A stretch of 64,000 nucleotides of DNA from Arthrobacter echini (GTDB taxonomy: Bacteria > Actinomycetota > Actinomycetes > Actinomycetales > Micrococcaceae): contig NZ_SSWH01000006.1 in NCBI RefSeq assembly GCF_004803505.1, positions 124,001 to 188,000 of the forward strand. Direction: 5' to 3'. How positions within the stretch are numbered: the stretch's first letter is position 1; each line of letters starts with the position of its first letter. Shown here one piece after another: positions 1-64,000 of the stretch. A program made the translations under genes and the position numbers. The notes beneath the pieces were generated by a model. That model did not search any database and had not been told where the DNA came from. It saw only the letters and a list, made by a program, of their open reading frames with translations.

Positions 1-108
1 CGACGCCCCTACCTCGGCCTCGACATCCTCACCAAGAGCCGGCTCACCCCCGTACCCGACACCGGAAACGAGGTAACCGACCAACCCGCCCTCGAACTCA
101 GCGCCTAA
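1..108 (+). CDS. C-terminal end of an unidentified protein (partial)
   Basis: An open frame runs from the window edge to a TAA at 106-108 and gives 35 residues starting RRPYLGLDILTKSR and ending QPALELSA. I do not recognise the family. It enters from the left, so its start and domain content lie outside the window. It is followed by about 375 bases without a convincing gene and then by a toxin-antitoxin pair, so it may belong to an accessory or mobile segment, but that is only inferred from position. Confidence 0.5.
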   Translation, partial: RRPYLGLDILTKSRLTPVPDTGNEVTDQPALELSA

Positions 109-483
109 CCACAACCAACACCAGAAGGACCACCAACCGCTACACCACCACCAGGGACTTGACCACCAGCGAACGGATCTGACTCTTCGGCAGGGCCAGA
201 ACCGGACGCAGGCCGCGTGACAACGACCGCCCTACACCGAGGGCCGTATGCGCCTTCAGCCAACTTGAAGCATTCGGATTCTGCCTCGGAGTGCTTACAC
301 ACACAGGAAAAATACACGTTTCGCCTAGTCAGACAGCCCTCGACAGCCGGTTTTTCCACAGCATTGAGAGGGTCTTGCTTGCGGCAGATCAGCAAAAATC
401 GGTCGCAGGCGAGCTCCGTGCGTTGTGTCACGACTGCGCCCGTACCTCTTGTATGCATATGACTTTTAGGCTATATTTACGTC
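109..483. other. Intergenic stretch without a convincing gene
   Basis: The short frames here (for example 217-462 and 291-563 on +, 105-458 on -) have no recognisable domain and no good ribosome-binding site. The first part is rich in accacc-type words, and the last 40 bases are AT-rich and hold the promoter of the toxin-antitoxin operon. I see no tRNA, transposase or clean inverted terminal repeat. Confidence 0.6.
449..477 (+). promoter_or_regulatory. Promoter of the toxin-antitoxin operon, apparently leaderless
   Basis: TTGTAT at 449-454 and TATATT at 472-477 are separated by exactly 17 bases, a good vegetative promoter. The ATG of the toxin gene is at 484, seven bases after the -10 box, so the A of the start codon is the predicted +1. 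No Shine-Dalgarno sequence precedes this ATG, which fits a leaderless message. Confidence 0.7.
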
Positions 484-912
484 ATGGAGGTTCAGTGGCC
501 CGAGAGTTTTCAGAGGATGTTGGACCGCTACAAAGGGGCAGCAGGGCAGGGCAAGGAGCGTGACGCCGAGGTCTATTCCTTTATCATTGCGGCCCTAGGG
601 GAACTGAGTAGCTTAGACGGTGAGCCAACTGAGGAATCTGCGACCTTCAAGATTGTGCGACAGTGCAAGGCTCACACGGTGTGGAGAGTGTCACACCCAT
701 ATGTCAAAGGGCTGGCGGTGCGAGTCATAGCCTGGTTTCCTCCTGAACACAAAGACACAGTGGTGGTGGCCCTGTTCTCCGGAGACAAATCAAACATAGG
801 CGACATTTTCTACAATTCAGTGGAAGATCGAGCGAAGGTAGCCATACAGGCGTGGTATCGCGAACAGGAGGAGAAAAATGATGGAACCAATGAACTTCCG
901 TCGCGGAAATGA
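484..912 (+). CDS. HigB/RelE-like toxin (phage-derived Gp49-like family)
   Basis: This 142-residue protein resembles RelE/ParE-superfamily HigB-type toxins, which are usually mRNA-cutting interferases. The recognisable core is FKIVRQCKAHTVWRV followed by basic and aromatic residues and a strand that reads VVVALFSGDKSNIGDIFY, ending in a helix with AIQAWYREQ. It overlaps the downstream antitoxin-like gene by 35 bases, toxin first, the order typical of higBA. Its promoter suggests translation from a leaderless mRNA. Base composition is clearly less GC-rich than the genes after 1.8 kb, which suggests horizontal transfer. No catalytic residues can be assigned with certainty. The main alternative is a non-toxic paralogue. 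Confidence 0.68.
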   Translation: MEVQWPESFQRMLDRYKGAAGQGKERDAEVYSFIIAALGELSSLDGEPTEESATFKIVRQCKAHTVWRVSHPYVKGLAVRVIAWFPPEHKDTVVVALFSGDKSNIGDIFYNSVEDRAKVAIQAWYREQEEKNDGTNELPSRK

Positions 913-1261
913 GCAGATTGATGCGGCGTTGCAAAACCCTGATATAGCTGCAAGAGTCGCGGCCATACGCGCTGGGAATCGCGAGAATGATCGCACTTAC
1001 AAGATGCAGCTAGCGATGATTCGTGACGCTGCGAATCTGACCCAGACAGAACTAGCCCAAAACATGGATAGCACGCAGGGTGTGGTTTCGAAGCTTGAGC
1101 GATCCGAAAACATGCTCCTACAGACGCTCCTCCGTTACCTAAATGCAGCTGGCGCGGATGATGTGCGAATTGTAGTCTCAATGAAGGGTCAAGAAATTGA
1201 GGTAGACCTCGACAATGTGAGGGATGACCTAACGAAAACAAACAAGATGGAAGCGGTCTAG
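878..1261 (+). CDS. XRE-family helix-turn-helix antitoxin (HigA-like)
   Basis: A Cro/C1-type helix-turn-helix lies at about residues 45-100, seen in MIRDAANLTQTELAQNM, then STQGVVSKLERSENM and LLRYLNAAGADDVRIVV. The gene overlaps the toxin-like gene upstream by 35 bases, and its ribosome-binding site (acaggaggag) lies inside that gene, so the two are translationally coupled. By analogy with HigBA it would bind and neutralise the toxin and repress their joint promoter. The start could be the first ATG at 878 or the internal ATG at 890. The C-terminal strand with IEVDLDNVRDDL is usual for this group. Confidence 0.78.
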   Translation: MMEPMNFRRGNEQIDAALQNPDIAARVAAIRAGNRENDRTYKMQLAMIRDAANLTQTELAQNMDSTQGVVSKLERSENMLLQTLLRYLNAAGADDVRIVVSMKGQEIEVDLDNVRDDLTKTNKMEAV

Positions 1262-1311
1262 TCCATCTGAATGCATGGCTATTATCTATTCGAACTACCA
1301 CTGGGGAAATC

Positions 1312-1461
1312 ATGGCTACGGAAGACATAAGACTGGAAGCGCGTAATGCACTCTTGAAAGCAATTCTTGACGAGGTCGAGGACTCGAATACTCGTTACAA
1401 CTTGCTGGACCTGTCACAGGCCTACAATTCAATCATATCGGCTCACTCAAGGACGAGCTAG
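1312..1461 (+). CDS. Small hypothetical protein, 49 residues
   Basis: ATG at 1312 follows a purine-rich ggggaa at a suitable distance and opens a 49-residue frame ending at TAG 1459-1461. The product starts MATEDIRLEARNALLKAILD and is helical and acidic, without a known domain. It lies 50 bases after the antitoxin gene in the same direction and shares its lower GC content, so it may be a third gene of that operon. It could also be a decayed fragment. Confidence 0.4.
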   Translation: MATEDIRLEARNALLKAILDEVEDSNTRYNLLDLSQAYNSIISAHSRTS

Positions 1462-1576
1462 AGTTCGTGCTCAAGGCGCCCCATCTCGCAAAGGTGGGGC
1501 GCTTCTTCTTGCTCGTGTAGGCGTGAGTAATCGGGCGCAAGAGAGGCTACGTAGATCGATAGCGCAGCCCTTCTCG

Positions 1577-1609
1577 GTCCGCAGTTAGTCCGCAGGAGGT
1601 CCGCAAAGC
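1577..1609. repeat. Three tandem 11-bp repeats of GTCCGCA
   Basis: GTCCGCA occurs three times at exactly 11-base spacing (1577, 1588, 1599), followed by TTA-type or GAG-type fill. The repeat sits at the right edge of the low-GC patch. Closely spaced short direct repeats of this kind can be binding sites for a DNA-binding protein, such as arm sites of a tyrosine integrase or iterons. No integrase gene is visible here, so the role is unknown. Confidence 0.5.
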
Positions 1610-1733
1610 ACCACTTCCGGCCCATCATGCACAACACCGTGAAGCCCGGAAACTAGGGGTTCTCAGCACCCCCGGCACTAGGCAACCACCCGTTAGAGGT
1701 TCGTGAACATGCGCTGACCCGTGCTCCCGGAAC

Positions 1734-1775
1734 GACGACGGCGGCCCCACCGCACGAGGTGGGACCGCCGTCGTC
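1734..1775 (-). terminator. Hairpin terminator downstream of htpX
   Basis: An 18-bp stem (1734-1751 with 1758-1775) with one mismatch that would be a G-U type pair and a 6-base loop lies 12 bases beyond the htpX stop. There is no clear T-run, as is common in GC-rich actinobacteria. It may also stop transcription coming from the toxin-antitoxin side. Confidence 0.65.
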
Positions 1776-1787
1776 AGTTCGAGCGAA

Positions 1788-2666
1788 TCAGCGCAGGGGC
1801 CGGCCGGCCATGCCCTCGAGCCGCGCGATGCGCTCGTTCATGGGCGGGTGCGTGGCGAACAGCTTGCTCATACCGCCGCCTTTGAACGGGTTGGCGATCA
1901 TGAGGTGGGAGGTGTTGACGAGCTTCTGATCCTGCGGCAGCGGAGCGCGCTGGGTTCCGCTCTCGAGCTTGCGCAGCGCCGAGGCGAGGGCCAGCGGATC
2001 GTCGGTGAGAACGGCGCCGTCCTCGTCGGCGTCGAACTCCCTTGTACGGCCGATGGCGGTCTGGATGAGACCTGCGGCCAACGGGGCGAGGATGGCCAGA
2101 AGCAGCGCGGCGATGGGGTTGCCGCCCTGGTTCCGGTTGCCGCCCAGCATGCCGGTGAAGGCGAAGATCTGCGCCACGGACGTGATGACCCCGGCGACGG
2201 CGGCCGCAATGGACCCGGTGAGGATGTCGCGGTTGTACACGTGCATGAGCTCATGGCCGAGGACGCCGCGCAGCTCGCGCTCGTCGAGCAGCCGCAGGAT
2301 GCCCTGCGTGCAGCACACCGCGGAGTTCTCCGGGTTGCGCCCGGTGGCGAACGCGTTGGGCGCGTTGGTCGGCGAGACGTACAGCCGCGGCATGGGCTTG
2401 CCCGCCCGCGAGCTGAGCTCGCGGACGATCCGGTACATCGCCGGTGCCTGCTGCTCCGAGACCTCGACGGCGCGCATGCTGCGGATGGCGATCTTGTCGC
2501 TGTTCCAGTAGCTGTAGGCGATCGATCCGACGCCGAACAGGGCGAAGAGCCAGATGAACATCGAACTGCCGGTGGCTCCGGCGATGACCGCGCCGAAGAC
2601 GAGGAAGATGCCCATCAGGGCACCGAACAACAACGCCGTCTTGGCACCGTTGAAATGATTGTGCAC
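1788..2666 (-). CDS. htpX: Membrane zinc metalloprotease HtpX
   Basis: This 292-residue M48-family protein has the zinc motif HELMH at residues 138-142 and a third ligand glutamate near residue 210 (RTREFDADE). Two membrane segments precede the catalytic core (about 10-30 and 35-52) and two follow it (about 150-172 and 184-205), the usual HtpX topology with the active site facing the cytoplasm. HtpX degrades damaged membrane proteins. Its length is normal. The start is a GTG at 2666 preceded by a clean aaggag ribosome-binding site. Confidence 0.95.
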   Translation of the reverse strand: MHNHFNGAKTALLFGALMGIFLVFGAVIAGATGSSMFIWLFALFGVGSIAYSYWNSDKIAIRSMRAVEVSEQQAPAMYRIVRELSSRAGKPMPRLYVSPTNAPNAFATGRNPENSAVCCTQGILRLLDERELRGVLGHELMHVYNRDILTGSIAAAVAGVITSVAQIFAFTGMLGGNRNQGGNPIAALLLAILAPLAAGLIQTAIGRTREFDADEDGAVLTDDPLALASALRKLESGTQRAPLPQDQKLVNTSHLMIANPFKGGGMSKLFATHPPMNERIARLEGMAGRPLR

Positions 2667-2801
2667 TGCTTACTCCTTGCAGGATGGAGGCCTCGGTCCG
2701 GGCCGTCACGTACAGCGGCGGATCGAACGGGCCTGGTTCATCCATGGTACGGGGTGGAGCTTCACGCTCGCTGAGAGACGCCCGGCCCGGTGCCTGCGTG
2801 A

Positions 2802-4085
2802 TCAGGGCTCGGGGTGACGGGAATCGTACCGGGAGAAGCCCGGCTGCCACCGGGCGACGGCGAGCACCAGCACCACGCATGCGAGACCACCGACGACGGC
2901 GGTCCAGCCCTCGCCCAGCCACGCGGCCTGACCGCCGGCCACCAGGTCCCCGAGCCGCGGACCACCGGCGACGACGACGATGAAGACGCCCTGCAGCCGT
3001 CCGCGCATGGCATCCGGCGTCGCGGACTGGAGGATGGTGTTGCGGAAGACGCTGCTGATCGAGTCGGCGATGCCCGAGAGGACCAGGCAGGCCGCCGCGG
3101 GAACGACCCACGGTGACAGTTCGCCCTCGAGGGCGGGCAGGGACGACGATCCCGCCATGACGACGACGGCACCGAAGCCCGCCACGGAGGAGCCCCACCC
3201 CACGATGGACCAGATCACGGCCTGACCCTGTCTGTGGATGTGCCCCAGTGGCCCCGAGAACAATCCGGCCAGCACGGATCCGAACGCACCGGAGGCCAGC
3301 AGGATACCGACGGTGAGTTCGCCACCACCGATCAGCACGGCCCCGACGGCCGGCAGCAGGGCCCTGGGCTGGGCGGTGATCATGGCGATGAGGTCGAGGA
3401 TGAACGTCATGCGGATGTTCGGGCGGGTTCCGAGGAAGCGGAACCCCTCGAGCACGGTGGCCAGCCCGGCCCTTCGCGTCGGGCCCTCCGGCGGCAGCGG
3501 CGGGAGCCGGTAGACCGCCCACAGCGCGAAGGTGAAGGTGACGACGTCGACCGTGTACGTCCAGGCGTAGCCCACCTGCGCCACGAGCACACCCGCGAGC
3601 AAGGGTCCGATGGTGAAGGCGAGCCCGAACGTGATCATGCTCAGCGCATTGGCCGCCGGCAGCAGCGCCGGGCGGACCAGCCGCGGGATGATGGAGCTCC
3701 GCGTGGGCTGGTTGATGCCCGCGGCCCCCGACTGGACGGCGATCAGCGCGTAGAGCAGCCCGACGCTGTCGACGCCGGCCCAGGCCTGGAGTGCGATGGC
3801 CGTGGTGGTGCCCCAGAGCGCGAGGCCGGACCACAGGGCCACCTTGCGCCGGTCCAGTGCGTCGGCGATCGCCCCGCCGTAGAGCCCTGCCACCACGAGG
3901 GGGACGAGCGCGAAGAGGCTGAGCAGGCCGACACTGAGGGTGGACTGCGTGAGCGCGTAGATCTGCAGGCTCACCGCCACGATGGTCAATTGGGTGCCGA
4001 TGGCCGAGAGCGCCGTGCCGATGTAGAGCCTGCGGAACGCCGGACTCTCGCGCAGTGGCGTGATGTCGGCGAGCAGTCTGGGCAC
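2802..4085 (-). CDS. MFS exporter, EntS/drug-efflux type
   Basis: A 427-residue protein with about 12 hydrophobic segments and the first-loop MFS signature as GGAIADALDRRKVAL near residues 70-85. The N-terminal part (ESPAFRRLYIGTALSAIGTQ) is typical of the enterobactin exporter/macrolide efflux branch. It would export a drug or siderophore-like compound by proton antiport. No siderophore genes are nearby, so the substrate is unknown. It stands alone, 135 bases upstream of htpX in the same direction. Confidence 0.85.
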   Translation of the reverse strand: MPRLLADITPLRESPAFRRLYIGTALSAIGTQLTIVAVSLQIYALTQSTLSVGLLSLFALVPLVVAGLYGGAIADALDRRKVALWSGLALWGTTTAIALQAWAGVDSVGLLYALIAVQSGAAGINQPTRSSIIPRLVRPALLPAANALSMITFGLAFTIGPLLAGVLVAQVGYAWTYTVDVVTFTFALWAVYRLPPLPPEGPTRRAGLATVLEGFRFLGTRPNIRMTFILDLIAMITAQPRALLPAVGAVLIGGGELTVGILLASGAFGSVLAGLFSGPLGHIHRQGQAVIWSIVGWGSSVAGFGAVVVMAGSSSLPALEGELSPWVVPAAACLVLSGIADSISSVFRNTILQSATPDAMRGRLQGVFIVVVAGGPRLGDLVAGGQAAWLGEGWTAVVGGLACVVLVLAVARWQPGFSRYDSRHPEP

Positions 4086-4234
4086 GGGAGAAGTCTAACG
4101 GCGCTTTGATTCGCTGTAGCAACAGTCGGGGAGGCTCGGCAGGTCTCGACGGTGGCTGCTCAGTGCCAGTTCGAACGCCCGTCGCGCTGCTGCGCGACGA
4201 CGCCTGACGCCGAGTTCCTCAGCCGATTCATCGG

Positions 4235-4450
4235 TCAGGCCTTCGTCAGATCTTCGGCGAACATCACGATGATCCCACTGGGACCACGGAGATAGGTGAG
4301 CTTGTAGACGTCCCCGTACGTCGCGACGTCGCGCAGCGGGTGACAGCCGTGCCGTGCGGCGATCTCGACCGCTTGCTCGATGTCGTCGACCGAGAAGGCG
4401 AGACGGTGCATGCCGATCTCGTTGGGACGCGTCGGCTCCGTCTCAATCGG
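4235..4450 (-). pseudogene. Remnant of a VOC (glyoxalase/bleomycin-resistance) protein
   Basis: The reverse strand reads EIGMHRLAFSVDDIEQAVE, then a middle with TYGDVYKLTYLRGPSG, and IIVMFAEDL before a TGA at 4235-4237. This is the C-terminal half of a VOC-fold protein, including the conserved histidine strand and the RGPSGIIVMFAE strand. Upstream the frame is closed by a TAG at 4451-4453, and the N-terminal half is absent, so only about 70 residues remain of the usual 120-130. No ribosome-binding site or start fits. I read it as a decayed gene. Confidence 0.75.
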
Positions 4451-4585
4451 CTACCAAGGCGCGGCAATCGCCCCGCTCTCTCCTCGACATGGCAGATATG
4501 ACCGGTCCACCTGCCGTGAAGCGGTAATTTGTGTCATCTCGGGAAGGTCGTGGTCCCGCGCCGCTCGGGCGGCGTCCGTGCCACC

Positions 4586-5314
4586 TCAGCCGGCGTCGTG
4601 CTCGGCCGCCTCGATCGCGCGGTCGATCTCCTGCAGTACCCGTGGATCGGCGATGGGCCGGAAGTGACCCATCGTCTCGAGTCGGACGTTGCGGGCGCCC
4701 TCCATGAAGCTTCCGCCGGGAATGTGGGGATCGAACCGGCCGTAGATCGAGGTGATGCGTCCATTCAGTGCCCTGTTGGCTCGCAGGGTCTTCAGGATGG
4801 TGTTGCGCGGGGAGAATGCGCGGATGCTGGGCAGGAGGAAGAAATTGGCGTAGATGGAGCCCGAGAACGGCGCGTTGATCGCCACCAGACGCGCGATCCG
4901 GGGTGCGGAACTCGGCATGGTCAGCAGGAACTTGCCGATCAGCCCCCCCTTGCTGTGCGTGACGAGGACCACGCCGGTGAGCCCGTGCCGGTCGAGGTAC
5001 TCGGCTGCGAGCTCTGCCATGGCCGGAACCGTCCCCCGGTTGTATCCGAGCCTCTGCACCACATGGACCCGGTGCCCGGCACGGTGGAGATGATCGGCCA
5101 CGGGTCTCATGAACTGCCAGGTCTCGTACACTCCGGGGATCAGCAGCACGGGGGCCAGGCCCTGCGGAGCCCCCGGAACCGGCACGAGGTACTGGGCAGG
5201 ATCATCCCTGACGAGGAAGCCGCGCACCTGCCAGTAGCCGACGTACGCATAGTCCAGCAGCCACGCCCAGCCGCGCTCGATGAGGTTCACGTCTCCTACG
5301 GTACTGATCAGCAC
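4586..5314 (-). CDS. Alpha/beta hydrolase, lipase-like
   Basis: This 242-residue protein has the fold of an alpha/beta hydrolase. The nucleophile elbow is THSKGG with Ser121, the acid is probably Asp195 (YGRFDPHIPGG), and the histidine is His217 (TMGHFRPI). LLIPGVYETWQFM near residues 57-69 forms the oxyanion loop. It resembles triacylglycerol lipase/acetyltransferase-type hydrolases from actinobacteria. The substrate cannot be predicted. The GTG at 5314 is the longest start. A GTG at 5290 follows taggagac but at very short spacing, so the start is uncertain. Confidence 0.8.
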   Translation of the reverse strand: MLISTVGDVNLIERGWAWLLDYAYVGYWQVRGFLVRDDPAQYLVPVPGAPQGLAPVLLIPGVYETWQFMRPVADHLHRAGHRVHVVQRLGYNRGTVPAMAELAAEYLDRHGLTGVVLVTHSKGGLIGKFLLTMPSSAPRIARLVAINAPFSGSIYANFFLLPSIRAFSPRNTILKTLRANRALNGRITSIYGRFDPHIPGGSFMEGARNVRLETMGHFRPIADPRVLQEIDRAIEAAEHDAG

Positions 5315-5333
5315 GACGAGACACCGCCCGACT

Positions 5334-5365
5334 TATTATGAACTTCTCAGATTTACTGCTTGACT
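5334..5365 (+). promoter_or_regulatory. AT-rich control region before the Fur-family gene
   Basis: A short AT-rich island (ttattatgaacttctcag and the following atttact) interrupts very GC-rich sequence directly before the Fur-family start. Genes of this family are usually autoregulated through AT-rich operators at this position. I cannot define the exact operator or the -10 box. Confidence 0.4.
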
Positions 5366-5371
5366 GGGTCC

Positions 5372-5842
5372 ATGACACAGACAGCCACGACTCCGGGGAC
5401 ACAGGAGTCCCTCTGGTCAGTGGCCCTGCGCTCCCGCGACCGGCGCGTGACGCGCCAGCGACTCGGTGTGCTGGCTGCCGTCCACGCCATCCCCCATGCC
5501 ACGGCCGATGACGTCGCCGTCGCCGTCAGGACGGATCTGCCGTACATCACCGTGCAGTCCGTCTACGTGATCCTGGCCGACCTGACCGGCATCGGCCTGC
5601 TGCGCCGCATCGACACACCGCACTCCCCCGCACGCTACGAGACGCGGGTGGGAGACAACCACCACCACGCCGTCTGTACGGGCTGCGGTCGGATCGAGGA
5701 CGTGGACTGCGCCGTGGGTCACGCGCCCTGCCTCACCCCCGACTGGTCGCCCGGCGCCCGGCAGATGACCATCGAGATCGCGGAAGTCCTCTATCAGGGC
5801 ATCTGCGACACCTGCCGAACCGCAGCCCCCAGCCACCCGTAA
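5372..5842 (+). CDS. Fur-family peroxide/iron regulator
   Basis: A 156-residue Fur-family repressor. The winged helix covers about residues 25-85 ([21 protein letters not shown] to [14 protein letters not shown]). The metal site region [12 protein letters not shown] is at 95-106, and the structural zinc pairs are Cys102-x2-Cys105 and Cys145-x2-Cys148. The catalase gene follows after only 29 bases, the classic arrangement for a FurA/CatR-type sensor controlling its catalase, so it probably responds to peroxide. I chose the ATG at 5372. An in-frame TTG at 5360 is less likely. Confidence 0.88.
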
Positions 5843-5871
5843 CCAGATCCCCGAAAAGGAAAAGGAGCACC

Positions 5872-7359
5872 ATGTCCGAGAACTTCACCACCACGCAGTC
5901 CGGCGCACCGGTCATCGACGACGCCAACTCGTCCGTCATCGGCCGCGACGGAGCCATCCCGCTGACCGATCACTACCTCATCGAGAAGCTCGCCCAGTTC
6001 AACCGCGAGCGCGTCCCCGAGCGCGTGGTCCACGCCAAGGGCGGTGGAGCCTTCGGTGTCTTCGAGACCACCGAGGACGTCAGCATGTACACCCGCGCCG
6101 CGCTCTTCCAGCAGGGCACGACGACGGAGACCCTCCTCCGCTTCTCCACCGTGGCCGGCGAGCAGGGTTCCCCCGACACCTGGCGCGACCCCCGTGGCTT
6201 CGCACTGAAGTTCTACACCTCCGAGGGCAACTACGACCTCGTGGGCAACAACACCCCGGTGTTCTTCATCCGGGACGGCATCAAGTTCCCCGACTTCATC
6301 CGGTCGCAGAAGCGGCTCCCCGGTACCCACCTGCGCGACGCGGACATGCAGTGGGACTTCTGGACGCTCAGCCCTGAATCGGCTCACCAGGTGACGTGGC
6401 TGATGGGCGATCGCGGGATCCCTGCGTCCTGGCGCACCATGAACGGCTACGGTTCGCACGCCTACATGTGGATCAACGAGGCCGACGAGAAGTTCTGGGT
6501 CAAGTACCACTTCAAGACCAATCAGGGCCACGAGACGCTGACCGGCGAGGAGGCCGAACTGCTGGCCGGGGCCGACTCCGACTACCACCTGCGGGATCTC
6601 TCGGAGAACATCGCCAAGGGCAACCACCCGAGCTGGGACCTCAAGGTCCAGATCATGCCGTACGACGACGCGAAGGACTACCGCTTCAACCCGTTCGACG
6701 TGACGAAGACCTGGTCGCAGAAGGACTACCCGCTGATCCCCGTCGGCACACTCACGCTGAACCGGAACCCGGAGAACTACTTCGCGCAGATCGAGCAGGC
6801 CGCCTTCGCGCCGTCGAACTTCGTGCCCGGTATCGCCGCGAGCCCTGACCGCATGCTGCAGGCCCGTATCTTCTCCTACGCGGACGCCCACCGCTACCGC
6901 GTGGGCACCAACCACGCGCAGCTGCCCGTGAACAGCCCGAAGAACGAGGTACGGAGCTACTCGAAGGACGGCGCGGCGCGCTATCACTTCGACTCCGCGT
7001 CGAAGCCGGTGTACGCACCGAACTCGCTCGGCGGCCCCGCGGCTGACCCTGCTCAGTACGGTGCGCACGGCGGCTGGGAGAACGACGGCGAGCTCGTGTA
7101 CGCAGCGCACTCTCTGCACGCCGAGGACGACGACTTCGGCCAGGCCGGGACGCTCTACCGCGAGGTGTTCGACGACGCCCAGCGCGCGCGCTTCCTCGAG
7201 ACCATCAGCGGCGCCGTCGGAGGCGTTCAGAGCGAGGACATCCGTGCTCGGGCCATTCAGTACTGGACCAATGTGGACGCCGACCTCGGCGCGAAGCTGG
7301 CGTCCAACCTCGGACACGGCCACACTCCGGCCACCGAGTCCGAGGCTGCGCTCTATTAG
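5872..7359 (+). CDS. katA: Monofunctional haem catalase
   Basis: This 495-residue small-subunit catalase decomposes hydrogen peroxide. The catalytic histidine is His54 in [13 protein letters not shown]. The segment [19 protein letters not shown] holds the active-site asparagine region, and the proximal haem tyrosine is near residue 336 in [14 protein letters not shown]. Length fits clade 3 catalases. An aaaaggag ribosome-binding site precedes the ATG. It probably forms an operon with the upstream Fur-family gene and ends at a very strong hairpin. Confidence 0.97.
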
Positions 7360-7393
7360 GAAGCTCTACCAGGAATAGGGCACCGATCAGCAG

Positions 7394-7445
7394 CACCACA
7401 TGAACGAGGGCGGATCCGTACGGGTCCGCCCTCGTTCATGTGGTG
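7394..7445 (+). terminator. Perfect 21-bp hairpin after katA
   Basis: Bases 7394-7414 and 7425-7445 are perfect reverse complements, a 21-bp stem with a 10-base loop, 34 bases beyond the katA stop. The right arm ends six bases before the stop of the converging epimerase pseudogene at 7451, so it probably works in both directions. Confidence 0.85.
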
Positions 7446-7450
7446 CGTCT

Positions 7451-7985
7451 TCAGGACCGTGCCGCCAGGAACCGGTCCTCTGCGTCGTAGTCGAAGGAGT
7501 CCTCGAAGAAGCCCGTCTGCTGCATCGCCGCGACCCCGCGCTCACCGGCCTCCGCCACCAGCCAGTCGACGGTGGGGCGCACCGTGGTGGCATAGGTCCC
7601 CACCGGCCGGTAGCCCAGGTCGGTGGCAGCGGCGAGATCGAGGAGGATCGGCGAGACCGCATCCCAGGGCGTGGACCCGAGCGTCCCGACGGTGGACGGC
7701 ACCAGCTCCTCACTCCACTGATGACCGAGGCGGTTCGCGATGACGCACGTAGACGGCTTTGCTCGAGAGCAACGCCGTCGAGCCGACACCCGCAAGATGC
7801 GGCATCACGATGTCCGCGTCCGCGCGGGTGAAGGCCAGGCAGTCGACCAGCAGGTCGGCGCCCTCCGAGAGAACTGCTGCAACGCGTCCGGCGTCTCGCC
7901 GGTCGACGGCAACGAAGGAGGCACCCGCCTCCACCAGATCCGCAGGCATACCGCCCTGGTTTCGTGCTCCCAGTCCACGCAACAC
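7451..7985 (-). pseudogene. NAD-dependent epimerase with internal deletion
   Basis: Two pieces of one short-chain epimerase/dehydratase are visible in different frames. The N-terminal piece (about 7985-7745) reads LGARNQGGMPADLVEAGASF, then VDRRDAGRVAAVL and ends at LLSSKAVYV. The C-terminal piece (about 7745-7451) begins CVIANRLGHQWSEE and continues GTLGSTPWDAVSPILL. The central catalytic part (YxxxK region) that should lie between SSKAVYV and the C-terminal piece is missing, and the frame changes at the joint. The gene therefore cannot give a working enzyme. Confidence 0.75.
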
Positions 7986-8063
7986 AATTCGGTGAATATG
8001 TCCGGCGGTGGTGTGCGCATGGTGCGCGAAGATCACTAGACTCCTTGGCAGGAGGCGATGGCC

Positions 8064-8450
8064 ATGGGGGCAGAGTCGCGGTACACGGTGACCGTGGAGC
8101 AGGGGACGCTGGTACGCGTGACGTGGGCGCCCGCCATCGTGCTCCACCACTCCGACGGGGCTCTCCTGACCGCCGATATCGAGTCAGCCCTGCCCCGGCG
8201 TCGCGTCCACCTGCTGATGCTGCTCAATGGCATGGCGTCGCTGAGCCAGGCTGCCCTGGCCTACTTCGCGAAGCGGGCACCACTCTCCGCCGTCGCCCTT
8301 GTGGGTCCGTCCGTCCTCGACCAGCCGCTGATCGAGCTGTACGTCGAGCTGTACCAGCCGCCCTTCCCCGTGGGCTACTTCGAGACCGAGGCCACGGCGA
8401 GCTCTTGGCTGATGACGCGACCGGAACTGGACATCCCACTACCGAGGTAG
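8064..8450 (+). CDS. STAS/SpoIIAA-like small protein (DUF7793 type)
   Basis: A protein of about 128 residues with the pattern of small STAS/SpoIIAA-like actinobacterial proteins: a strand with VTWAPAIVLHHSDG, a helix, PRRRVHLLMLLNGMASLS, then FAKRAPLSAVALVGPSVLDQ and a C-terminal FETEATASSWL. Function is unknown. A related protein is encoded at 63459-63851. The ATG at 8064 has an AGGAGG eight bases upstream, a better fit than the ATG at 8058. Confidence 0.65.
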   Translation: MGAESRYTVTVEQGTLVRVTWAPAIVLHHSDGALLTADIESALPRRRVHLLMLLNGMASLSQAALAYFAKRAPLSAVALVGPSVLDQPLIELYVELYQPPFPVGYFETEATASSWLMTRPELDIPLPR

Positions 8451-8454
8451 AAGA

Positions 8455-8487
8455 CAGTGCCCGGGTACTCGAGGTGCCCGGGCACTG
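8455..8487. terminator. Bidirectional hairpin terminator
   Basis: An 11-bp perfect stem, 8455-8465 with 8477-8487, around an 11-base loop lies between the converging stops of the STAS-like gene and the MmpL-type transporter. Confidence 0.75.
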
Positions 8488-8496
8488 TCGCAGGTC

Positions 8497-11082
8497 CTAG
8501 ACGGCGACCTTCTCCCCGCGCTCCAGCTCTGCCTCGTCCTCGCTCGCCGGGATCGCGGGTTTCTCGCGCTCCAGCTTCGCACCCTCGACGTCGACATCCG
8601 GCAGGATCCGCTCCAGCCAGGCCGGCAGCCACCAGGCACGCCTGCCCAGCAGGTACATGGCCGCAGGGATGACTGTCATCCGTACCACGAAGGCGTCCAC
8701 GAGGACTCCGAACGCGAGCCCGAACCCGATGGGCCGGACCATGGTCAGCTCGGAGAACACGAAGCCCGCGAACACGGACACCATGATGACGGCGGCAGCC
8801 GTGACCACTCGCGCACCATGGCTGAACCCGATGCGGACAGCCGCCTTGGCCTCGGCCCCATGGACGAAAGCCTCACGCATACCGGAGACCAGGAACATCT
8901 GGTAGTCCATCGCGAGACCGAAGAGCACGCCGATCAGGATGATGGGCAGGAAGCTCAGGATGGCACCCGGATTGGTCACCGCGAAGATGCTTCCGAGCCA
9001 GCCCCACTGGTAGATGGCCACCGTCGCTCCGAAGCTGGCCAGCAGCGAGAGCAGGAAGCCACCGGTCGCGATGATCGGCACCAGGATGGAGCGGAAGACC
9101 AGCAGCAGCAGGATCAGGGACAGCCCCACGACGATGCCGAGGTAGATCGGCAGGGCCTCAACGAGCTTCTCCGAAACGTCGATATTGGCGGCGGTCTGCC
9201 CGGTGACAGCGATCGGCACACCGGTCTCGTCCTCGAAGCTGTCGGAGGCCGACCGCAGGTCCCGCACCAGATTCTCGGTGCTCTCGCTCGAGGGCCCCTC
9301 CTCCGGGATCACCTGGAAGATCCCGGTACGACCGTCCTCGCTGAGAGTGGCCGGGACGGAAGCTGCCACGCCGGGCACGTCCAGCAGGAGGTCATTGACG
9401 TCGAGCTGAAGTTCCGTCAGCTCGGCGTCGTCCTCGGTCTCCGGGAAGGACCCGACGACGATCAGCGGACCGTTCGTCCCCTCACCGAACCGCTCACCGA
9501 CCGTGTTGTAGGCCTGGAAGGCCGTCGAATCAGCGGGTTCGGAACCGCCGTCGGGCAGTCCCACACGCAGCTGCGCGGTCGGAATGGCGATGACTCCGAG
9601 CAGCACGACACCGGCGAGGACCGTCAGAATCGGCTTCCGGGTGGCGATCCCACCCCAGCCCGCCCCACTGGCAGCACGCTCGTCCGCAGCTTCCGTCGGA
9701 TCCTGACCGGGGGCAGGTGCGGTGGCCGAGTGCTTTCCACCGTCTCCCCGGGCCCAGCGACGCTTCGACACGATCCTGGGACCGATGACGGCGAGCAGGG
9801 CGGGGGTCAGGCTGAGCGCGACCAGCACCGCAACCGCGACAGTACCGGCGGCAGCAAGTCCCATGATCGTCAGGAACGGCAGACCGGGTACGGCCAGTGC
9901 TGCGAGGGCCACGACGACGGTGATGCCGGCGAAGAGAACCGCGTTGCCCGCAGTTCCCGTGGCTCGTGCAATGGACTCCCGCAGCTCCATCCCGCGCAGC
10001 AACTGGGTCCGGTGACGATTGACGATGAACAGCGAGTAGTCGATACCGACCGCCAGCCCGAGCATGAGCGCCAAAACGGGAGAGATGCTGTTCATCTCGA
10101 TGACACCGGAGAGGGCGAAGGTGATCCCCACGCCCACGCCGACGCCGACGATGGCCATCAGGAGCGGAAGCCCGGCTGCGACAAGGGTGCCGAGCATCAG
10201 GATCAGGACGAGCGCGGCGACGGCCAGGCCGACGAACTCGGCGGCACCGGCGATGCCGCCGATGTCCTCGACGATCTCCTGGCTGAAGTCGACCGTGACA
10301 CCTGCCGACTCCGCCTGAGTCGCCGTCTCCTGCACCTGTTCGCGAAGTTCCGGTGAGACGCTGTTGATCTGCTGATCGAATTGGACATTGGCCACTGCTG
10401 CTGATCGGTCGTCGGACAGCAGGCTCACTCCGGAGGTGGCATCGAGTTGCCGCTGGGCGCGATCGAGCTCGGCCGTGCCGGACTCGAACTGTTCGCGGCC
10501 GGTCTCCAACTCGGCCTGGCTCGCATCGAGTTCGGCCTGCGCCTCTTCGAGCTGGTCCTCCGTGGCCGCTTCCCGCGCTGCAGGGAGTCGATCGCGGTTG
10601 CTCTCGAACTCCTCGCGCTGCTCGTCGAGCTGTGCCTGCCCCTGGGCGAGTTGCTCCTCACCACTCGTGAGCTGTTCCTCGCTGGCCTCGAGTTCCGTGC
10701 GTCCGGACTCGATCTCCTCGCGAGCCGAATCCACCTGCGCTGCGACCTCGAAGGGATCGACGACGCCTCGGACCCCGTCGAAGTCCGAGATCGAAGTGAG
10801 TGCCGACTGCACCTCCTCCTGCTGCTCCGTGGAGAACTCCGAGCCGTCGTCCGTCGTGAAGACCACTGTGCCCGTACCGCCCACGGCCTCGGGAAGTTCG
10901 TCCCTGAGGCGATCCGTGATGCGCTGGGACTCTGTGCCGGGGATGGAGAAGTTGTTCGTCAGGGTCCCGGAGAAGGCGATCGCCGACCCGCCGACGGCGA
11001 GCAGCACAGCCAGCCAGGCGGAGACGACCCACCATCGCCTCCGATACGCGAAAGAGCCGAGCCGATAGAGCAGAAAAGCCAT
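8497..11082 (-). CDS. MMPL-family RND transporter
   Basis: An 861-residue inner-membrane transporter of the MmpL/RND superfamily. It has an N-terminal membrane segment, a large extracytoplasmic domain, a bundle of five segments, a second periplasmic-type domain and a second bundle. The proton-relay motifs are GLAVGIDYSLFIVNRHR and GVLFGLAMDYQMFLVSG. Residues about 110-215 form a long Glu/Gln-rich coiled coil, which is unusual for MmpL and resembles YhgE/Pip-type extensions. The gene follows its TetR-type regulator, 64 bases upstream in the same direction, so it is probably induced when that repressor binds a toxic lipid or drug. Confidence 0.9.
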   Translation of the reverse strand: MAFLLYRLGSFAYRRRWWVVSAWLAVLLAVGGSAIAFSGTLTNNFSIPGTESQRITDRLRDELPEAVGGTGTVVFTTDDGSEFSTEQQEEVQSALTSISDFDGVRGVVDPFEVAAQVDSAREEIESGRTELEASEEQLTSGEEQLAQGQAQLDEQREEFESNRDRLPAAREAATEDQLEEAQAELDASQAELETGREQFESGTAELDRAQRQLDATSGVSLLSDDRSAAVANVQFDQQINSVSPELREQVQETATQAESAGVTVDFSQEIVEDIGGIAGAAEFVGLAVAALVLILMLGTLVAAGLPLLMAIVGVGVGVGITFALSGVIEMNSISPVLALMLGLAVGIDYSLFIVNRHRTQLLRGMELRESIARATGTAGNAVLFAGITVVVALAALAVPGLPFLTIMGLAAAGTVAVAVLVALSLTPALLAVIGPRIVSKRRWARGDGGKHSATAPAPGQDPTEAADERAASGAGWGGIATRKPILTVLAGVVLLGVIAIPTAQLRVGLPDGGSEPADSTAFQAYNTVGERFGEGTNGPLIVVGSFPETEDDAELTELQLDVNDLLLDVPGVAASVPATLSEDGRTGIFQVIPEEGPSSESTENLVRDLRSASDSFEDETGVPIAVTGQTAANIDVSEKLVEALPIYLGIVVGLSLILLLLVFRSILVPIIATGGFLLSLLASFGATVAIYQWGWLGSIFAVTNPGAILSFLPIILIGVLFGLAMDYQMFLVSGMREAFVHGAEAKAAVRIGFSHGARVVTAAAVIMVSVFAGFVFSELTMVRPIGFGLAFGVLVDAFVVRMTVIPAAMYLLGRRAWWLPAWLERILPDVDVEGAKLEREKPAIPASEDEAELERGEKVAV

Positions 11083-11146
11083 GGAGTGATCCTTGCAGGA
11101 TGAGAAGGGACAGAACGGGAGAACAGGCGAAGCGGGGGGGGTGGTT

Positions 11147-11812
11147 TCAGGAACCGGGATCCGGCGGATCGGGAGCGATACGCAGACCGGGATCGGCGAA
11201 CCCGTCCCGGAGCATCGTCAGCACAGCGAGGATGCGAGCTTCGAGCTGCTTGCCCGAATCCGGCGCCGACGCCGGAGTATGTACAGCCCAGTCCCGCATC
11301 GCCGTCTTGGTGCAGGACATCACGCAGCCGACCAGCGCTGTGAGGTACAGCTGAGAGGCAGTGGACCCGAATCTGATCCGCAGCGCCTCCGCGATCCTCG
11401 CCTCGGCGCGTTCCCATGAATGCAGCTGGGCCCGCAGCAGGTCCGGGTCGGCGTCCGCCATGCGGAAGAGTTCGCCGTGCTGGGACAGCCCCTCCATCCC
11501 CGTGGTCTCGGCGAAGGCGCGGATGATCGTGTCGAACAGGGGTTCATCGCGGGGCAGCCTCTCGAAGGTACTCAGGATCCGGTCGATGAAGAGGTCCATC
11601 CGTACGGTGAGGGCATCCTGTGCGCTGGGAAAATAGTTGAAGAACGTGCGCCGGGACACCCCGGCCCGCTCCGTGATCTGGTCCACGGTGAAGGCCCCGG
11701 GTCCCACGTTTCGGGCGAGGTCGAACGCTGCATCCGCAATGGCCCGACGGGTGTCGATCTTATTCTGTTCACGACGGCCCAGGGATCCGAGGCGGTTGGT
11801 GGCTTTCAGCAC
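11147..11812 (-). CDS. TetR-family repressor of the MMPL transporter
   Basis: The helix-turn-helix is at about residues 20-65 (TRRAIADAAFDLARNVGPG and VDQITERAGVSRRTFFNYF). I take the GTG at 11812 as the start, because a -10 box ends seven bases before it. The longer TTG start at 11851 would lie inside the promoter and operator. The message is then leaderless. The product of about 221 residues has a variable ligand-binding C-terminus. It lies directly upstream of the transporter gene and has a palindrome over its own -35 box, so autoregulation of both genes is likely. Confidence 0.85.
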   Translation of the reverse strand: MLKATNRLGSLGRREQNKIDTRRAIADAAFDLARNVGPGAFTVDQITERAGVSRRTFFNYFPSAQDALTVRMDLFIDRILSTFERLPRDEPLFDTIIRAFAETTGMEGLSQHGELFRMADADPDLLRAQLHSWERAEARIAEALRIRFGSTASQLYLTALVGCVMSCTKTAMRDWAVHTPASAPDSGKQLEARILAVLTMLRDGFADPGLRIAPDPPDPGS

Positions 11813-11818
11813 TGCCCT

Positions 11819-11848
11819 AGAATACGACAAATTTTGCACACCGTGCAA
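11819..11848 (-). promoter_or_regulatory. Leaderless promoter with TetR-type operator
   Basis: On the minus strand TTGCAC (11848-11843) and TATTCT (11824-11819) are 18 bases apart. The perfect inverted repeat TTGCAC-ggt-GTGCAA at 11834-11848 covers the -35 box. The predicted start point coincides with the GTG at 11812. Confidence 0.7.
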
Positions 11849-11901
11849 CAAGAGTGCCGGGCGATCCCATCATGGTTCAGCCGGAGCTGTACTCTCGATA
11901 T

Positions 11902-12837
11902 ATGGCAGCTCACCGGCACTCCTCCTCACCGGCGTCACCTGGATCACCTGGATCACCGGGACGGAAACCACTGGCTGGTGCTTTCGCGATCACCCTCGTC
12001 GTCTTCGTGCTGCAGATCGTCGGCGCCGTGTGGACGGGAAGCCTTGCCCTGCTCTTCGATTCCGTCCACGTGCTGACCGACGCCGCAGGGCTGGCGATGG
12101 CGCTCGGCGCTGCGACACTCGCCATCCGCCCGGCGACACCGCGCCGCTCCTGGGGCTTCCGCCGGGCAGAAGTGATTGCCGCACTGCTGCAGGCCGCATT
12201 TCTCCTCGCGGTCGGCGCCTATGTGCTGGTGGAAGGGGTCAGCCGACTCATCACCCCGGAGGACGTCGCGGCGCCGGAGCTGATCGTCTTCGGAGTCATC
12301 GGCCTCGCCGGGAACCTCGCTGCATTGGGTCTCCTGTCACGGCATCGGGCGGCCACTTTCAACCTGAGGGCCGCGTTCCTCGAGGTACTCAACGATGCGC
12401 TCGGCTCCTTGGCCGTCATTGTCGCAGCCATCGTGATCACCCTGACCGGCTGGATGCGGGCGGACGCTCTCGTGGCCCTGCTCATCGGCGCCCTGATCAT
12501 CCCGAGAACCATCACGTTGCTGCGCGAGACCATCGACGTCCTGCTCGAGTCCACTCCCGCCGGGATCGACCTCGACGACGTGCGCTCGCACCTGTCCCGC
12601 CTACCGCACGTGCGCGACGTCCACGATCTCCACATCACGCAGATCGCCACCGGTCTCCCGGTCCTGACCGCGCACGTCGTCGTCGACGACGCCTGCTACC
12701 GCAACGGCTCCGCCCATACTGTGCTCGACCAGCTCCAGGAGTGCGTGAGTGAGCACTTCGAGGTCGGTATCGACCACTGCACCTTCCAGATCGAACCACT
12801 CGATCATGTGCCGCACGAGACAGAGCTGACACACTGA
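11902..12837 (+). CDS. CDF-family cation efflux protein
   Basis: A cation diffusion facilitator of about 311 residues that would export zinc or a related divalent metal for protons. Six membrane segments are visible. The metal-site signatures are SVHVLTDAAGLAMALG in the second segment and EVLNDALGSLAVI in the fifth. The cytoplasmic C-terminal domain contains VRDVHDLHITQIATGLPVLTAHVVV. The N-terminus is rich in His, Ser, Pro and Gly (HRHSSSPASPGSPGSPG). It is divergent from the TetR gene. The ATG at 11902 lies seven bases after a TACTCT hexamer, and the start is not certain. Confidence 0.9.
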   Translation: MAAHRHSSSPASPGSPGSPGRKPLAGAFAITLVVFVLQIVGAVWTGSLALLFDSVHVLTDAAGLAMALGAATLAIRPATPRRSWGFRRAEVIAALLQAAFLLAVGAYVLVEGVSRLITPEDVAAPELIVFGVIGLAGNLAALGLLSRHRAATFNLRAAFLEVLNDALGSLAVIVAAIVITLTGWMRADALVALLIGALIIPRTITLLRETIDVLLESTPAGIDLDDVRSHLSRLPHVRDVHDLHITQIATGLPVLTAHVVVDDACYRNGSAHTVLDQLQECVSEHFEVGIDHCTFQIEPLDHVPHETELTH

Positions 12838-12875
12838 TGCCGCCCCGCTGACGATGCCGGGACAGTCCTCGACCG

Positions 12876-12911
12876 GCAGGACTCCGGCGGGCATGTCCGC
12901 CGGAGTCCTGC
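12876..12911. terminator. Bidirectional hairpin terminator
   Basis: A perfect 15-bp stem, 12876-12890 with 12897-12911, and a 6-base loop lie between the converging CDF and DUF779 genes. Confidence 0.85.
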
Positions 12912-12939
12912 TGAACGAATGATCGAGACCGTGGCACAC

Positions 12940-13341
12940 CTACTCCATCAGACGGGACCGGATCAGGAACCGTTTGCCCTCCGGCGCCTCGACGGAGAAG
13001 CCGCTGCCCCGGCCCGGTACGACGTCGATGGTCAGGTGCGTATGACGCCAGTACTCGAACTGCTCCCGCGACATCCAGAACTCGATGAGCCGGGCGCCGT
13101 CGTCGCCCGGCCCGTCCGCGGAGATGTCGAGGACACCGAGCAGGATGTCCGCCTCGGCCGTGATGAACTCGCCCGCCGGATAACACATCGGGGACGACCC
13201 GTCGCAGCACCCGCCGGACTGGTGGAACATCAGGGGCCCGTGGACGAGCCACAGCTTGTCCAGCAGCTCGACCGCGCTGCCGGTGAGCGCAACCCGGGAG
13301 AATGTCTCCCCCGGGATGGTCACGGATGCCTCGACGGTCAT
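12940..13341 (-). CDS. DUF779 protein partnered with aldehyde dehydrogenase
   Basis: This 133-residue protein has the DUF779 hallmarks: GPLMFHQSGGCCDGSSPMCYP with its cysteine-rich loop, then DILLGVLDI and FWMSREQFEYWRHTHLTIDVVPGRG. DUF779 genes are commonly found beside acetaldehyde/alcohol-linked aldehyde dehydrogenase genes, as here, where it follows the dehydrogenase after 14 bases in one operon. The biochemical role is not known. The cysteines and histidine suggest a metal or a thiol function, which is inference. Confidence 0.85.
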   Translation of the reverse strand: MTVEASVTIPGETFSRVALTGSAVELLDKLWLVHGPLMFHQSGGCCDGSSPMCYPAGEFITAEADILLGVLDISADGPGDDGARLIEFWMSREQFEYWRHTHLTIDVVPGRGSGFSVEAPEGKRFLIRSRLME

Positions 13342-13355
13342 GGAGTCCTCATCGA

Positions 13356-14879
13356 CTAGAAGAAGCCGAGCTTGGATTCCGAGTAGCTGACCAACAGGTT
13401 CTTGGTCTGCTGGTAATGATCGAGCATCATGGCGTGGTTCTCACGGCCGATGCCGGAGGACTTGTAGCCACCGAACGCCGCTCCCGCCGGGTAGGCGTGG
13501 TAGTTGTTCACCCAGACCCGACCCGCCTGGATCTCGCGACCCGCGCGGTACGCCACATTCCCGTTCCTGGACCACACACCGGCTCCCAGCCCGTACAGCG
13601 TGTCGTTGGCGATCTCCATCGCTTCCGCGTAGTCGTCGAATCGCGTCACGGACACGACGGGGCCGAAGATCTCCTCCTGGAAGACGCGCATCCTGTTCGA
13701 CCCCTCGAACACCGTTGGCTTGACGTAGAACCCCTCGGCGAGATCGCCGTCGAGCATGTTCCGCTCGCCGCCAATCAGCACCTTCGCGCCCTCCTGCCGA
13801 CCGATGTCCATGTAGGAGAGGATCTTCTCCAGCTGGTCGTTGGAGGCCTGCGCGCCCACCTGTGTCTCGGTATCCAGCGGATTCCCCTGCACCATCTTCT
13901 CCACGCGGGCTATCGCGTCGGCCATGAAGGAGTCGTAGATGGACCCCTGGACGAGCGCGCGTGACGGGCAGGTGCAGACCTCACCCTGGTTCAACGCGAA
14001 GAGCGCGAAGCCTTCGAGGGCCTTGTCGTAGAAGGAGTCATTGCTGTCCGCGACATCGGCGAAGAAGATGTTGGGACTCTTGCCGCCGAGTTCCAGCGTG
14101 ACCGGAATCAGATTCTGGCTCGCGTACTGGCTGATGAGCCTGCCGGTCGTCGTCTCACCGGTGAACGCGATCTTGCGGATCCGCTTGCTCGAGGCGAGCG
14201 GCTTGCCTGCTTCCACTCCGAAGCCGTTGACCACGTTCAGCACGCCCGCCGGGAGCAGGTCGCCCAGCAGTTCCACCAGGACGAGGATCGACGCCGGTGT
14301 CTGCTCGGCAGGCTTGAGCACGACGGCGTTTCCTGCGGCGATGGCCGGTGCGAGCTTCCAGGTGGCCATGAGGATCGGGAAGTTCCAGGGGATGATCTGC
14401 CCTACGACACCCAAGGGCTCGTGGTAGTGGTATGCCGTCATGTCCTCGTCGAGCTGGGACAGTCGTCCCTCCTGGGCGCGCACGGCACTTGCGAAATAGC
14501 GGAAGTGGTCGATGGCCAATGGAATATCCGCGGCAAGGGTTTCCCTGATCGGCTTGCCGTTGTCCCAGGTGTCCGCGACTGCGAGGAGTTCGAGATTCTC
14601 CTCCATGCGATCCGCGATCCGATTGAGGACTGCCGCGCGCTCCGCGACCGACGTCCTGCCCCATCCCGGGGCGGCCTTGTGTGCGGCGTCGAGAGCCAGC
14701 TCGATGTCCTCGGCCGTCCCCCTGGCCACCTCGCAGAAGGCCTTGCCCGTCACGGGCGAGATGTTCTCGAAGTACTGACCCTTCTGCGGCGGAACCCACT
14801 CGCCACCGATCCAGTTCTCGTACCTCGACCTGAAGGAAACCTTCGACCCGTTCTCGCCGGGCTGAGCATAAACAGTCAT
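13356..14879 (-). CDS. NAD-dependent aldehyde dehydrogenase (ExaC/AcoD type)
   Basis: A 507-residue aldehyde dehydrogenase. The catalytic cysteine is Cys302 in [11 protein letters not shown], the general base is Glu263 in [10 protein letters not shown], and the NAD site includes FTGETTTGR near 239-247. The sequence closely follows the acetaldehyde dehydrogenase group that oxidises acetaldehyde from ethanol or acetoin catabolism to acetate. It is translated from an ATG just after a gaagg-like site with DUF779 downstream. It could also serve other short aliphatic aldehydes, including those from amine oxidation encoded near 24 kb. Confidence 0.92.
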
Positions 14880-15014
14880 TGTCGAACTCCTTGGGCTCTA
14901 CGTGTGCGGGACGTCATCGTCCACGTCTCACAGCCTAAGGCGCGGCTCGCCCCGTTGGCACTGGAATTCAGGAGAATACAGTCGTGCACCCCGGTCGACC
15001 AAAGCCCTACCGGA

Positions 15015-16913
15015 TCACCCTTCGTCGCGAGGCGCGACGCCGATCTCTTGCGGGATACCCGGCAGCGGTGCCGGTTCGGGATCCTGCGCGGGGTCGTTGC
15101 CGGCCGCGGCGTCACCGGCTACCGCAACGTCACCGCACAGGGGTGTCTCGCCCGCATTCTCGCCTGCTGCGGGCACCGTCGATACAGGAGCCACGACCCC
15201 CGTCCCCGCATTCGCCATCGGCTCCACGGGCTGGGGCGTACCTTCCGCCACCGCCGCTGGGTCGACCTCGCACGAGGCATCCGCTTCGGCTTCCACGACG
15301 ACCGGCTCCGGAACGACGACCGGTTCGGGAACCGGTACGGGCTCCGTCGGAGCCTGTACGGGCGTCACCTCGGCCTCGGGCTCAGCCTTCGGGGCGCTCG
15401 TCGGTTCAGGCTTCGGTTCGGGCTTCTCCGCCTCAGTCCTACCCGCCTCAACAGTCTTCGTCGGCTTGGACCCAGGCTTCTCCGCCTCAGGAGTCTTCGT
15501 CGGCTTGGACCCGGGCTTCTCCGCCTCAGGAGTCTTCGTCGGCTTGGACCCGGGCTTCTCCGCCTCAGTCTTACCCGCCTCAACAGTCTTCGACGGCTTG
15601 GACCCAGTCTTCTCCGCCTCAGGAGTCTTCGTCGGCTTGGACCCGGGCTTCTCCGCCTCAGGAGTCTTCGTCGGCTTGGACCCGGGCTTCTCCGCCTCAG
15701 GAGTCTTCGTCGGCTTGGACCCGGGCTTCTCCGCCTCAGGAGTCTTCGTCGGCTTCGACGGCTTGGACCCGGGCTTCGTCGGCTCCACCGTGGAGTCCGA
15801 CGTCGTTCGAGGCGCGGCGTCGGGCCTCGCGGATGGTCCGCCCGCAGTGCCAACGGCTGGTTCTGAGAGGACCGGGGTACTGGACTGCTGACTCAGGAGG
15901 GCACCGAGCAGCCCGCCCGGCGCTGCTGCGCTGATCCCGGAGGAGCCCGGGAAGAGCGGTAGGGCCTCCGCACCGGCAGGCAGAGCCTGGTCCGATCGCG
16001 TGGTGGATTGCGCCCATGCCGGTATGGCAGAGGTAGCCGAGCCTCCGGGTGTGTAGTCCTTCATCACGCCGACGCTCGGGGTATGGCTCGCGACGACCAG
16101 CTTCCACTGCACGGGGTTCACGTGCTCGCCGTCGAGGATCGTCTCGAAATGGAGATGGCATCCCGTCGAGGATCCGCTGGTCCCGACTTCGGCGAGCTGG
16201 TCGCCGCCGTTGACCACGTCGCCCAGCTCAGCCGAGATCCCCAGCAAATGGTTGTAAGTCGTGATGAGACCGTTGCCGTGATCCACTTCCACGCGGTTTC
16301 CGCCACCCCACGGGTGCCAGCCGACGGCGCGGACAATCCCGGCGTCCGCAGCATAGACGGCGGTACCGCACGGCGCCGAGAAGTCCTGACCCGTATGGAA
16401 TTCGTCCGCTTGACCTGTGATGGGGCTCGTGCGCGAGCCGAAGGGCGAGGAGGGTGTGAGTTCACCGAGAGGAGCGAACAGGGTTCCCTCGACGGGACGC
16501 TGCGTAGCCGCCGTCAGGTCGGTCAGAGCACGCGCGGTGACACCAGGAGTGCCCGGGGGGACACTCCCCTCGTCAGGCCGTGTCGCATCGAGCGCGTCGT
16601 ACGTCCCAGGGCCGAACGTCCCGAAGCCGGGTACCTCGAGGTCGGGAGCACCGGAACTGTCCAGAGGCACCATCAGGGGGAAACCGACATCCCCTGTTGC
16701 CGACATCGAGTCATCGCCGTCAAGAAGTGCGAGATCCGCCTGCACCGAAGTACGTGTCATTACGTCGGCCGCTTCCCATGATGCAGGCACGACACCCTGG
16801 AAACCGACGAAACACACCACCATCGCGATGCTTGCATTCATCTTGGTGCGACGCAGGCGGAGACCGCGCCCTGGCACCCTCGACCTGCTCGGGTGCTGTT
16901 CGACCTGCGCCAA
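15015..16913 (-). CDS. M23-family peptidoglycan endopeptidase with repetitive tail
   Basis: A 632-residue surface or secreted protein. A hydrophobic segment at about 25-45 acts as signal or anchor. The LytM/M23 domain at about 145-275 has zinc ligands His173 and Asp177 (FHTGQDF) and His253-x-His255 (GCHLHFE), so it should be an active endopeptidase. Residues about 380-500 are a Lys/Pro/Glu/Thr-rich tandem repeat, followed by an acidic Pro/Ala/Val tail. The tail probably spans or binds the cell wall. The start is TTG at 16913 behind a gaggggg ribosome-binding site. Confidence 0.88.
   Translation of the reverse strand: MAQVEQHPSRSRVPGRGLRLRRTKMNASIAMVVCFVGFQGVVPASWEAADVMTRTSVQADLALLDGDDSMSATGDVGFPLMVPLDSSGAPDLEVPGFGTFGPGTYDALDATRPDEGSVPPGTPGVTARALTDLTAATQRPVEGTLFAPLGELTPSSPFGSRTSPITGQADEFHTGQDFSAPCGTAVYAADAGIVRAVGWHPWGGGNRVEVDHGNGLITTYNHLLGISAELGDVVNGGDQLAEVGTSGSSTGCHLHFETILDGEHVNPVQWKLVVASHTPSVGVMKDYTPGGSATSAIPAWAQSTTRSDQALPAGAEALPLFPGSSGISAAAPGGLLGALLSQQSSTPVLSEPAVGTAGGPSARPDAAPRTTSDSTVEPTKPGSKPSKPTKTPEAEKPGSKPTKTPEAEKPGSKPTKTPEAEKPGSKPTKTPEAEKTGSKPSKTVEAGKTEAEKPGSKPTKTPEAEKPGSKPTKTPEAEKPGSKPTKTVEAGRTEAEKPEPKPEPTSAPKAEPEAEVTPVQAPTEPVPVPEPVVVPEPVVVEAEADASCEVDPAAVAEGTPQPVEPMANAGTGVVAPVSTVPAAGENAGETPLCGDVAVAGDAAAGNDPAQDPEPAPLPGIPQEIGVAPRDEG
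15421..15771 (-). repeat. Eight-unit coding tandem repeat (39, 48 and 54 bp units)
   Basis: The repeat encodes KPGSKPTKTPEAE units. Read along the plus strand, units are 54, 39, 39, 54, 39, 39, 39 and 48 bp long. The two 54-bp units insert a VEAGKTEAE or VEAGRTEAE block. The arrays on either side of the 54-bp units are nearly identical, so the region arose by duplication and is likely to vary in copy number between strains. Confidence 0.9.
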
Positions 16914-17108
16914 GAAATCCCCCTCTGAGATGCACCGATCGGTGATCCTGCTCTGCAGGAAGCATCACCCGCAGACCCCATCGGCCACCGACCACTACGT
17001 TAGCCCGCTCGCATCCCGGATTACGACAGTCAACGGCGATTCGCCGACAAAATTTAGGGAACCTTGCGCTTGTGCGCCGGCATCCGGGCACGTCGTCAGG
17101 AAGTCGGG

Positions 17109-18530
17109 CTACTCGTCACGGGAGATTGCCACCATGTCCTCGCGCGGTACGAGCTTCACCCGCTCCCGTACCACCTCGGCATTGCCCGAGGTGTTGACGA
17201 AGTTCGCCCCGAGTTTCATCTCGTGGGCGTCCAGTTTCAGCCAGCCGTCCCACGTGGTGTACTGGACTCCGCGCTCCTGAAGCAGGTCGATGACGGATCT
17301 CTCGGACGGATCCTCCGCGGATGGCAGATTCAGGCGATCCTCGAGCAGGAACCCGATGGTCTCCAGCGCATCTCCCTTGGTGTGGCCGATAAGACCCACC
17401 GGCCCGCGCTTGATCCAGCCGGTGGCGTAGATACCCGGCACCGGAACCCCGGATTCATCGATCACTCGGCCGCCCGCGTTCGGTATCACGCCGCGATCGG
17501 CATCGAAGCCCACCTCCGGGAGTTCGGAGCCGAAGTATCCGATAGCCCGGTAGACGGCCTGCACGGGATAGTCCAGAATCTCCCCGGTTCCCCGGACGTT
17601 GCCGTCCCCGGTGAGTTCGGTGCGTTCGAAGCGCATTCCGGCAACCTTGCCCGGCGTCTGGACCGAATCGTAGATCTCGATGGGCGAGTGCAGGAAATGG
17701 AGGTGCAGGCGCCGGGACGCACCCGTCGGTTCGTCCTCGACGAGCCAGTTGGTCAGCGTCTTGACCATCGTCTTGGTCTGGTTGTTCGAGGCGATCTGCT
17801 GTTCCGAGCCCGCGTCGAAATCGAAGTCCTCGGGGTAGAGGACTATGTCGACGTCCCGTGAATGGGACAGTTCACGTAGCTCCAGTGGCGTGAACTTGAC
17901 CTGCGCGGGGCCACGCCGGCCGAAGACATGGACGTCCGTGACGGGCGAGGCCTTCAGCCGAGCATAGACATTGTCCGGAATCTCCGTCGAGAGGAGGTCA
18001 TCGGCGTGCTTCGAGAGGATCCGGGCGGTGTCGAGGGCGACATTGCCGTTACCGATCACCGCGATCTGCCTGGCATCCAGCGGCCAGTCACGGTCCACGT
18101 CGGGATGGCCGTCGTACCAGGAGACGAAGTCGGCCGCTCCGAAGGACCCTTCGAGCTCGATCCCGGGAATGGGCAGATCCGCGTCCCGGATCGCGCCTGT
18201 CGCGAAGATCACGGCATCGTAGAGGCGCCGGAAGTCGGTGAGCGTGAGGTCCCGACCGTAGTTCACGTTGCCGAGAAAGCGGATGTCTCCCCGGTCCAGC
18301 ACCTTGTGCAGCGCATTGACGATGCCCTTGATACGCGGGTGATCCGGGGCAACGCCGTAGCGGATGAGCCCATAGGGTGCAGGGTGCTGGTCGAACAGAT
18401 CGATGCTGACGGCGAAGTCGCCTCCCTGCACCTCGTTCGACTTCGTCAGGATGTCGGCGGCGTACACTCCTGCCGGACCGGCACCGATGATCGCGACCCG
18501 CAGCGGTCGTCCCGCAGCTGAGCTAGTCAC
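17109..18530 (-). CDS. fprA: Ferredoxin/adrenodoxin-type NADP+ reductase FprA
   Basis: A 473-residue flavoprotein of the adrenodoxin-reductase-like family. The FAD site GAGPAGVYAADILTK is at about residues 16-30, PYGLIRYGVAPDHPRIK follows, and the NADP site GNGNVALDTARIL is near 160. A C-terminal ATGWIKRGPVGLIGHTKGDA motif is typical. It transfers electrons between NADPH and ferredoxin for P450 or other redox enzymes. Length fits mycobacterial FprA. No ferredoxin gene is adjacent. Confidence 0.93.
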   Translation of the reverse strand: MTSSAAGRPLRVAIIGAGPAGVYAADILTKSNEVQGGDFAVSIDLFDQHPAPYGLIRYGVAPDHPRIKGIVNALHKVLDRGDIRFLGNVNYGRDLTLTDFRRLYDAVIFATGAIRDADLPIPGIELEGSFGAADFVSWYDGHPDVDRDWPLDARQIAVIGNGNVALDTARILSKHADDLLSTEIPDNVYARLKASPVTDVHVFGRRGPAQVKFTPLELRELSHSRDVDIVLYPEDFDFDAGSEQQIASNNQTKTMVKTLTNWLVEDEPTGASRRLHLHFLHSPIEIYDSVQTPGKVAGMRFERTELTGDGNVRGTGEILDYPVQAVYRAIGYFGSELPEVGFDADRGVIPNAGGRVIDESGVPVPGIYATGWIKRGPVGLIGHTKGDALETIGFLLEDRLNLPSAEDPSERSVIDLLQERGVQYTTWDGWLKLDAHEMKLGANFVNTSGNAEVVRERVKLVPREDMVAISRDE

Positions 18531-18705
18531 TGAAATAGCCTTCTTCCCGGTGAGACTGATCCCGATGGATTGGGTGCGCGGACCACGCGCACAATCCCCC
18601 AGTCTAAATGTTGCCCCTTGGCACTGACCACAACAGTGGCGGGGATCTCCTTCCCCGAGTACGGGAATCCTGGGGTACGGGAATAAAGGCTGGACGGTGT
18701 GCGCT

Positions 18706-18722
18706 CACTCACTCCGTGAGTG
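18706..18722. promoter_or_regulatory. Inverted repeat over the rarD start codon
   Basis: CACTCAC-tcc-GTGAGTG is a perfect 7-bp inverted repeat. Its right arm contains the GTG start codon of rarD. It could hinder initiation as an RNA hairpin or be a protein site. Chance is possible. Confidence 0.4.
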
Positions 18723-19675
18723 GAACAGAGGCGAGGACCAGGCGCGCGCCGAGGAGCGAGAATTCCCTGGGCATCATATTCGGGGTCAGCGCCTACGGTC
18801 TCTGGGGTCTGCTGCCCCTGTATTTCATCATCCTCGCCCCGGCAGGCCCGGTGGAGATCGTCGCGAACCGCGTGCTGTGGTCCCTGCTCTTCTGTGCCCT
18901 CCTGCTCACCGTCACGAGCGCATGGCGCCCGGTGCTGGTGGTGCTGCGCACACCCCGGCTCCTGGCACCGCTGGCCGTCGCTGCGCTGCTCATCGCCGTC
19001 AACTGGCTGGTCTATACGTACGGAGTCACCTCGGGCCAGGCCATCGAAGCCTCGCTGGGGTACTTCATCAATCCGCTCGTCTCGGTGCTGCTGGGTGTGG
19101 TGGTTCTTCGCGAGAGACTGCGTCCACTGCAGTGGACCGCCATCGGGATGGGCGTGATCGCCGTGATCGTGCTCGCCGTCGGCTATGGGTCCGTTCCATG
19201 GATCGCCCTGGTACTCGCGTTCTCCTTCGGAACCTACGGCTTCGTCAAGAAGAAGGTGGGATCCCGGGTGAACGCCCTCTCGAGTCTGAGCATCGAAACC
19301 CTTGTCCTCACCCCGATCGCCGCAGCCGTGATGGTCTGGCTGGCCTCGACCGGTAGCGCGACCCTGACGAGCGAGGGCACTGGCCATTTCTGGATCATGG
19401 CCGCATCCGGAGTGATCACGGCTGTCCCTCTGCTCTTCTTCGGGGCTGCCGCCCGACGACTGCCGCTGACCACGATCGGACTGCTCCAGTATCTCGCGCC
19501 CGTGCTCCAGTTCCTGCTTGCCCTGCTGGTACTGCACGAGCAGATGCCGCTGGAGAGGTGGGTAGGATTCGGTCTCGTCTGGGTCGGCCTGATCCTCCTG
19601 ACCACCGACATGGTGTGGACGCTGCGGCGGCAACCGCGGCCGACCGGGACATCCGCTCCGGTTGCCACAGCCTGA
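18716..19675 (+). CDS. rarD: RarD-type permease (EamA family)
   Basis: With the GTG start at 18716 the product has 319 residues and ten hydrophobic segments in two EamA repeats. Characteristic pieces are GVSAYGLWGLLPLYF, VNWLVYTYGVTSGQAIEASLGYFINPLVSVLLG and LTTIGLLQYLAPVLQFLLALLV. RarD proteins are drug/metabolite superfamily members of uncertain substrate. The upstream 36 codons of open frame lack hydrophobicity and RarD similarity, which is why I chose the later start. Confidence 0.88.
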   Translation: MSGTEARTRRAPRSENSLGIIFGVSAYGLWGLLPLYFIILAPAGPVEIVANRVLWSLLFCALLLTVTSAWRPVLVVLRTPRLLAPLAVAALLIAVNWLVYTYGVTSGQAIEASLGYFINPLVSVLLGVVVLRERLRPLQWTAIGMGVIAVIVLAVGYGSVPWIALVLAFSFGTYGFVKKKVGSRVNALSSLSIETLVLTPIAAAVMVWLASTGSATLTSEGTGHFWIMAASGVITAVPLLFFGAAARRLPLTTIGLLQYLAPVLQFLLALLVLHEQMPLERWVGFGLVWVGLILLTTDMVWTLRRQPRPTGTSAPVATA

Positions 19676-19705
19676 GCGTCCGCGGCGGGACGGTAGACAC
19701 CTACC

Positions 19706-20548
19706 TCAGCGGGGCGTGCGCACCCAGTCCCGGGGAACGACGACCATGGGGACCGGCAGGGCACGCAGCATCTTGTTCGCCGTGGAGCCGAGGAAGATCT
19801 GGCGATTCTGGGCAAGACGACTCGAACCCACGATCACGAGTTCGCCCGGGTCCCAATCGATGTCGTCGATGGCCTCCTCGATCGTTCTGCCGTGAGCCAC
19901 GGTGACCGACGCGTCGTAATTCTCGGGAAGTTGTCGGGCGGCGCGCTCGAGAACCGATTCGGCGTGCTGGTGCGCCTTGTTGATCGCCTCCCCGGAATCG
20001 GAGGACTCGTGCACATCGAGGGCAACGAGGGAGATGAACCGAAGCGGCAGACCACGGCGGGTGGCCGACTCCACGGAGACCTCGAGTACCCCCTCGGCGC
20101 CGGCCCTGGTCCCGACGGCGCAGGTCATGCGGGTGAAGGCCGAACGGTGGCGATAGCCGCGGGGTGCCAGTGCCACCGGAACCCGGGAACTGTGCAGCAC
20201 CGCGTTCGCGACACTGCCCACCGTGAAGCGCCGCAACAAACCATTGCTCGAGGCCCCGATGACGATCAGGCCCGCATTGATGTCGTCAGCGAGCTCGACC
20301 AGCCCCTCGGCGAAGGAATCGGCGAGGCGTACGTGGATGCTGACCTCGACGCCGTCGGGCACGTGCTCCTTCGCACGCTCCAGAGCCTCCCGCGCGCGGA
20401 CGCCGCCCGGAGCGACACTGCCGTCCTGGGGCCAGTCGAGGACGGTCACCAGGTCGATGCCGGCGGCCTGGGTGAGGGCCAGGGAGGTCGCCAGTTCCAG
20501 GGCATCCCTCCCGCGATCATTCTCGGTATAGCCAACGACATAGCGCAC
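19706..20548 (-). CDS. Tandem-domain universal stress protein (UspA family)
   Basis: A 280-residue protein with two Usp domains. Both end in the ATP-binding signature: GASSNGLLRRFTVGSVANAVL in the first and VGSSRLAQNRQIFLGSTANK in the second. Such proteins bind ATP and act in stress adaptation or regulate transporters. It lies 121 bases downstream of the APC permease in the same direction and may be the last gene of the putrescine oxidase operon. It is a close paralogue of the Usp protein encoded at 22187-23080. Confidence 0.88.
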   Translation of the reverse strand: MRYVVGYTENDRGRDALELATSLALTQAAGIDLVTVLDWPQDGSVAPGGVRAREALERAKEHVPDGVEVSIHVRLADSFAEGLVELADDINAGLIVIGASSNGLLRRFTVGSVANAVLHSSRVPVALAPRGYRHRSAFTRMTCAVGTRAGAEGVLEVSVESATRRGLPLRFISLVALDVHESSDSGEAINKAHQHAESVLERAARQLPENYDASVTVAHGRTIEEAIDDIDWDPGELVIVGSSRLAQNRQIFLGSTANKMLRALPVPMVVVPRDWVRTPR

Positions 20549-20669
20549 GGGGACGTCCTCTTCCTCGATCAGTTGCGGCGGCAGACACGCGACGAGCCGC
20601 GGAGTCGCTTCACTCTAACGCAGCAGCCCTCCGCTGCATCCTCGACCGCCGGGGCTTCCCGCGGGAGAG

Positions 20670-22190
20670 CTACTGCTTCGGCGCCATGCCCTTCGTGAGC
20701 ACGTCCTGCCGGAAGAAGGCGGGGTTGATCCGCGCCCAGATCAGCATGAGTACCGCGCCGAGGAGGATCACGCCGATGCCGAGGATGAAGACCATCCCCA
20801 CGCCGAACAACTCGGAGCCGGAACCGTAGGCCGGGTCCATGGAATCCACGGCCGTCTTGAAGAACATGACGAGGAGGATCACACCTCCGAGCAGTGGTGC
20901 CAGGAACTTGAAGAGCAGGTTCCGCACGCTCGAGAAGGCCTGGGCACGGAAGTACCAGACGCAGGCGAGCGCCGTGATGCCGTAGTAGAAGCAGATCATC
21001 AGACCGAGCGCCGTGATGGTGTCCCAGAGTGCGTTCTCCGACACGAGGCGCGTGAAGACGTAGAAACCGGCGGCCGCGAGAGCGGCCGCAACCGTGGCGA
21101 CGCTCGGCGACTTGAACTGGGGGCTGATCCGGCCGTACCCCCTGGGTAGCGCCGTGTAGTGCCCCATGGCCAGGAGGGTACGCGCCGGCGAGACGAAGGT
21201 CGACTGGAGGGAGGCCGCGGAGGAACTCAGGACCGCCATGGACATCAGGATGGCGAAGGGACCCATCACCGGGCCCGCCAGCGCTGCGAAGATGCTCGCC
21301 TGGTTGTCCGGATTGCCCGTGCCGAGCTCGCCGTCGCCCACGCCTGCGTAGGAGAGGGTCGCGAGGGCCACCGTGAGGTAGATGACCACGATGACGATGA
21401 CCGTCAGCGCTCCGGCGCGGCCGGGGGTCTTCTCGGGATTCGTGGTCTCCTCGTTCATGGTGAGGGTCACGTCCCAGCCCCAGTAGATGAAGATCGACAG
21501 GGAGACACCGGCGGCGAACGCGGAGAAGGAGCCGACGGCGAAGGGATTGAACCACTCGGCGCTGACGCGCGTGGCATCGAAGGCGGTGCCGTTCGCCACG
21601 TGGATGAAGGCTGCTACGGCGAACCACGCGAGCACGATGAGCTGGAAGGTGACCAGGACGTACTGGACGGTCTTGGTGGTCTCCATGCCGCGGTAGGAGA
21701 CATAGCAGGCCAATGCGATGAACACGAGCGTCGTCGCGATGTTGAGCGGGAGATTCAGGGTGAGATCCGCGATCTCCGGATCTCCGAGGACCTGGGAGAT
21801 CAGGAGATAGAAGAAGTCCACGGCGACGGCGGCGAGATTCGAGAGCACGATGATCGTCGCGGCGATGAGACCCCAGCCACCCATCCAGCCGACCCAGGGC
21901 CCGAAAGCGCGCGTGGCCCAGGTGAAGGACGTCCCCGAGTCCGGCATGGAGTTGTTGAGCTCCCGGTACCCGAATGCCACGAGCAGCATGGGGATGAAGC
22001 CCACGAGGAAGATCGCGGGCAGCTGAACGCCCACCTCGGCCACGGTCGGCCCGAGGGCAGCGGTGAGCGTGTACGCCGGCGCCACGCAGGACACCCCGAT
22101 CACGACAGCGCCGAGCAGCCCCACCTTCCCGGAGGCGAGACCCTTCCTGCTCAGACCGCCCTCGGTCTGCGTCGTCTCCTCGATGCTCAT
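20670..22190 (-). CDS. APC-family amino acid/polyamine permease
   Basis: A 506-residue permease with about 12 membrane segments. The first segment has GAVVIGVSCVAPAYTLTAALGP and the following loop GYRELNNSMPDSGTSFTW, both typical of APC transporters. It starts at ATG 22190, whose ATGA overlaps the TGA of the preceding Usp gene. The operon begins with putrescine oxidase, so uptake of putrescine or a related amine is the likely role. This is inferred from context, since the sequence alone does not fix the substrate. Confidence 0.88.
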   Translation of the reverse strand: MSIEETTQTEGGLSRKGLASGKVGLLGAVVIGVSCVAPAYTLTAALGPTVAEVGVQLPAIFLVGFIPMLLVAFGYRELNNSMPDSGTSFTWATRAFGPWVGWMGGWGLIAATIIVLSNLAAVAVDFFYLLISQVLGDPEIADLTLNLPLNIATTLVFIALACYVSYRGMETTKTVQYVLVTFQLIVLAWFAVAAFIHVANGTAFDATRVSAEWFNPFAVGSFSAFAAGVSLSIFIYWGWDVTLTMNEETTNPEKTPGRAGALTVIVIVVIYLTVALATLSYAGVGDGELGTGNPDNQASIFAALAGPVMGPFAILMSMAVLSSSAASLQSTFVSPARTLLAMGHYTALPRGYGRISPQFKSPSVATVAAALAAAGFYVFTRLVSENALWDTITALGLMICFYYGITALACVWYFRAQAFSSVRNLLFKFLAPLLGGVILLVMFFKTAVDSMDPAYGSGSELFGVGMVFILGIGVILLGAVLMLIWARINPAFFRQDVLTKGMAPKQ

Positions 22191-23080
22191 GCGTTCGCCT
22201 CCCTGGCTGTGGTTCCCTCGCCGGATGTCGGCCCAGGGGCGGAGTAGGTGCGCGGGACCACGACCATGGGAACGGTCAGCGTGCGCAGGATCTTGTTGGC
22301 GGTGGAGCCGAGGAAGATGCGCAGGTGCTGCGCCAGACGGCTGGAGCCCACCAGCAGGATCTCGCCCTCGTCCCACTCCAGGGCGTCGATGGCATCCTCG
22401 ACGGAGGCGCCGTGTGCTGTCTCCACGCTGACGCGCCCCTGGTCCGCGAGCGCCGACGCCGCCTCCCGGAGCCGGCGATTCGCGGCATCCTCGGCTCCGT
22501 CCGGATCCGACTGACCGGCGTCGAGCGGCACGAGGGACACCAGGCGGAGCGGCAGTCCGCGACGGCGGGCGGAGGAGACGGCGACGGCCACGACGTCCTC
22601 GGCTCCCGCCCGGCGTCCGACGGCGCAGGTCAGTCGCGTCACCGGATCCGTGCGACTGTAGCCCTTGGGCGCGAGCGCCACGGGCACGGGCGCCGCGTGG
22701 AGCAGGCCACGTGCCACGTTGCCGACGCTGAAGGGCGCCGCCAGTCCCCGCGAGCTGGCTCCGATGACGATCAGGGTGACGTCCGGATCACCGGCCGCGG
22801 TGATCAGACCTTCCGCGTTCGAGTCCGCCCGGACGACGACACCGCGGGCGGGCACGTCCTCGGGTACGAGGGCCAGGCCCTCCTCCATCCACTCCTTCAG
22901 CTGATCGGACAGCATGCCGTCGTAGTTCCTGGCGGGAGGATAGGCCCCCGCGTACAGCGAGTGTTCCGGGGTGACCAGCACGAGGTCGAGGCTCGCGTCC
23001 TGGCTGCGGGCGAGGGCGACGGCGAGGCGGACGGCGTCGTGCCCGCGCCCGTCCGCGGTGTAGCCGACGATGTAGCGCAT
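22187..23080 (-). CDS. Tandem-domain universal stress protein in amine operon
   Basis: A protein of about 297 residues with two Usp domains, ending with LVGSSRLAQHLRIFLGSTAN and KILRTLTVPMVVVPRTYS. It starts two bases after the stop of putrescine oxidase (TGAGCATG) and its own stop overlaps the permease start as ATGA, so the three are translated together. Usp proteins fused to or encoded beside transporters are thought to sense ATP or AMP and modulate transport. Here the Usp sits between the oxidase and the permease. Confidence 0.88.
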   Translation of the reverse strand: MRYIVGYTADGRGHDAVRLAVALARSQDASLDLVLVTPEHSLYAGAYPPARNYDGMLSDQLKEWMEEGLALVPEDVPARGVVVRADSNAEGLITAAGDPDVTLIVIGASSRGLAAPFSVGNVARGLLHAAPVPVALAPKGYSRTDPVTRLTCAVGRRAGAEDVVAVAVSSARRRGLPLRLVSLVPLDAGQSDPDGAEDAANRRLREAASALADQGRVSVETAHGASVEDAIDALEWDEGEILLVGSSRLAQHLRIFLGSTANKILRTLTVPMVVVPRTYSAPGPTSGEGTTAREANA

Positions 23081-23082
23081 GC

Positions 23083-24495
23083 TCAGTTGCCTTTCCCTGG
23101 TGCGGCGGACTGCAGACCCTCGGCCAGCGCCTCGTGAAGGGCCGCCGCGGTGCGCTTGCCCATCCGGATGGCGCCGTCCACGTGCTGGTAGCCCTCGGCT
23201 GCGATGTCGGAGCACGACCAGAAGATCGGGCCGACCGGTGTGCGCTGGTCGCGTCCGTAGCGGTGCAGTCCGCCGAGGTCGTAGCTCGCCGCGTAGGCAC
23301 CACGCGTCCATTCCTCGGAGGCCCAGTCCGACTCGTAGTACACCTCCGGTTCGAGCGCCTGCGGGCCGAGGAATTCTGCGATCGACGCCAGGATGGTCTC
23401 GCGCCGCTCGTGCGCGGGGAGTTCGAACATCGCATCGGCCTTCTCGTCGGAGACGAATCCCACGAGGGTCCCGCGCGGGTCCTCGTGGTTCGAGTTGTCG
23501 TAGATCTCCTGGACGATCGACTCCGCGCTGAAGCCGGTCCCCGAGAGTCCGTCCTCGCGCCAGAACGGGGTGGCGTAGACCGCATGGACCTTGATGACGA
23601 GGCCGAGCGACTGATGCTGATGCATCTGGTGCTGGCGACGCGGCAGGGGCGGTACGTAGCTGATGCGTGAGTACAGGTTCGGCGGCACGGCCACGATCGC
23701 ATAGCGCGCCCGGACCGTCGTCGTGTCCGAGACGACGATGACACCATCACCACCGTCACCGCCGTCCGGTCCGTTCCAGCGCAGGGTGCGTACCGGGCTC
23801 GAGAGGATCACGTCCTCACCGAGGTCGGCGGCCATGCGCTCGGAGACGGACTGCATTCCACCGACCACGCGCTTGTCGAGGATGAAGTCCTCGTCGACGA
23901 GATTCGAGAAGGAGCCCGCCGTCGCCGCCATGAGGACGGCCTGCAGCGCCGAGAAGGCGTGGGCCGGCTTGGTGAGCATGCCACCGGCGATGAACAGCCC
24001 GATGTTGTTGCATGCTTCCTCGTCGTCGGACTGCTGCCGCAGCCAGTGGTGGAAGGAGACGGTGTCGAGCGCGCGAGCATCGGGGTGGTTCCAGGGAGCC
24101 TCGGGGCCTGCCTCGCCGACGAGTCGATCCAGCAGCGCGGTGAGCCGCTCCATCTCCTGGCGGGTGTGCTCGCCGACCGGGAACATCTCTCCCGTGTAGC
24201 GCACGGGCTTGCCGTCGGGTCCGATGTAGACGGAGTCACCCTCCCGATAGCGGGAGAAAGTGTCCAGGCCCAGTTCGTCGAGGAGGTCGATGAGCGCGGT
24301 CTGGTCCGGGGACACCCACTGCCCGCCGACCTCGAGGACCGCACCCTCGACCACATCCGTATGAGTGCGCCCACCCACGCGGTCCCTGGCTTCGAGGACG
24401 GCCACGGAGTGTCCGGCCTTCTTGAGTTCACGTGCGGCGGTCAGGCCGGACGGTCCTGCCCCGATGATGACGACGTCGCGCTCGATGTGTTCCAT
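23083..24495 (-). CDS. FAD-dependent putrescine/monoamine oxidase
   Basis: A 470-residue flavin amine oxidase. The dinucleotide-binding motif VVIIGAGPSGLTAARELKKAG is at about residues 7-27, then VGGRTHTDVVEGAVLEVGGQW and the C-terminal FAD motif with EGYQHVDGAIRMGKRTA. The sequence follows actinobacterial putrescine oxidases, which oxidise putrescine to 4-aminobutanal with release of peroxide and ammonia. GABA transaminase and an APC permease nearby support this. Start ATG 24495 has a gggaggatc ribosome-binding site. Other diamines or tyramine are possible substrates. Confidence 0.87.
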   Translation of the reverse strand: MEHIERDVVIIGAGPSGLTAARELKKAGHSVAVLEARDRVGGRTHTDVVEGAVLEVGGQWVSPDQTALIDLLDELGLDTFSRYREGDSVYIGPDGKPVRYTGEMFPVGEHTRQEMERLTALLDRLVGEAGPEAPWNHPDARALDTVSFHHWLRQQSDDEEACNNIGLFIAGGMLTKPAHAFSALQAVLMAATAGSFSNLVDEDFILDKRVVGGMQSVSERMAADLGEDVILSSPVRTLRWNGPDGGDGGDGVIVVSDTTTVRARYAIVAVPPNLYSRISYVPPLPRRQHQMHQHQSLGLVIKVHAVYATPFWREDGLSGTGFSAESIVQEIYDNSNHEDPRGTLVGFVSDEKADAMFELPAHERRETILASIAEFLGPQALEPEVYYESDWASEEWTRGAYAASYDLGGLHRYGRDQRTPVGPIFWSCSDIAAEGYQHVDGAIRMGKRTAAALHEALAEGLQSAAPGKGN

Positions 24496-24528
24496 GTGAT
24501 CCTCCCGCCCGCATGACGCGGGACACAA

Positions 24529-24545
24529 AATGAATGACGTTCATT
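24529..24545. promoter_or_regulatory. Operator between putrescine oxidase operon and TetR gene
   Basis: AATGAA-tgacg-TTCATT is a perfect inverted repeat in the short divergent intergenic region. A TACTAT hexamer at 24555-24560 is a likely -10 for the TetR gene. The palindrome is the natural binding site for that regulator, controlling both directions. Confidence 0.7.
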
Positions 24546-24626
24546 ATTTTCGCCTACTATAGCCGTGGGTCCTTCCTGAGGGAAGAGCTGACCCGCTCGA
24601 TCCGACACGACACCGGGGGCCCATCG

Positions 24627-25364
24627 ATGGACGCAGTATCGCAGGCGCCGCGCCGCGCGGGACGCCCGCCACGGAGCGTTCTCTCGCGAGCGAGCATCAC
24701 CGCGGCCGCCGTGGACCTGATCGGGACCGAGGGATACGAGGGACTGACGATGTCCGCCCTGGCCCGCCGCCTCCGGGTTGCCCCTTCCGCGCTGTACAAC
24801 CACGCAGCCTCGAAGCGGGAGGTACTCACCTGGGTCCAGGACCATGTCATGACGATGGTCGACTTCAGCGCCTTCAGGCAGGGACCGTGGGACGACGCCG
24901 TCAGGAGCTGGGCCCGGTCCTATCGCGAGGTGCTGGCGCAGCACGGACCCCTCGTCCCGGTGATCGCCGTCATGCCCGTCACCGACGCCACGGAGACGCT
25001 GCTCATGTACGAGGAGGTCACCCGCGGTTTCCTCGACGCGGGCTGGCCCGAGCACCGGGTCGTGCCGACGATCGTCGCCCTCGAGTCCTTCATCTTCGGG
25101 TCCGCCCTCGACGTCGCCGCGCCGAACGACATCTTCGACTCGGGTGCCCTCGGCCCCCGGTTCCCCCTCTTCACCTCCGCCGTCCGGTCAGCCCGCGGCT
25201 CGGACGGCGGAGGCGAAGCCGGTGGAGCGGCAGACATCGCCTTCCACGCAGGGCTCGAGGCCATCCTCGCTGGTCTCCGCGAACAACTCGCCGGGTATGG
25301 CGACCATGGCGCACCAGATCAGGGCACCGCCGACCGGCTTTACCGCCCTCTGGGGAAATGTTAA
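24627..25364 (+). CDS. TetR-family regulator of the putrescine operon
   Basis: A regulator of about 245 residues with a helix-turn-helix at about 25-70 (SITAAAVDLIGTEGYEGLTM, then ALARRLRVAPSALYNHAASK). The C-terminal TetR_C-like domain resembles tetracycline-repressor-class regulators (ESFIFGSALDVAAPNDIF). It is divergent from the putrescine oxidase operon with a palindrome between them, so it is likely its repressor. I chose the ATG at 24627, because the longer ATG at 24534 would lie inside the operator and has no ribosome-binding site. Confidence 0.85.
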   Translation: MDAVSQAPRRAGRPPRSVLSRASITAAAVDLIGTEGYEGLTMSALARRLRVAPSALYNHAASKREVLTWVQDHVMTMVDFSAFRQGPWDDAVRSWARSYREVLAQHGPLVPVIAVMPVTDATETLLMYEEVTRGFLDAGWPEHRVVPTIVALESFIFGSALDVAAPNDIFDSGALGPRFPLFTSAVRSARGSDGGGEAGGAADIAFHAGLEAILAGLREQLAGYGDHGAPDQGTADRLYRPLGKC

Positions 25365-25418
25365 GATTGGGTCACGGTCAAGTAGCGGCCGGGCACTTCC
25401 GATGCTGTGAGGTTTGCA

Positions 25419-26015
25419 ATGTCCGCTAGCGCTCGCTCGCCGGTTCTCGGCTCCACGCTCCATGACGACGGAAAGTCGGCTTCGTGGATGAATCCTGATG
25501 AGGCGGATCTCGTTCCGCGCGATACACCGGTCCGTCGCGAGCCGGCCCCATCGGTCCCGTACGATCTCTCCTCCGCAACGGTCCGGGAGCTCCGCGCCCT
25601 GAGCAACCAGCTGTACCGGATTCTCGACACCGACAATGCGCCCTTCGGCACGCGGGAGCACTACGAAGCGGTGGTCGAGGCCCTCTCCGAGCGGGAGTCA
25701 CCCGCCGCGAAACGCGACGAGGCCGAAAGGGTACGGGAGAAATTCCGTGACAACTCAGTGACATCACGGTTCGAGCTCTTCCACGACGGCGTGCTGGTCG
25801 GCTACGTGAAGTACGACCTCCGGGCAGGGCGTCTCCACCTGCTCGAGACCGTGGTGGCCACCGAGTACCAGCATCAGGGCCTGGAAGGTGTCCTGGTACG
25901 GGAAGCACTGCTCAACGCCCATCGCCGGCGCCTCGTACCTGTTCCCTACTGCAGGCACGCCCAGGTATTCCTGACCGAGAACCCTCAGTTCCGGGCACTG
26001 ATCCCGCTGGGTTGA
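25419..26015 (+). CDS. GNAT-type acetyltransferase-like protein with N-terminal extension
   Basis: A 198-residue protein. Residues about 30-110 hold a helical, charged region (SSATVRELRALSNQLYRILD). The C-terminal part resembles a small YjdJ-type GNAT domain: FELFHDGVLVGYVKYDL, LHLLETVVATEYQHQGLEG and LVPVPYCRHAQVFL. YjdJ-like domains bind CoA and some acetylate small molecules or proteins. The GxGxxG loop appears as QHQGLEG, so activity is not certain. It ends at a strong hairpin shared with gabT. Confidence 0.75.
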   Translation: MSASARSPVLGSTLHDDGKSASWMNPDEADLVPRDTPVRREPAPSVPYDLSSATVRELRALSNQLYRILDTDNAPFGTREHYEAVVEALSERESPAAKRDEAERVREKFRDNSVTSRFELFHDGVLVGYVKYDLRAGRLHLLETVVATEYQHQGLEGVLVREALLNAHRRRLVPVPYCRHAQVFLTENPQFRALIPLG

Positions 26016-26073
26016 GAGGTCAGCGGGAGCAGGGCAGCTGATCGCACTGCACCGGGAAACCCGCGCCGGATAA

Positions 26074-26110
26074 CACGAAGACCCCGCAGCCGGGCTGCGG
26101 GGTCTTCGTG
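26074..26110. terminator. Bidirectional hairpin terminator
   Basis: A perfect 16-bp stem, 26074-26089 with 26095-26110, and a 5-base loop separate the converging GNAT-like gene and gabT. Confidence 0.88.
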
Positions 26111-26127
26111 CGGGCGGCTTCCCGCAC

Positions 26128-27513
26128 TCAGCCGTTCTGCGCAGCTCGAATGGCGCTCTCCAGCACGTCGAGCCCGTCGGTGAGCAGGTCGTCGGAGATG
26201 ACGAGTGGCGGCAGCAGGCGGATCACGTTGCCGTACGTTCCACACGTCAGGATGATCACACCCTGGCGCAGGCATTCCGCCGTGATCGCCTTCGTGGCCT
26301 CCGCATTGGGTGCCTTGCTGCCCGGTTGCACGAGTTCGATCGCCAGCATGGCCCCGCGGCCCCGGACCTCACCGATGATGCCGTGCTCTCCCAGCTCGGC
26401 CTGCAGCTCCGACAGTCGTGCGGTCACCAGAGCCTCGATGTTCCTCGCCCGGCCCACGAGATCCTGGTCCTTCATGGTCCTGATGGCTCCCAGCGCGGCG
26501 GCACAGGCGACGGGGTTACCTCCGTAGGTCCCGCCGAGGCCACCTGCGTGGACCGAGTCGAGCAGATCCGCCCGCCCGGTGATCGCCGAGAGCGGCAAAC
26601 CACCGGCAATACCCTTGGCCATCGTGATGATGTCGGGCACCACGCCCTCATGGTCCACCGCGAACCACTCACCGGTGCGGCAGAACCCGGACTGCACCTC
26701 GTCGGCGATGAACACCACGCCGTTGGTCTTCGCCCATGCGGCGAGGGCCGGGAGGAAACCGGGCGCCGGCACGATGAACCCGCCCTCCCCCTGCATCGGT
26801 TCGATGATGATCGCGGCCACCGTCTCGGCCCCGATCTGCTTCTCGATCATCGTGATGGCGCGCTGCGCCGCTTCGGCACCCGTGATGTCCGGATTCTCCT
26901 CGCGGAAGGGGTAGCTCATGGGTACCCGGTAGATCTCGGGAGCGAACGGGCCGAAGTTCGTCTTGTACGGCATGGACTTGGCGGTGAGCGCCATGGTGAG
27001 GTTGGTGCGCCCGTGATAGGCGTGATCGAAGGCGACGACGGCGTTGCGCCCGGTGGCCAGGCGTGCCACCTTCACCGCGTTCTCCACGGCTTCGGCTCCC
27101 GAGTTGAACAGGACGGTCCGCTTGTCGAAGTCTCCCGGTGTCAGTTCGGCCAGCTGCTCGGCGACAGCGATGTACCCCTCGTAGGGCGTCACCATGAAGC
27201 AGGTGTGCGTGAAATGCTCCACCTGCTCCCTGACGGCGTCGACGACCGCCGGATCCGAGGCGCCCACGCTGGTCACGGCGATACCGGCACCGAGGTCGAT
27301 GAACGAGTTGCCGTCGACATCCCTGACGATGCCGCCGTCGGCGTCCGCGGCGTAGACGGGAACGCCCGAGACGGCGCCCTTGGCGACCGACTGCGCCCGG
27401 CGTGCCGCCAGAGCGACGGACTTCGGGCCGGGGAAGTCGCCGATGATGCTGCGCTTCTGCTCGAGTCTGTGACCCGACGTGGTGGCCTCCGGGGTGGTTG
27501 CGTAGGTGGTCAT
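26128..27513 (-). CDS. gabT: 4-aminobutyrate aminotransferase GabT
   Basis: A 461-residue class III PLP aminotransferase. The PLP lysine is Lys300 in DIITMAKGIAGGLPLSA, preceded by FIADEVQSGFCRTGEWFA with the cofactor aspartate. The N-terminal substrate region reads FIDLGAGIAVTSVGASDP. It transfers the amino group of GABA to 2-oxoglutarate to give succinic semialdehyde. With putrescine oxidase nearby it fits a putrescine-to-GABA route. No gabD or aminobutyraldehyde dehydrogenase is adjacent. It is divergent from a PucR-type regulator. Confidence 0.94.
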   Translation of the reverse strand: MTTYATTPEATTSGHRLEQKRSIIGDFPGPKSVALAARRAQSVAKGAVSGVPVYAADADGGIVRDVDGNSFIDLGAGIAVTSVGASDPAVVDAVREQVEHFTHTCFMVTPYEGYIAVAEQLAELTPGDFDKRTVLFNSGAEAVENAVKVARLATGRNAVVAFDHAYHGRTNLTMALTAKSMPYKTNFGPFAPEIYRVPMSYPFREENPDITGAEAAQRAITMIEKQIGAETVAAIIIEPMQGEGGFIVPAPGFLPALAAWAKTNGVVFIADEVQSGFCRTGEWFAVDHEGVVPDIITMAKGIAGGLPLSAITGRADLLDSVHAGGLGGTYGGNPVACAAALGAIRTMKDQDLVGRARNIEALVTARLSELQAELGEHGIIGEVRGRGAMLAIELVQPGSKAPNAEATKAITAECLRQGVIILTCGTYGNVIRLLPPLVISDDLLTDGLDVLESAIRAAQNG

Positions 27514-27607
27514 GCGAGTTCCTTTCCTCGTGAAGGTATCGGGTAGCCTGCACGCCGACCCTGTGACCGCTGCGGGTGCAGGCGAGCGGTGCCATTCCTG
27601 AGGTCAC

Positions 27608-27679
27608 CGTAGCTGGGCAGCAGACCCGTCGCCACAGCTACGTGCACAGGAACGGATTGTACTGGTGGTGCAGGAGCAC
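27608..27679. promoter_or_regulatory. Inverted repeats in the gabT-pucR intergenic region
   Basis: CGTAGCTG (27608-27615) and CAGCTACG (27635-27642) are perfect reverse complements 19 bases apart. Further right GTGC-agga-GCAC (27668-27679) is a second small inverted repeat. They lie in the 188-bp divergent region and are candidates for PucR-type regulator binding. Confidence 0.45.
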
Positions 27680-27701
27680 AAGCCTCTCCTACGCTGGTGT
27701 C

Positions 27702-29171
27702 ATGGCCCTCACGCTTCTGGATCTCCTCTCCGACCCGGTCCTCGCACTGGTCCCCGAGGGCCGCTCCCCGGCATCGATGCTTCCCGTCCAGTGGGTCGCC
27801 GTGACGGAACTCGAGGACCCACGCCCCTTCCTCACCGGCGCCGAGGTGGTCCTGACCACGGGGGTCCGCCTGCGCACGGTCTCCACCCAGCGCTCGTTCG
27901 TCCGTTCGACCCACGCCGCGGGCGCCCTCGCCATCGGGTTCGGCATCGGCTTCGCGCACGAGCGGACTCCGCCTGCCCTGCTCGCGGAGGCCGACGCCGT
28001 GGGCCTGCCGGTCTTCAGGGTCCCCTACGACGTCCCGTTCATCGCCATCGGCAAGAAGGTATCCGATTCGCTCTCCGCCGATCACTACGCGGGCCTGGAG
28101 GACCTGCTCGAGGGACACGCCGTCCTGGCCTCGGCTCTCCTGGGTGCCGGTGGGCTCGGTGCCCTCCTCGACCGGCTGGCGCGCATGCTCGGCACCGATG
28201 TCGCGCTCTTCCAGTACGGCGCACGGATTGCCGGTGCCGGCACGGCTCCGCGCGAGCTGCCGGCCACCGGTGATACCGCCGTCGGGGATCGGCTCACTCC
28301 CGGAACCAGGTGGCACCGGGTTCCCATCGCCACGGGGCTGAAGGACCGGTGCACGCTGGCGATCGGCGAGCCCTACGCCCACTCCGGGGTCGTGGACTAT
28401 GCACAGAGCCTCATCTCCGTCGAACTCACCAATCAGGCACGCAACCGCAAGGGTGCGCGGAGAGCGCTCGGCCAATTGCTGGAGGACGTGGTGCGCGGCA
28501 CGCTTGCCGGCCCCGACGGCGCGGCCAGACTCGCGAGCTCGGGCATCGACGCGACACAGCGCCACAGCGTGCTCATCATCGATGTGGCCGCGAACCACCG
28601 CAGGACCCTGGGCACGCTCCCCCTGCCGGACGGATGGAGCGAGGCCCGCTCGGGCATGGTCGACGATCGCCTCGTACTCGTCCTGCCGACGTCGGGCACA
28701 CCCGACCCGGCCCGGCTCACCGGCTACCTCGACGGCGCCGGACTGACCTCGCGGATCGGTGTGGGGGGCGCCTACACGCACCCGAACGGGCTGCGCTGGA
28801 GCTACTTCGAGGCCCGCGAGGCACTCCTGCGCGGGCAGAGCCTGAATCGTGCCGACCGGCTCAGTCTCACCTCACTGCTGATGTCCAGCGCCGATGTGCC
28901 CCTGGCCGATCTCGCCGCTGAGACCCTGGGCCCGCTGGAGGCCTTCGACGACACCCACGGCGCCGGCCTCACGATGACACTGCAGCGCTATCTCGAGCTC
29001 GACGGTTCCGTGGCCGCAGTGGCCGCGGAACTCGACGTGCATCGCAACACCGTCCGGTACCGGCTCCAGCAGGTGATCGCCCTGTGCGGGTACGACCCGT
29101 CCGTGACCGCGGACCGGGTCCATCTCTACCTCGCTCTGCGCGTCCGGGCCCTGGAGAAGGGGAATCTCTGA
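27702..29171 (+). CDS. PucR-family transcriptional regulator (GabR-like)
   Basis: A 489-residue regulator with an N-terminal PucR purine-catabolism-type domain (LTLLDLLSDPVLALVPEG to VPYDVPFIAIGKKV), a GGDEF-like middle and a C-terminal helix-turn-helix of the PucR/CdaR type, AAVAAELDVHRNTVRYRLQQV. In Corynebacterium a PucR-type protein controls GABA use genes, and this gene is divergent from gabT, so activation of gabT is likely. I chose the ATG at 27702. A TACGCT hexamer ends seven bases upstream, so the mRNA may be leaderless. Confidence 0.88.
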   Translation: MALTLLDLLSDPVLALVPEGRSPASMLPVQWVAVTELEDPRPFLTGAEVVLTTGVRLRTVSTQRSFVRSTHAAGALAIGFGIGFAHERTPPALLAEADAVGLPVFRVPYDVPFIAIGKKVSDSLSADHYAGLEDLLEGHAVLASALLGAGGLGALLDRLARMLGTDVALFQYGARIAGAGTAPRELPATGDTAVGDRLTPGTRWHRVPIATGLKDRCTLAIGEPYAHSGVVDYAQSLISVELTNQARNRKGARRALGQLLEDVVRGTLAGPDGAARLASSGIDATQRHSVLIIDVAANHRRTLGTLPLPDGWSEARSGMVDDRLVLVLPTSGTPDPARLTGYLDGAGLTSRIGVGGAYTHPNGLRWSYFEAREALLRGQSLNRADRLSLTSLLMSSADVPLADLAAETLGPLEAFDDTHGAGLTMTLQRYLELDGSVAAVAAELDVHRNTVRYRLQQVIALCGYDPSVTADRVHLYLALRVRALEKGNL

Positions 29172-29202
29172 GACGACGCCGGCAGCGACCCGACCGGTAC
29201 GG

Positions 29203-30171
29203 CTAGGGCAGGGCCGGGCGGCCGAGGAAGGCCTCGATGTCGGAGTACACCTCACGTGCTTCGGGCAGGCGGGGGAAGGCCGGGAACACATGGAACCCTC
29301 CCGGGTAGACCCGCATGGTGACATCCGCACCCGCTGCTGCGGCGCGATCCCTGAACACCGTCGCATCCGCCATACAGATGTCGCGTGTGCCCTGGTAGAT
29401 CCGCGTCGTGGGCACCCTCGCCAGCATCTCGTCGGGTGCACGTGCCGGGCTCACCAGTGGCGTCCGCGGATCCTCTCCGCCCGCCCACCACAGTCCTGCC
29501 TGGACCCCGCCTGCCACGGAGAGCATGGGATCCACGGCGTCGTACGCCGGGATCCCAGGGTTGGTTCCCGTCACGTCGAGCCACGGCGAGAAGACGACGA
29601 TCCTGCCGGGAGCGGGCAGCCCGGCAGCACTGAACGCCCACGGCTGGGCGATGGCAAGACCACCGCCGGCCGAATCACCCATCAGGGTCACCTCCTCGGG
29701 GCCCGTCGCGCGGAGGACCTCGCGATAGACGGACACCAGGTAGCCGAACGCCTCGCGGTAGGTGCTCTCGGGGGCGAGCCGATAGAGAGGAACCGTGACG
29801 GTCGCCCCGGTCCGCCGGGTGAGTTCCGCGATGATCCACCAGTGCGGGCGCCCCAGTTCATTCAGATAGATGCCGCCGTGCGTGTAGATGATGTGCGAGC
29901 GCGTGGCACCGAGGATCGGCCGGACCGTGATGGTGCGCACGCCGTCGATCCTGGTCTCCTGGATGGTGTGCTTCTGCTTGACGGTCCACGGGATCGCAGC
30001 CATCGACGGATAGGTCCGCCCAATGTAGGTCTCCCTCACCCACTCGGGGCTGGCAAGATGCTTCTTCGTGGGCAGGAAGCCGATCAGCCAGGAGGCCACT
30101 CGCATCGCCAGGGAGCCGTCCTGTGCGCTCGGTGGATCACTGTGCGGGCCCGGCATGGAACCATTCGTCAT
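29203..30171 (-). CDS. HSL-family alpha/beta hydrolase (esterase)
   Basis: A 322-residue hydrolase of the hormone-sensitive-lipase group. The oxyanion motif is YTHGGIY at about 97-102 (HGG), the nucleophile is Ser167 in MGDSAGGGLA, and the acid and histidine lie in GTRDICMADA and YPGGFHVFPAF near the C-terminus. Similar proteins in mycobacteria are LipW/NlhH-type carboxylesterases or acetylhydrolases. The substrate is unknown. It converges on the PucR gene and stands alone. Confidence 0.85.
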   Translation of the reverse strand: MTNGSMPGPHSDPPSAQDGSLAMRVASWLIGFLPTKKHLASPEWVRETYIGRTYPSMAAIPWTVKQKHTIQETRIDGVRTITVRPILGATRSHIIYTHGGIYLNELGRPHWWIIAELTRRTGATVTVPLYRLAPESTYREAFGYLVSVYREVLRATGPEEVTLMGDSAGGGLAIAQPWAFSAAGLPAPGRIVVFSPWLDVTGTNPGIPAYDAVDPMLSVAGGVQAGLWWAGGEDPRTPLVSPARAPDEMLARVPTTRIYQGTRDICMADATVFRDRAAAAGADVTMRVYPGGFHVFPAFPRLPEAREVYSDIEAFLGRPALP

Positions 30172-30295
30172 CGGCCCAGCCTAGTGCGCGATCCTTCCTC
30201 GCCACGGCCTCTGTCATGCTGGACTGGGCCGCACTGCCCTGGCCCTGCGAGGTGGCTCACCGCCGACCGCAGCATCCTGCATGCCGAAGGAAGAC

Positions 30296-30931
30296 ATGGA
30301 TACCGCGTCACAGATCGCCCTCGCCGCCGACCTCCTCGGTGTCCTCTTCTTCGCCGTGTCCGGCTCGCTGCTGGCGGCGCGCAAGAGCTTCGATCTGGTC
30401 GGCTCCCTCCTGCTCGCGGCCCTCGCCTCGCTCGGTGGTGGCGTGCTGCGGGACGTCATCCTCGATGTTCCGCCGGCGGCCTTCAACAACCCTGCCTACC
30501 TCGTTCCACCCCTGCTCGCCACCGGGCTGGTCTACTTCGTGTTCTCCGGCGTCGAGAGAGTACGACAGGTCCTGGTGCTCTTCGATGCGGCCGGCCTGGC
30601 GCTGTTCTGCATCACCGGGACCGTCAAGGCCCTCGAACTGGGCCAGAATCCCGTGTCGGCCGTCCTGCTCGGAGTCGCCACGGCGGTGGGCGGCGGTCTG
30701 CTGCGCGACGTCGTCGCGAACGAGATACCGCAGCTGTTCGATCCGCGCGACATCTACGCACTACCGGCCATGCTCGGTGCCAGTATGGTCACCGTCCTGT
30801 ATCTGACGGGGACCTTCACGATCATCACGGGGATCATCGCCGCATCGCTGGCCTTCTCCCTGCGCATCCTCGCCTGGCGGTACAGCTGGCATGCACCGCT
30901 GGCGGCGAAGCTCCGCGATGCGCGTTCGTAG
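30296..30931 (+). CDS. TRIC/UPF0126 family membrane channel
   Basis: A 211-residue membrane protein with two repeats of three segments plus a seventh. Each repeat carries the TRIC signature: SLGGGVLRDVILD and VGGGLLRDVVANEIP. Prokaryotic TRIC proteins form trimeric channels for monovalent cations. The ATG at 30296 has gaaggaag just upstream. The ATG at 30281 would add five residues. It is a single gene, 75 bases before the SUKH-HIT pair. Confidence 0.9.
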   Translation: MDTASQIALAADLLGVLFFAVSGSLLAARKSFDLVGSLLLAALASLGGGVLRDVILDVPPAAFNNPAYLVPPLLATGLVYFVFSGVERVRQVLVLFDAAGLALFCITGTVKALELGQNPVSAVLLGVATAVGGGLLRDVVANEIPQLFDPRDIYALPAMLGASMVTVLYLTGTFTIITGIIAASLAFSLRILAWRYSWHAPLAAKLRDARS

Positions 30932-31006
30932 GCGGGAAGGAGTGCACGGCCCGCTCCGGGTACAGCGGATAGGATGGAAGGTCCCGCCACCTCTCCTGGA
31001 GTACCT

Positions 31007-31432
31007 GTGACCGAGCTGTTCTTCGACAAATTCCGCAACCTCGTGCCCCGGTACTTCGAGGACGAGTGGGTCGAGGAGGACGGGCTGTCCGAGCTCGAAC
31101 TCGCAGAGCTGCTGGAGGGCAAGGAGCTCGAACTGCCCCTGGCCCTGTGGGAGTTCTACCGTGCGGTGGGCGCCACCGAGGACATCATGGAAGCGTTCCA
31201 CTTCTTCTGGGACCCTGACGAGCTCGAGGTCGAGGACGGTTTCCTGCTCTTCCTGGAGGACGAGGACGAGCAGTACACCTGGGGCATGAGGGCCGACCAG
31301 CTCGACGTTCCCGACCCCATCGTGTGGCGGCGCAACAATGCCCGCGGCGAGTGGCAGAGCGAGGAAGGCACCTTCAGCGAGTACGTCCTGGACCTCTTCG
31401 AGTGGGTCTTCGATGAGGAGGAGGAGGACTGA
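31007..31432 (+). CDS. SMI1/KNR4 (SUKH)-family protein
   Basis: An acidic 141-residue protein with the SUKH pattern: LPLALWEFYRAVGATEDIM followed by FHFFWDPDELEVEDGFLLFL and ending in an acidic tail. SUKH proteins often act as immunity proteins to nuclease toxins but others are housekeeping. No toxin gene is next to it. The GTG at 31007 is preceded by tggag at eight bases. Its TGA shares one base with the ATG of the HIT gene, so the two are coupled. Confidence 0.75.
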   Translation: MTELFFDKFRNLVPRYFEDEWVEEDGLSELELAELLEGKELELPLALWEFYRAVGATEDIMEAFHFFWDPDELEVEDGFLLFLEDEDEQYTWGMRADQLDVPDPIVWRRNNARGEWQSEEGTFSEYVLDLFEWVFDEEEED

Positions 31433-31908
31433 TGAAGTTCACCCATCACGCCCCCGTCGGGTACCAGTGCCCGTTCTGTGATCTGGCGCGCGGAGATTTC
31501 AGCAACCCGAAGAACCTGTGCCGCCCCGGAGACCTCATCTACTCCGACGATCTCGCGCTGGCGTTCATCGCCTCGCATGGTTTCGAACCGCATCCGGGGC
31601 ACGTGCTCATCACGCCCCGCGAGCACGTGGAACTGCTGTACGAACTGCCCGACGACGTCGCGGCCCGGATCATGACGCTCACGCGGGACACCGCGATCGC
31701 GATCAAGCGTGCCTGGGGCCCGGACGGCGTCTCCACCCGCCAGCACAACGAGCCCGCGGGAAGCCAGCACGTCTGGCACTACCACCAGCATGTACTGCCC
31801 CGCTGGGAGAACGACGGCTTCTACTTCACCCCGAAGCGGCCCATCGTCGACCCGGCCATCCGGGCGCGCAAGGCCGACGAACTCAGGTCCTTCCTGCCAC
31901 CACAGTGA
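31432..31908 (+). CDS. HIT-family nucleotide hydrolase
   Basis: A 158-residue histidine-triad protein. The triad is His116-x-His118-x-His120 in HVWHYHQHVLPR, with a zinc-like Cys13-x2-Cys16 near the N-terminus and HPGHVLITPREHVELL in the core. HIT proteins hydrolyse nucleoside phosphoramidates or dinucleoside polyphosphates. It starts on the last base of the SUKH gene stop. Confidence 0.92.
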   Translation: MKFTHHAPVGYQCPFCDLARGDFSNPKNLCRPGDLIYSDDLALAFIASHGFEPHPGHVLITPREHVELLYELPDDVAARIMTLTRDTAIAIKRAWGPDGVSTRQHNEPAGSQHVWHYHQHVLPRWENDGFYFTPKRPIVDPAIRARKADELRSFLPPQ

Positions 31909-31957
31909 CCCGTCGGTCGCGGACGACCGGCTGGATTCCGGGCGCCGGCGGCGTGTG

Positions 31958-33049
31958 TTACACGTCCCGTCTGACCACGGCCTGCGCGAAGCTCGTGAGC
32001 GCCTGCTTGACCACGCTGTCCGGCAACGGAGCGAGGGCTGCGACGGCGTCGTCCGCCCACTGCCGGGCCACGTTCCACGCCTCCTGCGTCTGCGGGTGGG
32101 AGCGCAGGGCTGCCACGGCGTCCGCGAGCGCCTCGTCCGAGGTCAGGTCGCCGTCGACGAGCTCCAGCACGTCTGCTGCCGACCGGTCCCCCGCCGTCGC
32201 GGCGCGACGCAGCAGGATGACGGGCAGGGTGGGCACCGCCTCGCGAAGATCCGTCCCCGGAGCCTTGCCGGACTTCACCTTCAGGCCCGTGACGTCGATG
32301 ACGTCGTCGGCCAGCTGGAAGGCCACGCCCACCTTCTCGCCGTAGGAGACCATGATGTCCACCACATCGCGCGGGGTATCGGCGAAAATGGCTCCCAACT
32401 GGCCCGAGGCAGCGACGAGGGACCCGGTCTTGTCGGCGATCACCGAGAGATAGTGCTCGAGATCGTCCTGGTCCTCGCGGGGCCCGACGGTCTCGTGCAG
32501 CTGGCCCAGGCACAGGCGCTCGAAGGTGCGGGCCTGGATCCCGAGCGCCTCGCCGCCCAGCTCCGAGACGAGGATCGAGGCGCGGGCGAAGATCAGGTCC
32601 CCGGTGAGGATGGCCACGGAGTTCCCCCACACCTCATGGGCGGTGGGACCGCCGCGGCGATAGGGCGCGGAGTCCATGACGTCGTCGTGGTAGAGGGTGG
32701 CCAGATGGGTCAGTTCGACGACGACGGCAGCCTGGACGACCTTCCTGCTGGCGGGATTGCCGAGATGCGAGGCGAGGATGGTCAGCAGGGGCCGGATGCG
32801 TTTGCCGCCCGCCTCGACGAGGTGCCGGCTGGTGGCATCGGCGAGGGGATCGGAGTGGGAGATGGCATTGCGGAGCTGGGTCTCGACCTCGGCGAGACAC
32901 GACGACACCGAGGGACCGAGCTCCGGATCCTCCGCGATGAGGGCGAACCCCGGAGGCAGATGCAACGCATCGGCGTCCTGGGGATCCGCCGTGTCCAGGG
33001 CGCCGCTCAGACCCGCGTTGGTCCACCCGGGGTTGAAGGAGTGCGTCAC
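31958..33049 (-). CDS. Polyprenyl diphosphate synthase (menaquinone side chain)
   Basis: A 363-residue trans-prenyltransferase. The first aspartate-rich motif is DDVMD at 122-126 (LATLYHDDVMDSAPYRRGG), and the second is in FQLADDVIDVTG. Small residues upstream of the first motif suggest a long chain product. It lies directly after menJ and menG, the same order as grcC1 with menJ and menG in mycobacteria, so it likely makes the menaquinone isoprenoid tail. Confidence 0.92.
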   Translation of the reverse strand: MTHSFNPGWTNAGLSGALDTADPQDADALHLPPGFALIAEDPELGPSVSSCLAEVETQLRNAISHSDPLADATSRHLVEAGGKRIRPLLTILASHLGNPASRKVVQAAVVVELTHLATLYHDDVMDSAPYRRGGPTAHEVWGNSVAILTGDLIFARASILVSELGGEALGIQARTFERLCLGQLHETVGPREDQDDLEHYLSVIADKTGSLVAASGQLGAIFADTPRDVVDIMVSYGEKVGVAFQLADDVIDVTGLKVKSGKAPGTDLREAVPTLPVILLRRAATAGDRSAADVLELVDGDLTSDEALADAVAALRSHPQTQEAWNVARQWADDAVAALAPLPDSVVKQALTSFAQAVVRRDV

Positions 33050-33058
33050 GGTCTAAGC

Positions 33059-34375
33059 CTAACCACGAGCACCCACGCCCTGCGCACGCAGCAGCGACGT
33101 CGCCGATGGCTGGTTGGTGGTGGCGGGCACGAGGGATTCGAGCAGGCGGATGACACGGTCCTCGAAACCCTTGCCTCCGGCATCGGTGAGATTCGCGAGC
33201 ATACGCACCACGAAACGCATGAGCAGCGGGATCGGCATACCGGTGCGTAGCGCCAGGGACATCACGGCGGGCTTGCCGATCAGCTGCGCGAAGATCCGTC
33301 CGAGCGTGAAGTGACTGCCCCAGCGATTGCGCACGTAGGGAGCGTAGCCCGACATGACCTGATCACGACCCAGCGGGGAGGCAATACCCTGCGCCCGCTC
33401 GATGAACTCGGCTGCGTAGCGCGCGGACTCCATGGCATAGGAGATTCCTTCGCCGTTGAACGGGGAGACCATACCGCCGGCGTCCCCGAGGAGCAGCAGG
33501 CCCGGACTGTAGTGCGGCGTCCTGTTGAACCCCATGGGCAGGGCAGCTCCGCGGATCTCGCCGACCTGGTTCTCCGGGGTGAAACCCCACTCCCCCGGCA
33601 TGGCACCGGTCCAGTCGCGGAGCACCTGCTTGTAGTCGAGTCTGCCGAACTCCGCGGACGAATTGAGGATCCCGAGCCCTACGTTGGACGTGCCGTCGCC
33701 GACGCCGAAGACCCAGCCGTAGCCGGGCAGCGGCTTCCCTGCGGCGTCGGGAAGTTCGAGCCAGCCCTCCATCCACTCGTCGTGCGTCCGCGGGCTGGTG
33801 AAGTAGGTGCGGACGGCGACGCCGAGGGGCCGGTCGTCGCGCTTCTGCATCCCGAGGCTGACGGCCGTGCGGGTGGAATTGCCGTCGGCTGCCAGTACGA
33901 CGTCGGCGGTGAACGAGCGCGTCTCACCTGTCTTGCGGCCGTCGGCGTCGAGCAGATTCACCGTGACGCCGCTGACGCGCCCGGTCTCGTCCCGGACGGC
34001 GGAGGAGACCGAATGGCCCTGGAGGATGGTGGCTCCTGCGTCGCGGGCATGCAGTGCGAGGGCCTCGTCGAAGCCGACCCGCGTACGGACCAGCCCGTAG
34101 TCCGGGAAGTCGCTGAGCTCGGGCCAGGGCACCTCGACGGTGCGCCTGCCCGCGATGAGACGCAGACCCTTGTTCCGGCGCCACCCCTCGCTCTCGTCGT
34201 GCGGCAGGCCGAGCAGCTGCACTTCCCGCGTCGCGCGCGGGGTCAGGCCGTCCCCGCACACCTTCTCGCGGGGGAAGTGCGTCTTCTCGAGGACCGTGAC
34301 CTCGATCCCGGCGCTCGCGAGGTAGTAGGCGGCGGTGGACCCGGCCGGTCCGGCGCCGACGATGAGGACCGACAC
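33059..34375 (-). CDS. menJ: Geranylgeranyl reductase family, menaquinone reductase MenJ
   Basis: A 438-residue FAD enzyme. The dinucleotide motif is LIVGAGPAGSTAAYYLASAG at about residues 4-23, followed by KVCGDGLTPRATREVQLLG, and the C-terminal FAD motif is LLLGDAGGMVSPFNGEGI. It would saturate one isoprene unit of menaquinone. Its GTG start abuts the TAG of menG with no spacer, which ties it to menaquinone synthesis. Heme or chlorophyll-type reductases are related but not expected here. Confidence 0.9.
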   Translation of the reverse strand: MSVLIVGAGPAGSTAAYYLASAGIEVTVLEKTHFPREKVCGDGLTPRATREVQLLGLPHDESEGWRRNKGLRLIAGRRTVEVPWPELSDFPDYGLVRTRVGFDEALALHARDAGATILQGHSVSSAVRDETGRVSGVTVNLLDADGRKTGETRSFTADVVLAADGNSTRTAVSLGMQKRDDRPLGVAVRTYFTSPRTHDEWMEGWLELPDAAGKPLPGYGWVFGVGDGTSNVGLGILNSSAEFGRLDYKQVLRDWTGAMPGEWGFTPENQVGEIRGAALPMGFNRTPHYSPGLLLLGDAGGMVSPFNGEGISYAMESARYAAEFIERAQGIASPLGRDQVMSGYAPYVRNRWGSHFTLGRIFAQLIGKPAVMSLALRTGMPIPLLMRFVVRMLANLTDAGGKGFEDRVIRLLESLVPATTNQPSATSLLRAQGVGARG

Positions 34376-35137
34376 CTAGAGTGCCGTCGTCCGACGGCTC
34401 AGCAGGACCTGCCCGGGCCGCAATGCTTCCCCGGCGGATGCGGCAGGGGCCTTGAACGCGCGGTGCACCGCGACGATCCCCCCGTTCAGATTGCGGTACT
34501 CGACATCCTCCCAGCCGCTCTCGCCGATCCAGGCCGCGAGGGAGTCCTGGTCCGGCCAGGCGCGGATGGACTCGGCGAGGTAGACGTAGGCATCGGGGTT
34601 CGAGCTTGCCCTGCGCGCGATGACAGGCAGCGCGCGCATGAGGTACTCGGTGTAGACGGTGCGCCAGAGCGGGGCGACAGGCTGCGAGAACTCGGCGATG
34701 ACCAGCCGGCCATCGGGCCGGGTGACGCGCAACAGCTCCTCGAGCGCCTTCTTCGGCTGAGCGACGTTACGGAGCCCGAAGGAGATGGTCGCGGCGTCGA
34801 ACGAATTGTCGGCGAACGGCAGATCGGTGGCATCTCCGGCGACGAAGTCGATGTCCGGCCGTCGGCGCTTGCCCACCGTGAGCATGCCGAGCGAGAAATC
34901 GCAGGCGACGACGTCGACGCCGGCATCGGCGTACGGTTCACTCGAAGTACCGGTTCCGGCCGCCAGATCCAGGACGCGTTCGCCCGGTACCGCGTCGACG
35001 GCGTCCACGACGATGCGCCGCCAGCGGCGTGCCTGGCCCATGGACAGGACATCGTTGACGACGTCGTACTTGGGTGCCACGTCGTCGAACATGGCGGCTA
35101 CTTCGTCGGGGCGCTTTTCCAGCGATGCTCGGTTCAC
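34376..35137 (-). CDS. menG: Demethylmenaquinone methyltransferase MenG/UbiE
   Basis: A 253-residue SAM methyltransferase. The signature [19 protein letters not shown] is at about 17-35, the SAM motif is [19 protein letters not shown], and [20 protein letters not shown] follows. It catalyses the last C-methylation of menaquinone. It is the first gene of menG-menJ-polyprenyl synthase, divergent from menF with 62 bases between. Confidence 0.95.
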
Positions 35138-35199
35138 CTGTCCATCATCTCAAACAAAATCTCCAGGACGCGCGGAACGCCGGAGTAGGCTGGGAAATC

Positions 35200-36540
35200 A
35201 TGAGCACCGAGTCCCTCACCGCGCTGACACCTGCGCCCGGACAGTCCCGCGCACTCCGCAGCATCACGGTGGCTCACGGCGGGCTGGACCCCCGTTCCGG
35301 CCTCCTGGACTATCTGGTGCGCAACGACGCCCACACCTGGATCCGGCACAACGGAGGCATGGTGGGCTACGGCGAGACGAAGCGCTTCACGGTGACCGGG
35401 CCGGACCGTTTCACCCGTGGGCAGGACTGGTGGCGTCGGGAACTGGCCGGCGCCCACGTGGTCGACGAGCTCGGCGTCCCGGGGTCAGGGCTGATCGCCT
35501 TCGGGTCCTTCGCCTTCTCCAAGACCTCGGCACACGAGTCACGCCTGATCGTGCCCGAGGTCGTGGTGGGCTGCACGGACGGCCGGGGGTGGCTGACATA
35601 TATCACCGATGACCCCGAGGCAGAGCTCACTGCCGAGGCCGCGGAAACCGCTCTGGCCGCCTATCTCCTCGAGCCCGACGAGCAGTACCCCCCGAGCCCG
35701 GGAGACCGCCTTGCCCCCGGCGTCCTGAGCGAGGACGAGTACCAGGCGGTCGTCGCCGAAGGTGTCAGGCACGTCCACGACGGCGAGCTGAGCAAGCTCG
35801 TGCTCGCCCGCGACGTCGTCGCGGAGCTGGAGCGGCCGGTGTCCACCGCGCGGGTGCTGCGCGAGCTCGCCGTGCGGTACGAGGACTGCTGGACCTACGC
35901 CGTCGACGGCCTGATCGGTTCGACGCCCGAGATGCTGATCAAGGTGGAGAACAACACGGCCCAGGCGCGTGTCCTTGCCGGGACGCTCGATCGCGCCGGT
36001 GCGCCGGCAGCCGATCCCGGCTACGCCGAGCGGGTCCTCGCCGGTTCGGAGAAGCAGCTCCATGAGCATCAGATCGCGATCGACTCCCTGACCGGGACGC
36101 TGGAGCCGTTCACGAGCTCGATGACCTCGCACAGCGAGCCGTTCGTGCTGCAGTTGCCCAACGTGTGGCATCTCGCCTCGGACGTCACGGCGAATCTGAC
36201 CCCGGACGGCGACGGACACGTACCGACGTCGCTGGCCCTGGTGCAGGCACTGCATCCCACCGCGGCGGTGTGCGGCACCCCGACCACCGTTGCCGGCGCG
36301 CTCATCCGCGAGCTCGAGCACCTCCAGCGCGGACCCTACGCGGGGCCCGTGGGCTGGATCGACGCGGCCGGCAACGGAGAGTGGGGGATCGCCCTCCGCG
36401 GCGCCGTCGTCGAGACTCCGACAAGGGTCCGGCTCTACGCCGGGTGCGGCATCGTGGAGGGTTCCCGGCCCGAGGCGGAACTGGCGGAGACGTGGAGCAA
36501 GTTCCGCCCCATGATGGAAGCCCTCGGCATCAGCCGCTGA
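35200..36540 (+). CDS. menF: Isochorismate synthase MenF
   Basis: A 446-residue chorismate-using enzyme. The conserved C-terminal catalytic region includes GSTPEMLIKVENNTAQARVL, AGTLDRAGAP, LHPTAAVCGTPTTVAGALI and YAGPVGWIDAAGNGEWGIAL. It turns chorismate into isochorismate, the entry step to menaquinone. An EntC-like role for salicylate is possible but the menaquinone neighbours argue for MenF. I chose the ATG at 35200 from position and the gggaaa site, rather than the frame start at 35074, which would lie inside menG. Confidence 0.9.
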   Translation: MSTESLTALTPAPGQSRALRSITVAHGGLDPRSGLLDYLVRNDAHTWIRHNGGMVGYGETKRFTVTGPDRFTRGQDWWRRELAGAHVVDELGVPGSGLIAFGSFAFSKTSAHESRLIVPEVVVGCTDGRGWLTYITDDPEAELTAEAAETALAAYLLEPDEQYPPSPGDRLAPGVLSEDEYQAVVAEGVRHVHDGELSKLVLARDVVAELERPVSTARVLRELAVRYEDCWTYAVDGLIGSTPEMLIKVENNTAQARVLAGTLDRAGAPAADPGYAERVLAGSEKQLHEHQIAIDSLTGTLEPFTSSMTSHSEPFVLQLPNVWHLASDVTANLTPDGDGHVPTSLALVQALHPTAAVCGTPTTVAGALIRELEHLQRGPYAGPVGWIDAAGNGEWGIALRGAVVETPTRVRLYAGCGIVEGSRPEAELAETWSKFRPMMEALGISR

Positions 36541-36550
36541 CGCAGCCCAG

Positions 36551-36610
36551 GGTTACCCATGGGCACTTCTTGTAACCTGTGACGCACATCTCTGTGTTCG
36601 TCGTTACAAT
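36551..36610 (+). promoter_or_regulatory. Promoter region with inverted GTAAC/GTTAC motifs
   Basis: GGTTAC (36551), TTGTAAC (36570-36576) and GTTACAA (36603-36609) are related half-sites. The last two are perfect reverse complements 26 bases apart, and GGTTAC/GTAACC form a second pair. TACAAT at 36605-36610 fits a -10 box for the ABC transporter operon and overlaps the right half-site. Confidence 0.5.
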
Positions 36611-36656
36611 CAGCAGGACATTTCTCTTCATCGCTCCCGTCCAAGTGAGGTCCTTC

Positions 36657-37469
36657 ATGATTCGCAGGAACAGCGCACTGCTCGCGGCAGTAGCCGCCGG
36701 AACCCTTCTACTGAGTGCCTGCGGCGGAGGCTCCGACGACGCCGACACCGGCTCGGACGCGACGCCCGGCTCGGAGGCCGGCGGCCTCAACCTCGTCACA
36801 CCCGGCTCGCTCACCGTCTGCTCGGACGTCCCCTACCCGCCCTTCGAGTTCGAGGAGGACGGGGAGTACACCGGCTTCGATCTGGACCTCATGCGGGAGA
36901 TCGCCACAGGCATGGAGCTCGAGTTCACCGTGCAGGACGTCGGCTTCGACGGCCTCCAGAGCGGCGTCGCCTTCGGTGCGGGCACGTGCGATGTGGGCGC
37001 CAGTGCCATGACCATCACCGAGGAGCGCCAGCAGAGCCTCACCTTCTCGGACCCCTACTACGACTCGCTGCAGTCCCTCCTGGTCCCCGAGGGCTCCGAC
37101 ATCTCCTCGATCGAGGATCTGGGCGGCATGCGGGTCGGTGTGCAGCAGGGCACCACCGGCGAGAACTACGCGGGAGAGAACGCACCGGAGGATGCGGAGA
37201 TCGTCTCCTTCCCGTCAGACGGCGAGATGTACGCCTCCATCCAGGCGGGTGGTGTGGACGCGCTCCTGCAGGATCTGCCCGTCAACATCGGCCACACCGA
37301 GGACGGCGCCTTCACCATCGCCGAGGAGTACGAGACGGACGAGCAGTACGGCTTCGCGATGTCCCAGGACGGCACCGAGGAACTCGTCGCCGCGGTGAAC
37401 GAGCAGCTCGCCGCTCTGCGGGACAGCGGCAGGTACCAGGAGATCTACGACTCCTACTTCGCGGAGTAG
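36657..37469 (+). CDS. ABC transporter substrate-binding lipoprotein (polar amino acids)
   Basis: A 270-residue lipoprotein. The signal peptide ends in LLLSACGGG with the lipidated cysteine near residue 21, then an acidic linker. The mature part is a type II periplasmic binding fold of the glutamine/cystine family: TVCSDVPYPPFEFEEDGEYT, GFDLDLMREIATGM, MTITEERQQSLTFSDPYYDS. It should deliver a polar amino acid to the permease encoded next. The start ATG 36657 has gtgagg nine bases upstream. Confidence 0.93.
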   Translation: MIRRNSALLAAVAAGTLLLSACGGGSDDADTGSDATPGSEAGGLNLVTPGSLTVCSDVPYPPFEFEEDGEYTGFDLDLMREIATGMELEFTVQDVGFDGLQSGVAFGAGTCDVGASAMTITEERQQSLTFSDPYYDSLQSLLVPEGSDISSIEDLGGMRVGVQQGTTGENYAGENAPEDAEIVSFPSDGEMYASIQAGGVDALLQDLPVNIGHTEDGAFTIAEEYETDEQYGFAMSQDGTEELVAAVNEQLAALRDSGRYQEIYDSYFAE

Positions 37470-37544
37470 ACCTGCCCTGCCCGTGCGGCCGGATCGATGC
37501 CCGGCCGCGCGGGCGACCCCGCTGACGGAAGGTACATCCCGCGC

Positions 37545-38330
37545 GTGAAACGCTCAACCCGCAGATATCTGGTCCAGGGCACTCTCTACGTCGTGTTCGT
37601 CCTGGTGGTCCTCTTCGTCGTGTTGTCCGCCGACTGGGAGCGGATCCAGCCCTACTTCTTCAACCCCGAGATCGCCGCGTCGCTCTTTCCGGACATCGTG
37701 CTGACCGCCGCGAAGAACACCGTCATCTACACCCTGATCGCCTTCGTGGGCGGTGTGCTCCTCGGACTTGTGCTGGCCCTCATGAAGCTCTCTCCGGTGC
37801 TGCCGTACCGCTGGCTCGCCACCGGCTTCATCGAGCTGTTCCGTGGCCTGCCCGCCCTGCTGGTGATCTTCGCCTTCGCCTTCGCCGTCCCCATCGCTCT
37901 CGAATGGCGACCGCCCGGGGGCAGCACGGGCGCCGGTCTGATCGGGCTCATCATCGTGTCCTCCGCCTATATCGCGGAAACCATCCGCGCCGGCATCGAG
38001 GCCGTCCCCAAGGGCCAGACGGAGGCAGCACGCTCGCTCGGCCTGAACCCGCTGTGGACCATGATCACGGTGGTCCTCCCGCAGGCCTTCCGCATCATCA
38101 CTCCGCCGCTGACGAACGAGCTCGTGATCATCATCAAGGACACCTCGCTGCTGTTCATCGTCGGGATGGCTCTGGACCAGCGGGAACTGACCACCTTCGC
38201 GCGCGACGCGCTCTCGAGCACGGCCAGCGCAACTCCGCTCGTGGTCGCGGCCCTGCTGTACCTGGTCATCACGTTGCCGCTCACCCAGCTGGTGGCGAAG
38301 CTCGAACGACACAACAAGAGAGGCCGGTGA
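37545..38330 (+). CDS. ABC transporter permease (polar amino acids)
   Basis: A permease of about 261 residues of the HisM/GlnP family with five or six membrane segments. The EAA loop is [20 protein letters not shown], and [17 protein letters not shown] is typical. A GTG start at 37545 with ggaagg upstream is preferred. The gene sits between the binding protein and the ATPase. Confidence 0.9.
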
Positions 38331-38335
38331 GCCCC

Positions 38336-39106
38336 ATGGCACATCCAGTGACGGGCAGCACGACAGCACCCGTGGCCGTCCCCGCCATCGAGGTGCGCGA
38401 GCTGTGCAAGACCTACGGCAGCAACGACGTGCTCAAGGGCATCGATTTCCACGTGGACCAGGGCGAGGTGGTCTGCGTCATCGGCCCCTCCGGGTCCGGC
38501 AAGTCGACGCTGCTGCGCTGCGTCAACCGGCTCGAGGAACCCACCAGCGGCGTCATCATGGTGGAGGGGATCGACATCACCGACAGCGAGACGGATCTCG
38601 ATGCCATCCGGACGCGCATCGGCATCGTGTTCCAGCAGTTCAATCTGTTCCCGCATCTGACGGTCCTGCAGAATCTGACCCTCGCCCAGCGACGGGCGAA
38701 GAAGCGCGGCAAGCGCGAAGCGGCAGAGATCGCACGGCGGAACCTCGAGAAAGTGGGTCTCGCGGAGAAGGCGGACGCGTTCCCGGCGCAGCTCTCGGGC
38801 GGTCAGCAGCAGCGTGTTGCCATCGCGCGGGCGCTGTCGATGGATCCGGACATGATGCTCTTCGACGAGCCGACCAGCGCGCTCGACCCGGAGCTCGTGG
38901 GTGATGTCCTGGGGGTCATGAAGCAGCTCGCGAGCGAAGGGATGACCATGATGGTGGTCACGCACGAGATGGGTTTCGCACGCGAGGTGGGCGACCGCGT
39001 GGTCTTCATGGACGGCGGCGTGGTGGTGGAGCAGGGCGTGCCCGAGGACGTCCTGGGCGATCCGCAGCACGAGCGGACGCAGTCGTTCCTCTCCAAGGTG
39101 CTCTGA
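38336..39106 (+). CDS. ABC transporter ATP-binding protein (polar amino acids)
   Basis: A 256-residue ATPase of the GlnQ type. Walker A is [12 protein letters not shown], the Q-loop [16 protein letters not shown], the signature [15 protein letters not shown] and Walker [15 protein letters not shown]. It would power uptake by the preceding lipoprotein and permease. The ATG at 38336 lies just after the permease stop. A GTG at 38327 that overlaps that stop as GTGA is an alternative. Confidence 0.94.
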
Positions 39107-39111
39107 CCTAG

Positions 39112-40863
39112 CTAGCCGACGGCGGCGGACACCGCCCGCCGGATGCGCGCGTGAAGCTCCCGCAGACCGCTGCGCCGGGTCTGCACCTCGAGGACGGAGC
39201 GCCCGACGACTGGCCGCACCAGCGCAGACCCCAGCTCCTCGAGCGTTCTCGCCCGCTCGTACCCGAGACCGTACGCAGCGGCCAGGGCGGCGACGTCGAC
39301 GGCGTGCGGCGTGCCGAAGAGGCGCTCGACGGCGGACCCGTAGCGGTCCGTCGTCGTCTCGGCTCCATGTTCGAGCAGACCGAAGATCGCGCCGCCGCCG
39401 TCGTTGAGCACCACGATCTGCAGATCCGGCTGCACCTCACCGTTGCCGATCAGCAGCCCACCGACGTCGTGCAGGAAGGTGAGGTCCCCCAACAGGACAC
39501 GTGTGGGGACACCGTTCGCAAGGGCGACGCCTGTCGCGGTCGAGATGGTGCCGTCGATGCCGGCGAGACCCCGATTGGCGAAGACCTCCAGCGGATGCCG
39601 GTCCGCGGACGCCATGAGATCCACGTCGCGAATGGGATTGGAGGAGCCGAGCACGAGATTGCCCTCCGTACCGGCCCATACCGCCTCGGCGACGTGCAGG
39701 CCGGTGAGCTCCACCTCGTCGTCGAGCAGTGCATGGATCGCGGCGTCCGCTCGTGCCCCGGCTTCCTGCCACGTGCGCAGCCACCCCTCCTCCCCGCGGG
39801 AGGCGAACGCGAGCAGCTCGGGTAGATCGACGATGATCCGCTCGGGTCGGCGGCCCTCCTCGAACCATGCGACGGGCTCGGGCAGGTACAGCGCGTGCTC
39901 GACGTCGGACCGCGCCAGGAGCGCCGTCACGGGCCGGGAGAGTGTGGGCCGACCGAACACGATTACACGGGTGATCCTCGGTCCGAGTTCATCGAGCAGC
40001 AGACGGTACGCAGTAATCGCATTTTTGCCGACACGCGCGTTCGACGACGGCTCGGCCAGCAAGGGGAGTTCGAGCTGCGCGGCGACGACGGCGGCGATGT
40101 CCCCGGCACCGTGTCCGGCGACGACCACCGTACGGCTGCCATGGCGCGGACCGGTGCGTGGACTCGGCGCCTGCCCTGCCGCGCTGAGAGCGGCCCTGTC
40201 CGACCGGGTAGTACCGGACGGAACCGGCACCGGCTCCACGGCCGCCGGAGGTGCGACCGCCTCCTGAGCATCATCGTGATTCGGCGAGCGGTCCCCCGTC
40301 GGCACGAGCGGGTCCCGGAACGCGAGATTCAGGTGCACGGGACCACGCGGGGTGTGACCCGCGTCGCCGCCGAGTGCGGCCCGGAGTGCCGCCGTGACGG
40401 GACCGGTCGGGTCGTCCCCGGCGGCGACGTCGAAGTCCGTGCGTACGTGCACGCCGAACAGCTGCGGCTGCACGGTGGTCTGGTTGGCCCCGGTCCCCCG
40501 CAGCTCGGCGGGCCGGTCGGCCGACACGACCACGAGGGGCACCGCCGCGTGGTTCGCCTCCATGACGGCGGGCAGGAGTTCTCCCACGGCTGTGCCCGAC
40601 GTCGTCACGATGGCAACCGGACGGCCCGCACCCAGGGCCAGGCCCAGTGCCGTGAAGCCCCCGGAGCGTTCGTCGATGCGCACGTGCAGGCGCACGCGCC
40701 CTGCCGCCTCCGCGTCGGCGAGCGCGTAGGCCAGCGGCGCACTGCGGGACCCGGGGGCGACGACGACGTCGGTGACGCCGCCCGCGATGAGTGCTGCGAC
40801 GGCTCGCGCTGCCGATGCGGCGGAATCGAGGGCAGGATCAGGATCGGTCGCGGATTCGGTCAC
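39112..40863 (-). CDS. menD: SEPHCHC synthase MenD
   Basis: A 583-residue thiamine-diphosphate enzyme that adds 2-oxoglutarate to isochorismate. The N-terminal catalytic part is DVVVAPGSRSAPLAYALADA, and the ThDP motif spans LLGDLTFLHDVGGLLIG to VVLNDGGGAIFGLLEHGAE. The GTG at 40863 overlaps the TGA of menC as GTGA, so the two are coupled. The frame could be longer, but the upstream codons lie in menC. Confidence 0.94.
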   Translation of the reverse strand: MTESATDPDPALDSAASAARAVAALIAGGVTDVVVAPGSRSAPLAYALADAEAAGRVRLHVRIDERSGGFTALGLALGAGRPVAIVTTSGTAVGELLPAVMEANHAAVPLVVVSADRPAELRGTGANQTTVQPQLFGVHVRTDFDVAAGDDPTGPVTAALRAALGGDAGHTPRGPVHLNLAFRDPLVPTGDRSPNHDDAQEAVAPPAAVEPVPVPSGTTRSDRAALSAAGQAPSPRTGPRHGSRTVVVAGHGAGDIAAVVAAQLELPLLAEPSSNARVGKNAITAYRLLLDELGPRITRVIVFGRPTLSRPVTALLARSDVEHALYLPEPVAWFEEGRRPERIIVDLPELLAFASRGEEGWLRTWQEAGARADAAIHALLDDEVELTGLHVAEAVWAGTEGNLVLGSSNPIRDVDLMASADRHPLEVFANRGLAGIDGTISTATGVALANGVPTRVLLGDLTFLHDVGGLLIGNGEVQPDLQIVVLNDGGGAIFGLLEHGAETTTDRYGSAVERLFGTPHAVDVAALAAAYGLGYERARTLEELGSALVRPVVGRSVLEVQTRRSGLRELHARIRRAVSAAVG

Positions 40864-41912
40864 GACCCCATCCTCACACCCGACAGGACGGCATGGGTGC
40901 GGCGGAGCCTCTCCAGCCACCACCGCGTGCGCTCCGGTGCGGCAGCGAAGCGCTCCAGCCGGGTCCGGGACACGGCGACGTCGCGCACCGGCAGGGATCC
41001 GGCGTCGGGCATCAGGGAGGACTGCGTCACGTCGCCGGCCATGAGCGAGACCGTGGCGAGTCCGCAGGCGTAGGGCAGCTCCGGCAGCGCGGCGGCGAGG
41101 GCCACGCCGGCGCGAATGCCCACGGAGGTGTCCAGTGCGGAGCTGACGACGGCAGGAAGCCCGGCCTGCGCGATGATCTCCAGCGCCCGGCGGACACCAC
41201 CGAGGGGTGGCGCCTTGATGACGAGGAGATCGGCCGCATCCTCACGGGCCACGAGCAGCGGATCCTCCTGGCGCCGGACGCTCTCGTCCGCGGCGACGAG
41301 CACACCGTACCCGCGTCGCTGCACCTCCAGGCGAACAGTGCGTAGACCCGGGATGTCGGCCACGGGCTGCTCCACGTACTGCAGGTCGAAACGGGCCATG
41401 GCGTCGACGGCAGCGAGCGCCTCGTCCGTGCTCCAGCCACCATTGGCGTCGAGCTTGATACCGGCGTCGGGCAGCAGGCGGCGCACCTCCGCGACCCGGG
41501 CGACGTCGTCGGCGAGGCTCTGTCCCCGCTCGGCGACCTTGATCTTGACCGCGCCGACACGCCCGAAGCGGGTGAGGACCATTTCCACGCGACCCGGTTC
41601 GACGGCGGGGACCGTCGCATTGACCGGGATCGACGTGCGGACCGGTGCAGGGAAACCATGCCACGCCGCCTCGAGCGCGCAAGCGAGCCAGGGCGCGGAC
41701 TCGACGTCGTCGTACTCCAGGAACGGGCAGAACTCTCCCCAGCCCACAGGCCCCTCGACCAGGAGGGCCTCGCGCTCGAGAACGCCGCGGAACTTCACCC
41801 GCATGGGGATGGAGACCACCCGTGCGGAGGAGATCACGTCGTGGAGGTCGGGCACGGGAAGCGGCCGGCCGCCCACGAAGGGATCCGGCGGAGGGTTGGA
41901 CACAGCGCTCAC
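40860..41912 (-). CDS. menC: o-Succinylbenzoate synthase MenC
   Basis: A 350-residue enolase-superfamily enzyme that dehydrates SHCHC to o-succinylbenzoate. The catalytic lysines are in GAVKIKVAERG and LLVIKAPPLGGVRRAL. Metal-binding residues lie in IKLDANGGWSTDEA, YVEQPVADI and VAADESVRR. It is upstream of and coupled with menD. menB, menE and menA are not in the window. Confidence 0.93.
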   Translation of the reverse strand: MSAVSNPPPDPFVGGRPLPVPDLHDVISSARVVSIPMRVKFRGVLEREALLVEGPVGWGEFCPFLEYDDVESAPWLACALEAAWHGFPAPVRTSIPVNATVPAVEPGRVEMVLTRFGRVGAVKIKVAERGQSLADDVARVAEVRRLLPDAGIKLDANGGWSTDEALAAVDAMARFDLQYVEQPVADIPGLRTVRLEVQRRGYGVLVAADESVRRQEDPLLVAREDAADLLVIKAPPLGGVRRALEIIAQAGLPAVVSSALDTSVGIRAGVALAAALPELPYACGLATVSLMAGDVTQSSLMPDAGSLPVRDVAVSRTRLERFAAAPERTRWWLERLRRTHAVLSGVRMGS

Positions 41913-42060
41913 ACGCTCAGGCTACGGGAGCGTTGCCACGCAGCACTCCCGGAGCAGAAGCTCCGAGACGACGGGGCCCACGACCCTACGGAGCCGACGT
42001 GCATCGGGCAGACCTGTAACACCACCGGAATTCACAGGCGCATGTGGAAGCATTGACGCG

Positions 42061-42963
42061 ATGCCTCAGCAGATGACCGGCCCCGCAGGGCGAGCACCGT
42101 GGCTGCCGATAGTCTTCGTCCTGGCGGCAGCAGGCTGTGCAGCAGCGCTCGGATGGACCTACTGGGCCTTCGTCCGGACCACACGGGGCCAGTTCGCCGA
42201 CGAGTCGGCGCTGCGTCAGGCAGCTCTGCTGGCACCGGAGACGAAGGGCGCTTTCCTCAGCTTCCTCGACACCCTGCCGACCATCTCGCTGATCCTCACG
42301 GCAGCCGCCATCCTCCTCGTCGCGGTGCTGCGCAGACGATACCCGGCGGCCATCGTCGCGACCGGCGTCATCGCCGCCTCGAACCTCACGACGCAGCTGC
42401 TGAAGAACGTCGTCCTCGATCGCCCGGACCGGGGCGTGGAGACACTGAGCTTCAACTCGCTGCCGTCCGGGCACACGACCCTCGCAGCCTCCACGGCAGC
42501 CGCCGTCCTCCTGATCGTGGCGCCGCGGTGGCGTCCGTTCGCTGCGGCGATGGGTGGGGCGTACTCCGTCCTTGCAGGGGCTGCCACCTACGTCAATCTC
42601 TGGCACCGCCCGGCCGACGTCGTCGCGGCCCTGCTCGTCGTCGGCGGCTGGACACTGCTCGCCGGACCGGTGATCCTGCGGACGGACGGACAAGGAAGCA
42701 CCCGGCGGGCAGCGGGCGCCGGGTGGGGATCCTCGCGTCGCTGGCTCGTGCTGTGCTGGACGCTGGGTGTCGGTGGCCTGGTGCTCTCGGCCCTGGTGTA
42801 CCTCACGGTTCGGGCCGACCTCCCGTTCCCGGCTCCGGATGCCGGCCGCCCGCTGTTCTTCTGGTGGGGCCTGCTGTGGATCACCGGCGTAGGTTTCGTC
42901 CTGGCAGCCGCGACAGGCTCACTCCTCGCGGCGGCCCGGCTCACCGGCAGGGCGCTTGCCTGA
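42061..42963 (+). CDS. PAP2-family membrane phosphatase
   Basis: A 300-residue membrane protein with the three PAP2 motifs: KNVVLDRPD (K-x6-RP type), LPSGHTT and a third histidine motif in NLWHRPADVV, which lacks the usual serine-arginine. About seven membrane segments are visible, more than the usual six. It probably dephosphorylates lipid phosphates such as undecaprenyl pyrophosphate or phosphatidic acid. It is a single gene, starting at ATG 42061. Confidence 0.88.
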   Translation: MPQQMTGPAGRAPWLPIVFVLAAAGCAAALGWTYWAFVRTTRGQFADESALRQAALLAPETKGAFLSFLDTLPTISLILTAAAILLVAVLRRRYPAAIVATGVIAASNLTTQLLKNVVLDRPDRGVETLSFNSLPSGHTTLAASTAAAVLLIVAPRWRPFAAAMGGAYSVLAGAATYVNLWHRPADVVAALLVVGGWTLLAGPVILRTDGQGSTRRAAGAGWGSSRRWLVLCWTLGVGGLVLSALVYLTVRADLPFPAPDAGRPLFFWWGLLWITGVGFVLAAATGSLLAAARLTGRALA

Positions 42964-42996
42964 TCGCTCCGGCGCCCGCCCCGCCGGGAACGCCGA

Positions 42997-44355
42997 CTAC
43001 TCGTGGCGCAGGGGTTCGGCGGAGGTCTCGCGCGAGACGGCGACGGCGATCAGCGACACGACCGCTGCGGCGACGAGATACCAGGCAGGAGCCAGGTCGC
43101 TTCCCGATACGCCGATGAGGTAGGTCGCCACGAACGGCGCGGTGCCGCCGAAGATCGCGTTCGAGAGATTGAAGCTGACAGCGAAGCCGGTGTAGCGCAC
43201 GCGGGTGGGGAACATCTCCGCGAGGAAGCACGGCAGCGTCCCGTCGTTGAGCGTGAGCATGGCGCCGAGGAGGATCTGGACCAGGACGATGACCAGGAAA
43301 CTCCCCGTACCGAGCAGGGCGAATGCCGGCACGGTCAGCACGATGAACGTGATCGACGCCGAGATGAGCACCTTCTTCCGGCCGTAGCGGTCCGAGAGCG
43401 CCCCGGTCAGGAAGATGAAGCCGATGTAGGTGATCAGCGCGATGGTGGTGGCCAGGAAGGACTCCGTGGCACCGAGGCCCAGCTCCGCGGAGAGATACGT
43501 GGGCATGTAGCTGAGGATCACGTAGAAGCCGACGGCGTTGAGCAGCACGGCCCCGCCTGCCCGGAGCAGCAGACGCCAGTGGAGGCGGAAGAGGCTGGCG
43601 ACCGGCGCCTTGATGGTCTCGTCCTCCTCCGCCAGCTCGCGGAACACCGGGGTGTCCTCGAGCTTGGTCCGGATGTAGCGCCCGATCAGGCCCATGGGGG
43701 CGGCGAGGAGGAAGGGCAGACGCCAGCCCCAGCTGCTCATGGCGTCGTCGTCGAGCAGGGTGGTCAGCAGGCCCGCGATGAGTGAGCCGAGCAGGAGCCC
43801 GGCCGCCGTGCTCGCCGGCACCACGGCCGCGTAGAGCCCGCGCTTCTTCTCGGGGGCGTACTCGACGAGGAACGCCGAGGCACCGGCGTACTCGCCGGAG
43901 GCGGAGAAGCCCTGGACCACGCGGAGGAGCAGGAGCAGGATCGGCGCCCAGATGCCGATGACGGCGTAGCTGGGGATGAGGGCGATGCAGAACGTCGCAC
44001 CGGACATGATCAGGATCGAGAGGGACAGCGCGGTCCGCCGTCCCACCTTGTCGCCGATGTGCCCCCACACGAAGCCGCCGATCGGCCGCACCAGGAAGGA
44101 GATCGCGAAGAGCGCGAAGGTGAGCAGGAGGCCCGTCTGCGGATCGGACTCCGGGAAGAAGACCGCCGCGATCGTGACCGCCAGATATCCGTAGACGGCG
44201 TAGTCGAACCACTCGACGAAGTTGCCGATGAAGCTCGCCGCAATGACTCGCCTGCGGGTGCTGCTGTCCACCGTGATCGGTGCGAACGTCTCGTCCAGAC
44301 CCACGGGAGATGCCCCCGTGGTAACGGAACTGCGGTTGTCCTCGTTCTCCGCCAT
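42997..44355 (-). CDS. MFS metabolite:H+ symporter (ProP/KgtP type)
   Basis: A 452-residue symporter with 12 membrane segments. Hallmarks are SFIGNFVEWFDYAVYGYLAV in the first segment, FLVRPIGGFVWGHIGDKVGRR in the signature loop and FSASGEYAGASAFLVEYAP. The family carries small organic acids, betaines and proline. Its promoter shares the operator found before the BCCT-creatininase and creatinase genes, so it likely imports a compound of that pathway, for example creatine, sarcosine or betaine. The ATG at 44355 has a gaggtgg site. Confidence 0.9.
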   Translation of the reverse strand: MAENEDNRSSVTTGASPVGLDETFAPITVDSSTRRRVIAASFIGNFVEWFDYAVYGYLAVTIAAVFFPESDPQTGLLLTFALFAISFLVRPIGGFVWGHIGDKVGRRTALSLSILIMSGATFCIALIPSYAVIGIWAPILLLLLRVVQGFSASGEYAGASAFLVEYAPEKKRGLYAAVVPASTAAGLLLGSLIAGLLTTLLDDDAMSSWGWRLPFLLAAPMGLIGRYIRTKLEDTPVFRELAEEDETIKAPVASLFRLHWRLLLRAGGAVLLNAVGFYVILSYMPTYLSAELGLGATESFLATTIALITYIGFIFLTGALSDRYGRKKVLISASITFIVLTVPAFALLGTGSFLVIVLVQILLGAMLTLNDGTLPCFLAEMFPTRVRYTGFAVSFNLSNAIFGGTAPFVATYLIGVSGSDLAPAWYLVAAAVVSLIAVAVSRETSAEPLRHE

Positions 44356-44374
44356 GATCCACCTCTTCGTCGGA

Positions 44375-44431
44375 GTTGCATTCAATGCAACATGGTTGCA
44401 CAAGACTATGAGTGCGCAACGTCACAGTCAA
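44375..44431 (-). promoter_or_regulatory. Promoter and GTTGC-N7-GCAAC operator of the MFS symporter
   Basis: On the minus strand TTGACT (44431-44426) and TAGTCT (44408-44403) are 17 bases apart. Eleven bases after the -10 lies GTTGC-attgaat-GCAAC (44391-44375), in fact a perfect 17-bp palindrome. The layout matches the two promoters at 53613 and 56437. Confidence 0.75.
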
Positions 44432-44500
44432 GGGTCGCCGCGATGTGTTTCAGCGGTGAGGTCCAGGACTGCGCTTCAAGGACGGACTCCGGGCACGAGA

Positions 44501-44526
44501 AAGCCGACCGGTGCTCCGGTCGGCTT
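44501..44526 (-). terminator. Terminator of the glyA-sox-purU operon
   Basis: A perfect 11-bp stem, 44501-44511 with 44516-44526, and a 4-base loop. On the minus strand it is followed by TCTCG after TTT, so it fits an intrinsic terminator after purU. Confidence 0.82.
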
Positions 44527-44567
44527 CTCCTGTCGTGCTGATGACCGCGGTGCTGGAGACGGAACCC

Positions 44568-45437
44568 CTAGCGGAGGATCACGGTCCTGTTGCCGTGCAG
44601 TATCACGCGTCCCTCGCAGTGCCAGCGCACGGCGTTGCTCAACGCCTTGCACTCGGTGTCCCGGCCTGCGGCGACGAGGTCCTCCGGCCCGTAGGTATGG
44701 TCCACGTCCACCACCTGCTGGGAGATGATGGGTCCCTCGTCGAGCTCGCTGTTCACGTAGTGCGCGGTGGCACCGACGGTCTTCACACCGCGTGCATAGG
44801 CCTGGTGGTACGGCTTGGCACCCTTGAAGCTCGGCAGGAACGAGTGGTGGATGTTGATCGCCCGTCCGTCCAGCTTGCGGGTGAGCTCGTCGCTGAGGAC
44901 CTGCATGTACCGGGCCAGTACCACGAGCTCAACCTCGAACTCGCCGACCAGCTCGAGCAGGCGCGCCTCCGCCGCCGGCTTGGTCTCCGGTGTGACGGGG
45001 ACGTGGAAGAACGGGATGCCGTGCCACTCGACGAGCGCCTGATGGTCTCGGTGGTTCGACACCACGGCGACCACCTCCACGTTCAGTTCCCCGTTCCTCG
45101 TGCGGTAGAGCAGGTCATTGAGGCAGTGACCGAACCTGGACACCATGATCAGCACGCGCCGCCGGGATCTGTGCGCCTCGAGCCGCCAGCGCATCCCGTA
45201 CCGGTCCGCAACGTCACCGAAGGCCTCGCGGAGGGCCCCGGCTGTGGTGCCGGCGTCGGACCGGAAGTGCAATCGCATGAAGAAGTGCTGTTCGGAGCGC
45301 TCCCCGAACTGCTTGCTGTCGATGATGTCGCACCTGTGCTCCAGCAGGAATCCGGAGACGGCGTGGACGAGCCCCGGGACATCGGGGCAGTCCAGTGTCA
45401 GGACGTACTCGTGTGCCACCTCGGCACTCTCTGCCAC
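44568..45437 (-). CDS. purU: Formyltetrahydrofolate deformylase PurU
   Basis: A protein of about 289 residues with an N-terminal ACT domain (YVLTLDCPDVPGLVHAVSGF) and a C-terminal formyltransferase-like domain. Characteristic pieces are VVAVVSNHRDHQALVEWHGI, QVLSDELTRKLDGRAINIHHSFLPSFKGAKPYHQAY and ETDPIISQQV-like GPIISQQVVDVDHTY. It hydrolyses 10-formyl-THF to formate and THF. As last gene of the sarcosine oxidase operon it would dispose of one-carbon units from sarcosine. The start is uncertain among GTG 45437, GTG 45422 and an overlapping TTG 45449. Confidence 0.92.
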   Translation of the reverse strand: MAESAEVAHEYVLTLDCPDVPGLVHAVSGFLLEHRCDIIDSKQFGERSEQHFFMRLHFRSDAGTTAGALREAFGDVADRYGMRWRLEAHRSRRRVLIMVSRFGHCLNDLLYRTRNGELNVEVVAVVSNHRDHQALVEWHGIPFFHVPVTPETKPAAEARLLELVGEFEVELVVLARYMQVLSDELTRKLDGRAINIHHSFLPSFKGAKPYHQAYARGVKTVGATAHYVNSELDEGPIISQQVVDVDHTYGPEDLVAAGRDTECKALSNAVRWHCEGRVILHGNRTVILR

Positions 45438-45438
45438 C

Positions 45439-46812
45439 TCAGCACTCAATGACGTTCACGGCGAGGCCACCCCTGGAGGTCTCCTTGTACTTGGACTTCA
45501 TATCGGCTCCGGTCTCCCTCATGGTCTTGATCGCCTTGTCCAGAGACACCTTATGACTACCGTCGCCATGAAGGGCCAGCCGCGCCGCATTGATCGCCTT
45601 CACGCTCGCGATCGCATTGCGCTCGATGCACGGGATCTGTACCAGACCGCCGACGGGATCGCAGGTCAGGCCCAGATTGTGTTCGATGCCCACCTCTGCG
45701 GCGTTCTCGACCTGCGCCGGTGTTCCGCCGATCACCTCGCACAGGCCGGCAGCGGCCATGGAGCAGGCCGAACCCACCTCACCCTGGCAGCCCACCTCCG
45801 CTCCGGAGATCGAGGCGTTGAGCTTGAACAGGATGCCCACCGCGGCAGCCGTGAGCAGGAACCGGACCACGCCGTCGTCGTCGGCACCCGGAACGAACTT
45901 CGTGTAGTAGTGCAGCACCGCCGGGATGATCCCCGCCGCGCCGTTGGTCGGTGCGGTGACGATCCGCCCGCCCGCCGCGTTCTCCTCGTTCACGGCGAGC
46001 GCGAACAGGTTCACCCACTCCATGGCGCGCAGCGGATCACTGATCTCGAGGTCCGCACTCAGGGTCCGGAACAACGACGGCGCCCGGCGTTTGACCTTCA
46101 GGCCTCCCGGAAGAATTCCCTCGGCGGCGCACCCGTTGTCCACGCACTCGCGCATCACGGCCCAGAGGCCGAGCAGTTGCTCGCGCAACTCGGCCTCGGT
46201 CCGCCATACGCGTTCGTTGGCGAGCATCACTTCCGGAATGGTCATCCCCTCACGCTCGCACATCTCCAGGAGTTCATCGGCGGACGTGAAGGGGTAGGGC
46301 AGGACGGTCGAATCGGCCACCACGCGATCGGCCGCATCTGCGTCGCCGTCCACGACGAAGCCACCACCGATCGAGTAGTAGCTGCGTTCTCTGAGGACGT
46401 CGCCCGCGTGGTCCAGGGCGCGGAAGGTCATCCCGTTGGGATGGGCCGGCAGTGCCTGGCGCCGGTGCAGCACCACGTCCTCGTCCCAGTTGAAGTCCAC
46501 GCGCCGTGTGCCGCCCACCCACAGTTCGGCGTCGAGGGCAGCGGCGGCCACGAGGTCATCGGCAGCCGCCGTGTCCACGGTCTCGGGATCGAGTCCCTTG
46601 AAGCCGAGCACCACCGCCTTGTCGGAGCCATGACCCCGACCGGTGGCGCCCAGCGAGCCGAACAGCTCGGCCTGGACCCGCGTGGTGGAAGCCAGGACCC
46701 CGTCCTCCTCGAGACCATCCGCGAACAGCTTCGCTGCACGCATGGGTCCCACGGTGTGCGAGGAGGACGGCCCGATACCGACGGAGAAGAGGTCGAGGAC
46801 GCTCAGTGCCAT
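45439..46812 (-). CDS. sdaA: L-serine dehydratase SdaA, iron-sulfur type
   Basis: A 457-residue enzyme with both domains on one chain. The beta part begins [22 protein letters not shown]. The cluster cysteines are in [20 protein letters not shown] and [16 protein letters not shown], at about residues 340-395. It converts serine to pyruvate and ammonia. Within this operon it takes the serine that GlyA makes from glycine and methylene-THF. The ATG follows the soxG stop directly. Confidence 0.95.
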
Positions 46813-47448
46813 TCAGGGAACCTCGGGTGAGGCGTACTCGCGCATCGCGTCCAGGAGCCAGCGGCCCAGAAAGTCCGCGAACGAGGCCCGCGGGAAGATG
46901 CGGTAACTCTCCTCGCCCGTCTTCCACAGGATCACCGGGATCTGGCCGATCTCGGTGGAGAACGCCGTTCCGACGCCGAAGACCCGGGGGTGAAGATCGA
47001 GCGAACACCCCTTCTCCAGAACGGCCCGGGCCCGGGACCCCGTCAGTTCGAAGGTGGTGCGGTTGGCGGAGAGATCCACCACCTGACCCTCTCCGTCCCC
47101 GAGGGCGTCCAGCAGCGACCGGATCAGATCCCCGCCGAGGGCCTCGTGGGCTTCCATGGGCGCGACGACCAGAAATTCGGTGGGACCGAGCCAGAGTACC
47201 GACGTGCCCTCGTTCCCGCTGACACCACCCGAACCCTCGGGAAGGCCCCCGGTCACGGCAGCGATACGCTCACCGACCTCCGTGCCGCGCTTCACCCGCA
47301 GCCCGACCATGGTCAGGAAGGGCTCCTCGCGGAGTTCGGCGACACCGGCGACGGAGCCGGCCTCGAATGCCTCCGCGAGCGGGGCGGCCGGGCTGGTTCT
47401 GCGGGAGAGATCGTTGTCCTGTGTTGCGTGAGCTGTTGTCCTAGCCAT
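46813..47448 (-). CDS. soxG: Sarcosine oxidase gamma subunit
   Basis: A 211-residue subunit of heterotetrameric sarcosine oxidase. Its fold is GcvT-like, with [23 protein letters not shown]-type strands and [31 protein letters not shown]. It overlaps the soxA stop by eight bases and abuts sdaA. Confidence 0.9.
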
Positions 47449-50383
47449 CTTTGCGGGTCCCTTCGGGGTCGAATAGCACGGTTTCTGCGACGACGACGTC
47501 GACGATCCGGTCGCCGGTCACAGCAGTCATGGTCTCGCCGATGCGCTCGCGACCGTTCTTGATGAGCGCCAGGGCGAAGGACCGGCCCAGCGCGGCACTG
47601 TGGTAGCTGGAGGTGACGAACCCCTCCATCTCGACCTTGCCCTCGATGGGGTCGATGGATCGGTCCTTCTCCACGAGCTGGGATCCCTCCGGCAACCGGT
47701 AGCTGCCGTCGACCGGCAGTACGCTCACCAGATGCTTGCGGTCCGCCCGCTGGGCATCCGCGCGGGCGTAGGAGCGCTTGCCGACGAAGGACTTGACCTT
47801 GGAGACCACCCATTCCATGCCCGCGTCCTGCGGGGTGACGGTTCCGTCGGTGTCCTGGCCGACGATCGGGTAGCCCTTCTCGGCGCGCAGCACGTGCATG
47901 GTCTCCGTACCGTACGGCGTGATGCCGAACTCGGCGCCGGCCGCGGCGACCGACTCCCAGGTGTTCAGCCCGTACCAGGACGGCACGTTGATCTCGTACG
48001 CCAGCTCACCGGAGAAGGAGATGCGGCAGACCCTCGCCCGGACGCCCGAGGCGAGTGTGGTCTCGCGGAACGTCATGAACGGGAAGGCCTCCGCTTCGAG
48101 CCCGCCGTCCTCCGCGAGCTCCGGGGCCACCTTCTCGAGCACCGCCCGCGATTTCGGCCCGACGACGGCGATGGTGGTCCACTGTTCGGTCACCGACGTG
48201 CACTGCACGTCCAGGTCCGGCCACTCGGTCTGGAGCCATTCCTCGAGCCAGTCGAGAATCCTCGCCGCTCCTCCGGTGGTCGTGGTCATGAAGTAGCGGT
48301 CCTCGTCGAGGCGCAGTGTCACGCCGTCGTCGAGGATCATGCCGTCCGCCATGCACATCACGCCGTAGCGGGCCGAGCCGGGCTTGAGCTTCTTGAACGC
48401 GTTGGTGTAGATCCGGTTGAGGAACTCGCCGGCGTCCTTGCCCCGGATCTCGATCTTGCCCAGCGTGGTCGCGTCCATGAACCCCACGGAGTCGCGGGTG
48501 GCGGCGCATTCGCGCAGCACTGCCGCGTCCATGTCCTCGCCGTCCTGCGGGTAGTACCAGGGACGCTTCCACTGTCCGACGTCCTCGAACAGGGCGCCGT
48601 GGGCCTCGTGCCACGGCTGGATGGACGTCTTGCGGGCAGGGTCGAACAACTCGCCGCGCTGGCGACCTGCGAGCGCCGCAAAGGCCACGGGAGTGAACGG
48701 CGCACGATAGGTGGTCGTCCCGATGTCACCGATGCCCCGCGAAGCCTCTCCTGCCGTGCGGAGCGCTGCGGCGATGACGCCGATCGCGTTCACGCCGGAG
48801 GTCTTGCCCTGGTCGTTCGCCGTGCTGATCGAGGTGTAGCGCTTGATGTGCTCCACGGACCGCATCCCGGCCCCGGTCGAACGCAGCACGTCGGCCACGG
48901 TCTGGTCGCGCTGGAAGTCGACGAAGTGCTGGTACCACTCGTCGGGCGTCCCGGTCTGACCGGGGACCAGCCAGAGCTGACGCGTCGGCGCCGCCGGCTC
49001 GGGTTCGGGCAGCTCCCCGGGCTGTTCCGCATCACTGAAACCGACGGCGATGGCTGCGGCCGTCCCTGCAGAACGGCCCTCGACGAGGCAGTCCTCGAGT
49101 GCGAAGCTGCCCCGGCCGGAACCGACGGACTGCTGGTCGGGGACCACGGTGCTCGGCACGAAGGCCGCCAGCTCGTCGTCCCAGCGCAGTTTGCCCTGGC
49201 GCTGGGAATGCAGGTGCACCACGGGGCTCCAGCCGCCGGAGACGGCCAGCAGATCACAGGGGATCTCCTCGCTGCTGTCCGTGAGCTCGCCGTGGTCGTT
49301 GATGCCGCGGACCGTGACACCTGCAAGTGCCCCGTCGTCGTCGGCGGTGGTGTCGGCCACCGCGCTGCTGCTCATGACCCGCGTGCCTGCTGCTGCCGCA
49401 TCCTGGGCCACGGCCGAGAGTTCGGGGCGGGCGTCGACGACGGCGGCCACCTCGATGCCTGCGGCCCGGAGATCGGCCACGAGCGCGTAGGCGCTGTCGT
49501 TGGTGGTGCTGACGACGACCTGCCGGCCCGCCGCGACGGCGTACCGGTTGAGATAGGTGCGGACCGCGGAGGCCAGCATGATGCCCGGGCGATCGTTGTT
49601 CTCGAACACCAGCGGGCGCTCGTGGGCGCCGGGCGCAAGGATGACCTGCAGGGCGCGGATGTGCCAGATGCGCTGCCTGGACACACCGGGCGCGGCAGGG
49701 CTGGAGAGGTGATCGGTGCGGTTCTGGACGGCGATCACGTAGTTGGCGTCGTAGGCTCCGAAGGCTGTGGTGCGATTGAGCACCGTGGACTCCTCGCCGG
49801 AGACCAGTTCGGCCTCGACGTCGTTCACCCACTCCAGCGCCGGTTTGCCCTCGATGGTCTCGGTCAGTTCGGGTGCGGTGGAACCCGAGAGGAGGGACCC
49901 GCCCAGTTCCGCCTGGTCGTCGAGCAGCATGACGCGCGCACCCGAGCGCATGGCCTCCCGTGCTGCCATGAGCCCTGCCGGCCCGCCGCCGATGACCAGG
50001 ATGTCCGTGTGGACGTACTTCTTGTCGTACTCGGCGCGGTCCTCCTCCGGGTCCAGGCGCCCGCGGCCGTTCAGCAGGTCCACCTTGAGGTTGTCCACGA
50101 GGGTGACCATGGTCGCCGGGAGCATGGATTCCGCGACATCACCGGGGAAACGCGGTGAGACACGCACCAGGGCGTTGGGCTCCTCCACACCGGCTGAGAG
50201 GATACCGCGTGGCCTGTTCTCGTAGAGCGACCTGCCTGCGACGTTCCTGCCGTTGGCCAGCATCGCCGAGGTGAGGGTGTCCCCGGGATGACCGGTGAGT
50301 TCCTCGCCGTCGACCGTGAAGCGCCAGGAGATGGTGCGATCGATGCGTCCGCCGTCGGCGAGACGCGAGTTCTGCGACGTCAT
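47441..50383 (-). CDS. soxA: Sarcosine oxidase alpha subunit
   Basis: A 980-residue subunit. The N-terminal third holds a ferredoxin-like start ([20 protein letters not shown]) and a nucleotide domain with [21 protein letters not shown]. The C-terminal 380 residues form a GcvT-like folate domain, with [20 protein letters not shown] near the end. It demethylates sarcosine with THF to glycine and methylene-THF (or formaldehyde without THF). Size matches the Corynebacterium-type heterotetramer. The ATG overlaps the soxD stop as ATGA. Confidence 0.95.
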
Positions 50384-50793
50384 TTCGTTGCTCCCTTCGG
50401 TGCGGTGGAGGCGTCGACCGGACCGAGGTCGGTACCCGAGATACTCGGGCCCGAGGACCCGGTGGTGGTGCTGTCGGCTGCCACGCTGGCCGTGCCGTAC
50501 TCGTCATCCGGGTCGGGATCGACCGTCGGCTGGGGTGCACCCATCGGGTACACCGCCTGGATGTCGTAGGTGACGGTGTCGCGAAGCATGTTGAACCACT
50601 GGCGGCAGCCTGTGCTGTGCAGCCAGCGCTCCGCGAACGAGCCCCTGGTGTTGTCGCGGTAGAACAGGAACTCGGCCCATTCTCGGTCGGTCAGCTCGTC
50701 CGGGTTCTCCGGGTAGGGCACGTGGGCCTGTCCACCGTAGTGGAACTCGGTCTCGTCACGGGCGCCACAGTTGGGGCAGGAAATCAGCAGCAT
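50380..50793 (-). CDS. soxD: Sarcosine oxidase delta subunit
   Basis: A 137-residue small zinc subunit. The N-terminus [22 protein letters not shown] supplies the cysteine and histidine ligands, and [20 protein letters not shown] and [15 protein letters not shown] follow. The C-terminal tail is longer than usual, rich in Thr, Ser and Asp. It is coupled to soxA by ATGA. Confidence 0.93.
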
Positions 50794-50829
50794 GTGCTTC
50801 TTCTTTCTGGGTGCAGCGGTCGCTGGGGG

Positions 50830-52047
50830 CTAGTGGGCCACGGCGGCGGCGCCGTGTTCGTCGATCAGGGCGCCGGTCTCGAAGCGTTCCAGCGCGAACG
50901 GCGCGTTGAGCTCGTGCGGTGTCCCGGTGGCGATGGTGTGGGCGAACGTGTAGCCCGCGGACGGGGTGCCCTTGAAGCCACCCGTACCCCAGCCACAGTT
51001 CACGAACATGTTCTCCACCGGGGTGGTTCCCACGATCGGCGACGCATCCAGGGTGGTGTCCACGACGCCGCCCCAGGTCCGGAGCACGTGTGCCCGGGCG
51101 AAGATGGGGAACAGCTCGACGGCGGCCGCCATCTGGTGCTCGATCACGTGGAAGGAACCACGCTGGCCGTAGCCGTTGTAGGCATCCACGCCGGCGCCCA
51201 TGACGAGCTCGCCCTTGTGGGCCTGGGACACGTAGACGTGCACGTGGTTGGACATGACCACGGTGGGGTGCACCGGCTCGTGCAGTTCCGAGACCAGGGC
51301 CTGGAGGGGGTGGGACTGGATGGGGAGCCGGAAGCCCGCCATCTCCGCCAGCACCGAGCTGTGGCCGGCCGCGCAGAGTCCCACCTTCTCGGTGTTGATG
51401 GTCCCGCGATTGGTCCTGACGCCGGTCACCCTGTTGCCGTCCTTGACGAAGCCGGTGACCTCGCAGTTCTGGATGATGTCGACGCCCATTTCGTCGCACT
51501 TGCGCGCGAAGGCCCAGGCAACGTGGTCATGCTTGGCGATACCGGCACGGGGCTGGTACGTGGCGCCCATGACCGGGTACCTGATGTTGTCGCTGATGTT
51601 CAGGATGGGACACAGTTCCTTGACCTGCTCCGGATCCAGCCATTCGGCGTCGACCCCGTTGAGCTGGTTCGCGCCCACCCGGCGCATGCTCTCCCGCACG
51701 TCGCCGAGGGTGTGTGCCAGGTTCATGACACCGCGCTGGCTGAAGAGGAAGTCGTACTCCAGCTCCTCGGGCAGGGCCTCCCAGAGCTTCAGCGAATGCT
51801 CGTACATCGCGGCACTTTCGTCCCACAGGTAGTTCGAGCGGATGATCGTGGTGTTGCGCGCCATGTTCCCGCCGGCGAGCCAGCCCTTCTCCAGGACGGC
51901 GATGTTCGTCATCCCGTGGTTCTTCGCCAGGAAGTACGCGGTGGCCAGGCCATGACCGCCACCACCGACGATGATCGCATCGTAGGAGGGCTTGGGGTCC
52001 GGGTTGTGCCAGAGGAAGTCCGGGTGCTCCGGAAGCTTGTCGGCCAT
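50830..52047 (-). CDS. soxB: Sarcosine oxidase beta subunit
   Basis: A 405-residue flavoprotein that carries FAD ([20 protein letters not shown]) and, in the family, covalent FMN. It contains the active site where sarcosine is oxidised. The pattern [21 protein letters not shown] and [20 protein letters not shown] is typical. The ATG at 52047 has gatcggag upstream and only four bases to the glyA stop. Confidence 0.95.
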
Positions 52048-52051
52048 GGTC

Positions 52052-53458
52052 TTAGGCTCCGATCGGTGTTGAGAGTGGCGCGAGGTCGGGGTACAGCGGG
52101 TGTTCCTGGGCCAGGGCGAGGACACGGTCCCGCAGGTCGTCGAGGACGGCGGCGTCGGCCGGTCCCTGCTGCGTTCCGGCCACGAGGGTCAGGGCGATGA
52201 TGTCCGCGACCTCCGCGAAGGCCTCCGTGCCGAAACCGCGCGTCGCGAGGGCCGGCGTGCCGATGCGCAGGCCCGAGGTGACCATCGGCGGACGCGGGTC
52301 GAACGGAACCGCGTTGCGGTTCACGGTGATGTCGATCGAGGCGAGTAGATCCTCTCCCTGCTGCCCGTCCAGCTCGGAGTTCCGCAGGTCCACGAGCACC
52401 AGGTGCACGTCGGTGCCTCCGGTCAGGACACTGATACCGCGCTCGGCGACGTCCTCGCGCCCCAGCCGTTCGGCCAGGATGCGCGCTCCTTCGAGGGTGC
52501 GCTCCTGCCGCTCCCGGAACTCGTCGGTCGCAGCGATCCTGAAGGCGACGGCCTTGCCCGCTATGACGTGCTCCAGCGGTCCGCCCTGCTGGCCCGGGAA
52601 AACGGCGGAGTTGATCTTCTTCGCGATGTCGGCGTCGTTGGACAGGATGATCCCGCCGCGTGGACCTGCGAGCGTCTTGTGCGTCGTCGAGGTCACCACG
52701 TGGGCGTGCGGCATCGGCGAGGGGTGCAGTCCGGCGGCGACGAGACCCGCGAAGTGTGCCATGTCCACCATGAGATAGGCACCGACCAGATCCGCGATGC
52801 GCCGGAACTCCGCGAAGTCCAGCCGGCGGGGATAGGCGGACCACCCGGCGATGATCAGCTTCGGCTGGTGCTCCAGTGCCAGCCGCTCGACCTCTGCCAT
52901 GTCGACGAGATACGACTCCGGGTCCACCCCGTACGCGGCGACATCGTAGAGTCGGCCCGAGAAATTGATCTTCATGCCGTGGGTCAGGTGACCGCCGTGG
53001 GCCAGGTTGAGGCCGAGGATGGTGTCACCCGGCCTGATCAGAGCGTGCATCACGGAGGCGTTGGCCTGTGCCCCGGAGTGGGGCTGGACGTTGGCGAAGC
53101 CGGCACCGAAGAGATCCTTCACCCGGTCTATGGCCAGTTGCTCGATGACGTCGACGTGCTCGCAGCCGCCGTAGTACCGGCGTCCGGGGTAGCCCTCCGC
53201 GTACTTGTTCGTCAGGACCGATCCCTGGGCCTGCATGATCGCCTGCGCCGTGTGGTTCTCCGAGGCGATCATCTCGAGCCCCTCGCGCTGGCGGCCGAGC
53301 TCCGCGTCGATGCGTTCGGCGACCTCGGGGTCCAGCCGGGCGAGATCGGCAGTCAACGAGGCCGAGGCGATCTGCTCATGGGCGCCCTGCGACGCCGCTG
53401 CCCTGTCTGCCTCCGTCGTTCCGGGGCCGTCAGTGTGGTCCATTGTTCTCTGCGTCAT
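52052..53458 (-). CDS. glyA: Serine hydroxymethyltransferase GlyA
   Basis: A 468-residue PLP enzyme. The PLP lysine is in [15 protein letters not shown], and [23 protein letters not shown] and [18 protein letters not shown] are typical. It makes serine from glycine and methylene-THF, the products of sarcosine oxidase. It is the first gene of glyA-soxB-soxD-soxA-soxG-sdaA-purU. This copy is probably dedicated to the pathway and a housekeeping copy would lie elsewhere. ATG 53458 is preferred over GTG 53467, and an aggtg site precedes it. Confidence 0.94.
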
Positions 53459-53483
53459 CGAGCGCACCTGTCCTTTCCGTCGA

Positions 53484-53536
53484 CAACTGATATATCAGTT
53501 GCGATTCACTGTAGGGCGGAAGTCCCGCTTCGTCAA
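53484..53536 (-). promoter_or_regulatory. Promoter and 18-bp palindromic operator of the glyA-sox operon
   Basis: On the minus strand TTGACG (53536-53531) and TACAGT (53513-53508) are 17 bases apart. Six bases further lies the perfect 18-bp palindrome CAACTGATATATCAGTTG (53501-53484), which covers the predicted +1 to +18. It differs from the GTTGC-N7-GCAAC sites, so a different regulator should bind it. Confidence 0.75.
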
Positions 53537-53612
53537 CGGATCTCCTGCGAACTGCCCGACCGCCACCTCGGAGCAGAGCGGAAGCGTTCGTGCGAGATCC
53601 GGCAGTTGCCCC

Positions 53613-53669
53613 TTGACTGTGATCCCCACCACTGTACGATCTGTGAAACAACGTTGCAATAGCCGCAAC
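53613..53669 (+). promoter_or_regulatory. Promoter and GTTGC-N7-GCAAC operator of BCCT-creatininase
   Basis: TTGACT (53613-53618) and TACGAT (53635-53640) are 16 bases apart. Twelve bases after the -10 lies GTTGC-aatagcc-GCAAC at 53653-53669, about +6 to +22, a position suited to repression. Confidence 0.75.
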
Positions 53670-53754
53670 ATCCGACCCGCGTCGATCCCGGTTCTGATCG
53701 AGCGCAATCTCCGCAGCCGACGACGTGCGGCCGCCCAATGAAAGGGATGCTGGC

Positions 53755-55524
53755 ATGTCCATCCATGACCGATCGGATTCCGCCCGAGCGGCGACGCCGA
53801 ACAATGGTGCTGCCACCGGCGGCAGCACGTCGATGTCGACGAAGGCCGAGCAAGGCGACGGCGCGAGGCCACCGCGCACGGTCGATCTGCCGCGCTTCCG
53901 CGGGCGTCTGATCCCCCCGGTCGACCGGGCGATCATCAAGATCCTTCCTCCCCTGCTCATCATCGGTCTCGTCATCGCCGTGACCGTCAATCCTGATGGA
54001 GCCGCGAATGTGATCAGCGAGCTGCGCACCTTCGTCACCTCCGGATTCACCTGGCTGTTCGTCATCTACTCGCTCATCGCCCTCGCCGTGTGTGCCTGGC
54101 TGGCCTTCAGCCGCGTCGGCAAGGTCCGGCTCGGCGGACCCCGGGCCAAGCCGGAGCACGGTAATTTCGCCTGGTACTCCATGCTGTTCGCCTGTGGTCA
54201 GGGCATCGGCCTGATCTTCTGGTCCGTGGCGGAGCCGATCATGTTGCGGGACGAGAGCCCGGTCATCGCTCCGCAGGCCGATGCGTCGGGAGGCGGGATC
54301 GTCTGGTCCTACTTCCACTGGGGCCTCACGGCCTGGGCCATGTACTGCGTCGTGGCCGTGTGCCTGGCGTATTCACACCACAACCTGGGGAAGACCCTGA
54401 CCTTCAGGGAAGCCACGGTGGACATCCTGCCGAAGAAGACCCAGCGCGGCGCCGGCGTGATCGTCGAGCTGCTCGCGATCATCGCGACGGTGCTGGGGCT
54501 GGCGACGTCGTTCGGCTTCGCCGCCCTGCAGTTCACCTCCGGCCTGTCGTCCTTCACCGGCCTCGCAGCCGGTCCCGGGCTGTGGATCGCCGTCATCGTC
54601 GGCCTGGGAGGCCTGACGGCCATCTCCGCCTTCCTCGGTGTCAACAAGGGAATGAAGCGGATCAGTGAGGCGAATTCCATCCTGAGCATCGTCCTGATGG
54701 CTGCCGTCTTCGTCTTCGGACCGACCATCTACATCATCTCCAACATCTCGGAGACCTTCGGCTCGTTCTTCTACAACTTCATCCCGATGAGCTTCTGGAC
54801 GGACGCGCCCGCATCGGCAGCTCCGATCGAGAGCTGGCAGGACAGCTGGAACGGCTGGTGGACGGTCTTCATCTGGTGCTGGGTCATCGCCTTCTCGCCC
54901 TTCGTCGCCGGCTTCATCGCCCGGATCTCGCGCGGCAGGACCATCCGTGAATTCGTGATCGGGGTGACCGTCATCCCTTCGCTGATCGTCATGATCTGGA
55001 TCGGGATCCTCGGCTCGGCCGCCGTCTACTACGACGACCAGACGAACCGCTCCATCTCGGAGGACGTCGCCGCCGATACCTCGAGCGGATTGTTCGCGAT
55101 GCTCGGCATGGTCCCCGTCGTCGGCGGCCTGCTCCTGGTCGTCGCGACCATCCTGGTGGCGACCTACTACGTCACGAGCCTCGATTCCGGCACCTATGCA
55201 CTGGCGGAATTCGTCTCCGCCCCGAACAAGTCGGGCCCCTGGTTCAGGGTCATCCTGGTCGCCAGTATCGCCGCCGTGGCCCTGATCCTGCTCTCCATCG
55301 GCGGGACGGCCGTGGTGGACACGGTGCAGACCGGTACCATCATCGGCGCCTTCCCCTTCTCCTTCGTCATCCTGCTCATGATCGCCAATCTCATCCGGCG
55401 GCTACGCAAGCGCAACAAGGAGGTCAAGAGGCTCGAGAAGGAGGTCAACGACCCCGCGTACCGCCCGGAGGACGACCAGCTCGACGCCGACGGCCTGCCG
55501 GTGGCGCACCGCACGGAGCACTAG
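53755..55524 (+). CDS. BCCT-family transporter, likely pathway uptake system
   Basis: A 589-residue betaine/choline/carnitine transporter with 12 segments. The family signature is WCWVIAFSPFVAGFIARISRGRTIREF, and the first helix region reads FACGQGIGLIFWSVAEP, where BetP-type proteins have a GMGIG stretch. The substrate carries a quaternary or guanidino-type group. It is followed by creatininase after 55 bases and shares the operator, so creatinine, creatine, or sarcosine and betaines are candidates. ATG 53755 has aaaggga upstream. Confidence 0.9.
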   Translation: MSIHDRSDSARAATPNNGAATGGSTSMSTKAEQGDGARPPRTVDLPRFRGRLIPPVDRAIIKILPPLLIIGLVIAVTVNPDGAANVISELRTFVTSGFTWLFVIYSLIALAVCAWLAFSRVGKVRLGGPRAKPEHGNFAWYSMLFACGQGIGLIFWSVAEPIMLRDESPVIAPQADASGGGIVWSYFHWGLTAWAMYCVVAVCLAYSHHNLGKTLTFREATVDILPKKTQRGAGVIVELLAIIATVLGLATSFGFAALQFTSGLSSFTGLAAGPGLWIAVIVGLGGLTAISAFLGVNKGMKRISEANSILSIVLMAAVFVFGPTIYIISNISETFGSFFYNFIPMSFWTDAPASAAPIESWQDSWNGWWTVFIWCWVIAFSPFVAGFIARISRGRTIREFVIGVTVIPSLIVMIWIGILGSAAVYYDDQTNRSISEDVAADTSSGLFAMLGMVPVVGGLLLVVATILVATYYVTSLDSGTYALAEFVSAPNKSGPWFRVILVASIAAVALILLSIGGTAVVDTVQTGTIIGAFPFSFVILLMIANLIRRLRKRNKEVKRLEKEVNDPAYRPEDDQLDADGLPVAHRTEH

Positions 55525-55579
55525 CTGCACTCAGCGCGCAGCGCCGTACCGCGGCGCTGCGCACCCCACCCACAGCCCC

Positions 55580-56440
55580 ATGACCCACCCCAGGAGGCCC
55601 GCCATACACGCGGAAGCAGAAACAGAAGCAGAAGCAGACCAGGGCAGCGTCCAGCTGGCCGACATGGACGCCCACACCTTCAGGGACTGGCTGGCTCGCG
55701 ATCCGGGGCCCGTTCTGGTTCCCGTCGGGGCCCTGGAACAGCACGGACCCCATCTGCCCATGGGTACCGATGCCTTCCTGTCCACCGCGATCGCCGGCTC
55801 GGTGGCCCGGCGGACAGGAGGGCTGGTGGCCCAGCCATTCACCTACGGCTACAAGTCGCAGCAGAAGTCGGGCGGTGGAGATCATCTACCCGGCACCACG
55901 AGCCTCGATGCTGCTGCGCTCATCCATCTGACGCGCAGCGTGACCGTTTCGCTGTTCCGGCAGGGTGTCCGCCGGATCGTCTTCGTCAACGGGCACTTCG
56001 AGAACTACCAGTTCCTCTACGAGGGCATCGATCTTGCGCTCGACGGGCTGGGTATCAGGAGCGGGGATGATCGCAGTGTGCTCCTCCTGTCCTACTGGGA
56101 CTACGTTTCCGACGACACGCTCCGGAAGGTCTACCCCGACGGATTCCCGGGGTGGGCCATCGAACACGGTGGGGTTCTCGAGACTTCTCTCATGCTGCAC
56201 CTCAGGCCATCGCTGGTCGGGCTGGATCGCGCTGTGGACCATCCACCGGCAGACCTTCCGCGTTTCGATCGGCTGCCCGTGGTCCCTGAGCGCACTCCCG
56301 AGTCGGGCTGCCTGTCAGCGCCGGCGGGCTCCGATGCCGTCAAGGGCAGGCTCCTGTTCGATCAGGTCGTGGAGGATCTCTCGACCGACATCCGTGTGGA
56401 GTTCGGCCTCGAGACGTCGAACCATACGGAAAAGGCTTGA
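55580..56440 (+). CDS. Creatininase (creatinine amidohydrolase)
   Basis: A protein of about 286 residues of the creatininase family, which opens creatinine to creatine. Metal ligands are Glu53, His55 and Asp64 (ALEQHGPHLPMGTD), and His139 and Glu141 in VNGHFEN. EHGGVLETSLM follows. The N-terminal 20 residues are a low-complexity AEAETEAEAD stretch. The start is uncertain: ATG 55580 has no ribosome-binding site, while an AGGAGG at 55592 lies six bases before an in-frame ATA at 55604. Family members may act on other lactams, but creatinase follows. Confidence 0.87.
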   Translation: MTHPRRPAIHAEAETEAEADQGSVQLADMDAHTFRDWLARDPGPVLVPVGALEQHGPHLPMGTDAFLSTAIAGSVARRTGGLVAQPFTYGYKSQQKSGGGDHLPGTTSLDAAALIHLTRSVTVSLFRQGVRRIVFVNGHFENYQFLYEGIDLALDGLGIRSGDDRSVLLLSYWDYVSDDTLRKVYPDGFPGWAIEHGGVLETSLMLHLRPSLVGLDRAVDHPPADLPRFDRLPVVPERTPESGCLSAPAGSDAVKGRLLFDQVVEDLSTDIRVEFGLETSNHTEKA

Positions 56441-56494
56441 CTTTGCTCGTGTGACGTTCAATACTCCAAACAACAGTGTTGCAGCTCACGCAAC
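56437..56494 (+). promoter_or_regulatory. Promoter and GTTGC-N7-GCAAC operator of creatinase
   Basis: TTGACT (56437-56442) overlaps the creatininase stop and is 17 bases from AATACT (56460-56465). Twelve bases after the -10 lies GTTGC-agctcac-GCAAC at 56478-56494. Creatinase thus has its own promoter within the cluster. Confidence 0.73.
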
Positions 56495-56552
56495 ATACCA
56501 CCGAGCCGCATCTCCTGCGCCTCATGTGAACAACCCAGGAAGGGCCTCTCCC

Positions 56553-57809
56553 ATGACAACCACCGATGACCAGAACGTCTCCGACGTCACGAAACTCGAG
56601 CGCCTCAAGACCCTGCACAACGGCGAGAAGGTCCCGCTCACCTTCTCCGACGCGGAGTTCGAGCGGCGACTGGGTGGACTCCGCCGCATCATGTCCGAGA
56701 AGGACCTGGACGCCGTGGTCCTGACCAGCTACCACTCGATCAAGTACTACTCCGACTTCCTCTTCACCTATTTCGGGCGCTCGTACGCGATGGTGGTCAC
56801 GGCCGACGACACCGTGACCATCACGGCGAACATCGACGCCGGGATGCCCTGGCGACGCAGCTTCGGCGACAACCTCGTGTACACGGACTGGCGACGCGAC
56901 AACTACATCCACGCGATCCAGGAATCACTGCGGACCCGGGGGGTGAACGTCCGCCGCCTCGGCGTCGAGGACGACACCCTGCCGCTGGACAGCCGGAACA
57001 AGATCCAGGCGGCTTTCGAGAATGCAACCCTCGTCGATGTGGCCCAGGCAGCCATGCGTCAGCGCATGATCAAGTCAGCGGAGGAGATCGAGGTCATCAA
57101 GCATGGCGCACGGATCGGCGACCTCGGCGGGGAAGCCATCCGTAACGCCATCACCGGTGGCATCAGCGAGTACGAGGTGGCGCTCATCGGCACCGAGGCC
57201 ATGGTGCACGAGATCGCGCGGACCTTCCCGGACTCCGAGATCCGTGACACCTGGGTGTGGTTCCAGTCGGGCATCAACACCGACGGAGCACACAACTGGG
57301 CGACCACCCGGAAGATCCAGGAGCACGACATCCTGTCCCTGAACTGCTTCCCGATGACCTCCGGGTACTACACCGCCCTCGAGCGCACCCTGTTCTACGG
57401 GGAGCCGGACGCACGGTCGCTCGAGCTGTGGAACATCAACGTCGAGGTCCACAAGCGCGGTCTGGAGCTCATCAAGCCCGGCGCAGTCTGCAAGGACATC
57501 GCGGCCGAGCTCAACGAGATCTTCGTCGGTCACGGGCTGCTGGCGAACCGGACGTTCGGCTACGGACACTCGTTCGGCGTGCTCAGCCACTACTACGGTC
57601 GTGAGGCCGGTCTGGAGCTGCGCGAGGACATCGACACCGTCCTGGAGCCGGGAATGGTCGTTTCGATGGAGCCGATGATCACGGTACTCGACGGCCAGCC
57701 CGGGGCAGGCGGGTACCGTGAGCACGACATCCTGGTTGTCGGCGAGGACGGCTCGGAGAACATCACGAAGTTCCCGTTCGGACCCGAGCACAACATCGTC
57801 GGCGCCTGA
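56553..57809 (+). CDS. Creatinase (creatine amidinohydrolase)
   Basis: A 418-residue M24-fold enzyme that hydrolyses creatine to sarcosine and urea. The catalytic histidine is His247 in FQSGINTDGAHN. The long C-terminal part (GYGHSFGVLSHYYGREAGLEL, then EDIDTVLEPGMVVSMEP) closely follows Pseudomonas creatinase. The metal ligands of aminopeptidase P are not needed in this subgroup. AGGAAGGG precedes ATG 56553. It supplies sarcosine for the oxidase encoded on the other strand. Confidence 0.96.
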   Translation: MTTTDDQNVSDVTKLERLKTLHNGEKVPLTFSDAEFERRLGGLRRIMSEKDLDAVVLTSYHSIKYYSDFLFTYFGRSYAMVVTADDTVTITANIDAGMPWRRSFGDNLVYTDWRRDNYIHAIQESLRTRGVNVRRLGVEDDTLPLDSRNKIQAAFENATLVDVAQAAMRQRMIKSAEEIEVIKHGARIGDLGGEAIRNAITGGISEYEVALIGTEAMVHEIARTFPDSEIRDTWVWFQSGINTDGAHNWATTRKIQEHDILSLNCFPMTSGYYTALERTLFYGEPDARSLELWNINVEVHKRGLELIKPGAVCKDIAAELNEIFVGHGLLANRTFGYGHSFGVLSHYYGREAGLELREDIDTVLEPGMVVSMEPMITVLDGQPGAGGYREHDILVVGEDGSENITKFPFGPEHNIVGA

Positions 57810-57820
57810 GCACGGGCTGA

Positions 57821-57858
57821 GTGAGGGGGCACGGCATCGGAGGCCGTGGCCCCCTCAC
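57821..57858 (+). terminator. Hairpin terminator after creatinase
   Basis: A GC-rich hairpin with arms 57821-57835 and 57843-57858 and one extra base lies 12 bases after the creatinase stop, before the GntR gene. It suggests the regulators have their own promoter. Confidence 0.7.
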
Positions 57859-57964
57859 CCGTCCAGCGGGCTGCACCCGCTCCACCACACGGTAAGCTGA
57901 GGCCCACCGGTGGTCACGACTTCAGGCCTCGGACCAGTGGGACGCAACTATCGGTGACGGGACA

Positions 57965-58624
57965 ATGAGCGGTACGAGCACGATGACGGGCGAGGACGTG
58001 TCGCTGGCCGAGCGCGCATACGGGATCCTGCGCGACCGGCTGATCATGCTGGACATCGCTCCGGGGGAACCCATCAACGAGGCCCGGGTGGCTGCGGAAC
58101 TCGGGTTCGGCAGGACCCCCCTTCGCGAAGCGCTCAAACGGCTCGAGACGGACCATCTGGTCATTTCCTACCCGCGCAGGGGGACCTTCGCCACGATCGT
58201 GGACATCACCGATCTCGCCGCAATCTCGGAGGTACGCCAGGTACTGGAGCCATTGGCCGCGCGCAGGGCTGCGTCGAACGGCAATCCCGGCATCCGTGTC
58301 GAGCTGGAAGAGGTCGTGTCGGCGATCAAGTCGATGGACATCGGTCAGGACCGGAACGAGCTCATGAGGTACGACCTCGAGGTGCACCGCCTGATCTACC
58401 GCGCGGCCGGCAATCATCACCTCGAGGAGTCCCTGATCCGGCTGGACAATCTGGCAACCCGCATCTGGTGCCTGGTCCTGAATCGCCTGCCCTCCATCGC
58501 GGGGCATATCGCAGAGCACGTGGACCTGCTTCGCGCCATCCTCGCCGGCGACGCGGAGCAGGCCGCTGCCCTGGCCGCGAACCATGTCACACATTTCGAG
58601 CGGACAGTGCGAACCGTCCTCTGA
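57965..58624 (+). CDS. GntR-family regulator (FadR/FCD type)
   Basis: A 219-residue regulator with a winged helix at about residues 15-80 (LAERAYGILRDRLIMLDIAPG, then FGRTPLREALKRLETDHLV) and an FCD ligand domain. Metal ligands of FCD proteins are in RYDLEVHRLIYRAAGN and HVDLLRAILAGD and ANHVTHFERTV. It is the first gene of a GntR-IclR pair after creatinase. It is a candidate for one of the two operator types in this region. Confidence 0.9.
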   Translation: MSGTSTMTGEDVSLAERAYGILRDRLIMLDIAPGEPINEARVAAELGFGRTPLREALKRLETDHLVISYPRRGTFATIVDITDLAAISEVRQVLEPLAARRAASNGNPGIRVELEEVVSAIKSMDIGQDRNELMRYDLEVHRLIYRAAGNHHLEESLIRLDNLATRIWCLVLNRLPSIAGHIAEHVDLLRAILAGDAEQAAALAANHVTHFERTVRTVL

Positions 58625-58655
58625 GGCGTCCCGCATTTGCGATGATGGAGCACAC

Positions 58656-59501
58656 ATGACCTCAGTAGAACAGTCCGACGCCGCGGCCCGGGAGCCGAAA
58701 AGCGCCTCCGTCATCATCAACGCCATCGCAGTGCTGCGCACCTTCACCGCGGACGAGCCGCTTCTCGGAGTGACCGAGATCGCGAGCAGGGTAGGGCTGC
58801 ACAAGAGTACGGTCTCGAGGATCCTGGCGACCTTCGAACAGGAACACCTCGTGGAACGCGACGCCGAGACACGCAGATTCCGCCTCGGGCTGGGCCTGAT
58901 CGCTGTCGCCGGTCCGCTGCTGGCCGATCTGGAGGAACGGCAGGTGGCTCATCCCGTGCTGCGTGCACTGGCCGAGCAGACGGGAGAGACGAGCGCGCTC
59001 ATGGTGTGGAGCGACGACCAGTCCATGTGCGTGGAGCAGATCCCGAGCCACCATCAGATCAAGCACAGCACGCCCCTGGGAACCAGATACAAGGATGCCA
59101 TGAGCGCCTCGGTGCAGGTCTTCCTGTCGGCGGCACCCACGGAGGACGTCGTGTCCCTGCTGCGCAACGGGTCGATCACCTATCCGGAGCTCGACGACAC
59201 CGCACTCGATGCCTATCTACTCCGCCTGGAGGAGAACCGCCTCCGGGGCTGGGCGAGCAACTACGGTGAGACCTCGACCGACGAAGTCGGTGTGGCGGCC
59301 CCGGTCCACGATCATCGCGGGCACCTCGTGGCAGCGGTCCTGATCCCGGCACCGCGCTTCCGTGTGGATCCTGACCGGCTGCAGGATCTCGGAGCTGCCT
59401 GTTCGGCTGCCGCGCAGCAGGTCACCGCACGCCTGGGCGGCAAGGCCCCCGGCGCTCCGCACATCGACGATCCGGAGATCGACCGCGTAAGAGGCCGATG
59501 A
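58656..59501 (+). CDS. IclR-family regulator
   Basis: A 281-residue regulator with an IclR helix-turn-helix at about 20-80 (ASVIINAIAVLRTFTADEPL, then GVTEIASRVGLHKSTVSRIL) and a C-terminal effector domain (ALMVWSDDQSMCVEQIPSHH, then GWASNYGETSTDEVGVAAPV). It starts 31 bases after the GntR stop with a tggag site. It is a candidate for the GTTGC-N7-GCAAC operators. Confidence 0.91.
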   Translation: MTSVEQSDAAAREPKSASVIINAIAVLRTFTADEPLLGVTEIASRVGLHKSTVSRILATFEQEHLVERDAETRRFRLGLGLIAVAGPLLADLEERQVAHPVLRALAEQTGETSALMVWSDDQSMCVEQIPSHHQIKHSTPLGTRYKDAMSASVQVFLSAAPTEDVVSLLRNGSITYPELDDTALDAYLLRLEENRLRGWASNYGETSTDEVGVAAPVHDHRGHLVAAVLIPAPRFRVDPDRLQDLGAACSAAAQQVTARLGGKAPGAPHIDDPEIDRVRGR

Positions 59502-59555
59502 CGGCGTCGCCGCCGCGCCATACGGCAGCACGCTGATGAGGGCTGGAGCAGGCGT

Positions 59556-60788
59556 TCACCGGGTTCCCGTGGCCTCGTACCGGCCGGATGCCGGAGCTGC
59601 CCGCGGAATCCAGTACCAGAGGATGGCTGCACCGAGGAAGCCGAGAACCGCCGTCGCCCAGATGCCCGCCGAGAGCGTGGCCACTGCGGTGACCACCGAG
59701 AGCAGCGCCGGTCCGCCCATAGTTCCTACGTCCGTGAGCAGGCGCCAGATTCCGAGGAACCGTGCCCTTCCGGGCGACGGCGAGAAATCCGCTCCGAGTG
59801 TCATGACGATGCCCGATCCGATGCCATTGCCCAGGCCGATGAGCAGTGCCACGAGCAGCAGGCCCACGGCATCCGCGGCGAACGGCAGGAGGATGAGCGC
59901 ACTGGCCATGATGACCATGCACGGCACAGCAACCCAGCGGCGCCCCCTGGCATCCATGACCATGCCCGCCGGATAGAAGACGAGCATGTCGATGGCGCCG
60001 GAGACGCCGTAGATGAGCGCCGTTGCCGAGCCTTCCAGGCCGATGTTCTCCGCCCAGAGCGGCAGCACTGCCTGCCGCGTGGCCCGCACGGCTGCGATGA
60101 GCAGCACTCCTGCTCCGACGGTGAGGAAGACACGCGCATGAGAGCGCAAGAGAGACCGTACGGTGGGCGCGGCCGGAGCTGACAGCACTGCTCCGAGCGA
60201 CGACGCCGCCGCTCGCCCCGGCATGCCGAGTTCGGGGACGCGCCGGCTGAGGGCTGCCGCAGCCAGGCCGGCCACTGCTCCCACCCAGTAGGCGCCGTGC
60301 AGCCCCAGCTCACGCATCGCGACTGCGGCCAGGAACGGACCCGCGAACACGCCGATCCGCGTCACGCCTCCGAGAGTCGACAGCGCCCGGGCACGGAACC
60401 GGTGCGGAACCGCCTCGGTGAGATAGCTCTGCCGGGCGAGGCCGAAGACCGCCCCTGCCATCCCGACCATGAAGACGGCGCCCGCGAAGACCGGCAGGCT
60501 CGGCGCGGCAAGCGCGAGGAACATCGCCGCGGACAACCACAGAGCCGCCCCGACGAGGGCCCGGCGCTCGCCGAACCGGATGGTGAGCACGGTAGCTGGG
60601 ATGTTGGTGAGCAGGGATCCGACCCCCGAGAGCGCGACGACCAGGGCTGCCGTGGCGATGTCCGCGCCGAGGTCGCGTGCGGTGAGCGCGATCACCGGGA
60701 GGATGGCGCCGGTGGCGACCCCGTACAGCAGCGATGGCCCGTAGGCTCCCACCGCGATCGCTCGGAGGTCGAACGGTTCCTTCGGCAC
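59556..60788 (-). CDS. MFS transporter, drug-exporter type
   Basis: A 410-residue transporter with about 12 segments. The signature loop is LTIRFGERRALVGAALW, and the second half has VFYPAGMVMDARGRRWVAV. It belongs to the drug/sugar exporter group. The GTG at 60788 follows a TACGCT hexamer at seven bases, so the message may be leaderless. It converges on the IclR gene. Substrate unknown. Confidence 0.83.
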   Translation of the reverse strand: MPKEPFDLRAIAVGAYGPSLLYGVATGAILPVIALTARDLGADIATAALVVALSGVGSLLTNIPATVLTIRFGERRALVGAALWLSAAMFLALAAPSLPVFAGAVFMVGMAGAVFGLARQSYLTEAVPHRFRARALSTLGGVTRIGVFAGPFLAAVAMRELGLHGAYWVGAVAGLAAAALSRRVPELGMPGRAAASSLGAVLSAPAAPTVRSLLRSHARVFLTVGAGVLLIAAVRATRQAVLPLWAENIGLEGSATALIYGVSGAIDMLVFYPAGMVMDARGRRWVAVPCMVIMASALILLPFAADAVGLLLVALLIGLGNGIGSGIVMTLGADFSPSPGRARFLGIWRLLTDVGTMGGPALLSVVTAVATLSAGIWATAVLGFLGAAILWYWIPRAAPASGRYEATGTR

Positions 60789-60841
60789 GGTTTCAGCGTA
60801 GTAGTACGACTCCGGCGCCGACCATCCTGTCTTCCTGCCCG

Positions 60842-61228
60842 TCAGAGCTGGGCGAGCAGCAGCCCGATCGTCAGCCCGAGCCCGGCCGTCAGGAGCGCAG
60901 CAAGAGCGGTTCCCGCGCCGGAGAGCAGGGCCGCGGAGACCCGACCTGCCTGGAGGAGGCGTACGGTCTCGGTGCTCGCGGTGCTGAACGTGGTGTAGCC
61001 ACCGAGGAAACCCGTGCCGGCCACGAGCGTCCATGGCGCCGGCAGTGCAGCTATGAGAATGAAGCCGGTGACGATCCCGAGCAGGAACGAGCCGCTGATG
61101 TTGACGGCGATGGTGCCGACGTTGAGCTCGCTCGACGCGCGGGAGCCGACGGCGTCGTCGAGCACGAAGCGCACAACCGATCCGAGTCCACCCGCCACGC
61201 CGAGCACGAGCACCAGAGCCGGGCTCAT
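60842..61228 (-). CDS. crcB: Fluoride channel CrcB (second copy of pair)
   Basis: A 128-residue Fluc channel subunit with four membrane segments. Its signature is GFLGGYTTFSTASTETVRLL, and FVLDDAVGSRASSELNVGT precedes the second segment. Its ATG overlaps the TGA of the other crcB as ATGA, so the pair is co-translated. Such pairs often form antiparallel heterodimers, in contrast to single dual-topology Fluc genes. Confidence 0.92.
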   Translation of the reverse strand: MSPALVLVLGVAGGLGSVVRFVLDDAVGSRASSELNVGTIAVNISGSFLLGIVTGFILIAALPAPWTLVAGTGFLGGYTTFSTASTETVRLLQAGRVSAALLSGAGTALAALLTAGLGLTIGLLLAQL

Positions 61229-61704
61229 GACGCCGTCCCCGTCGATGAGCCGGCCGTCGACCCCGGCTGCCTCCGCGCACGGCCACCGACGGCGATGCCT
61301 GCTGCGCTCGCTGCGAGACCCACGACCACCGTGCCGACCAGGTAGCCGATGCCCTCGAGCACGCGCCCGGTTCCCAGCAGCAGTACGGAATCGACCGCCA
61401 GAGCGCTGTACGTGGTGAAGCCACCGAGGAACCCGGTGCCGACCAGCAGCCGTACCGACCGACGCCGTCCCTCGTCCGGCCCCCGGTGCACGAGCGCCTC
61501 GACGAGAAGGCCCAGCAGGAAGGCGCCCGTGAGGTTGATCAGCAGGATTCCCAGTGGCAGACCCGTAGGCGTGGGCAGCAGCTCGGCAACGGCGAAGCGA
61601 GCAACGGTGCCGCCCGTGCCGCCGATGAACACCAGGAGGAGATCGACGCTCCTGCGGGAATCCGGCGCCCCCTCGGTCGACTGGACGTCCGGCGGCTCGC
61701 TCAT
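61225..61704 (-). CDS. crcB: Fluoride channel CrcB (first copy of pair)
   Basis: A 159-residue Fluc subunit with four segments and a longer N- and C-terminus than its partner. The signature is GFLGGFTTYSALAVDSVLLL, and RFAVAELLPTPTGLPLG is in the first half. I chose the ATG at 61704, with an in-frame TTG three bases earlier as an alternative. I found no fluoride riboswitch before it. Confidence 0.92.
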   Translation of the reverse strand: MSEPPDVQSTEGAPDSRRSVDLLLVFIGGTGGTVARFAVAELLPTPTGLPLGILLINLTGAFLLGLLVEALVHRGPDEGRRRSVRLLVGTGFLGGFTTYSALAVDSVLLLGTGRVLEGIGYLVGTVVVGLAASAAGIAVGGRARRQPGSTAGSSTGTAS

Positions 61705-61756
61705 CAACCTACATTTGCATGCCTGCCGGCGGCGCGCCAGAACGCTATGCCGATGC

Positions 61757-61793
61757 GATCACAAACCGGTAACAGGAAGGTAATATCGTGATC
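61757..61793 (+). promoter_or_regulatory. Likely promoter of the DASS transporter with flanking inverted repeat
   Basis: TAATAT at 61781-61786 is a good -10. GATCAC (61757-61762) and GTGATC (61788-61793) are perfect reverse complements flanking the region. I could not find a good -35 match. Confidence 0.4.
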
Positions 61794-61821
61794 CGGAGCA
61801 CAATGGCGTGGAGGAGCAACA

Positions 61822-63426
61822 ATGAGTCATCAGTCCGGAGAAGTGGCGGCCGGAGGGAACGCGGTCCTCGAGGACGGCGGGTCTGCTCGTCCCGCCGGCA
61901 GGGTGTGGCTGCTGCGCGGGATCGGCGTCGTCGTCGCGCTGGGCGTCTACTTCCTTCTGGGCGGTTCCGACCTGTCCACCGATGGACGCGTCGTGGCGGC
62001 GATCGCGGCCCTCATGGCCGTCTGGTGGATGACGGAGGCGCTGCCACTGTCGGTCACCTCCCTGCTGCCGATCGTGCTGCTACCGATGCTCACTGCCATC
62101 CCGGTCGCGGATGCCACGGCACCGTACGCCAACCCGATCGTCTTCCTCTTCCTCGGTGGCTTCCTGATCGCCATCGCCATGCAGAAGTGGAATCTTCACC
62201 GGCGCATCGCACTGCTCACGCTCCGGCGTGTGGGGACGCACCCACGGCGCATCATCCTCGGGCTGATGATCTCCACCGCATTCCTGTCCATGTGGGTCTC
62301 CAATACGGCCACGACGCTGATGATGCTACCCATCGCGCTCAGTGTGCTCACGCTCGTGGTCGAGAACAGCCGCGGTGCCAACGCCGTGGAGGGGAAGACC
62401 GGCGCTGATCTCGCTGCGGGCAAGGCCATCAGCAATGTGGTGGACGACAAGCAGATCCGTGTCTTCGGTGTTGCACTCGTCCTGTCCGTCGCATGGGCTG
62501 CAACCATCGGCGGGCTCGGAACCCTCCTCGGTAGCCCCCCGAATGCCATCGTCGCCGGCTATATCAGTACCGAACTCGGGGAGGACATCGGCTTCGTCCA
62601 GTGGATGCTGCTCGGCGTTCCCATCGTGATCGTGTTCATCGGGCTTGCCTGGCTGCTCATCACGCGTGTCATTTTCAGGTTCTCGCTCGAGGAGATCCCG
62701 GGTGGCAAGGAACTGATCGACACGGAGATCAGCAAGCTCGGGCGAATGAGCCAGGGTGAGAAGACCGTCCTCGTGGTCTTCTGCAGCGCCGCGTTCCTCT
62801 GGATCGTTCCCGGACTCGTCTCCAACATCGGTGCGGTCAGCGAGACGCTTCCCTGGCTCGGTGAGTTCGACGACACCGTGATAGCCATCGGGGCAGGGAT
62901 CGTTCTCTTCCTGCTTCCCGCGGACAGGGCCGGTAGCATGACGCTGATCTGGAAGGACGCCGAGGAGGGACTGCCCTGGGGTGTGCTCCTCCTGTTCGGT
63001 GGCGGCCTTTCGCTGGCCGGAGCCGTGGCGGCCACCGGTCTCGACGCCTGGTTCGGTGAGCGCGTGAGCGGGCTCGGCGCACTGCCGATCGTCCTGCTGC
63101 TCGCCGTCGTCGTCACGATTGTCCTGCTCCTGACCGAGATCACGAGCAACACGGCGACCGCTGCCACGTTCATCCCGATCCTCGGCGGCGTCGCGGTCGG
63201 CATCGGCCTGGACCCGCAGACACTCCTCATTCCCGCCGCACTGGCGGCAACCTGCGCCTTCATGCTTCCCGTCGGGACGCCGCCCAATGCCATCGTGTAT
63301 GCGACCGGCAACGTGAAGATCTCGGAAATGGTGCGCGGCGGTATTGTCCTCAATATCGTCGGCGTCATCCTCATCACCATGTTCACCGTCCTGATCGGCC
63401 CGTTCGCCCTCGGACTGGTCATCTGA
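61822..63426 (+). CDS. DASS-family (SLC13) sodium:carboxylate transporter
   Basis: A 534-residue transporter with about 12 segments and two repeats. The sodium-site motifs are SNTATTLMMLPIA and SNTATAATFIPIL, and the family signature is PPNAIVYATGNVKISEMVRGG near the C-terminus. It takes up succinate, malate or citrate-like acids, or phosphate or sulfate, with sodium. A gaggag site precedes ATG 61822. It is divergent from the crcB pair. Confidence 0.93.
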   Translation: MSHQSGEVAAGGNAVLEDGGSARPAGRVWLLRGIGVVVALGVYFLLGGSDLSTDGRVVAAIAALMAVWWMTEALPLSVTSLLPIVLLPMLTAIPVADATAPYANPIVFLFLGGFLIAIAMQKWNLHRRIALLTLRRVGTHPRRIILGLMISTAFLSMWVSNTATTLMMLPIALSVLTLVVENSRGANAVEGKTGADLAAGKAISNVVDDKQIRVFGVALVLSVAWAATIGGLGTLLGSPPNAIVAGYISTELGEDIGFVQWMLLGVPIVIVFIGLAWLLITRVIFRFSLEEIPGGKELIDTEISKLGRMSQGEKTVLVVFCSAAFLWIVPGLVSNIGAVSETLPWLGEFDDTVIAIGAGIVLFLLPADRAGSMTLIWKDAEEGLPWGVLLLFGGGLSLAGAVAATGLDAWFGERVSGLGALPIVLLLAVVVTIVLLLTEITSNTATAATFIPILGGVAVGIGLDPQTLLIPAALAATCAFMLPVGTPPNAIVYATGNVKISEMVRGGIVLNIVGVILITMFTVLIGPFALGLVI

Positions 63427-63458
63427 GGTTCGCCTCGCACTACGGACCGGAGGTACCG

Positions 63459-63851
63459 ATGACGACGGCGGGCACAGTAGAGCACTCGGAGCCTGTACGG
63501 CACGTTCTCGAGCACTGCGAGATCTTCGATCATCATCAGTGGCTGGAAGTCGTCCTCAGTGCACACCACGACGTGACCGACAGGGACCTGAGTGTCTTCC
63601 GGTCCGGGCTGGATGCCGTGGCCGGCTGGCGATCGAAGCCGATGCTGATCCACATGCAATCCCTACGGGGTGTCAGCCTGGAAGGCCGGGAACGCATCGG
63701 TCGCTACAGACACCCGACCCCGATCGCCGTCGTGGGAACGGGGCCGGTGGATGAGATCATCGCGAGTTTCACCCTCCGCTCCCCCAGCTCCACCAGGTAC
63801 TTCTCCGATCGCGTCGAGGCGCTTCTGTGGCTGGGTATCGCCGCTGCCTGA
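63459..63851 (+). CDS. STAS-like small protein (DUF7793 type)
   Basis: A 130-residue protein with a GGAGG site before ATG 63459. It shows the pattern WRSKPMLIHMQSLRGVSLEGRE then RHPTPIAVVGTGPVDEIIASF and a C-terminal FSDRVEALLWL. It resembles the protein encoded at 8064-8450. Function unknown. Confidence 0.6.
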   Translation: MTTAGTVEHSEPVRHVLEHCEIFDHHQWLEVVLSAHHDVTDRDLSVFRSGLDAVAGWRSKPMLIHMQSLRGVSLEGRERIGRYRHPTPIAVVGTGPVDEIIASFTLRSPSSTRYFSDRVEALLWLGIAAA

Positions 63852-63894
63852 GAGCCCGGGCAGCCGTGGCACGCAGCAGATGACAATGGCAGGT

Positions 63895-64000
63895 ATGAGG
63901 TTTTTCTCCGACCCGGTACTCCAGGCGATGGCAACCCGGCGCTCGGTGTCCAAGGTGGGTCCCGGGACCCCCACCGACGCCGAACTGCTCGAACTCCTGG
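63895..64000 (+). CDS. Nitroreductase-like protein, N-terminal end (partial)
   Basis: The frame begins MRFFSDPVLQAMATRRSVSK and continues into the right edge as VGPGTPTDAELLELL. RRSVSK near the N-terminus followed by PTDAELLELL is typical of FMN-dependent nitroreductases of the RutE/NfnB type, whose RRS motif binds FMN. In-frame ATGs at 63880 and 63886 are alternative starts. A GACAAT hexamer lies seven bases before 63895. Confidence 0.65.
   Translation, partial: MRFFSDPVLQAMATRRSVSKVGPGTPTDAELLELL

Follow-up and report, generated by a model that had tools for sequence, protein, structure and literature searches.

Three predicted operators in a creatine/creatinine locus

Which regulator, acting through which operator, joins the uptake and breakdown genes for creatine and creatinine in Arthrobacter echini? 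The first-pass annotation of the 64-kb stretch of DNA analysed here (the window) had pointed to the motif GTTGC-N7-GCAAC behind three TTGACT promoters, and had read it as the mark of one regulon repressed by an IclR or a GntR protein. A pattern scan found three exact copies at the coordinates given there (44375-44391, 53653-53669 and 56478-56494) and no further ones in the window, where dinucleotide shuffles held 0.03 on average and none of 100 reached three. Read directly from the sequence, each site does start 11-12 bases past the -10 box of a TTGACT promoter with a spacer of 16-17 bases, and the genes behind the sites are, as claimed, those of an MFS symporter, a BCCT transporter with creatininase, and creatinase. 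The motif is palindromic, and the strand label of the 44375-44391 site is the strand of its gene. The genes of the locus are these:

42997-44355, minus strand: MFS metabolite/H+ symporter, candidate importer of creatine or creatinine (domain search)
53755-55524, plus strand: BCCT-family transporter (domain search)
55580-56440, plus strand: creatininase (NCBIfam TIGR04448, above its cut-off)
56553-57809, plus strand: creatinase (Creatinase_N and Peptidase_M24 domains; named from its neighbours and the first-pass annotation)
57965-58624, plus strand: GntR-family (FCD) regulator, proposed for glyA-sox (domain search, co-occurrence)
58656-59501, plus strand: IclR-family regulator, proposed binder of the three operators (open frame from 58584; co-occurrence)

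The domain search matched no NCBIfam creatinase model to 56553-57809. The GntR gene stands between the creatinase and IclR genes. The IclR protein carries an HTH domain (PF09339) and an effector domain (PF01614), both above cut-off; no operator site lies upstream of its gene in the window, and autoregulation is not visible there.

The palindrome is real, and the motif is larger than first described: an extra box, missed in the first pass, lies 3 bases 5' of each GTTGC in the window, with one mismatch in two of the three sites.

44375-44399, minus strand: MFS symporter operator, GCAAC-CAT-GTTGC-ATTGAAT-GCAAC, 0 mismatches (box 1, GCAAC, 44399-44395)
53645-53669, plus strand: BCCT-creatininase operator, GAAAC-AAC-GTTGC-AATAGCC-GCAAC, 1 mismatch (box 1, GAAAC, 53645-53649)
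56470-56494, plus strand: creatinase operator, ACAAC-AGT-GTTGC-AGCTCAC-GCAAC, 1 mismatch (box 1, ACAAC, 56470-56474)

We consider it likely that these three-box operators belong to the IclR-family protein at 58656-59501, which would repress the genes behind them until an inducer binds.

Conservation in relatives

The window proteins were mapped onto 35 loci of relatives fetched with the GntR protein (L039-L073) and 40 fetched with the IclR protein (L074-L113). With the window included, we scanned upstream of 34 MFS, 14 BCCT, 42 creatinase, 19 creatininase, 62 GntR, 48 IclR and 44 glyA starts, counting a site of at most one mismatch within 350 bp; MFS orthologues were counted at 65% identity or above, and the MFS proteins of L088, L092 and L095, which fall below, were left out. 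Across the relatives' intergenic regions the operator is conserved: it stands upstream of 33 of the 34 MFS orthologues (exact in 26), 9 of 14 BCCT genes and 17 of 42 creatinase genes. The other 25 creatinase genes lack such a site; 22 of these come directly after an MFS gene, and the remaining three belong to L044, L049 and L068. Sites precede 1 of 19 creatininase genes, 1 of 62 GntR genes, 2 of 48 IclR genes (both paralogues of L103) and 5 of 44 glyA genes, these last in the divergent regions of the window, L039, L040, L068 and L093.

From these sites we built a set of 59 promoters (33 MFS, 9 BCCT and 17 creatinase), each gene being represented by its nearest exact site or, where it had none, by the nearest with one mismatch; the set keeps doubtful rows, such as the creatinase of L088, and counts one L096 site in both directions. 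In this alignment the additional box, GCAAC, 3 bases 5' of GTTGC, keeps its letters in 51, 53, 57, 57 and 56 of the 59 promoters, giving the full motif GCAAC-N3-GTTGC-N7-GCAAC.

A further, named set comprises 80 loci chosen by the IclR protein alone, mostly from Arthrobacter and Pseudarthrobacter, at least six of which appear to share contigs with the earlier loci; the relatives are not independent of one another, above all these 80. The site is present in 76 of them (reversed control, 0 of 80), and 105 of the 115 sites precede an MFS gene. Three of the four siteless loci are short contigs without creatinase; the fourth, L199, is a genuine exception: IclR, MFS and creatinase are all present there, and the site is not. 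In this set many MFS promoters have another site 121-186 bp further upstream (36 pairs on the same strand in the 76 loci). Helical phasing of the pairs was viewed by eye, and we make no claim about it.

A fourth genomic site and a paralogous IclR protein

How specific is the motif within its own 3.18-Mb genome? The bare 17-mer GTTGC-N7-GCAAC has 8 copies there and its reversed pattern 3, so that by itself it is not fully specific. It is not commoner than its reversed control in several GC-rich relatives (6 versus 24 in G046), and background dominates in other genomes, such as G046 and G376; in five genomes with few 17-mers, all exact copies fall in the fetched loci (two each in G344 and G412, one each in G240, G312 and G063). 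The genome-wide count of the bare 17-mer as proof was dropped, given the 8 versus 3 in the own genome and the lack of excess in these relatives. Of the five own-genome copies outside the window, one (L001/L106) is accounted for by an IclR paralogue, another (L002) lies across the start codon of a gene that we take to be of the AsnC/Lrp family, and the remaining three are L003, L007 and L008 (about 317 bases around each).

The three-box form is another matter. Allowing one mismatch, GCAAC-N3-GTTGC-N7-GCAAC has four genomic sites, the three of the window and G000:C11:43140-43164, all beside creatine/creatinine-type genes; of the genome scan proposed for the 17-mer, it is only this form that proves confined to such genes, the bare 17-mer having hits elsewhere. 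At up to three mismatches the own genome, both strands, holds 77 matches versus 102 for the reversed control, no excess, and at up to two mismatches in 80 genomes there is no clear excess over the control among the matches listed; only the form with at most one mismatch was therefore used for operator counts.

The fourth site (L106) shows that the operator is not limited to this locus. It lies between two divergent genes and matches all 15 fixed letters. On one side is an amidohydrolase matching N-carbamoylsarcosine amidohydrolase 1NBA at 1.8e-165, on the other a hydantoinase A/B fusion with an MFS transporter gene after it. Given what hydantoinase and N-carbamoylsarcosine amidohydrolase are known to do, these genes probably constitute a second creatinine-to-sarcosine route, via N-methylhydantoin. 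Adjoining the site is a paralogue of the window's IclR protein, 40-43% identical to it and, among the 6 of 21 candidates scored, the only other genome hit at E ≤ 1e-40. In the relatives' loci fetched by such paralogues (L103, L104, L105, L108 and L109) the amidohydrolase is present in all five and hydantoinase with MFS in four of five, and the boxes are exact in L108, with one mismatch in L103 and L104, two in L105 and three in L109.

Might the two paralogues bind each other's sites, so that one, or both together, control all four? This is possible, if on the doubtful side. The helix-turn-helix stretch HKSTVSR is identical in both proteins, and the complete fit of the fourth site also speaks for cross-binding; against it, GTTGCT...AGCAAC is the form towards which the paralogue's sites tend (L106 and L108 have it exactly, L103, L104, L105 and L109 with one to two letters off), whereas T follows GTTGC in only 1 of the 59 creatine-locus promoters. 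Since that T does follow in 19 of the 115 sites of the named loci, the difference is only a tendency.

Promoter architecture and the sense of regulation

The reading we prefer, repression by the window's IclR protein, draws on where the operators lie.

44403-44431, minus strand: MFS promoter, TTGACT 44431-44426, spacer 17, TAGTCT 44408-44403; 11 bases to GTTGC
53613-53640, plus strand: BCCT promoter, TTGACT 53613-53618, spacer 16, TACGAT 53635-53640; 12 bases to GTTGC
56437-56465, plus strand: creatinase promoter, TTGACT 56437-56442, spacer 17, AATACT 56460-56465 (weak -10); 12 bases to GTTGC

In all three, box 1 starts 3-4 bases past the -10 box and boxes 2 and 3 follow, so that the operator spans the point where transcription should begin and the first few transcribed bases, a position directly behind the -10 that fits the repression proposed in the first pass.

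PcaU and PobR are activators, and their operators sit differently relative to the promoter from those described here. Both belong to the IclR family and have three-box sites, according to passages of PMC8222616, and the second site 121-186 bp upstream of many MFS promoters could seat an activator or a looping repressor. That the IclR protein activates, or does both as PcaU does, is nonetheless improbable, because the conserved site covers the expected start directly behind the -10, and because a good -35 is present, exactly TTGAC in 75 of the 76 named loci (taking the site with the best TTGAC per locus).

Repression by the IclR protein may not be the only layer. GTGA-N6-TCAC is the consensus of CRP/GlxR-type regulators. 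A copy with one mismatch lies in the spacer of the MFS promoter (GTGA-N6-GCAC, 44425-44412) and another at the BCCT promoter (GTGA-N6-CCAC, 53619-53632); at the creatinase promoter a scan found no clear CRP-like box, the best having two mismatches and lying elsewhere. Order-wide, 32 of the 59 promoters carry the box with at most one mismatch, 30 of them at -36 to -33 from GTTGC (0.64 in shuffles), and N6 beats every other spacer length from 2 to 13; in the named set it is found in 71 of 76 (0.97 in shuffles). The own genome has three cNMP-binding genes, with a Crp HTH seen in one. These boxes between the -35 and -10 of many promoters suggest an additional layer of global control, and their position suggests that occupancy would repress.

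IclR or GntR?

Of the two regulators first named as candidates, co-occurrence speaks for IclR. Among IclR-fetched loci with creatinase, all 33 have a three-box site at up to one mismatch, 20 with GntR in the locus and 13 without it; among the seven without creatinase, four have one and L083, L105 and L109 have none at that threshold (reversed control, 0 of 40). Among GntR-fetched loci, the site occurs in 8 of 9 that contain creatinase or IclR and in 2 of 26 that contain neither (L046 and L072; reversed control, 1 of 35), and the genomes of these two do contain IclR, the first on a separate contig, the second 1.5 kb beyond the fetched stretch. When 27 GntR-hit genomes were searched, some of which rest on weak GntR hits (G013 on a fragment only), 17 had no IclR hit at 1e-40, and the site is absent from all 19 of their GntR loci. 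L044 (G054) has creatinase, no IclR at 1e-40 and no site, while G364 and G430 have IclR, creatinase and the site and no GntR hit at 1e-30; in the named set, GntR (at least 60% identity, within 6-kb flanks) is found in only 8 loci.

The operator site does not, then, travel with the GntR gene. The place of that gene between creatinase and IclR, and its nearness to sites in some relatives, might recommend the GntR protein at 57965-58624 as the binder, but the 19 siteless loci from IclR-less genomes, the 13 creatinase loci with a site and no GntR in the locus, and the two genomes with a site and no GntR hit make this highly improbable, and on co-occurrence we reject the protein as the binder of the three operators. 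The predicted operators are most likely bound by the IclR protein encoded beside them.

The GntR protein goes instead with another palindrome, TGATATATCA. In 24 of the 35 GntR-fetched loci this stands no more than 330 bp upstream of GntR, glyA or soxB; the other 11 lack it, and all 26 copies in the 683 kb of these loci are so placed (0.0 in shuffles). Counting the window and the 75 loci together, 35 of the 36 copies stand before GntR, glyA or soxB, the exception being L113:8258.

53484-53501, no strand assigned: palindrome CAACTGATATATCAGTTG, proposed GntR operator, just upstream of glyA (minus strand)

The exact form CTGATATATCAG occurs once in the genome. We propose TGATATATCA as a candidate GntR operator. 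The first-pass idea of a single regulon thus survives for the genes of creatine and creatinine uptake and breakdown, which have an operator in common, and does not seem to extend to glyA-sox: there appear to be two regulons, one for uptake with conversion to sarcosine and one for the oxidation of sarcosine.

Least tenable of all, that the three window sites are chance or part of a coding or RNA structure is virtually excluded, for although five more bare 17-mers lie elsewhere in the genome, three were observed where shuffles give 0.03, and conservation of position and letters across the order already contradicts it.

A proposed control network

From the sites, their conservation and their co-occurrence with IclR we infer IclR binding, repression, an inducer and a role for CRP, as follows. 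Without inducer, an IclR dimer or tetramer would occupy the three boxes, so that RNA polymerase could not open, or could not leave, the promoters of the symporter, BCCT-creatininase and creatinase. Binding of creatine, of creatinine or of the product sarcosine to the effector domain would end the repression and switch on uptake together with conversion to sarcosine; the present tests do not separate these three candidate effectors. The GntR protein would switch glyA-sox, and with it sarcosine breakdown, separately through TGATATATCA; the paralogous IclR protein, through nearly the same operator, would control the other creatinine route, by hydantoinase and N-carbamoylsarcosine amidohydrolase; and the CRP-type box that many promoters carry between -35 and -10 would add global control. 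More tentatively, and with rather less than even confidence, we suggest that two sister IclR regulators run a creatinine network, with one three-box grammar on both creatinine-to-sarcosine routes, partial cross-binding, CRP-type control by carbon state and GntR-run sarcosine oxidation.

Such a scheme would bear on a solved structure. Over residues 4-176 the chain of PDB 3OBF ("Putative transcriptional regulator, IclR family") agrees letter for letter with the effector domain of the IclR protein of L079, a creatinase locus, and that protein is 67% identical to the window's. The molecule name of 3OBF gives no specific function, and a literature search found no paper holding both "3OBF" and "IclR". 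The present work proposes a function for it; if the sister-regulator network is true, its domain would be a creatine or creatinine sensor.

More broadly, a regulator, an operator and a likely inducer class are proposed here for creatine/creatinine breakdown in the order that includes Arthrobacter. According to passages of PMC4941409, Arthrobacter enzymes of this pathway serve the measurement of serum creatinine; the operator and its regulator could furnish a natural biosensor part for creatine or creatinine, and the sister IclR pair a test case for how three-box IclR sites are read.

Relation to known systems

Judged by its sequence pattern, this is a real, conserved IclR-family three-box operator on creatine/creatinine genes, of a known operator type and with a creatine target not found in the literature searched. 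The first-pass statement that no description of the operator exists holds for creatine genes in the literature searched; the three-box IclR-family geometry itself is described in passages of PMC8222616. No paper on IclR control of creatinase was found among those listed by the literature search; PMC12048155 contains both words, IclR and creatinase.

Creatine genes have been placed under other regulators. As described in passages of PMC8864220, those of Corynebacterium glutamicum ATCC 14067 resemble the genes here in comprising an MFS transporter (CreT), creatininase, N-carbamoylsarcosine amidase and hydantoinase, and are controlled by AmtR, a TetR-family nitrogen regulator with the site CTAT-N6-ATAG; the words IclR and GntR are absent from the main text. 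The soxA-crnA-creA cluster of Arthrobacter sp. TE1826 likewise provides creatinine-to-glycine genes in an Arthrobacter, but, according to passages of PMC4941409, its regulator SoxR is of the LysR type and its sarcosine oxidase monomeric.

Closer parallels lie within the IclR family. PheR of Sphingobium is, like the regulator proposed here, an IclR-family repressor of an uptake/catabolic operon that covers the transcription start, with a 44-bp footprint from +23 to -21 and an essential core GCAACG; it differs in serving a phenanthrene pathway, and passages of PMC13273656 give no three-box GTTGC-N7-GCAAC reading. PcaU and PobR of Acinetobacter combine a palindrome with an external direct half-site, according to passages of PMC8222616, but differ in letters and pathway, and the window's IclR protein matches the NCBIfam PcaR/PcaU/PobR model far below cut-off.

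The nearest likeness is to the three-box operators described for 32 of 181 orthologous groups of IclR regulators (Suvorova and Gelfand 2021, PMC8222616). Its main text does not contain "creatin", and the group may still be in the supplementary tables. As in the passages on those operators, the 59 promoters here have three boxes of alternating direction; boxes 2 and 3 are spaced as in its group 1 (GTTYC-N7-GRAAC, 17 bp, subgroup GTT-11-AAC), and boxes 1 and 2, N3 apart here, as in its group 2, where GRAAC and GTTYC stand 3-4 bases apart. Two differences set the operator apart: its box is GTTGC rather than GTTYC, fitting four of five letters with G at Y, GTTYC being an average over many groups, and its targets are creatine/creatinine genes.

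Three-box and 17-mer sites beyond the window

The proposed IclR operator of the creatine/creatinine genes, the three-box site GCAAC-N3-GTTGC-N7-GCAAC, recurs without mismatch in the divergent promoter region of a paralogue locus in the same genome:

L106:9287-16789 (contig C11), IclR paralogue, N-carbamoylsarcosine amidohydrolase, hydantoinase A/B fusion and MFS genes

Across the promoters of the 80 IclR-fetched loci (L136-L215), we found 36 same-strand pairs, the second three-box site lying 121-186 bp upstream of the first and, in most pairs, 131-147 bp away; looping across such pairs is possible.

The 17-mer GTTGCGCACTATGCAAC lies at L002:1501-1517 (contig C22, own genome), its span including the start codon of a putative AsnC/Lrp gene. 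Among the matches listed, GTTGCGTACTATGCAAC is present in at least three genomes (G081, G260 and G271) and is perhaps a conserved, unrelated site.

Further elements in the window

44412-44425 (minus strand) and 53619-53632, CRP/GlxR-like box, GTGA-N6-YCAC or GCAC, within the -35/-10 spacer
53484-53501, 18-bp palindrome CAACTGATATATCAGTTG, upstream of glyA
50380-50793 (minus strand), frame of 137 aa between soxB and soxA

The CRP/GlxR-like box is kept in relatives. As for the palindrome, relatives conserve TGATATATCA upstream of GntR, glyA or soxB. The 137-aa frame is a candidate for the sarcosine oxidase delta subunit.

Among solved structures, the IclR effector domain PDB 3OBF matches the regulator encoded in a relative's creatinase locus (L079:9518-10333) letter for letter along 173 residues.
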